From an uncultured Planctomyces sp. (lineage in GTDB: Bacteria; Planctomycetota; Planctomycetia; Planctomycetales; Planctomycetaceae): a DNA stretch of 32,864 bases. The notes under the pieces were generated by a model. That model was not told where the DNA came from. It was given only the letters and a program-made list of their open reading frames with translations, and made no database searches. Location of the stretch: contig CALGTK010000348.1 in NCBI GenBank assembly GCA_937904325.1, forward strand, positions 1 through 32,864. The letters run 5' to 3'. Shown here piece by piece: positions 1 through 32,864 of the stretch (the stretch's first letter is position 1; each line of letters opens with the position of its first letter). Both the position numbers and the translations under genes were made by a program.

Positions 1-2
1 CT

Positions 3-275
3 CGCGACGACTTTTGCAACCAACTTGAGATTGACGAAAATCTCAACAATTAGCTGATGGTGCCTCTAATCGATCGCTTGGTCGCCGCCGGAATGCTGCT
101 TGGTTCCGGTCAATGTTATGGATACACGATATCGCCAGTACTCGGGGGGGATTACTCGGTTGAAAATACGTTCGAGATTCCGATCGAAGAGCATTATTCG
201 TTTAACGCCGATCTTCAGGAACAAATTCGTGATCTTCCAGATGGCACTCCGATTAAATTCAAAGTCGTTGACTGA
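3..275 (+). pseudogene. Tdi1/DUF1851-like protein, 3' part, interrupted by in-frame TAG
   Basis: The frame is open from the window edge to a TAG at 51-53, then continues to a TGA at 273-275. The downstream part from ATG 57 encodes 72 residues. It carries the pattern GQCYGY, then PVLGG, then an Asn and a run ending in DLPDGT. I recognise this from C-terminal halves of Tdi1/DUF1851-type (T6SS immunity-like) proteins. In such proteins an aromatic residue, often Trp, precedes the hydrophobic stretch seen here just after the stop, so TAG could be a mutated TGG. The 16 codons before the stop (ending ENLNN) look like part of the same protein. The 5' end lies outside the window. Alternatives are a genuine 72-residue protein starting at 57, or a sequencing error. 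It converges on the minus-strand gene ending at 322. Family assignment is from memory of motifs and moderately uncertain. Confidence 0.5.
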
Positions 276-321
276 AGCCGATGTCGGGGCGAGTTTCGGC
301 GATGAGGATTGGGCCAAAAGT

Positions 322-1395
322 TCACGACGAAAGCAGATTCGACAGGTCGATGTCAGTGAACGTGCTCGGCCGTTCGCTGGCGAGGCGAGTGAGGGCGAAG
401 GCGCAGGCTGCGGTTGATGTTTCGGCAGAGAACATTTCGGTGAGTGAGTGCCGCGAGACGTCCTTCAGCTTTGAGTGGTTATCAAGAATTTGATGGCCCA
501 GGAAGCTGCCTTCGCCCGAGACGATGACTGATTCGCATGGAGAATCCAGAGTTGTCATTACACGGTCGATAGCTCCACTGATTCGTTGTCGTTGAACGTT
601 GGCCAGGAAGTCGGCAACAGACGTTGCTTCGTCCAGTGAAAGTTCCGACCGGTCGCAGCACAGTTGTCGGGCGAGGCGATCGTGAGCCTCGGCAATGGTT
701 GCCGGTTGACCATTCGCAGTGTCCAGGTCAGCCGAATCTTCGGAAACGTCTCCATGCAGAAGGTAGACGTCCTGAGTTGTTGCAAAGAACTCGGCGGCGA
801 GTTGGGAGTATCCGTTGCCGGTGACTTTTCGCTCGATCGGGACTGAATAGGCGACGGCGCAGACTGGTGTGCGACGAACTCCGGAATAAACGAGTTCAGC
901 GGAGATCAGACGCTCCGAGTCGGTGCGGCCGGTTGGATTCGGGAGACCATGTTGAATGGGGACGATGTCGGTTGTCGTCGAGCCAATATCCAGGAGCAGC
1001 ACTGTTCCCTCCGGAGCGACACGTCCGACGAAAGTTGCGAGTGCGTGCCAGTTGGCGGCGGCAGTCAGTTGCCAGAAATCGCGAGCGGTTGGTGTGTTGA
1101 CAAATTCTCCGACCGTTTGCCACACGGCGATGGGAGTTCGGTCGGCGGCTTGCTCGACCGCGGCGAGGATTCTGTTGACACCCTCAGCTTTCGTTGCAAA
1201 ACAGTCTGCGAGTTCGCCGGTCATTGTTACGGCAACGCCAGCGCACGGCAGCCAGTCACCAATCAGGCTTGCCAGTGTCTCGGCCAATGTGTCGGGAGAC
1301 TTCCACAGTGGAAATGAACGAGATCGGCACTTGCCGTCGCTGTGTGCGGCTTTAATATTTGCTCCGCCGATGTCGAGGCCGACGATGTGATTCAT
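322..1395 (-). CDS. Hydantoinase/oxoprolinase-fold protein of the H4MPT-linked C1 transfer family
   Basis: This 357-residue protein has an ASKHA-type ATPase fold. The N-terminal phosphate-binding loop reads GLDIGGANIK at residues 5-14, and a second loop LLDIGSTTTDIVP lies near residue 150. Both are typical of the hydantoinase/oxoprolinase-like family that accompanies tetrahydromethanopterin-linked C1 genes in methylotrophs and planctomycetes. The archaeal relative MfnF makes the methanamine precursor of methanofuran, so a role in methanofuran or H4MPT-type cofactor synthesis is plausible but inferred. I chose the ATG at 1395 because the loop begins almost immediately after it; a frame extension to 1485 adds only a basic, non-conserved stretch. 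A weak GGAA lies before the start. It is the last gene of the minus-strand run, 258 bp from its upstream neighbour, so it may have its own promoter. No other C1 gene is visible here. Confidence 0.85.
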   Translation of the reverse strand: MNHIVGLDIGGANIKAAHSDGKCRSRSFPLWKSPDTLAETLASLIGDWLPCAGVAVTMTGELADCFATKAEGVNRILAAVEQAADRTPIAVWQTVGEFVNTPTARDFWQLTAAANWHALATFVGRVAPEGTVLLLDIGSTTTDIVPIQHGLPNPTGRTDSERLISAELVYSGVRRTPVCAVAYSVPIERKVTGNGYSQLAAEFFATTQDVYLLHGDVSEDSADLDTANGQPATIAEAHDRLARQLCCDRSELSLDEATSVADFLANVQRQRISGAIDRVMTTLDSPCESVIVSGEGSFLGHQILDNHSKLKDVSRHSLTEMFSAETSTAACAFALTRLASERPSTFTDIDLSNLLSS

Positions 1396-1653
1396 GACAT
1401 TTCCAGAGTTATTCAGTCGTTGCCGGTTGAATCGAGACGATTGTCTCCTCTCGATCCTTCTCTTCGACTTTGACCTGGATGTCAAGAAACCTCTGGACGC
1501 TCACTCACAATTTCGACAATGAACGAGTCGTCGAAAAGGATCTCATGTGGAGACACAAAGGATGGTGGACAGTCTGCGAGTGACCTGGTTTACCGGAAAA
1601 ATAAATCAGGCGCAATTATTTCGCGTTCGCTGATTCGCTAGCGGGATTGAGCG
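1396..1653. other. Intergenic region upstream of the C1-family gene
   Basis: These 258 bases separate the C1-family gene start from the end of the second CNNM protein. I see no convincing gene, no strong hairpin with a T-tract and no clear promoter box. The gap is much longer than the spacings inside the adjacent CNNM/permease cluster, so a separate promoter for the C1-family gene is likely. Confidence 0.4.
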
Positions 1654-2649
1654 TCACGTTCCCGGGACGCCGAGCGGGTGCATCAGGTGATCGATCAGCA
1701 CGTTTTCCATGATGATGCCGTGAACATCGTCGCCTTCGATGATGACGCCTACGCTTTCACCCGAGTCGCGAATTGCCAGTAGAGCCATGAGCCGCGTCGA
1801 GGCAGCTGGGATTCTGGGCATTGTTCGGATCATTGATTCCGCCTGGCGGGAACCAAGTTCAAGATCCAGGACCCGGACATAGCCGAACCAGTCAGCAGAT
1901 GACTTGTGACGTCGCAAAGGGATGTGTGTCAGGTGATTTTCGCGGGCGTATTTCAGGAGTTTTTCGCGACTCGCATTTTCCTCTTCGCCGAGAATCGTTT
2001 CGGTGGGAATCATGATTTCGGAGATGGGGCGAGTCGCGTCGTGCAGCAGACCGTGCACAAGGATTCCTTGCTGGTTAGTCAGGATACCGTGCTCGTGGCC
2101 CTTGCTGAGTACCTGAATCAGTCGATGTCGGCCGAGCAGGAAGTCGGCCCGATTTGACGTCGCGGAACTGAGTTTTTCAAGCAGCCTCGCAATCCATACC
2201 AGGGGTATCGATGCTGGCAGGAACGATCGATAGCACAATTTGAATAAGCGACTGTTGTTGCGAAGCAGCCTGATCGGGGCTCGGAAGTAGAGGTTCTTGG
2301 GCATCAACTCGCCAAAGACGAAGATCACAGGAGCGAAAAGCAACGTCGCTCCTACTTCAACAACGATGCTGGGCGAATCGATAAATGCTTCTGTTCCGAG
2401 ACCGATGGCAATTGTCGTCAGGTAGTTTGCGATGTTGTTGCCAACCAGCGTTGTGGCAACGAAGAATTCAGGATTCTGGACGAACCACAACAGCCGCTTA
2501 GCTACGCTGTCACCGGTGTGAGCGTCAATGCTTAGCCGCAGAAAACTGACTCGGTAAAAGCCGGTCTCTGAGCCACTGAAGAATGCGGACAGGCGCACTC
2601 CCACGACAAACAGGGAGCTAGCGATTGCCAGTAGCAGCCAGAAATTCAT
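1654..2649 (-). CDS. CNNM (DUF21) transmembrane / CBS-pair protein, short form
   Basis: This 331-residue membrane protein has an N-terminal CNNM (DUF21) domain. It opens with a hydrophobic helix followed by an FFSGSETGFYR motif near residues 23-33, and carries FGELMPKN near residue 115. These are signatures of the CorC/CNNM family of Mg2+/Co2+-linked transporters. A CBS-type pair follows (about 200-320), with the EIMIPTETI stretch typical of its start. It lacks the C-terminal CorC_HlyC domain that its upstream neighbour has. The ATG at 2649 lies 7 nt after the stop of that neighbour and has AGGT in front, so the two are co-transcribed. An extension of the frame to 2850 would overlap the neighbour and encodes nothing conserved. 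Ion specificity cannot be read from sequence. Confidence 0.88.
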   Translation of the reverse strand: MNFWLLLAIASSLFVVGVRLSAFFSGSETGFYRVSFLRLSIDAHTGDSVAKRLLWFVQNPEFFVATTLVGNNIANYLTTIAIGLGTEAFIDSPSIVVEVGATLLFAPVIFVFGELMPKNLYFRAPIRLLRNNSRLFKLCYRSFLPASIPLVWIARLLEKLSSATSNRADFLLGRHRLIQVLSKGHEHGILTNQQGILVHGLLHDATRPISEIMIPTETILGEEENASREKLLKYARENHLTHIPLRRHKSSADWFGYVRVLDLELGSRQAESMIRTMPRIPAASTRLMALLAIRDSGESVGVIIEGDDVHGIIMENVLIDHLMHPLGVPGT

Positions 2650-2656
2650 GCGTGAC

Positions 2657-3943
2657 CTAACTGCCTTTCTGGTCGGCTGAAGACTGCAGGGTGACATGTA
2701 CGACAAACTGTTGTCGCGAAGTTTGTTCAAGGACCGAGAGTTCAAAGTTTTGCCACTGACACCGGTCGCCGACTTCCGGGATGCGCTGCAGTTGCTGGTG
2801 GAAAACACCAGCGACAGTGACCTGACCATCGACTTCCGGTTCGAAATCAATATCCAGACGGCGGCTGAGGTAACGGAGTGAGGTCATTCCATCGACATGC
2901 CATGTGTTCGCGTCTTTGCTTTGAACAGGGTCGCGTTGAAGGACTCGTCTGGCACGGCTGGGTTCTGCCGACAGAATCGAGTCGACAATGTCTTCATAAG
3001 TGACGACACCGATGGTTTCGCCGAATTCGTTGACGACCGACGCGAGTGATAACGCAGCATCTTCCAGTCGTTGCAGAACCTGTGCGACGGGGGCGCACCA
3101 TGGAATGTGAATTACCTCTTCCGCTGCATTTTCAAGATTGTTTTTCGCCAGAACTGTGAAACTTGCAAGCGGCACGGCACCGATGACGTTGTCGCCTTCT
3201 TCGGCAAGGATGACAAGGTAATCGGCAGGGATGGGTGTGTCGGCAAGGTCCGAGAGATGCACCGGCGCAGCCACAGCTCGATAGGTTCCTCTGGGACGCA
3301 TGACTTCTTCGACGGGGATTTCGGATAGATCGAGTATGTTGTGCAGGACCAGGCGTTCCTGACGCAGCACTGAATTGTTGCCTGCGGAATTCTTGATAGC
3401 CTGTTCCAGATCTTCCGGATGAAGATACTGCTCACGTTTGATTTCAGGCCAGAACACCCGGCGGAGCGAACGCGTGACGGACTCAAACGTCGGAGCAAGC
3501 GGATCAAACAACTTGACGGCGAATGCCAGCGGGAAACTGACAAGGCGAGCCAGTGGCTGGCGGAACATTACGGCGCTGCTTTTCGGGCCGACCTCGCCGA
3601 ATACGATCATTAGACTGAGATTCAGAATACCGAAGAGTCCAGCCGCGGCATTGTTGCCGCTTGAAACCAGCTTGCCCGAGATAACGACTCCGCAGGCAAA
3701 GAAGGTCAGGTTGATCAACAGATTCCAGAAAAGGATGGCTGTCAGCAGTCGATCGGGTTCTTTGAGCAATCCCACAACAATACGTTCGCTCGGACGATCG
3801 TTTTGTTGAAACGCCTTAATTTCTTCCGTCGACAGAAAAAAGAACGCCGTTTCACTGGCCGAAAAGAATGCGGAGCCGATCAACAGGCACAGCATGGCCG
3901 ACATCAGCAAAAAAGTGTCGGGATTCAGAAGCAGTGCCTGCAT
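2657..3943 (-). CDS. CNNM (DUF21) / CBS pair / CorC_HlyC-domain protein (hemolysin-related)
   Basis: This 428-residue protein has the complete CorC-type architecture. The CNNM membrane domain covers about residues 1-190, with FFSASETAFF near 27-36 and FGEVGPKS near 117. A CBS pair follows (about 205-330), introduced by VEEVMRPRG and closing on GVVTYEDIVDSIL. The CorC_HlyC transporter-associated domain spans about 345-425, with WHVDGMTSLRYL and DGQVTVAGV. Family members are linked to Mg2+/Co2+ efflux or homeostasis; the older name 'hemolysin' is historical. It starts with ATG 14 nt after the ABC permease stop and ends 7 nt before the shorter paralogue, so the three probably form one transcript. 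No strong Shine-Dalgarno sequence precedes it, which suggests coupling. The pair may work as a heteromer (inference). Confidence 0.92.
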   Translation of the reverse strand: MQALLLNPDTFLLMSAMLCLLIGSAFFSASETAFFFLSTEEIKAFQQNDRPSERIVVGLLKEPDRLLTAILFWNLLINLTFFACGVVISGKLVSSGNNAAAGLFGILNLSLMIVFGEVGPKSSAVMFRQPLARLVSFPLAFAVKLFDPLAPTFESVTRSLRRVFWPEIKREQYLHPEDLEQAIKNSAGNNSVLRQERLVLHNILDLSEIPVEEVMRPRGTYRAVAAPVHLSDLADTPIPADYLVILAEEGDNVIGAVPLASFTVLAKNNLENAAEEVIHIPWCAPVAQVLQRLEDAALSLASVVNEFGETIGVVTYEDIVDSILSAEPSRARRVLQRDPVQSKDANTWHVDGMTSLRYLSRRLDIDFEPEVDGQVTVAGVFHQQLQRIPEVGDRCQWQNFELSVLEQTSRQQFVVHVTLQSSADQKGS

Positions 3944-3957
3944 TTTTAGTGACTGTA

Positions 3958-5700
3958 TCAGCCCTTGTCGGAAGTGCTTCGGCCGAGTGCAACGTCAAAT
4001 TCGCTGACGGCCGGAACGAGCATCGCTATAGTTGTGAATCCGTAAGCGGCGGCGATTGATAGCGAAACGCCCAATGTTCCACCGAGAAGAAATGTTGTGA
4101 TTGCGTAAAACGTCAATACGGGGAGCAACCCACCCGCCAGCCACAGGGCTGGTGACGGATTACGGAATGTGAGAGATTGCCCCAGTCCGAGACTGCCAAC
4201 ACCAATGAAGAGAATGAACGCACCGATCTGGTTTCCGAATGAGCCTCGCGTTTCGACCAGCAGAATCATCAAAATGAAGATCCCGATGAATAGGAAGAAG
4301 ATCGTGCCCATGCTGTTTGCGATAGCCTGGCGGGAGCTCCAGAAAACGAGTCCTGAATGCAGACCAAGCATCGCGGCAAAAGACACCAGCGACAGAAAAC
4401 CGATCCCCAGATAGATGCCGTTTTCGAGCGTCATGGTTCCTTCGGCAACGAACCATGCGGCGATGGCCAGCGGAATCAGAGCCAGTTCTTTTGTGTTGTA
4501 TAGAACGCCGCAAAGTTTTCCGTAGACAAACTCTTTCGCGGAGATGTCAGTGGCCACGAGCAGGTCCAGAGTTTGCCCATCGCGTTCGCTGGTGATCGAC
4601 GTGGCCGCTTGTGCGTTGATCAGCATCAACCCGAGAATGCCGAGACTCACAAAGGCAAAGACGGGTCGTGAAACCATGCCGAGGATCAACTCGCCCGAAT
4701 CGCCCGATAGAATTGCGCTGTAGAAGATCGTTGCGGCCATGAACAGATAGACCAGTTTGATAAAGACAACGCGGCGGCCGTACGCGCGGGTTCGCATTTC
4801 CCGCCAAATGACCGGGTTCGACCAGATTCGGCGGTGGCGAACGACCGAGATCGACTGACCAGATTCTGAATCAGCAGATTCGGTTTCCGGTTGGATGAAT
4901 AGCTTCCGAGACGGGTTCCAGACTCGTAGCCGGTTAATTGAGATTGCCGTCAGAGCAGCTGACAGCAGACAAAGTGCGATCACTGAATCTACCGCGGGAA
5001 GCGAGCCTGATGTTGTGACTGACGGATCAGCGAGCGGAGATGTGATTTTCAGCACAGCCCGGAACGGACTGAACGCTGCGGCCCACTCACCGACAATCGA
5101 ATGAGCGGATGAGAGAGCGACGATTGTTTCGATAGCTCCCAGATAAACGACAAGTCCCAATACACTTGTCGCCAGCGTCTGAAATGTTTTTTCCTTGAGG
5201 AACGCAATGAGCGCGGCCCAGCTTCCGGCCAGCAACGCCGTTACAAAGCAGATAGCTATCAGCCAGAAAATCTGGTGAGCGGCGATTCCACCCAGCAGCT
5301 GCAGGAAGAGGAAGACCGGGGCCGAGATTAGAATCAGTGTGCCAACCTGCAGAACGCTGGCGAAGAGTTTGCCCAGCACGATCTCGTGGTTCGACAGGTC
5401 TGTCATCAGCAACAGGATGAGTGTCTGCCGGTCTTTTTCCTGAGCGATGTTTCCGGCTGTAAACAGCAACGAAAAGAACAGCACCAGCGAGAGCTGCACG
5501 AGGGCCAGGATCTGAAAGACCTGCTGACCGAAACCAGCCATCGCCGAAATTCCGCGGACATCCTGAAATCCGAACGTGACCTGCCCGGCCGTCCATAACA
5601 GGACGAACAGCAGTCCGATATAGCCTGAGCGGATCAGGTAGTGACGAAACTGTCGCGGTAATGTCAGAACTTCGCGACTGAAAATCGGGCCAGCGATCAA
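3958..5700 (-). CDS. ABC-2 type transporter permease, two fused permease halves
   Basis: This 580-residue polytopic membrane protein has two homologous halves. The first begins GPIFSRE at residue 4 and carries EKDRQTL at 88-94. The second begins NPVIWRE near 296 and carries ERDGQTL at 372-378. Both motifs sit before a DLS or DIS plus GKL stretch, the cytoplasmic coupling region of ABC-2 permeases. A hydrophilic linker lies near 262-295. Two permeases fused in tandem would form the whole channel in one chain. The start is a TTG at 5700: no ATG lies between it and the upstream in-frame stop, and the family signature starts at once. No ATP-binding subunit is encoded on either side, so its ATPase must be elsewhere. 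It is followed after 14 nt by the first CNNM gene. The substrate is unknown. Confidence 0.87.
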   Translation of the reverse strand: MIAGPIFSREVLTLPRQFRHYLIRSGYIGLLFVLLWTAGQVTFGFQDVRGISAMAGFGQQVFQILALVQLSLVLFFSLLFTAGNIAQEKDRQTLILLLMTDLSNHEIVLGKLFASVLQVGTLILISAPVFLFLQLLGGIAAHQIFWLIAICFVTALLAGSWAALIAFLKEKTFQTLATSVLGLVVYLGAIETIVALSSAHSIVGEWAAAFSPFRAVLKITSPLADPSVTTSGSLPAVDSVIALCLLSAALTAISINRLRVWNPSRKLFIQPETESADSESGQSISVVRHRRIWSNPVIWREMRTRAYGRRVVFIKLVYLFMAATIFYSAILSGDSGELILGMVSRPVFAFVSLGILGLMLINAQAATSITSERDGQTLDLLVATDISAKEFVYGKLCGVLYNTKELALIPLAIAAWFVAEGTMTLENGIYLGIGFLSLVSFAAMLGLHSGLVFWSSRQAIANSMGTIFFLFIGIFILMILLVETRGSFGNQIGAFILFIGVGSLGLGQSLTFRNPSPALWLAGGLLPVLTFYAITTFLLGGTLGVSLSIAAAYGFTTIAMLVPAVSEFDVALGRSTSDKG

Positions 5701-5852
5701 ACGAGCGTTCCCGGAATTACGATGATGAAGTGGCAGCTGTTATTAATCGTCGAAATTATGGAAAAGCAACGGCATACCGGATCTATAAACAGACTCCCTG
5801 ATTATAGGCATCAGCTCTTGTGGCTTCACCCTCGGTGGACAATATCGACGAT

Positions 5853-6194
5853 TTAATATCTCAACATGCCCGGTTCGATCTCGACGGCCCACACGTCGAT
5901 TCCGCCGCTCATGCTTTGGGCCGTAGAGAATCCCTGTTGCCGCAGCCAATTGGCGACTCGAAGACTTCGACCGCCATGATGGCAGTGTATGATGATTTCC
6001 GACGTGCGATGTTCTTGCAGTTCGCCGACACGTTCGGCCATCTTACTCATCGGGAGCAGCATCGTACCTTCGATTTTTACCGCGTCATTCTCAGACGTTT
6101 CGCGGCAATCGACGAATAGAAATTGATCGCCGGCATCGAGTTTTGCCTTAACGGACGGGCAATCGATTTCGAGTGGGATTTCCTGAGCGGGCAT
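5853..6194 (-). CDS. Single-domain rhodanese-like protein
   Basis: This 113-residue cytoplasmic protein is one rhodanese domain. The N-terminal strand FLFVDCRE (26-32) is followed by EGTMLLPMS. The catalytic loop is C71-H-H-G-G-R-S77, and GGIDVWA lies near residue 97. All of these are hallmarks of the GlpE/PspE-size single-domain group. With the active Cys present, sulfurtransferase activity (sulfane sulfur transfer from a persulfide) is plausible. The ATG at 6194 has an AAGG eight bases upstream, a fair Shine-Dalgarno site. It lies 72 bp after the small Lys-rich gene and 152 bp before the permease gene. It has no obvious functional link to either. Confidence 0.9.
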   Translation of the reverse strand: MPAQEIPLEIDCPSVKAKLDAGDQFLFVDCRETSENDAVKIEGTMLLPMSKMAERVGELQEHRTSEIIIHCHHGGRSLRVANWLRQQGFSTAQSMSGGIDVWAVEIEPGMLRY

Positions 6195-6266
6195 ATCGAT
6201 ATACCTTGAAAAACTGACGACTTGAAACGTCCGGAAATATCATTTTCATGCCGAAAGCAGGCAGGC

Positions 6267-6470
6267 TTAGACGGTCGGTCCGAATCCTGGTTTGTCGTCT
6301 TTTGGCTTTTCGTCGATGCCGATGGCTTCTTTGACGAATTTGGTGAACTGCGATTTTGGCTGTCCTGCGTCGGTGGCGGCTTTGTCTCGTGCGGCTTTGC
6401 GGTCGGCCAGTTTCTGCTTGGCGACTCGGCGTTCCCGCTCTTTCTGCTTGTTTTTTTTGTCTTTGGCCAT
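6267..6470 (-). CDS. Small Lys/Arg-rich conserved-type hypothetical protein
   Basis: This 67-residue, strongly basic and hydrophilic protein opens MAKDKKNKQKERERR. It stays charged and probably helical to about residue 33, then has a short amphipathic segment (FTKFVKEAIGID) and a Pro/Lys/Gly tail ending FGPTV. There is no signal peptide or membrane segment. GAGG lies about 8 nt before the ATG, which supports real translation. I do not recognise a named family. The composition would suit nucleic-acid or ribosome contact, but that is speculation. It lies between the lipoprotein gene and the rhodanese gene on the same strand. Confidence 0.65.
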   Translation of the reverse strand: MAKDKKNKQKERERRVAKQKLADRKAARDKAATDAGQPKSQFTKFVKEAIGIDEKPKDDKPGFGPTV

Positions 6471-6623
6471 ATCTGGATCCTCGTCGGTGGTGTCTCTGAA
6501 GTGAATTTCTCAGTCTGTGCCGTTGCCGGGTGTCCTAACGAATTGAACGCTGCCCACACAGGCAGGTTGTAGAGGATGACGCCGTGGAGTGGCAGCGGGA
6601 CGATCTTAATTGGTTTGCAAGGG

Positions 6624-9347
6624 CTATTGTTGACTTGACCACGATGCAGTTGGAACTGACTGCCCGTTAGTCGGTTGCTCATTCTGCGAATTCGCCGGTC
6701 GCATGTGTGGGTTAGTCATGGGCGGCTGTCCGAAGCTTGCCTGAGTCGTCGGCGATGCCAGTACCTGATTCTGCCAGGGCTGATTGTTAAAACCTGGTTG
6801 CTGCCAGTTTGCACTCTGCTGTTCTGTGGGCTGAGTCGAATTACTGAAGGCGACTGGCCGAGTGACATCGGCTTGAGAGGTTGGCATCCGCAACCATGGT
6901 TGGGCAGTCTGAGGATCAAGTCCCATCTGGTCGGCGAGCGATTGGCCGTGAATCTGCCGGACCGGAGCCTGAATGCTGGCCTGCCCGGGCAATCTTCCGG
7001 AATTCGGCGGGACAGCTCCGGGGTAGCCTCTGTTGGTGGTTTGCTGGCTCTGCTGCGGGCTCTGGCCAGACGTGGGGTCGTCGCTGAACCCGGAGTTTCC
7101 ACCTTGAAGGTTTGCTGGCTGCTGAGGTCCACCGTTCGGAACAAGGTTGTTCGGAAGCGTGCCGTTTTCAAAAGGTTGTCCTTGCTGCTGAGACTGGCTC
7201 TGGTGGGTGTTTATTGGTGCAAGAGCTCCGAACCCAGCGGCCATTCCAAGTCGCATGGCCTGGCGGTCGGCTTCGGAATATTGCTGGAGCCGCTGGCCTC
7301 GATCGATGCGAGCCATCGGTTGCTGGTCGTTGAAGCTGAGTTGCTGAATCTGCTGGGGAGTACGCCCACCATTTACTGACTGAAGTGGATTCGTCGGCAC
7401 GGACTGACCTTGCGAGTAGTAACCGTTGCCGGATGGGAACTGATATGGCTGTCCGACCTGACCTGCGGGGATTTCCGACGGCTGAGTGTAAAGCTGCGGC
7501 GAATTGCCTGCATACTTCCCTGCAGATGGTGCTGCATTCTGCGGACTGCCGCTTTGTCCGTAGAAACCCCGGCCTGGTGCAGAGTTGCCTTGCCGTGGCT
7601 GCGTCACTCCAGGCTGGGCAGTTCCTTGTTGACCATTCCAGGCAGGATTTGTCGGAGCCAGGCTCTGAATCGGATTTCCATACTGGTCTCGCGGTACAGC
7701 GTCACGGGGGAGTTGTTGCGGGGCAGTCTGCAGCGGTGGTGGAATTTGGCTCGAATTCCGGGAGCTCGACCTTTCGATCGCGGGGTTCGTGCTGGGGGAA
7801 ACGTTGTCCCCGAACTGTCTGTATGTCTGAGCCGGTTGCCCTTGAGGTGAAGTACCGTTCGGATGACCGGAGCTAAGATTCGGACTCTGGTACTGACCTG
7901 GTACGAGGTGTTGAGGAGCAGCCAATCCATTTGGTGGTTGAGACTGTCCGTACGCCGAACCTGGGAAGTGTGGCGGTACTGACGACCCTTGCATACCCGG
8001 CTGGTACGGGGGTGTCTGCTGCCCCGGTTGTGATGACTGTTGTGGCGGGACTGCCATTGGCCCGGCTGGGTTTAAGAGGTGTGCGTAAGGATTTTGCTGA
8101 GAGATGTGTTGCCCCTGATGAAGAGCTCCGCCGCTCGCTGGACCGCCACTTTGATACTGCTGAATCTGCCCTTGAGGTGCCCGGCTGGACTGAGGTGCCG
8201 TGTTTCCGTTGCCCTGCGACTGGAATTGCCCCGGAGCGTCGCTCTGTGGCATCCCGTTCTGCTGTCCACGAGGCCCGATGTGAATTACACCTGAATTTGT
8301 CGGTCGGCGTCGGTTCGATCCGGATGCCTGTGCAATTTCCTGCATTTGCTGGTTCAGGTTGGCATCGTCGTTTTGTGATCGTGAGCGAGCGACATAACCT
8401 CGTTGCTCAGCCAGCGCGCTTTGGATACGCCGGTCTTGCAGATACTCGTCTCGCTGTTCAGCCGCTGTTCGGGCCCGTTGCTGTTGACTCCGAATTTCCT
8501 TCATAGCCTGCTGGACTTCGTTGAAAGTCGTTAGAGGCTGACCGTTTGTGTCGAGAACTTGTCCGTCTTTAGTGATGGTGTATTTGTCCGGACCACTGGC
8601 AAGCGCCTCGGCAGCACCATTCATGATCCACGGAGCGGGTTTCGACGTGATCCCTGCCAACGTTTCTTGAGCCTGCTGCTCGTTTCCGACCTGACGCAGC
8701 CACGCAAGGGCTCCATTTTTGTCTCCGGCGTAGGCATAAGCTGCGGCGAGGTTCACCTTGGCGATAGCCAGATCTGGCTCGCGAGCGATGGCTTGCATCA
8801 GGTACTTTCGTGCCTCGTCCACTCGACCCTGCTGAAGGTATGAGTAACCAAGGTCGCTTAGCAGGTACCCGTCTTCGCGGTTGGTGCTTAAAGCTTCCAG
8901 GTAATGACGCTCGGCTTCGTCGAACTGCCTCGACATGTCGCCGATTCGGCCGAGCATGTGATGCGCGGTCGCGTGATGCGGTTCGAGACTCAGCACGGTT
9001 TCGTATTGAATTCGAGCGTCGTCGTAGAGGCCCTTCTGCATCGAGTCGTTGCCTTTCGCCAGATACTTCCGCAAACTGACGACGTTGTTGATTCCGATCG
9101 CTGGGGTCTTCGCTCGTGTTTCGGCCGCTCGTGAGGATGCGTTCCGCCATCCTCGACCACCAATCCTCGGCTTCGTCGCACTGACCGATCGGTCTGTGGC
9201 AGACGATGCCTTCTGAGTGGTCAGTGTTTTTTGCGGGTTGAGCGAGCTGAATAGCCCATCGCTGAACATCGGCGTCTGACATCCGATAAGCAGCAGACAC
9301 AGGCTGGAAGCTACAAATGGTGGGAGTTTGCGCATGAGGGCAACCAT
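6624..9347 (-). CDS. TPR lipoprotein with a very long Gln/Pro/Gly-rich tail
   Basis: This 907-residue protein starts with a lipoprotein signal: hydrophobic core, then L-L-I-G-C with the lipid-accepting Cys at residue 23. It is probably anchored to a membrane after export. Tetratricopeptide repeats cover about 95-220, with units ending in EPHH, REDG and EPDL. From about 330 to the end the chain is low-complexity, dominated by Gln, Pro, Gly, Ser and Asn, without visible domains. Two ATGs compete (9347 and 9335); neither has a clear Shine-Dalgarno sequence, and the shorter start leaves a cleaner signal peptide. TPRs indicate protein-protein contacts, and the tail looks like an extended or matrix-forming surface segment (inference). 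It is divergent from the sulfatase gene. Function unknown. Confidence 0.85.
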   Translation of the reverse strand: MVALMRKLPPFVASSLCLLLIGCQTPMFSDGLFSSLNPQKTLTTQKASSATDRSVSATKPRIGGRGWRNASSRAAETRAKTPAIGINNVVSLRKYLAKGNDSMQKGLYDDARIQYETVLSLEPHHATAHHMLGRIGDMSRQFDEAERHYLEALSTNREDGYLLSDLGYSYLQQGRVDEARKYLMQAIAREPDLAIAKVNLAAAYAYAGDKNGALAWLRQVGNEQQAQETLAGITSKPAPWIMNGAAEALASGPDKYTITKDGQVLDTNGQPLTTFNEVQQAMKEIRSQQQRARTAAEQRDEYLQDRRIQSALAEQRGYVARSRSQNDDANLNQQMQEIAQASGSNRRRPTNSGVIHIGPRGQQNGMPQSDAPGQFQSQGNGNTAPQSSRAPQGQIQQYQSGGPASGGALHQGQHISQQNPYAHLLNPAGPMAVPPQQSSQPGQQTPPYQPGMQGSSVPPHFPGSAYGQSQPPNGLAAPQHLVPGQYQSPNLSSGHPNGTSPQGQPAQTYRQFGDNVSPSTNPAIERSSSRNSSQIPPPLQTAPQQLPRDAVPRDQYGNPIQSLAPTNPAWNGQQGTAQPGVTQPRQGNSAPGRGFYGQSGSPQNAAPSAGKYAGNSPQLYTQPSEIPAGQVGQPYQFPSGNGYYSQGQSVPTNPLQSVNGGRTPQQIQQLSFNDQQPMARIDRGQRLQQYSEADRQAMRLGMAAGFGALAPINTHQSQSQQQGQPFENGTLPNNLVPNGGPQQPANLQGGNSGFSDDPTSGQSPQQSQQTTNRGYPGAVPPNSGRLPGQASIQAPVRQIHGQSLADQMGLDPQTAQPWLRMPTSQADVTRPVAFSNSTQPTEQQSANWQQPGFNNQPWQNQVLASPTTQASFGQPPMTNPHMRPANSQNEQPTNGQSVPTASWSSQQ

Positions 9348-9689
9348 CCGTGGTTGAGGCAGGAAGTCGGCTGGCAGGACGCCAACCGGAGATAGAATCT
9401 TCCCGAAGTGATGAGAGACGGATTTATACGAGCATCCCGGAATTCATGTCGAGATGAGGTTTGGCTGGCGGATTGTGATAGATATGGACAAGTAAGCGTA
9501 GAACTTGAATATGTGTCAGACGCCGTCTACACCAGTCCAGGCGAGTATGCAGCGAACAGCGTAACTCACGTTCGACGCGATAGCATATCGGTTTATCCGG
9601 AACGGCGTTCGCTCCCGGAAACTTCACGGTCGGGTGGTGGTGAGCTAATCTTTGGGCTGCTCTCTTTTCAAACCGCAGGAGGAGATCTC
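9348..9689. other. Divergent intergenic region between lipoprotein and sulfatase genes
   Basis: These 342 bases separate two divergent genes and should hold both promoters. The sulfatase frame stays open back to 9408, but that extension is not hydrophobic or conserved-looking and lies upstream of a perfect Shine-Dalgarno site, so I treat it as non-coding. I could not pick a promoter with confidence. Confidence 0.4.
9677..9682 (+). promoter_or_regulatory. Perfect Shine-Dalgarno site deciding the sulfatase start
   Basis: AGGAGG sits 7 nt before the ATG at 9690. It fixes the start at the signal peptide instead of the long upstream extension of the frame. Most other genes in the window have much weaker sites, so this gene may be translated efficiently. 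Confidence 0.8.
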
Positions 9690-11189
9690 ATGACAAGATT
9701 GATTGTGGCCACCATTGGCCTGTTTGCCCTGCCGTTTTCGGGTCAGCCGACTCACGTCGAAGCCGCGGATCGACCGAACGTCATTTTTTTCATCGCCGAC
9801 GACGTCAGTTGGAACGATTACGGCTGCTATGGAAACCCGGCTGTTCGAACGCCGCACATTGACGCTCTGGCGAAGAACGGAATTCGTTTCGACCAGGCGT
9901 ACCTGACAGCCAGCAGTTGCAGTCCGAGCCGGTCGAGCATCATTACTGGCCGATATCCTCACAACAATGGGAAGGCGGCAGAGCTGCATCAGCCGATCTC
10001 GTGGAACATTCCCTGGTTTCCAGAACTGCTACGCGATGCCGGTTACTACACAGCGATCAGCGGTAAGCATCACATGACTGCGACTAAGGGGCCGAAGGGG
10101 GAAACTCGCCCGAAGCCCTTCGATAAGGTCGATGGCGGAAGAATAAAAGGCAACAGCGGCGGCCACGCAAACTGGGTCAAGACGACGCAGGAGCGACCAG
10201 CGGATCAACCATTTTTCTTCTGGTTTGCCGCGTACGATGCTCACCGCGGCTGGGATGCCGACAGGCAGTGGGATGTTGATCGCTACGGACCGAAGCACAA
10301 AGCCAAAGACGTCGTCGTTCCTCCATTTCTGGTCGATGATCCGGCGACTCGTGAAGACCTCGCATCTTACTACAACGAAATTACGCGCTTCGACCATTAC
10401 ATCGGAGCTGTCGTGGCCGAGCTGAAAAGTCAGGGCGAACTCGACAACTCGCTGATCTTCGTTCTCGCCGACAATGGCCGGCCATTTCCTCGTGCGAAGA
10501 CCCGCATCCACGACTCGGGAATGAAAACGGCTCTTGTCGCACACTGGCCGAAGGGTGTTAAGAAACCCGGCTCAGCCAGCGACAGTCTGGTCAGTGTGAT
10601 CGACCTCGCGCCAACGGTGCTGTCGGTCGCCGGTTTGAAACCGACGCCATCGATGCAGGGAGTCAGCATGCAGCCGCTGTTCGCGAATCCGTCGTCGGCG
10701 ATTCGCAAGTACGCATTTTCCGAACACAACTGGCACGACTACGAAGCCCACGGTCGAGGAATTCGCGGCAACGGATTTCTCTTCGTGAAAAACTCGCGAC
10801 CGTACCTTGCTCTGCAAGGGCCTGCCGATTCCGTGCGGTCACCATCGCATGTCAGCCTTCAGGCAAAGCGAGACGCCAAACAACTGACGGCAGCTCAGAA
10901 GGACGTCTTCCTGGCGCCCCGGCCGTTGGTCGAGTTTTACGATCTGAAATCCGACCCGCATCAGCTCAACAATCTGGCAGGCAATGCGGAATTCGCGACA
11001 CAGCAGAAAGAACTTGCCGTTACGCTGGGTACATGGATCGACGAAACTCACGACAGTGTCCCGGCGGACATCTCGCACGATTCATTCGACCGCGAAACCG
11101 GAAAAGCACTCAAGACGAAAGACTATCGGCAAACGACCCCCGGCGAAGATCGAAACGCTTCAAAGGTCAACGTTCCGGGACCGCGTTAG
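9690..11189 (+). CDS. Secreted S1-family sulfatase, heparan N-sulfatase-like
   Basis: This 499-residue protein begins with a signal peptide (hydrophobic core at 4-16, likely cleavage near VEA-A). Sulfatase motifs follow. Metal-binding Asp residues sit in IADD (35-38). The formylglycine site is C77-S-P-S-R81, where the Cys must be oxidised by formylglycine-generating enzyme. ITGRYP follows at 85-90. A later LADNGRPFPRAKT stretch and SVIDLAPTV are what I associate with the N-sulfoglucosamine sulfohydrolase branch. It would hydrolyse sulfate esters or sulfamates of polysaccharides in the periplasm or outside the cell. Planctomycetes carry many such enzymes. No polysaccharide lyase or formylglycine-generating enzyme is encoded nearby. 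The substrate is inferred only from motif similarity. Length is normal for the family. Confidence 0.93.
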   Translation: MTRLIVATIGLFALPFSGQPTHVEAADRPNVIFFIADDVSWNDYGCYGNPAVRTPHIDALAKNGIRFDQAYLTASSCSPSRSSIITGRYPHNNGKAAELHQPISWNIPWFPELLRDAGYYTAISGKHHMTATKGPKGETRPKPFDKVDGGRIKGNSGGHANWVKTTQERPADQPFFFWFAAYDAHRGWDADRQWDVDRYGPKHKAKDVVVPPFLVDDPATREDLASYYNEITRFDHYIGAVVAELKSQGELDNSLIFVLADNGRPFPRAKTRIHDSGMKTALVAHWPKGVKKPGSASDSLVSVIDLAPTVLSVAGLKPTPSMQGVSMQPLFANPSSAIRKYAFSEHNWHDYEAHGRGIRGNGFLFVKNSRPYLALQGPADSVRSPSHVSLQAKRDAKQLTAAQKDVFLAPRPLVEFYDLKSDPHQLNNLAGNAEFATQQKELAVTLGTWIDETHDSVPADISHDSFDRETGKALKTKDYRQTTPGEDRNASKVNVPGPR

Positions 11190-11352
11190 CTCACAGTTCA
11201 GGCTCGCCCTGAGGAATTCATCGAGCCCTTCAACCACAAAATACCTGAAATTAACTTACGGGGCCGAAATATTCTGTCGGTCTTCGGCGGAGAATCGACG
11301 AACAGTTTTCGTTTGTTTTGCGTCTTTCGTGGGTTCCTCATCAGCATTCTGC

Positions 11353-11757
11353 ATGACGGTTATGAAAGAACTCACAACGCTTCAGAACGTGGTTAACCGC
11401 TGCGACGAAATCATGTCGCACGCGTGGATGGTGCGGACTTTTGTTAAACACAGCGAAGAGGTGGAAGACTACCCCGAACTCGATGGCTTGATGGGCGTTG
11501 CACGGACAATCTTCGATGCCTGCCGCGCGTTGGAAACTCAAGTCAACGATCCGGCAAAGTACCTGCATATGCTTCGTAAAAAGATTGGTCGGTTGAAGAA
11601 GGCGACGGTCGAATTTGAGCGTGACGCGAAGCAGGTCTCTGTCCACACAAATTTCATGATGGCAATCAGGTCGACTCAAATCTGCGTGAGGGAACTCGAA
11701 GAGTTACTGGAATTTGGCACAAAAATCCTGCAGGCCGAAGCCTCATCAAACGCCTAG
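11353..11757 (+). CDS. Small helical protein of unknown function
   Basis: The frame from ATG 11353 gives 134 residues; a second ATG at 11362 would give 131. Neither has a good Shine-Dalgarno site. The protein is soluble, rich in Glu, Lys, Arg and Leu, and looks almost all-helical, with likely coiled-coil stretches (residues about 70-95 and 108-128). There is no signal peptide, membrane segment or recognisable catalytic motif. The frame stays open well upstream of 11353, overlapping the sulfatase 3' end, but that extension has non-coding-like composition. It lies 163 bp after the sulfatase and about 175 bp before the UvrA-like gene, so it probably stands alone. I do not recognise a family. Confidence 0.65.
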   Translation: MTVMKELTTLQNVVNRCDEIMSHAWMVRTFVKHSEEVEDYPELDGLMGVARTIFDACRALETQVNDPAKYLHMLRKKIGRLKKATVEFERDAKQVSVHTNFMMAIRSTQICVRELEELLEFGTKILQAEASSNA

Positions 11758-11804
11758 AAATTCATCCGAAGAGAATTCCAGCAACTGATGGCAAGGCGAT
11801 TCCT

Positions 11805-11868
11805 GCCACTGAGTTCACAGACGACACGGAGCCACTGTGGAATATTGTTTCTCTGAGATCTCTGTGGC
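11805..11868. repeat. Inverted-repeat-bounded intergenic element, copy 1
   Basis: The 64-bp segment is bounded by GCCACTGAG (11805-11813) and CTCTGTGGC (11860-11868), inverted repeats matching at 8 of 9 positions. It has an ATATT in the middle, and the right third can be aligned with the element at 26295-26366. It lies between the small helical gene and the UvrA-like gene. It resembles a dispersed non-coding repeat family; function unknown. Confidence 0.6.
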
Positions 11869-11932
11869 TTAAATCCGGATTCGTAGCGACAACATTCTTT
11901 GAGCAGCTTTTTCAAAGAGAATTACGATTTGC

Positions 11933-14605
11933 ATGTCGAATAGTTTCTCGCAGCCAGTGACATCCACTTCAGAACCCGTTGAGAACTTCATTTCGAGTGA
12001 GTGGATTCGTGTACGCGGTGCTCGAGTACACAATTTGCGGAACATCGACGTCGACATCCCGCGAGATAAGCTTGTCGTGGTGACAGGCGTTAGCGGAAGC
12101 GGGAAGAGTTCTCTCGCATTTGACACGCTGTTTGCGGAAGGCCAGCGACGCTATCTCGAATGTCTTTCGGCGAGAACCCGGCAGCATCTCACGCAGCTTG
12201 AACGTCCCGACGTTGATTCGGTGACTGGTCTGCCACCGACAATCTGTGTTGATCAGAAAGTTGGCTCTGCTCGGATTCGGAGCACACTTGCAACGACCAC
12301 CGAAATCTACGATTACTTAAGGCTGCTCTATGCAAGGGCAGGGCAGGCGCACTGTCCGGACTGCAATGTCCCTGTTTCGCAGCAAAGCGTCGCCACAATT
12401 GTCGAACGAATTCTCGGGTTGGGTGAACGTCATAAAGTGATGATTCTTGCGCCGCTGGTTGTTGGGCGAAAAGGTGCTCATCGCGATGTTTTCGAGAAAA
12501 TCTGTAAGGCGGGATTTGTCCGTGCGCGAGTTGATGGAGAGATCGTAGATGCAGGCTCGCCGCCGGATTTACCACGTAGCGATGTCCACACGATCGAAGC
12601 GATTGTTGATCGGATTATCGTCAAGCCGAGGATCGAAGACCGTTTGCGTGAGTCCGTCGAACTGGCGTTAAAACATGGCGATGGCTCCTGTCTGGTCTGC
12701 GAACTGGTCGACGATACATGGAATGATCAGCTCTTCAGCAGCCGCTACTGTTGTCCCGATTGTGGAACGAGCTTTCCACCGTTGGAACCTCGATTATTCA
12801 GCTTCAATAGTCCTTACGGAGCATGCCCGGCGTGTCGCGGCCTGGGCCGAAAAGTTCCACCGGAAGTCCAGGCGAAGTCATACCGGTTACGCACTGAGTT
12901 GACTCGTCAGCCGCTTTGCGAGGAGTGCCATGGAGCGAGGCTCGCTCCGGTTTCCTGTGCCGTCACATTTGCCCAAACGAAACTGCACGAACTGACGGCA
13001 ATGACCGTGGCCGAAGCCGCAGAGTTCATTCGCAATATCGAACTGAACATCTCCCCCGAAGCAACGCAGGCTGTACAAAGTATTCTTCCGGATGTTGCTT
13101 CAAGACTCGAATTCCTGCTGAACGTTGGCGTCGACTACCTCACGCTCGATCGACCGACGCCGACACTGTCCGGTGGTGAATTTCAACGCGCTCGCCTCGC
13201 CAGCAGTCTCGGTTCTGGATTGATCGGAATTTGCTACGTGCTTGACGAACCGACGATCGGGCTGCATTCGCGCGACACGAATCGAATGATTGAAATTCTG
13301 AAAAATCTGCGAGATCGAGGGAACAGCATACTCGTCGTGGAGCACGATGTTGATTTGATGAGAGCTTCAGAATGGCTCGTTGATCTCGGTCCAGGAGCCG
13401 GAAAGGAAGGAGGATCGGTGCTGTGGTCCGGATCACCGAGTGGGCTGATCGGCGATTCGCCGACGGCAGCAGCGATGTCGATGGCTTCAGATTTACCTCT
13501 CGCTTTGTCCGACGAAGCGTCTGGAAAAGAAAATGCAATCGTGGACTTCGAGCAACGCTTGCGGCTGGAAGGAGCAAGTCGGCATAACCTCAAAGATGTC
13601 TCTGTTGAGATTCCACTCGGACTTCTGACTGTCGTGACTGGCGTCAGCGGTTGTGGCAAGTCGTCACTGATTACGCACACGCTGATTCCCGCCGCACGGC
13701 ATGCGCTCAACGAATCGAATCGTAGCCGCCGGGTTTCGGCTGGTGACGAAGCCTCATCCCCGCCGACTGATTTGTCGCAACTTGACATCGCCTGCCGCAG
13801 CATCTGCGGAACAGAGCACATCGATCGTTTGGTTGTGGTTGATCAGTCACCGATCGGGCGGTCAGGGCGTTCGAATCCGGCGACGCATACTGGGATTTGG
13901 GACGAAGTTCGTAAGGTGTTTGCGAAGACTCGCGATGCGCGTGTGCGAGGTTTCAATGCACGACGTTTCAGTTTCAACGCGAAAGATGGACGTTGTCCGA
14001 ATTGTGAAGGCCGTGGTACGCAGCGCATTGAGATGAATTTTCTCCCGGACGTGCACGTCGAGTGCCCCGATTGTCGCGGTGCACGATTTAACGTCCAAAC
14101 GCTCGGTGTGAAGTATCGTGGAAGCGGCGTCGGTGACGTCTTACGAATGCGGATTGACGAAGCCCGTGACTTCTTTAAGGACTTTCCAAAGCTGAAGTCA
14201 ACGTTAGAGGTAATGTGCGACGTCGGGCTGGGTTACCTGGAACTTGGCCAGTCGGCGCTGACACTTTCCGGTGGCGAAGCTCAACGAATCAAGCTGGCCG
14301 CAGAACTTGGCAAAGGGGGAGAGGAGAAAGTTCTGTACGTGCTTGACGAGCCAACAACCGGACTCCATTCTGCCGACGTCGCTCGTCTCGTTGCTTTGTT
14401 CAGACGCCTGCTCGAGAAGGGCAACAGCGTTCTGGTCGTTGAGCATCACCTCGACGTCATCGCGTCCGCCGATTGGATCATTGACCTCGGGCCCGAAGGG
14501 GGAGAAGCTGGCGGGCAAATCATGGCGACGGGCTCGCCACGCAATCTTGTTGACGCCGTACAAGTCAGTCACACCGCGTCAGCGTTGAAACGTCATTTTA
14601 CATGA
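11933..14605 (+). CDS. uvrA: UvrA-type ABC ATPase of nucleotide excision repair, compact paralogue
   Basis: This 890-residue protein has the two-ATPase UvrA layout. Walker A loops are at 52-59 (GVSGSGKS) and 570-577 (GVSGCGKS). ABC signatures are [11 protein letters not shown] near 412 and [11 protein letters not shown] near 785, each followed by YVLDEP. A zinc module has Cys at 274, 277, 298 and 301, and a second lies in the C-terminal half (CPNCEGRG and later CPDCRG). The insert at about 140-250 that normally meets UvrB is present. Between the first zinc module and CEECHGARL there are only about 28 residues, where I recall more than 100 in E. coli UvrA, so a whole segment is missing. This suggests a secondary UvrA-like protein. 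The role is probably DNA damage recognition. The weak Shine-Dalgarno site leaves the start slightly uncertain. Confidence 0.85.
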
Positions 14606-14809
14606 TCGGAATTAGTCTTCCAACTCGCTCAGTTTATTTGATCGCGTGGCGGAATCAGTTTCCATTGTGGCTACTGGCCGTATTTCAGAATACAAGTTTC
14701 AGTCAGTTGCCGGTTCGACACGACTGTTACTTTTTGACAACGCATTGGCTCCAAGGGTGAATTCGCAGAGCGACGTGGCGACGGCTGAAAGACGTCTGGT
14801 CTGTCGAGG

Positions 14810-17800
14810 TTAAATGTTCGCAGAATCCGCCAATCGTCCCATCAAATCGCTGATCACAGACTCCCGATCCGCGAACCAGTCTTTTGTGAGAACAACGGAG
14901 ACGTCCCAGCCGAATGCTCGCAGGAGTCGGGGTTTCATCAGGTCGCGTTCGAGCAGGTCGGTCTGTTCATAGTAGTCGCGTCCGTCGAGGACGATACCGA
15001 GTTTGTATGTTTCCGATTCCGGACGGCAGACGGCCAGATGACAACGGAAGTGCGATTGGCCGACGTTCGACTCGACGAAGTATCCACGTTGGCGGAGTTC
15101 GTCCGCAATTTCCTCGCCGATAGTGGATTCCTCAATCTCATCAGTGTCGTGTTCCGATTTAAGCGAGACCTGACGAAGAATCAGTGAGGCTGCATCCTGA
15201 TCGCCGATCGACGATGCCTCTGCATATCGGAGATAGTTTTTCAGGCAGTTCGCTCCGACGTTGTATTCGTTGGTGATCGCCGTCGAGCGAATTGAACTGA
15301 CCAGCGCCATGTGGTGTTTGGAACGAGAGAACGCAACGTTGAGCCGTTTTTCGCCGCCGGACCGATTGATCGGGCCGAAATTCATCCTCATCTTTTCGGT
15401 AGCGTCCGGTCCGTAGCAGACGCTCATGATGATGACGTCGCGTTCGTCGCCCTGGATGTTTTCCAGATTCTTCACGAGCAGACCCGCGAACTGACCGTCG
15501 TCTTCGCGGTCGTATTCGGCTTCGAGTTTCGTCGCGAAGTCAGAGTATTCCCGAGCTAGTGCCGCCAGAGCCTGTTCGATCTCGTCCTGTTGAGCTTCTG
15601 AAAAAGCGACGATGCCGATTGTTACTGGTTGCTCGTTGTTGAGCAGGCCTCGGACAAGCTGAGCGATGTACTCAGCTTCAGCCGTGTTGCGACGTTTCTG
15701 GTAGACGCCGTGTTCAATGAAATGAAAACTGACTGGCCGGTTCAGAAGTTCGGCCGATGCTGACTCGCCCGCTTCCGCGGCGGTTGCGATCAGCTCTTGA
15801 CGCTTTGTAACGATCCGGCGTTCATCGGGGACGGTTAGCAGGCGACCTTCGTAGAACGCCCAGTTCGAAAAACTGATCAGTGATTCAGACCGGCTTCGAT
15901 AATGCCAACCGAGCATTCGCGACGACAGATTCTTCGCCGCGTGATTCAGGAAACTGTCGCTGTTGAGGTCGTACTCAACGACTTCTCCACCTTCTTCAAA
16001 TGTGAATTGTTCTTCCTCGTCGGGAGTTGATGACGCAAAGAAGTTTGTCGGCGGAAGCTGCATTTCGTCTCCGACGACGATTGCTTGAGTCGCTCGAAAG
16101 ACGGACGGTACAGCTTCTTCCAGAGTGATCTGACTGGCCTCGTCAAAGATGACAACATCGACATGTTCGGTGTCGAGCGGTAGCGTGTCGGATACGCTTA
16201 GCGGGCTCATTAACCAGACGGGTTTCAGGTCCCGAACGACTAGTCCGGATTCCTCAGCGACAAGATCGCGGATCGGTTTGTACCGCATGCTCTTGCCGAA
16301 TTCGTGTTCCAGTTCCCGTCGACCTTTGCTGTAGTGTTTTTTGAACAGTTTCTGTTCAGCGGTCAATTGAGCGGCCGGCAATTGAGTGATCTTCACGTTG
16401 TCCAGAAATCGCTGTCGAACAAACTCTCGCACTGACTCGGCGTTCAGCGATTGCCATTCGTCATAGAGTTTTTCGAGCCGTTGCGAAATTCGGTCGCGGG
16501 TCGAGCCGGTGAATCGTTCCAGTTCGCGGTCGTATCTCCACGCGGACTCAATTGTTTTCGTCGCTGATGCCGATTCCAAAGCGTCTGTCGTCAGTGGCTG
16601 TGTTCGTAACGCTGCTGCGACGTCCGCTGGTAACTTCGCGAGCGATTCCAGGCACGGCAGAAAATTGTGCAGTTCGTCGAGCGAATCGTCGATTGCTTTT
16701 AGCTGGACTGATAATTCCTCGACAGAACGCGACTCCCAATCGATAACGACGGGTGTCAGTGCTGTACGGACTGAGTCAAAAAGCTGACGAGCGGCTGCGA
16801 CCTGTTTTACCGCATCGTCCACGGTTTGCGATTCGCTCAGAGATTCGGCGAAGTGCTGCACTGGTTGAGACGCTTCTTTCGAAGCGTCCTGAATTGTCTT
16901 CACGTTTGACGTCAGAGTCTGCCAGTCAAGTGGTGAGCCGATCGCATTCTGAAGCTCCTGCTCGACTTTTTGGCATTGTTTGTCAGCGGCGTATTCATCG
17001 TTAAGCCACTGCAGTGTTTGTGAAACCGGCACGACAATTGAGTGAGTGGAGAAGTCATAACTCTTCTGCACAAGCCCTTTGAGTTTCCACCAGCCGGGAT
17101 TGAGGAACCGGAAGAATGAACTCTCGAAGCTCCTGGCTTGAGAAAGAGCGATCTCGGCGTCGTCAGCAGACAGACGGTTCTTCCATGCTTTTGTCTTCTC
17201 GCGGGCTTCCTTGTGAGCGGCCCTACACCGTTCAATTTTCGGCATGTGTCGCCGGACAGTTTCGTTGAGTGGCCCGTCGGGATTGAGTAGCCCGATGAGT
17301 CCGTGCTCGGCCAGAACGCTCGCCCTTTCGGCAAACGAGATTACGCCCTGCCATTGTTCGATGGTCCACTCGAAATCGACGAGTGAGGAATGGTTCTTAA
17401 TTAGTTTTTGCACCTCAGCCAGACGTGAACTTGCTCCCCGCAGAGCATTCGAGACGGCTTCGATTGGGCGATCAGTTCTGGCTAACGAAGGAGCGAGCGA
17501 CTTCAGCGAGGCGTCGTGAAGGACTCCGTTTGCTTGTACGTGGCGCAGAGTTTCATCGACGTCCTGCAACGTCGCTGCGGACTGTTCCCATTGTGAGTAG
17601 TCTGGGATTTTTTCCCATTGCTCAGGAGTCAGGTCTTGAGGGCACTCACCGGAAATCTGCACGAGTCGCTGCAGGAGATCGATCAGGAAAGTTGCAGTGT
17701 CGCCTGTTGAGGTCTTCATCGACGTGCTGAAATCGTCCAGGGGTTTGAGTTCCTGCTCGATCCGTTTTACCAGGTCATCGCGTTTCCGTTTCTGATGATC

Positions 17801-20005
17801 TCGCCGACGGTTGGCGTCTTCGAGGAACGACTCGTACGTCGCCTTGAGATCCATCACGAAGGACTTCTTATCCGCCTGTGAGTCGTGTATCAGGCAACAG
17901 AGTTCTTCCAGACCCTGCGTCTTCAGTCGATGGTATACAACGTCGATTGCCGCTCGTTTTTCACAGACGAACAGAACGCGTTTGCCTCGCATGACGTAAT
18001 CGGCGATCAGATTAGTGATCGTCTGTGATTTTCCCGTGCCTGGCGGTCCTTGAATGATGTAGCTTCGAGACGTTCTTGATTCGGCAATTGCTGCTGTTTG
18101 AGTCGGATCGCAAGGGACAACGTGGAAGCGTTCGGTGAGTGGCAGCGTATCGTCGGCGTCTTCTTTCAGGGGGCGAGGCACCAGCGAAAACGTCGCGTCG
18201 AACGCGGGATTGCTGGCCTCATCATCGACCAGCGCCGCGTAGTCTCGAACCAGCGACATGCGGCGGTAGCGAAAGTTACCGAGCGTGACGCTGCATAGAT
18301 CGAATTCCCAGTGATACGGATTGTCGCCGGATCGGGCTTTGAAATTGTAGAACGATCGATCCTTCTCGATGACGGCTGGCGAATCGATGATTGGGTAGCC
18401 GCGAGCGGCTCCTTTCGCATTCTGATCAGGTGGCGCCGTTCTCACTGGTGGCTTAGTGTTGAGTATATCGTGAAGATGAACATCGACCGGTTTCACTCGA
18501 GCGGAAAATAATTTTAAACCGAGCGGGTGATAGTTGGCGGGGTCGTATGAGTAGTCGAGGTCCAGAAATCTCCGGACGCCGCGGCCGGCAACGCGGGCTT
18601 TTCTCCGATACTGCTCGAGCCGGCGTCGAGCCTTATCGTGCAGGATTTCAATGCGGGGTTTATCGACCAGCTCAAGTGTTACGCCGGGCTCGGTGCAGTG
18701 GATCTGGTCTTCCAGGAATCTCCAAAGCTCTTCCGGCGAAGATTCATTCAGATCGACCCGTTCGGGAAGCGTGATACCAAACAGTTGGCGGAACTGGTGG
18801 CGGATGACCGGATTTACTTCCGCATCGTCGCTGAGCGTCTGAAGCTCAAAGATGTCCGTCACACCTTTCTTCTTGCGAAGCCGGACGGGAATCAGCAGTA
18901 ACGGCGAGTCGTACGACTCGTGCGGTGTTTCCTTGAGATTCGTCCAGCGAAGGAAGCACGCGACAAGCCTCAGTTGCGCGAAGCCGAATTCTTTTTCGTC
19001 TCGCCGAGCTTCGGTGGCAATCCGTCCCAGAGTGCCGGGCAGGTAAATCGCTTCTCGAAAATTGAGATAACTGTTGAGAGAAATTGAACCGCCCTTAGCA
19101 ATCTTCTTTTGGAACTTCGGTGTCCACGTGAGAATCTGATTGGGGCGAATATTTTGAAGATCGAACGAAAGTGGCACGGACGACTGAGTCAAATCGATTG
19201 AAAGCGAAGTCGGTTTGAAGTTGAGCAAACGGTTTCGGCGAGAGATCTCAAACAAACGTTCCTGCAGTTTTGCAAGAATAACCTGCTGTTTCCCTTTGAT
19301 GTCACGCGTTTCGAAGCCAGAGATTCGCGCCATTTCGATTTCGAAGCTGACGGTCTGGTCGCGGTAGTTCTGCAATGCGCGAAACAACGATGCGAGATCC
19401 TGCGGTCTCCGGTCGCGGTCCAGTTCCGTCATTTGCACGATGGCTCGCGCTACAAACGGATGTAGATCGGGGTTCAACTTGAACAGGTTGTGTCGTGATC
19501 GGACGAATGATTCCAGTTCTTCGTCCACGGAAAAGTCGAGACCGCAGATCAGGCTGCCAAGAATCATACCCAGGCAGAAGACATCAGTCAGCGGGTCGTG
19601 ATGTTCGGCAAGGTGTTCCCAGGCAACGTAGCCAGGAATGTAAAGCGGGTGTTCGACTTCGGTCAGATCGCGGTTGCCAATAGAAAGATCATGCCATTCG
19701 CGTTTGTCATCGACGTCGGTGACGGATCGACTTTCGCCGACCAGTTCAACGGCTCGAGCACGCGGCCGCTGGATTTGTTTGACCTTGCTTGTGCTGAGGA
19801 GTGGCTGCCGCAAATGAGTTTCTTCAAACCACAATTGGACACCTTCGACCTGCACCTTGTTGATGTTGTCGAGCGGCGCGACTTGTTCCGCGGCGTGGGC
19901 GGCGATTGACTGCCGCATGAGCGGAAGAAAACTTGCCAGTGCGTCTTCGGTTGAGAATCCGCTGGATCCAGTCCGTTCCCGTAGGAAATCAAGAAACGTT
20001 GTCAT
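14810..20005 (-). CDS. Pseudokinase-like / DUF4011 / superfamily 1 helicase / Vsr-like nuclease fusion
   Basis: This 1731-residue protein is a chain of domains. Residues about 119-215 resemble the C-lobe of a Ser/Thr kinase: YVAWE in place of APE, DVFCLG in place of DxxSLG, then DRDRRP. The ATP-binding N-lobe, HRD and DFG are not seen, so it is probably an inactive remnant. A DUF4011-type region covers about 240-480. The helicase has Walker A GPPGTGKS (653-660), a roughly 500-residue helical insert, DEAS (1288-1291), GDEMQLPP (1312-1319), QGDERD (1518-1523) and NVAFSRSK (1556-1563), as in COG1112 Upf1/Dna2-like enzymes. The C-terminus (about 1625-1731) looks like an MTES_1575/Vsr-type nuclease, with LDGRDYYE around D1674 and LLERD near 1684-1688. 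The start at 20005 overlaps the upstream dehydrogenase stop as ATGA. An anti-phage or nucleic-acid-processing role is inferred from architecture only. Confidence 0.9.
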   Translation of the reverse strand: MTTFLDFLRERTGSSGFSTEDALASFLPLMRQSIAAHAAEQVAPLDNINKVQVEGVQLWFEETHLRQPLLSTSKVKQIQRPRARAVELVGESRSVTDVDDKREWHDLSIGNRDLTEVEHPLYIPGYVAWEHLAEHHDPLTDVFCLGMILGSLICGLDFSVDEELESFVRSRHNLFKLNPDLHPFVARAIVQMTELDRDRRPQDLASLFRALQNYRDQTVSFEIEMARISGFETRDIKGKQQVILAKLQERLFEISRRNRLLNFKPTSLSIDLTQSSVPLSFDLQNIRPNQILTWTPKFQKKIAKGGSISLNSYLNFREAIYLPGTLGRIATEARRDEKEFGFAQLRLVACFLRWTNLKETPHESYDSPLLLIPVRLRKKKGVTDIFELQTLSDDAEVNPVIRHQFRQLFGITLPERVDLNESSPEELWRFLEDQIHCTEPGVTLELVDKPRIEILHDKARRRLEQYRRKARVAGRGVRRFLDLDYSYDPANYHPLGLKLFSARVKPVDVHLHDILNTKPPVRTAPPDQNAKGAARGYPIIDSPAVIEKDRSFYNFKARSGDNPYHWEFDLCSVTLGNFRYRRMSLVRDYAALVDDEASNPAFDATFSLVPRPLKEDADDTLPLTERFHVVPCDPTQTAAIAESRTSRSYIIQGPPGTGKSQTITNLIADYVMRGKRVLFVCEKRAAIDVVYHRLKTQGLEELCCLIHDSQADKKSFVMDLKATYESFLEDANRRRDHQKRKRDDLVKRIEQELKPLDDFSTSMKTSTGDTATFLIDLLQRLVQISGECPQDLTPEQWEKIPDYSQWEQSAATLQDVDETLRHVQANGVLHDASLKSLAPSLARTDRPIEAVSNALRGASSRLAEVQKLIKNHSSLVDFEWTIEQWQGVISFAERASVLAEHGLIGLLNPDGPLNETVRRHMPKIERCRAAHKEAREKTKAWKNRLSADDAEIALSQARSFESSFFRFLNPGWWKLKGLVQKSYDFSTHSIVVPVSQTLQWLNDEYAADKQCQKVEQELQNAIGSPLDWQTLTSNVKTIQDASKEASQPVQHFAESLSESQTVDDAVKQVAAARQLFDSVRTALTPVVIDWESRSVEELSVQLKAIDDSLDELHNFLPCLESLAKLPADVAAALRTQPLTTDALESASATKTIESAWRYDRELERFTGSTRDRISQRLEKLYDEWQSLNAESVREFVRQRFLDNVKITQLPAAQLTAEQKLFKKHYSKGRRELEHEFGKSMRYKPIRDLVAEESGLVVRDLKPVWLMSPLSVSDTLPLDTEHVDVVIFDEASQITLEEAVPSVFRATQAIVVGDEMQLPPTNFFASSTPDEEEQFTFEEGGEVVEYDLNSDSFLNHAAKNLSSRMLGWHYRSRSESLISFSNWAFYEGRLLTVPDERRIVTKRQELIATAAEAGESASAELLNRPVSFHFIEHGVYQKRRNTAEAEYIAQLVRGLLNNEQPVTIGIVAFSEAQQDEIEQALAALAREYSDFATKLEAEYDREDDGQFAGLLVKNLENIQGDERDVIIMSVCYGPDATEKMRMNFGPINRSGGEKRLNVAFSRSKHHMALVSSIRSTAITNEYNVGANCLKNYLRYAEASSIGDQDAASLILRQVSLKSEHDTDEIEESTIGEEIADELRQRGYFVESNVGQSHFRCHLAVCRPESETYKLGIVLDGRDYYEQTDLLERDLMKPRLLRAFGWDVSVVLTKDWFADRESVISDLMGRLADSANI

Positions 20006-21237
20006 GCGGTCATCGCTTCAAGGAGTGTTGTAAGTTCTTCGTCTGAAATCTCTTTGGGGTTGCCGCTCATGCTGTTGCCGTGCGAGCTTGCGACGATGGC
20101 CGGGATCTGATCGCGAGTAACTCCGAGTTTCGTGAGTGTTATCGGAATCTCGATCCGTTCACAGAGGTGTTCGACGATTTGAATAACAAATTCAGTGGCC
20201 GCATCATCTGAACCAAGGGAAGCCATGTTGGCCATTTCACGAGCTGAAAGTTCAGAGAGGTTCGAATCGACGAGGGACTGTCGCATGACGCGTCCGGCCT
20301 GCGCGAGCGTTGCTCTGCCAGCATCCCTGTTAACTCTCAATGCTTGCGGAAGCATGACCGCGCACGCCAGACCGTGCGGAACGCTGGCGTGAACACCTAG
20401 CGCGGCCGCGACGCCGTGAACCATTCCAAGGCCCGAATTCGCCAGGGCAAGACCCGACAACAAAGCCGCATGCGCCATCGCCTCTCGAGCCGGTCGAGAC
20501 GTGCCATTCTCAACAGCTTCGATAATTGCGGGAATCGCCAGCGTGAGACCGTGAAGGCAGAGTGCCTGCGGAATCGGTTGGGCACGGTTGGAAATGAGAC
20601 TTTCGAGTAGCTGCGTGATTGCATCCATGCCTGTGTGAGCAGTTGTTTCCGGCGAGAGACCGACGGACAGTTCGGGATCGATCAGCACAGCATCTGGAAT
20701 CATCATCGGCGATCGTAAACTCTTCTTGAAAGCTGGATCGTATGATGAGATGACCGCATTTTTTGTGGCTTCCGTCCCGGTGCCCGCCGTTGTTGGTATG
20801 GCGATAAGCGGGATGGGAGGCTCGTCAATTGTCAGTCCGGCGCCGACACCTTCGAGGTAGTCTTTGACGGTAGAACTCTCTCGGTTGGTCACCAACGCGG
20901 CGGCAGCCTTTGCGAGATCGATGGCCGAGCCTCCGCCGATCGCTACTAAACAGTCACCGCTCCCGGCTCCTCGCCGAACGAGATCAGCGACCAGATTGTC
21001 GACGTCAACGACTTCGGGTTCATGAGAAATTGTGGTGACCTGTTTGAAGTCGCAGCCTTCTGACTTCACCTGATCGATCAGCTTGTCAAGTTGGCCTGAG
21101 GCCTCAAGTGTACGGCTCCCGGAAACAAGGAATGCTCGTCGTCCGTACTGAGCGACAATCGAGCTAAGTTCAGATTGCCGTCCCCAGCCGAAGGTAATTT
21201 GGCTCGGCGAATAGAAATCGTAACTGAGGTTTGGCAT
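20002..21237 (-). CDS. Iron-type (group III) alcohol dehydrogenase
   Basis: This 411-residue NAD(P)-dependent oxidoreductase carries the cofactor loop GGGSAID (101-107) and IPTTAGTGTEAT (147-158). The metal-site region includes TGMDAITQ (202-209), GMVHG around H274 and VPHG around H288. In the classical family the ligands are Asp, His, His, His; here D205, H274 and H288 are present but the second position is Gln209. I believe this DxxxQ form occurs in a subgroup, but metal and substrate are uncertain. The ATG at 21237 is preferred because the fold begins just after it; the frame extension to 21312 runs through the upstream palindrome. The stop codon overlaps the helicase start as ATGA. It lies 87 bp after the ceramidase-like gene. 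Confidence 0.88.
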   Translation of the reverse strand: MPNLSYDFYSPSQITFGWGRQSELSSIVAQYGRRAFLVSGSRTLEASGQLDKLIDQVKSEGCDFKQVTTISHEPEVVDVDNLVADLVRRGAGSGDCLVAIGGGSAIDLAKAAAALVTNRESSTVKDYLEGVGAGLTIDEPPIPLIAIPTTAGTGTEATKNAVISSYDPAFKKSLRSPMMIPDAVLIDPELSVGLSPETTAHTGMDAITQLLESLISNRAQPIPQALCLHGLTLAIPAIIEAVENGTSRPAREAMAHAALLSGLALANSGLGMVHGVAAALGVHASVPHGLACAVMLPQALRVNRDAGRATLAQAGRVMRQSLVDSNLSELSAREMANMASLGSDDAATEFVIQIVEHLCERIEIPITLTKLGVTRDQIPAIVASSHGNSMSGNPKEISDEELTTLLEAMTA

Positions 21238-21267
21238 TCGGCGGAGTTCTGAACTGACAAGAGAGAA

Positions 21268-21317
21268 GTAGGGTACTGCCCACCAGAAGCGAGATTGGTG
21301 GGCGGTGCCCACTCTAC
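21268..21317. repeat. Palindromic intergenic element (hairpin)
   Basis: The left arm (21268-21284) and right arm (21297-21317) are nearly complementary around a 12-base loop. The core stem GGGTACTGCCCACC pairs over 14 positions with GGTGGGCGGTGCCC, with two G-U wobbles on the plus strand. On the minus strand, along which the flanking genes are read, those two become A-C mismatches. The outer GTA...TAC can pair with a small bulge. It separates the ceramidase-like and dehydrogenase genes. It may be a REP-like dispersed palindrome, or may act on mRNA stability between the two genes. Confidence 0.65.
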
Positions 21318-21324
21318 AGATTCG

Positions 21325-22887
21325 TCAAAGCTTGCTGAGGATTTCAGTTGCTTTGTCTTCGTAGATCTTCTGCCAGTCGGCACCGAGCACGCAGTCGCTG
21401 TCTTCCTGAGCGCCTCCGACGTTCAGAAGTTGCTCTGTCGTTGGGGCGTAGTAGATGTAGCCGTTGGTGTAGCCTGCGATGAACGTTGATTTGTGCGGCG
21501 AGTTTTTCTTCAGGTTCAGACCGATCTGCACGGTGAGTTCGCCGGGAAACGTGGTCATCACAAAGTCGCCGATGCGTAGTCCGGTTAGCTCGACATCGAT
21601 CGTACGTTTGCCGGCAGCGACTCCAGCGGCATGATGCTTTCGAAGGAGTCGCAGGTTTGTGTTGAGACGCGTGAGGTTTTCCATCGTGTGGATATTGCGA
21701 ATGTACCGCTCCATGTTCGCTCGGTTTTCTGCATCGAGTGTGTCGAGATGCTTTCGTCCCATCGCCCGGTCATGAAGATATCGATACGGGTAATTGGCCG
21801 GGAATTCCATGGACGCTTTGTACTTAACGAAAAGTGGGATGAAAGTTTTCAGGTTGAGCGAAGTTCCGCCGAGTGATTGCACCAGGCGAACCTGCTCGGA
21901 CTCCATTTCCGTGATTCGGCTGGCAGTGTCCGCTCGGGGGAGTGTCAGGATTTCACTCACCACCTTCAGGCGAGCATCTCCTTTAGTCTCGATTTTCCGG
22001 ACGGCTTTCAGGGTGCTCAGTCCAAGCATGTTGCCGAGCGGTTCGGCATCTCGCGGGTAATCGACGTCTTTGTAACGGATGGGGTTGATGTCCCCTCCAC
22101 AGCCCTGGACGAACAGAGCAATCGTGCCTTCGCTGAGATTGTCCTCGATGACCTGCGAGGCGAAGCCGGTGATGTCCGCACTATTGCCTCGGCTGGGCAC
22201 ATTCTGAATCGGGTGACAGGCAAAGTTGTAAACGACGGCCAGCGTTGTTCCGTCGAGCCTGTCGAGTTTCAGGATTCCGATTTCGGTGTCGACGGGCCCG
22301 ACCGATGCGATCTCCTCATCAGGGGGAATCGAATAGGCATGCCGCACGTCGATCGTTCGGCCGTTTTTCATCTTGAGCCGACGGTTTTCCATGATGCGAT
22401 CTTCGTAGCCAGTGCCAACTCCGACTTTAACCGGGACGAGGTTACTGGCGGCCTCTTTGATCGCCTGGATGGTCCGCTCGTCCGCGTCTTTGCAGGGAAT
22501 GCCGTGGCAATGGCTGGCGTTTGCCATCACGTTTGCGGGTGGAATGCCGAACTCCCTGTTGACGGCATCGCGGACTTTTCCGAGGTAGTCGTCTTTGATG
22601 TACCCGATCCCGCCGATGGCAACTGCGTCGACCGTGACGATGGCAGTCATCGTCGAGCCGGACTTCAGTACCAGCGCTTTGGCATAAAGCGGATCATTGA
22701 CCGGACCGGCATCGAGGTTGGTAATGTCGATTTTGGCGACGCCTGCACTCAGCGTTTCCGCAGTAGCGACCTGAGCCTCCATCGTCAGTACGAACGCGAA
22801 CGTGAAAATTATTGCGGCCCGTGCAAGTCTGTTGCGGAAAGGTGCTCCATGGATTTCGTGTTTCAACGGCGTGTCTTGGCTGAACAT
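21325..22887 (-). CDS. Secreted neutral/alkaline ceramidase-like protein
   Basis: This 520-residue protein starts with a signal peptide (basic stretch, hydrophobic core about residues 23-36, likely cleavage after VATA). The mature part opens SAGVAKIDIT. It carries ASHCHG where the family has a His-containing metal motif, then NFACHP and VQGCGGDINP, matching the neutral ceramidase N-terminal domain frequent in planctomycete genomes. Most of those proteins have not been shown to act on ceramide, so the amidase substrate is open. GAGGA lies 9 nt before the ATG. It is the first gene of the minus-strand unit leading to the dehydrogenase and helicase genes, and is divergent from the PQQ-like gene across a 183-bp region with 11-bp direct repeats. 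Confidence 0.85.
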   Translation of the reverse strand: MFSQDTPLKHEIHGAPFRNRLARAAIIFTFAFVLTMEAQVATAETLSAGVAKIDITNLDAGPVNDPLYAKALVLKSGSTMTAIVTVDAVAIGGIGYIKDDYLGKVRDAVNREFGIPPANVMANASHCHGIPCKDADERTIQAIKEAASNLVPVKVGVGTGYEDRIMENRRLKMKNGRTIDVRHAYSIPPDEEIASVGPVDTEIGILKLDRLDGTTLAVVYNFACHPIQNVPSRGNSADITGFASQVIEDNLSEGTIALFVQGCGGDINPIRYKDVDYPRDAEPLGNMLGLSTLKAVRKIETKGDARLKVVSEILTLPRADTASRITEMESEQVRLVQSLGGTSLNLKTFIPLFVKYKASMEFPANYPYRYLHDRAMGRKHLDTLDAENRANMERYIRNIHTMENLTRLNTNLRLLRKHHAAGVAAGKRTIDVELTGLRIGDFVMTTFPGELTVQIGLNLKKNSPHKSTFIAGYTNGYIYYAPTTEQLLNVGGAQEDSDCVLGADWQKIYEDKATEILSKL

Positions 22888-22908
22888 CTTCGGCGTCCTC
22901 GATACGAA

Positions 22909-22937
22909 TTGTTGGCGGCAATAAGTCAGACTATATT
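22909..22937 (+). promoter_or_regulatory. Possible promoter for the PQQ-like gene
   Basis: TTGTTG (22909-22914) and TATATT (22932-22937) are separated by 17 bases, close to a sigma70-type consensus. The site would give a leader of about 125 bases containing the 11-bp repeats. This is a pattern match only. Confidence 0.25.
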
Positions 22938-22985
22938 CACGCCACGAGCTATCAGTCGACTCTGACGCGATTCGGTCGACTTTTC

Positions 22986-23018
22986 ACGTTGCTGTGACGT
23001 TGCTGTCGCGTTACTGTC
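22986..23018. repeat. Three 11-bp direct repeats in a divergent promoter region
   Basis: ACGTTGCTGTG, ACGTTGCTGTC and GCGTTACTGTC follow one another without gaps. The 11-bp period places equivalent bases on nearly the same face of the helix. Three GTCGAC palindromes start at 22955, 22975 and 23016 in the same region. Cooperative regulator binding between the two divergent secreted-protein genes is possible; the regulator is unknown. Confidence 0.55.
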
Positions 23019-23070
23019 GACTGCCTGAAGTGACAGTTTCCCCCGCCCTTTGTTGACAGGCTCTGAATCA

Positions 23071-24345
23071 ATGCTTCATGCAGATTTTCGTTCGTTGATG
23101 CTCTTAGGTATTGCGTCGCTGGTCTTCGTTCAGCAAATGCAGATGGTGACAGCCAACGATTGGCCTTCCTGGCGTGGACCATATCGTAGCGGGGTCGCGC
23201 TGGACGAAACCGGGCTACAATCCGAATGGTCCGAAGATGGTCCGGAGGTCCAGTGGCAGATTGACGGACTTGGTCGAGGCTATTCATCAATTGCGATTTC
23301 CGACGGTCGCATCTTTACGATGGGCAAACGCAAGGCTGGCTGCGAGCTGATTGCATTGGATTTGAATGGCGGCCGCGAGCTGTGGTCAACTCCCGTCAAA
23401 GGCGGGAATCCCAACTGCACGCCGACGGTCGACGGCCGTCTTGTTTACGCGTTGGGTCGAGAGGGGCACCTGGTCGCGGCTGACGTGGCGACGGGCGAGA
23501 TCGCCTGGCAAAAAGATTTCCCGAAAGATTTCGGCGGCAGAATGATGTCGGGTTGGGGGTACAGCGAATCTCCGCTGATCGATGGTGATCGACTGGTCTG
23601 TACGCCCGGAGCTAAAGACGCAGTCGTCGTGGCGCTCAACAAGAAAACCGGCGATGTAATCTGGAAGTCCGCCATGCCGGATGACATCGGCAAGCGAGGC
23701 AAAGACGGAGCGGGCTACTCGTCGATTGTGATCAGCAATGCACGGAACGTTAAACAATACGTTCAGTTGACAGGCCGGGGAGTGATTTCGCTCGACGCTG
23801 AAGATGGTAAACAGCTTTGGTCATACAACCGCATTGCAAACGGGACTGCCAACATTTCCACGCCGCTCGTTCAAGGAGACAGCGTGTTCTGCTCGACCGG
23901 ATATGGCACTGGAGCTGCGCTGCTGCAGGTCAAAAAGGAAGCTGACCGCGTGTTCGTCGAAGAGAAGTATTTTCTCGACGCTAAGAAGATGCAGAATCAT
24001 CACGGCGGGATGATCGTCTACGCTGACCACATCTACTGCGGCCACGGGCACAACAGCGGATTTCCATTGTGCATTAAGTTCACGACCGGAGAAAAAGTGT
24101 GGTCGGGCGGCCGAGGTCCAGGCAGGGGTTCAGCAGCCATCCTGCTGGCCGATGGACACCTCTACTTCCGTTACGAAGATGGAACAATGGCTCTGATCGA
24201 AGCGACTCCTGAAGAGTACCGTCTGAAGAGCTCGTTTAAACTGAAAACCAACAACGGCAAGAGTTGGCCACATCCGGTCATCGTTGATGGTCTCCTCTAC
24301 GCCCGCGATCAGAACGCACTCCTTTGCTACGACATCCGTAAGTAG
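23071..24345 (+). CDS. Secreted PQQ-binding-like beta-propeller protein
   Basis: This 424-residue protein has a signal peptide (hydrophobic core about residues 9-20, likely cleavage after VTA) and a mature start NDWPSWRGP, a very common opening of planctomycete PQQ-like proteins. Repeated blades carry the pattern LD..(N/D)G..LW, for example GGRELWS, TGEIAWQ, TGDVIWK and DGKQLWS. This is the Trp-docking pattern of a quinoprotein-like propeller. No catalytic residues of PQQ dehydrogenases were identified, so it may be a structural or binding propeller, as in BamB. The ATG at 23071 is preferred; a TTG at 23050 in the same frame is less suitable. It is transcribed away from the ceramidase-like gene and followed by a long gene-free stretch. 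Confidence 0.9.
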   Translation: MLHADFRSLMLLGIASLVFVQQMQMVTANDWPSWRGPYRSGVALDETGLQSEWSEDGPEVQWQIDGLGRGYSSIAISDGRIFTMGKRKAGCELIALDLNGGRELWSTPVKGGNPNCTPTVDGRLVYALGREGHLVAADVATGEIAWQKDFPKDFGGRMMSGWGYSESPLIDGDRLVCTPGAKDAVVVALNKKTGDVIWKSAMPDDIGKRGKDGAGYSSIVISNARNVKQYVQLTGRGVISLDAEDGKQLWSYNRIANGTANISTPLVQGDSVFCSTGYGTGAALLQVKKEADRVFVEEKYFLDAKKMQNHHGGMIVYADHIYCGHGHNSGFPLCIKFTTGEKVWSGGRGPGRGSAAILLADGHLYFRYEDGTMALIEATPEEYRLKSSFKLKTNNGKSWPHPVIVDGLLYARDQNALLCYDIRK

Positions 24346-24814
24346 TGCTATGTGAAGGTTGTGCGAGGAACTGCTCTGAGCGATCTGAGGATTTGTTGAA
24401 GCCGGAGGTTCCTCTCGGTTTCTGTTAGAAATGCGGTGTGCAGAAAAATTTATTGAGTTATGTCAGGCACACAGCAGTTTTCAGTTATAGCCATGCGGCA
24501 AGATGTATCGTTTGCTCATAATTGGAAGTCATCAGTTAGAGGCGTATTTGAATCTTAAGCGTTCGAAACGGCGTGGAATTTCTCCTTACTGCAACTGGGA
24601 TCAGCTCGACGGCAAAGGCTTTGTGATGTGGGTTTCTTAATGCACCCATCATGAGTTCTACAGTGTGAGTTCGAGGTCACAGCCAAAGCAACAGGCGAGG
24701 CGATGGAAGTGTACGATGCATTGATCACTCTAGCATTGGATCAATTTCACTCGAATGAAGTTCTTGAATCAGGTGATTGCTGACGCATTTGATCGAGTTG
24801 ATCAGGTTAAAGTA
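24346..24814. other. Gene-poor stretch between converging PQQ-like and P450 genes
   Basis: These 469 bases hold no convincing gene. A 45-codon frame (24503-24640, plus strand) has no good Shine-Dalgarno site and no recognisable motif. Another of about 41 codons near 24756 runs antisense into the P450 3' end. A weak complementarity (24365-24371 with 24408-24414) could form a hairpin but has no T-tract. It may be eroded sequence. Confidence 0.4.
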
Positions 24815-26260
24815 TTACGCGGCGGCGCGTTGAGAAGCATGCGAGGGGAAGGTGACCAGGTCGTGGATGTTGCCGATTAATGACGATGTGTCGGCGATGG
24901 TACCTGGTTCGAGCAGTGTGACGGGGAGTGGAAATTCCGGGGAGAACATCGTTGAGATGACTCGGCCGTTGACTCTTGTGTTTGGGACAACCTGCAGGCC
25001 GGCTTTCTGCAGGGTCATGGGTAGGACGATGTTCAGGATTGACATTGCCAGGGTAGCGCCCAGGCAGAGTTTGGCACCGCCGCCGAATGGCAGATATTCG
25101 TAGCCGGTCGGACGGATCGTTTTCCAGCGGTCCGGGTGGAATTTGCTGGACGACGGAAACAACTGCTCGTTGCGATGCGTCATGAACTGGCTGAAGATGA
25201 CCAGCGAGTTTGGCTTTAGCAGCGCATCGTTCAATTCGGTCGAGCCGTTAGTGACTCGTTGCGAATAGGCGGATGCTGGCAGGACGCGCATGCTTTCTCG
25301 AATCACCCTGTCCAGCACACTGGTCGAATTCGCTGGCATGATGCCGGTGGGAGCCTCTGGCGGGCTGATTCGCAGGTTTGATTCCGGTTTGTCGGAAATC
25401 TGGTCAACGAGTTCCTGCATTACTTCCGGGTGCTGGGCGAGCAGAAACAGCGTCCACGTCAGTGTGTGAGCGGTCGTCATTTGCGATGCGCCAAAGACCA
25501 GAGCGGCCTGGCCGACCATCTGCGACTCTGTCATGGGTGCACCGGTCTGCTTCGCTCGCTGCAGCAGCGAAAGCACGTCATGGCCCGATGACGCCGCATT
25601 TGAGGACCGGCTGCTGATCATTGCGAGAATTCGTTCTTCCAGTTTTTCGGCGAAGGTCAGCATCTCCTGATAGCGAGGAAAGAAATCCTGGTCGGGGACG
25701 AGGGCGACAATGCCGATCTCCTGATTCATCCTGATCCAGCGTTCCATCATGCCGCCGATTTCCAGAGCAAGTTCCGGCTCTTTCATGCCGAAGAGCATCG
25801 AGCTGGAAATTCGCAGCATCAGGTCCGTCATGTCTTTCGAGATGTCTCGTGTCCTGCCGGGCTGCCAGTCGCTAAGCATGTCCTGCGTGTGGTGGCCGAT
25901 CATCTGTGAGTAACCGGGGATGGCTTTTTTCTCAAACGCCCCCTTCATTAGACGTCGCTGCTGCAGGTGCTCCTGGCCGTTCATGCTGAGCAGTCCGGAC
26001 GTCAGCCGTCGTTGCGCGGAATTCTTTGGGCCGCGAAGCGCGAAGAACTGAGAATGAAACTGATCGCCGTTAGTGAGAATTTGCCGGTTGAGGTCTGCGC
26101 CGATCGCAATGACGATCTGTTGTCCGTCCTGCTCCAGAGCGACCAGGTTCCCAGCTTCTTTCTGAAGCCGGCGCATGCATCCGATTGGATCGTCAGAGAA
26201 GTCGCGCAGCCGACCGTTGACTGTGGGGGGAGCAGAGGATGATGATTCAGGAGAAATCAT
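24815..26260 (-). CDS. Cytochrome P450
   Basis: This 481-residue soluble P450 shows the ExxR pair E322-R325. The PERF-like region is FHPDRW (374-379), and the heme loop FGGGAKLCLG (392-401) has the axial ligand Cys399. The I-helix reads ASQMTTAHT (258-266). Where most P450s have A/G-G-x-(D/E)-T-T, the acidic residue is replaced by Met261 and the Gly by Ser259; Thr262 and Thr263 remain. There is no N-terminal membrane anchor, so it is cytoplasmic and needs external redox partners; none is encoded nearby. The missing acid argues for altered oxygen activation. It lies downstream of the E2-like acyltransferase gene on the same strand, 133 bp apart, with an inverted-repeat element between. Substrate unknown. 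Confidence 0.93.
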   Translation of the reverse strand: MISPESSSSAPPTVNGRLRDFSDDPIGCMRRLQKEAGNLVALEQDGQQIVIAIGADLNRQILTNGDQFHSQFFALRGPKNSAQRRLTSGLLSMNGQEHLQQRRLMKGAFEKKAIPGYSQMIGHHTQDMLSDWQPGRTRDISKDMTDLMLRISSSMLFGMKEPELALEIGGMMERWIRMNQEIGIVALVPDQDFFPRYQEMLTFAEKLEERILAMISSRSSNAASSGHDVLSLLQRAKQTGAPMTESQMVGQAALVFGASQMTTAHTLTWTLFLLAQHPEVMQELVDQISDKPESNLRISPPEAPTGIMPANSTSVLDRVIRESMRVLPASAYSQRVTNGSTELNDALLKPNSLVIFSQFMTHRNEQLFPSSSKFHPDRWKTIRPTGYEYLPFGGGAKLCLGATLAMSILNIVLPMTLQKAGLQVVPNTRVNGRVISTMFSPEFPLPVTLLEPGTIADTSSLIGNIHDLVTFPSHASQRAAA

Positions 26261-26294
26261 GGATGACCGGACGTTGATGGTTGTTCAAAAGAAA

Positions 26295-26366
26295 GCCACA
26301 GAGAGCATGGAAGTCGCGGAGTTGTTCTGGCAGTCAGGTTTATATTTTCGCTAAGAGCTCTGTGGT
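26295..26366. repeat. Inverted-repeat-bounded intergenic element, copy 2
   Basis: The 72-bp segment is bounded by GCCACAGAG (26295-26303) and CTCTGTGGT (26358-26366), matching in inverted sense at 8 of 9 positions. The middle ATATT and the right third align with the element at 11805-11868. It lies between the E2-like gene and the P450 gene. Confidence 0.6.
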
Positions 26367-26393
26367 TGGACAATTTGTTTTAAATTCGGGTTG

Positions 26394-27212
26394 TCATGCG
26401 GCGTGTCTGTCGCAGCAGGTCTCTCTACTTGATTTCAAATCTTGTTCCAGGTGGCTGATGTTTTGGAGTTCGGCGAGGATTGACCCGGTCAGTTGTTGTT
26501 CCAGATCGAGCAAGCGGTCGGCGATGAATGAGCCGTCCATCAGTCGATGGTCGTAGACCACCGTGACTTTCATGCGGCCGACGTGGTCGAGTGGTCCGAA
26601 TGTCAGGCCGGTTGTCATCACCGTTGGCGGATGCTGAATTTCTGTTCCGCGGCCAGACACGCTCGTCAGGGAGAATGTGCCGAGCCGCTTGCCGCGTTTC
26701 TCTCCGGCGATGTTCAGGTTCCACCACCATATAAATCGACGGACGAATGTTGGCAGCGCGGCGAGTTTTATTTGCTTTTGAAACTGAGACGCGGGTGGAG
26801 CATCGTTGAATGCGTCGATGGCTGACTGAATATCGACAAGCGATTGCCACTCGGGTGAGCGAACGAGCCCCCAGAACAGCCAGTTCACGCTCGCGTGCTG
26901 GCGGTTGACAGCTAGATTGACGACAGATTCTCGGTGCTGGAAAATGTGTCCCCAGGGCCAGCTTCGCCAGGTTTGCCGGATGACAGGGTGACGGCTGCTG
27001 ACTTCGGCCCAGGCTTTGATGAACAGAGCTGACCAGGAGATTCGGATGGGGGATCGGCTGCGGGCGTCAGCCACTTCGCCGAGCCGCATGGAACGGCTAT
27101 GAGCAACCGTCGGATTGCGCTGGTGAAGCCGCAGGATATCGACTACCAACCTGCGGCTACGCGGAATTTGCGTGCGGCCTGTGCGGGTTTCAACGATTAC
27201 CGAAGGAAGCAT
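26394..27212 (-). CDS. Standalone E2-like (2-oxoacid dehydrogenase acyltransferase-fold) protein
   Basis: From ATG 27212 this gives 272 residues. The chain matches only the catalytic domain of dihydrolipoamide acyltransferases / chloramphenicol acetyltransferase fold, with the signature D221-H-R-L-M-D-G227 holding the catalytic His222. A substrate-side stretch SLTSVSGRG lies near 181-189. There is no lipoyl domain and no E1/E3-binding domain, so it cannot act as a normal E2 core subunit by itself. A free acyltransferase acting on a CoA ester or carrier-bound acyl group is an inference. Start choice is uncertain: no Shine-Dalgarno site is seen, and a TTG at 27278 would add 22 residues. It precedes the P450 gene on the same strand, so the two may modify a common molecule. 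Confidence 0.7.
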   Translation of the reverse strand: MLPSVIVETRTGRTQIPRSRRLVVDILRLHQRNPTVAHSRSMRLGEVADARSRSPIRISWSALFIKAWAEVSSRHPVIRQTWRSWPWGHIFQHRESVVNLAVNRQHASVNWLFWGLVRSPEWQSLVDIQSAIDAFNDAPPASQFQKQIKLAALPTFVRRFIWWWNLNIAGEKRGKRLGTFSLTSVSGRGTEIQHPPTVMTTGLTFGPLDHVGRMKVTVVYDHRLMDGSFIADRLLDLEQQLTGSILAELQNISHLEQDLKSSRETCCDRHAA

Positions 27213-27520
27213 GACATTGCCGTCAACTGGTCCACTGCAGACGTTTGGCTTCAACGGAAGAAGCCTTGTATACGTCAATCAGTGTCGACGGTCGGGGGCG
27301 GTTGACATTTGGGTCGAAGAAGCTGCAGTTGTGATCGCAGCGGCGGTTTCGAAAAGCGGCTGGTCCGACGAAGTCAGCTCAAGTGCGGAGCAATAAGCTG
27401 AAGGCGATCGGCTGCCTGCCCCGGACCGTTTCTGCGGGTTACTCGGCTAGTTGCAGACGCGCAAGCGATGAGGCCATCTTGTGACTCACTCCGCTGAGGT
27501 TCTGCCGCAACGCGTTTGTG
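27213..27520. other. Intergenic region between metallopeptidase and E2-like genes
   Basis: These 308 bases probably contain the promoter of the E2-like/P450 unit. The E2-like frame stays open to 27278 with a TTG start. I see no other gene or clear structural element. Confidence 0.35.
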
Positions 27521-28807
27521 TCAGGTCGCCGAACGTGATGTCTCGGCATTTTTGATCAGTGACTCCGCATCTGTGCGGATCTGCCGGAACTGCTTTTTTC
27601 GTAGTTTGAGTTCCTTGGTTGCAAACTCCGCGAAGCATTCAGCGATGTCCCATGCGTCAGCCTTTTGAGTTGCCCATGCCAGGGCTGATTTCTGGATGTC
27701 CCGATCTGCCGTTACAAAATCGAGAAGGATGCTGCTGAAATATCGGGGGAGCGTTTCATCGCCGTTCGCAATGATTGTGGCAATGTTGAATGGTGACGCA
27801 GCGTCTTCGGCTGGTGATGTCGCAGATGCACAATTGATGTCGGCGAAGAAGAGTCTCGCGTGAGACATGGCAAGTTCAGAGGACTTCATCCATGCCGGTT
27901 CGAGAATCTCGCTGATGAGTTGTCTCGTCACTTCGGTGAGATATCGTTGGCCGGGAAGATCGATCTGTTCCAGAGAAAGAGGCCCTTCGATCATGCGTCG
28001 AATGGTTTGTTCGACGGTGGAGGCATTCTCGCTGTTTTCTGGCAGGGTGGTCGAATTCCAAAGTTGGATCGCGCGGACTCGTAAGAGCGCCTCGGGATGA
28101 GAGAACCCTTCAGTTATGATCGTGTCTAGTGTTCCGTCGTCGTTTTTTGAAGCGGCTTCTTCAGCCTGGTGAAGGTAGCTTTCGGCGTCGACTTCTTTCA
28201 GGCCGGTCTGCATCTTGACTTCGACTTGAACAGCGGTTGCCAGGTCACCGCAGGCGAGCAGCCCGCCGCGATCGCAGAAGACTTCCGTAAAGAGCTGCAG
28301 CCTCCGGTAGGTTTCAAGGTGCACCTCGTCGCCGCGAGGATCGTTCAGCATGCCGAGAAGGATTTCGTGGGCGATTAGAATCTCGGAACCCCACTCGGTC
28401 CATAACAGGTAGTGTGAAAGTTCGTGGCCGAGCAGTGCCTTGAGTTCTCCGTTGTCGAGTGTTTCGAGCAGCAGACCGTGCAGCACGATGTGGATCTCGC
28501 TCGGAACGAACTTCAGCGTAGCATTGAGAACTGGAGACTGCTGCGCCTGGTAGATCGTCAACGGCGCGTCGATACCGAGCGTTCCGGCGACGGCTTCTGC
28601 CATTTCGTAAAGCTGCTTTTGTGATTCTCGATCGATCCGGTAGGTCGTACGGAGCAAATCCAGTCGTACGGCTTCAGCTTGTTTCTCGCGGTCAGTCTCC
28701 GTCGAGAACCAGCTCCACAGATCATCTTCGTGTGTCTTCAAATAGTTGACTAACTCGTCGAGCCACGGCAGCCGCGTCAGTATTTTGGGCGTGGATTCAG
28801 CTGACAT
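27521..28807 (-). CDS. M48-type zinc metallopeptidase, soluble
   Basis: This 428-residue protein carries the zinc motif HELSH at 128-132, with catalytic Glu129. A second motif ExxxD (E175, D179, in TEVFCDRGG) would supply the third zinc ligand, as in M48 (Ste24/HtpX-like) proteases. Unlike HtpX it has no transmembrane helices or signal peptide, so it is probably cytoplasmic. The C-terminal 200 residues are helical and unassigned. The ATG at 28807 has only a weak GAG upstream. It is divergent from the large PVC-type gene, and 308 bp separate its end from the E2-like start. Function unknown. Confidence 0.85.
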   Translation of the reverse strand: MSAESTPKILTRLPWLDELVNYLKTHEDDLWSWFSTETDREKQAEAVRLDLLRTTYRIDRESQKQLYEMAEAVAGTLGIDAPLTIYQAQQSPVLNATLKFVPSEIHIVLHGLLLETLDNGELKALLGHELSHYLLWTEWGSEILIAHEILLGMLNDPRGDEVHLETYRRLQLFTEVFCDRGGLLACGDLATAVQVEVKMQTGLKEVDAESYLHQAEEAASKNDDGTLDTIITEGFSHPEALLRVRAIQLWNSTTLPENSENASTVEQTIRRMIEGPLSLEQIDLPGQRYLTEVTRQLISEILEPAWMKSSELAMSHARLFFADINCASATSPAEDAASPFNIATIIANGDETLPRYFSSILLDFVTADRDIQKSALAWATQKADAWDIAECFAEFATKELKLRKKQFRQIRTDAESLIKNAETSRSAT

Positions 28808-29043
28808 CGGAACTCACAGTTGACGTTTGTTGTGCAGTAATCGGAACCGAATAAATCGCTGACGGGATTGTTGCGTAAGCCGACGTTGATGCAAGCAGTC
28901 GGGCATCTTCGGAATCATTGTCGGTGTCAGGTCAGGGTCGCTAGAGTAAATGCTGCACCTGATCCTCAGGCATTCATCTGACTTTCCGTTCGCTGAAAAA
29001 TCCGGCTGAGTTAGACGGTCCCGATTTCATATTTGATCCACAC

Positions 29044-29050
29044 AGGAAGG
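29044..29050 (+). promoter_or_regulatory. Shine-Dalgarno site of the large PVC-type gene
   Basis: AGGAAGG lies 8 nt before the ATG at 29059 and supports that start, immediately in front of a signal peptide. Confidence 0.7.
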
Positions 29051-29058
29051 TTGTTGTG

Positions 29059-32000
29059 ATGAAGAGCCTGCTGGACCGTTTGTCGGTGCTCAGTGTCGCC
29101 ATTGTGGCGATAGTTTCTCACGGTCTTGCGACGTCTGCCGGTGCTGCTGGAGTTGTTCAACTGAAGAAGGGCGACAACGTCGTCTTTATTGGCGGCGCGT
29201 TTGCTGAACGTGAGCAGTACTTCGGGTATATCGAAGCTCAGATTCACGCGTTGCATCCTGAGCTGAATCTGGCTGTTCGTGACCAGGGATTCACAGCTGA
29301 CGAAGTTCGTTTCCGACCTCGCTCGCTGGACTTCGGAGAGCCGGACAAGCATCTCACCCTGGTCCGAGCTGACGTCATCTTTGCATTCTTCGGGTTTGCG
29401 GAATCGTTTAACGGTGAAGCCGGGTTGGTGACCTTCGAACAGGAACTACGAGACTTCATCGCTCACACCGCCACGCAGAACTATTCGGGAGATGGTGCAC
29501 CGCAGGTCGTACTGTGTTCACCGATCGCCCACGAAAATCTGAATAATTCAAACTTACCCGATGGTTCTGTTTCGAACCCGAGCCTCGAGCTTTACACAAA
29601 GACAATGGCAAAGGTCGCTTCGGAAACAGAGACGCCGTTCATTGATCTGTTCTCGTTGAGCCTTGAACTCTACGGAGCGAACAACGAACCGCTGACATTC
29701 AACGGAATTCACTTGAGTGAAGGGGGCTACAAAGTCTTCGCACCTGCTTTTGCAAAGGCTGCATTCGGAAAGTCAGCTCCGCAATCGGCGATCTCAAAAG
29801 AGCTGATGGCCGAAATTGCTGAGAAGGACTTCCAGTATTTTCATCGCTACCGAGCAGTGAACGGCTTTTACATTTACGGTGGTCGATCGAGGCGTGATAA
29901 CGGCAACCCACCGTTTACCGACGAGTATGTTCTTGAGAACGAACGAGGCAAACTCGACGAGATGTGTGCAGTTGTCGACAAGCGGATCTGGGCGGCAGCC
30001 GAAGGCAAGCCGATGCCCGACCCGGTTGACTACAGTGGCACTCGCCAGCTCTACGACGTTCCGACGAACTTCATGAACGCGGTCAGTATTCTGCCACCGG
30101 AAGAAGCGATCAAGAAGTTCACTGTTGCTGATGGCTACGAGATCAATCTGTTTGCATCGGAAGTTGAGTTTCCGGATCTCGAAAACCCGGTCAACTTCAC
30201 ATTTGACGCGAAAGGGCGGCTCTGGGTCGCCACGATGCCGAGCTATCCGCAGTATCAGCCACCCAATAAACCCGACGACAAACTGCTCATCTTCGAAGAC
30301 ACGGATGGCGACGGCACAGCGGACAAACAGTCAGTCTTTGCGGACGGTCTGCATCTTCCCACCGGATTCGAAGTCGGCGACGGCGGAGCCTACGTTGCTC
30401 AGGAGCCGAACCTTGTTCACCTGATTGACACCGACGGCGACGACAAAGCGGACGAGCGACTCATTGTGATGGGTGGCTTCGATTCTGGTGACAGTCACCA
30501 CGCGATTGGGGCTTTCGTCTGGGGGCCGGGCGGCGGCGTTTACATGCACGAAGGAACGTTCCATATCACGCAGGTTGAGACGCCATACGGTCCGACTCGA
30601 AACGGACATGGTGCGGTTTATCGGTTTGACCCGACTCGACAGAAACTCGAAACATTCGTGTCATACAACTTTGCGAATCCATGGGGCCACTGCTGGGATC
30701 GCTGGGGGCAGAACTTCGTTGCCGACGCTTCGGGTGGTGCGAATTACTTCGGAACAGCATTTTCGATGCGGACTCAGAATTTTTCCGGACAGGATGACTT
30801 TGGCCCGTTCAAGTTTATTTATCGCAAGCAGATGAATCAGTTCTTCAAGAAGCGAGTTCGACCGACAGCCGGTTGCGAACTCGTCTCCAGTCGACACTTC
30901 CCGCCGGAAGCGCAGGGCAACTATCTCCTGAATAACTGCATTGGTTTTCAGGGAGTTTTACAGCATACGGTTAAGGACGCAGGTTCCGGATTCGATGGCG
31001 AAGAGATCGAGCCGATACTTTTTTCATCTGACCGCAACTTCCGACCGACCGACATTCAGTTTGGTCCGGACGGAGCGCTCTACATTGTCGACTGGTTCAA
31101 TCCGCTGGTCGGTCACATGCAGCACAATCTTCGCGACCCCAACCGCGATCACACTCACGGACGGATCTGGCGGATCACTTACCCCGGGCGTCCGCTGTTG
31201 AAGAATCAGGACCTGACGAAGCTCTCACTACGTGAATTACTTGAGCAATTGAAATCTCCGGAAGACCGCGTTCGCCATCGAACGCGTATTCGGCTGCGGG
31301 AGTTTCCCGCAAACGACGTTGCTGCTGCTTTAGCGGACTGGGTTAAGAGGTTGAATGCGTCCGACAACGGTTACGAGCACAACCTGCTCGAAGCGTTGTG
31401 GGTCTGCCAGCATCACAACACAGCCGCTAACAGAAAGGTGGAGATACGAGCCTTCAGTCGATCACTGCTGGAAGGTCGGCTGAATTCGAAAGACGCACGT
31501 GCGCGTGCTGCGGCCGTTCGAGTGGTTTCTCACTGGCGTGACCTCTTCTCGCACAACGAAGTCATCGAGTGGCTGGACAAGGCTGTGAACGATAAACATC
31601 CTCGAGTTCGACTTGAAGCGATTCGAGCAGCCTCCTGGGTTAATACTTCCGCGGCTGCCGAAGTGGCTCTACAGGCGGTTAAGCACGAACGGGACTACTA
31701 CATCGACTACGCTTTAGAAGAAGTGATCCGAGGATTGGAGCCGGTCTGGAAATCAGCGATCAGCGCTGGTGAAGCCTTTGCCTCCAATAACCCTGCGGGC
31801 ATCGACTACATCCTCGGAAGTATCCCAACGGCCGATCTCAGTAAATTGCCGAAGTCTGCGCCGGTTTACCTGGCGATGCTGACTCGGCCGGGAATTCGTG
31901 AACAGCAGCGAGGAGTTGCTCTCGCAGGGCTGGCCGCTGAGAAGAATTCCAACGAACTCGCCGAACTGATCGGCGCGATCGAGTCCGTCGACGGCAACGA

Positions 32001-32864
32001 TATCGCTGGAGCCAATCAGGTAATCTTTGATCTGGTACTGATGCTCAGTCGGCGGGAGCCATCAGAGATCGTTGGCTCACGGGCTCAGTTTGAGAAATGG
32101 ACTCGCCAGGCAAAGCGATCAATTACCCGAAAGATCGGGTATGTCGCCCTTGTTACTGCCGATCAGTCAGTCGACAAAGCGTGGGCACTTGCGGAACAGT
32201 CCACCCGTTCGTTGCGGGATTTTCTTGACGCCGTTCAGATCATGCCTGATGCCCAGTTTCGTGGATCGCTGCATTCGAGAGTTGAGCCGTTGCTCCACCA
32301 TCTGCCTGGAAAACTCGCCAAAGTGGCTGAGGAAGAGAAGGGGGCGACTGCCCGGTACATTCGAATCGCTTTGCCCGGCAGAGGGCGAGTGTTGACGCTG
32401 GCTGAAGTTGAAGTGATGAGCGAAGGGAAGAACGTCGCTCGCCAAGGCACGGCACGGCAGTCCAGTACTGATTTCGGTGGAGTTGCGGCGCGAGCGATCG
32501 ACGGTAACAAGGATGGCAGCTACGGAAAGGGCGGCCAGACTCACACCAAAGGCAGTTCACGTGATCCCTGGTGGGAAGTGGATCTTGGGCGTGAGGTTCC
32601 CGTCGAGTCGATTCGCATCTGGACACGTAGTGAGAACAACGGAAGTTACGTTGATCGACTGAAAGGCTTCTGGTTGACGGCGATGGACTCTTCAAGAAAG
32701 TCTGTATTTCAGGCAAGAGACAACGAGGCTCCAAAAGAAGTTGCTACATTCGAGTTGGGCGCAAATTCGGCAGAGCTGATTCAGAGAGCAGCAATCAACG
32801 CGATCACGTACGTGCCTGGCCACGACGCCGAAACGTTCGCAACACTGTCCGAGTTAATCCGGAA
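29059..32864 (+). CDS. Large PVC-type protein: SGNH-like / membrane-bound dehydrogenase domain / HEAT / discoidin (3' end outside window)
   Basis: The frame is open from ATG 29059 to the window end (1268 complete codons), so the gene is partial. A signal peptide (hydrophobic core about 10-20) comes first. An SGNH-hydrolase-like domain covers about 35-240: VVFIGGAFAER replaces the usual GDS block, and FNGIHLSEGGY is the His block, so the nucleophilic Ser seems absent. From about 350 to 710 comes the propeller called the putative membrane-bound dehydrogenase domain (TIGR02604-type), with WVATMPSYPQ, EDTDGDG and NPWGHCWD. HEAT-like helices follow (about 725-950), then a discoidin (F5/8 type C) domain (about 1095-1235) with ARQSS, AIDGN and WWEVDLG. 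Relatives usually end with a heme-binding CxxCH domain, which would lie beyond the edge. A secreted enzyme or receptor acting on polysaccharide is plausible; substrate unknown. Confidence 0.9.
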   Translation, partial: MKSLLDRLSVLSVAIVAIVSHGLATSAGAAGVVQLKKGDNVVFIGGAFAEREQYFGYIEAQIHALHPELNLAVRDQGFTADEVRFRPRSLDFGEPDKHLTLVRADVIFAFFGFAESFNGEAGLVTFEQELRDFIAHTATQNYSGDGAPQVVLCSPIAHENLNNSNLPDGSVSNPSLELYTKTMAKVASETETPFIDLFSLSLELYGANNEPLTFNGIHLSEGGYKVFAPAFAKAAFGKSAPQSAISKELMAEIAEKDFQYFHRYRAVNGFYIYGGRSRRDNGNPPFTDEYVLENERGKLDEMCAVVDKRIWAAAEGKPMPDPVDYSGTRQLYDVPTNFMNAVSILPPEEAIKKFTVADGYEINLFASEVEFPDLENPVNFTFDAKGRLWVATMPSYPQYQPPNKPDDKLLIFEDTDGDGTADKQSVFADGLHLPTGFEVGDGGAYVAQEPNLVHLIDTDGDDKADERLIVMGGFDSGDSHHAIGAFVWGPGGGVYMHEGTFHITQVETPYGPTRNGHGAVYRFDPTRQKLETFVSYNFANPWGHCWDRWGQNFVADASGGANYFGTAFSMRTQNFSGQDDFGPFKFIYRKQMNQFFKKRVRPTAGCELVSSRHFPPEAQGNYLLNNCIGFQGVLQHTVKDAGSGFDGEEIEPILFSSDRNFRPTDIQFGPDGALYIVDWFNPLVGHMQHNLRDPNRDHTHGRIWRITYPGRPLLKNQDLTKLSLRELLEQLKSPEDRVRHRTRIRLREFPANDVAAALADWVKRLNASDNGYEHNLLEALWVCQHHNTAANRKVEIRAFSRSLLEGRLNSKDARARAAAVRVVSHWRDLFSHNEVIEWLDKAVNDKHPRVRLEAIRAASWVNTSAAAEVALQAVKHERDYYIDYALEEVIRGLEPVWKSAISAGEAFASNNPAGIDYILGSIPTADLSKLPKSAPVYLAMLTRPGIREQQRGVALAGLAAEKNSNELAELIGAIESVDGNDIAGANQVIFDLVLMLSRREPSEIVGSRAQFEKWTRQAKRSITRKIGYVALVTADQSVDKAWALAEQSTRSLRDFLDAVQIMPDAQFRGSLHSRVEPLLHHLPGKLAKVAEEEKGATARYIRIALPGRGRVLTLAEVEVMSEGKNVARQGTARQSSTDFGGVAARAIDGNKDGSYGKGGQTHTKGSSRDPWWEVDLGREVPVESIRIWTRSENNGSYVDRLKGFWLTAMDSSRKSVFQARDNEAPKEVATFELGANSAELIQRAAINAITYVPGHDAETFATLSELIR

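Follow-up and report, generated by a model that had tools for sequence, protein, structure and literature searches.

What could a bacterial protein do that joins part of a protein kinase to a DNA helicase and a nuclease-like domain in one chain? Such a fusion is encoded in a 32,864-nucleotide stretch of DNA from an uncultured Planctomyces sp., here called the window. A preliminary description, made from the sequence, had taken it for a stand-alone defence protein with a nuclease as its effector. We therefore consider which of its domains are likely to be catalytically active, what accompanies the gene in other genomes, and which functions this combination suggests.

Domains of the fusion protein

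The single open reading frame of 1731 codons is real and lies on the minus strand (Table 1), the plus-strand reading of the same interval being interrupted by stops throughout. In a Pfam scan of the protein, DUF4011 (52.6 bits, cut-off 22.2), AAA_11, AAA_12 and MTES_1575 (62.3 bits, cut-off 38.2) all exceeded their gathering scores. Alignment of 58 family members showed invariant or nearly invariant SF1 motifs (GPPGTGKS 653-660, DEAS 1288-1291, GD..QLPP 1312-1319, WHYRS 1367-1371, QGDERD 1518-1523 and RLNV.FSR 1554-1561), comprising the Walker A, Walker B and motifs III-VI of a COG1112-type helicase. Both analyses agree with the DUF4011-type region and split helicase with intact motifs described initially. 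Purifying selection acts on all domains (omega 0.035-0.16 against the nearest relative, L038), indicating that this is a maintained gene.

Table 1. Positions of the fusion gene, its domains and nearby genes in the window
Feature	Residues	Position	Strand	Remarks
Whole fusion protein, 1731 aa		14810..20005	minus	Pseudokinase C-lobe, DUF4011, SF1 helicase and degenerate MTES_1575 domain
Pseudokinase	1-216	19358..20005	minus	Complete protein-kinase C-lobe; no N-lobe, HRD or DFG
DUF4011	250-402	18800..19258	minus	Pfam
AAA_11, helicase N-terminal part	633-789	17639..18109	minus	Walker A 653-660; Pfam and alignment
AAA_12, helicase C-terminal part	1354-1571	15293..15946	minus	Walker B DEAS 1288-1291 just ahead; Pfam and alignment
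MTES_1575/Vsr-fold domain	1631-1724	14834..15115	minus	Val1672 for Glu, His1656 for Asp; predicted inactive
Intervening genes		20002..27278	mixed	Fe-alcohol dehydrogenase, ceramidase-like, PQQ protein (plus), P450, 2-oxoacid-acyltransferase-like
M48 partner gene, 428 aa		27521..28807	minus	Soluble M48-type zinc metallopeptidase; HELSH 128-132, Glu175 third ligand, Asp179

A single-sequence Pfam scan gave no kinase match within residues 1-250. A profile built from 57 N-terminal sequences gave weak PDB matches to kinase C-lobes (AMPK, E 0.005), and an AF2 model of the region from the same alignment (pLDDT 89.9, pTM 0.84) retrieved protein kinases with Foldseek as 50 of 50 among the matches listed. 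In a VIA structural alignment, residues 1-216 superpose on residues 97-278 of PknB (Z 16.1, 153 residues, 2.8 A); the whole C-lobe is therefore present and the N-lobe absent. The kinase fold proposed earlier thus stands, with its extent enlarged from residues 119-215. The reported lack of an N-lobe, HRD and DFG holds for all 57 aligned sequences, in most of which APL occupies the HRD position. Invariant residues kept in the lobe are structural, namely Trp129-Glu130 (which we take to be the APE position, from the alignment and general kinase knowledge), Asp141 (presumably in helix F), Gly146, Arg197 and Arg200. The APE-position Glu, the helix-F Asp and their Arg are those of a protein-kinase-like C-lobe; the Gly loop, VAIK Lys, HRD Asp and DFG Asp of an active kinase are all missing from the fusion. 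The sensing or scaffold role suggested previously is plausible for such a non-catalytic remnant. After the APE-like motif and before helix F lies a His135-His136-Asp137 triplet (window positions 19595-19603, minus strand), invariant or nearly so across phyla, which is no standard kinase feature and is perhaps an interface or metal site.

Regarding the C-terminal domain, the Vsr/MTES_1575-like fold was recognised correctly, but its reading as an active nuclease was not upheld. Relative to the motif of ProA-type relatives (D-L-G-V ... G-I-E-C-D-G), the catalytic Glu is replaced by Leu, Met, Val or Phe in 58 of 58 family sequences. The motif Asp is retained in 52 of the 58, with His1656 in the window copy and Asn in its closest relatives, so the catalytic D...ExD of an active MTES_1575/Vsr nuclease is lacking. 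Given the family-wide loss of Glu and the loss of Asp in the window copy, nuclease activity is predicted to be absent and the domain is probably an inactive nuclease. These losses bear on the initial idea of a single-protein defence system that uses this domain as effector. Its Pfam score, its occurrence in the related ProA and Hhe families (see below) and the Asp kept by most members speak for that idea, which nevertheless we consider very improbable; we rejected it as the main reading on account of the lost catalytic residues and the existence of a conserved M48 partner gene. Some members carry additional C-terminal domains, with WGR in 19 of 58 by motif (Pfam confirmed six of six tested) and a LigA-type BRCT in two of 58. 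Domains of both types are found in known DNA break- or nick-binding proteins.

An M48 metallopeptidase as partner

The preliminary description, which treated the protein as acting alone, had missed a partner gene encoding a metallopeptidase. We identified 65 loci on genome contigs encoding relatives of the N-terminal 600 residues, 63 of which had informative upstream sequence. In 59 of the 63, a co-directional upstream M48 gene of ~400 codons ends ≤240 bp from the start of the helicase gene, frequently with a 4-base overlap. In the remaining four loci, M48 lies 757 bp away in one and 8-9 kb away in two and is absent in one, giving an M48 gene somewhere in the locus in 62 of 63. The M48-adjacent loci span six phyla, and M48 is the sole neighbour family common to more than close relatives, with no third conserved gene. 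For a further 35 loci of the DUF4011-helicase or ProA kind, the flanks examined contained neither the peptidase nor the pseudokinase (0/35). Among planctomycetes, the peptidase profile was strongly matched in six of seven helicase-bearing genomes and in none of the 287 others; in the seventh, the contig ends at the helicase gene. The chance probability of this co-occurrence is ~1e-11 by simple arithmetic that ignores relatedness. Hence, the fusion and the M48 metallopeptidase form a two-gene unit, and a zinc protease gene that almost always adjoins it across six phyla makes it look like a two-part machine. Three planctomycete genomes without the fusion encode distant, weak M48 matches (60-77 bits; L156, L157 and L158).

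The window peptidase exceeds the Pfam M48 cut-off and has the HExxH...E signature with the following Asp; its HELSH, Glu175 and Asp179 are conserved in 49-51 of 51 sequences. Structure prediction gave a confident fold with no apparent membrane helices. The closest structural matches were M48 enzymes (3c37, Z 10.2; ZMPSTE24, 9.3; BepA, 9.2; HtpX, 7.2), in comparisons that barely cover the helical C-terminal half, and the M48 profile matched no sequence in the PDB. Because the kinase and nuclease have lost their catalytic residues, the ATPase and the peptidase are the only intact catalytic sites in the pair, out of four enzyme folds (kinase, ATPase, Vsr-type nuclease and peptidase).

In the window, five genes, one on the opposite strand, separate peptidase and helicase. 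These genes are confined to the window's genus at this place, where congeners share the block, and are not thought to belong to the system. One of them, the Fe-alcohol dehydrogenase (20002-21312), was considered as an operon partner because it overlaps the helicase start by 4 bases, and was rejected since it occupies that place only in this genus. Helicase and peptidase also co-occur within the genus, and both are missing from a near-complete congener (G297). On the other side, a UvrA-type protein of 890 aa (window positions 11933-14605) adjoins the helicase throughout the genus, to which this neighbour is limited; in G297, UvrA is followed by another gene. A further congener (L037, G296:C41) has a helicase gene frameshifted at two places and an intact peptidase gene, the frameshifts being due to either sequencing error or decay.

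Distribution and proposed function

With only the ATPase and peptidase intact, the simplest reading is that a helicase recognising the state of DNA gates a protease and probably contacts it through the pseudokinase. We tentatively favour, at somewhat below even confidence, a two-gene DNA-surveillance system in which helicase-gated M48 proteolysis most likely serves anti-phage defence. The helicase would act both as sensor and as motor, the dead Vsr-fold domain (with WGR or LigA-type BRCT in some members) would hold DNA ends or nicks, and the pseudokinase C-lobe may dock or gate the peptidase. Engagement of abnormal DNA, such as phage DNA ends or replication intermediates, would be the trigger; ATP hydrolysis would then release or activate the peptidase, which could cut a host or phage protein. 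We infer this contact, activation and substrate, as well as the ranking of purposes with defence first and DNA-protein-crosslink repair second; an anti-phage role of the pair is putative.

Several observations are consistent with defence: M48 adjacency and co-occurrence, an intact peptidase set against lost kinase and nuclease sites, the WGR and BRCT additions, purifying selection, patchy presence, helicase kinship with anti-phage proteins and the precedent of Hachiman (PMC12278908), in which a sensor helicase likewise controls an effector, here presumed to be a protease. The family occurs in Planctomycetota, Verrucomicrobiota, Lentisphaerota, Actinomycetota, Myxococcota and Bacteroidota, yet within planctomycetes in just 7 of 294 genomes, so the fusion is no vertically inherited core gene. 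Against defence, the family tree (FastTree; a rough picture) groups mostly by phylum, and transfer between phyla thus looks infrequent. Relatives were not found in viral contigs, plasmids yielded helicase-core relatives without the fusion N-terminus, and the two matches in phage records were both partial and limited to the helicase core. Moreover, the genes are no longer adjacent in the window's genus, where one species has the frameshifted copy.

Enrichment of defence genes around homologues, proposed as a check at the outset, was not observed: PADLOC found no excess in 140 genes flanking 40 loci over 121 genes from random planctomycete regions, in a comparison that is crude because it lists only the top 25 families and because the control covers fewer phyla than the flanking set. 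Matches near the fusion were generic, each in one of the 140 genes, and similarly sparse in the control; by Pfam, the flanks encode ordinary metabolic and signalling functions. Defence islands can contain M48 genes, as illustrated by one in an E. coli R-M/DarTG island (PMC12255303), for which we claim no kinship. The preliminary description had named vertical inheritance as a core gene outside defence islands as evidence against its proposal. The missing enrichment and largely phylum-coherent tree point that way, whereas the patchy distribution does not, and defence is weakened as an interpretation rather than eliminated.

The main rival is repair of DNA-protein crosslinks or blocked forks with no phage role, where the same anatomy would be expected: the helicase would move along DNA until it meets a trapped protein, which the metallopeptidase would digest. 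In eukaryotes, SPRTN and Wss1 digest proteins trapped on DNA. A metallopeptidase, a helicase and WGR or LigA-type BRCT domains form the expected part list, and these domains suit repair as well as defence; the M48 model weakly matches a SPRTN structure (6mdw, Z 5.0), defence-island association is lacking, and UvrA adjoins in the window's genus. However, the M48 model is closer to M48 enzymes than to SPRTN, the UvrA neighbour is confined to that genus, the helicase kin are mostly defence families, and patchiness is odd for a repair pathway, which together leave crosslink repair rather unlikely.

Another possibility, which we regard as improbable, is a DNA-damage-responsive regulator, whose peptidase would cleave a repressor or similar protein once the helicase meets damage, following the peptidase-repressor logic of IrrE/DdrO. 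A soluble, intact peptidase beside a dead-enzyme sensor partner fits this arrangement, as does a weak structural match to IrrE (Z 6.0), but that likeness is one of zincins generally, and no conserved regulator gene lies nearby.

Considering these alternatives, we propose, with less than even confidence, that the pair is an undescribed two-component system of six phyla, in which a pseudokinase-helicase may sense broken or foreign DNA and switch on a metalloprotease, with the Vsr fold as a dead DNA-binding module. If so, proteolysis rather than DNA cutting would be the output of a DUF4011/COG1112 helicase. Were the coupling real, either this helicase class would gain a proteolytic output or bacteria would gain a dedicated DNA-protein-crosslink protease, and the pair offers a direct way to test what a C-lobe-only pseudokinase does.

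Comparison with known systems

DUF4011 helicase-nuclease fusions are known or candidate phage defences, and here an intact protease takes the effector position. By helicase profile, the nearest families are anti-phage or candidates (PDC-S37, 694 bits; ProA, 684; Hhe, 452). Within the literature library consulted, no paper was found on ProA, PDC-S37 or an M48-helicase pair. The best NCBIfam match, ProA (NF058533), shares the order of DUF4011, SF1 helicase and MTES_1575/Vsr domain, but the fusion falls well below its curated cut-off of 1500, as do five distant family members (640-697 bits). The ProA profile matches only from position 355 onward, the ~350 aa ahead of DUF4011 being replaced in the fusion by the kinase C-lobe. 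In the ProA members examined, the N-terminus is unrelated and a C-terminal extension is present; they retain the nuclease-motif Glu in 11 of 13 reference rows, and have no pseudokinase or M48 within 1.5 kb flanks. Four ProA N-termini (L124, L126, L127 and L130) contain Cys/His motifs that by eye resemble a transglutaminase-like domain, with no Pfam match; helicases of this class may have acquired protease-like parts more than once. In another locus (L125, G033:C151:30024-35798), a Ser/Thr kinase domain that is intact by sequence (Pfam 8e-53) precedes, within one open frame, a ProA-type ORF that exceeds the curated cut-off, apparently an active-kinase plus ProA fusion.

The best PADLOC match, PDC-S37, is a candidate system only and a single-protein model without a peptidase. 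It aligns with residues 565-1725 of the fusion over positions 217-1338 of the 1550 in the model, for which no cut-off is given, leaving the pseudokinase and most of DUF4011 outside. Hhe (NF042953), a DUF4011 anti-phage protein, likewise has DUF4011, an SF1 helicase and a Vsr-like C-terminus, but its curated cut-off is 2000 bits, and its best-matching stretch covers only the C-terminal half of the helicase and the C-terminus.

Mokosh (MkoA/MkoC) also combines a kinase-related region with a COG1112-type helicase, and the distinction originally drawn from it was correct. PADLOC models of Mokosh match only the helicase part; the fusion has a dead C-lobe in place of a protein kinase domain, and its Pfam scan contains no PLD family, the nuclease type that marks Mokosh, with MTES_1575 there instead. 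The Hachiman helicase senses damaged DNA and activates a separate effector (PMC12278908). HamAB resembles the present pair only in how it would work, as a DNA-damage-triggered sensor helicase with a separately encoded, adjoining effector (PMC12278908); PADLOC Hachiman models did not match the fusion, and HamA is a nuclease whereas the partner here is a metallopeptidase. On the basis of profile scores and domain content, the fusion is a distinct sibling family of ProA, Hhe and PDC-S37, placed outside ProA, Hhe and Mokosh.
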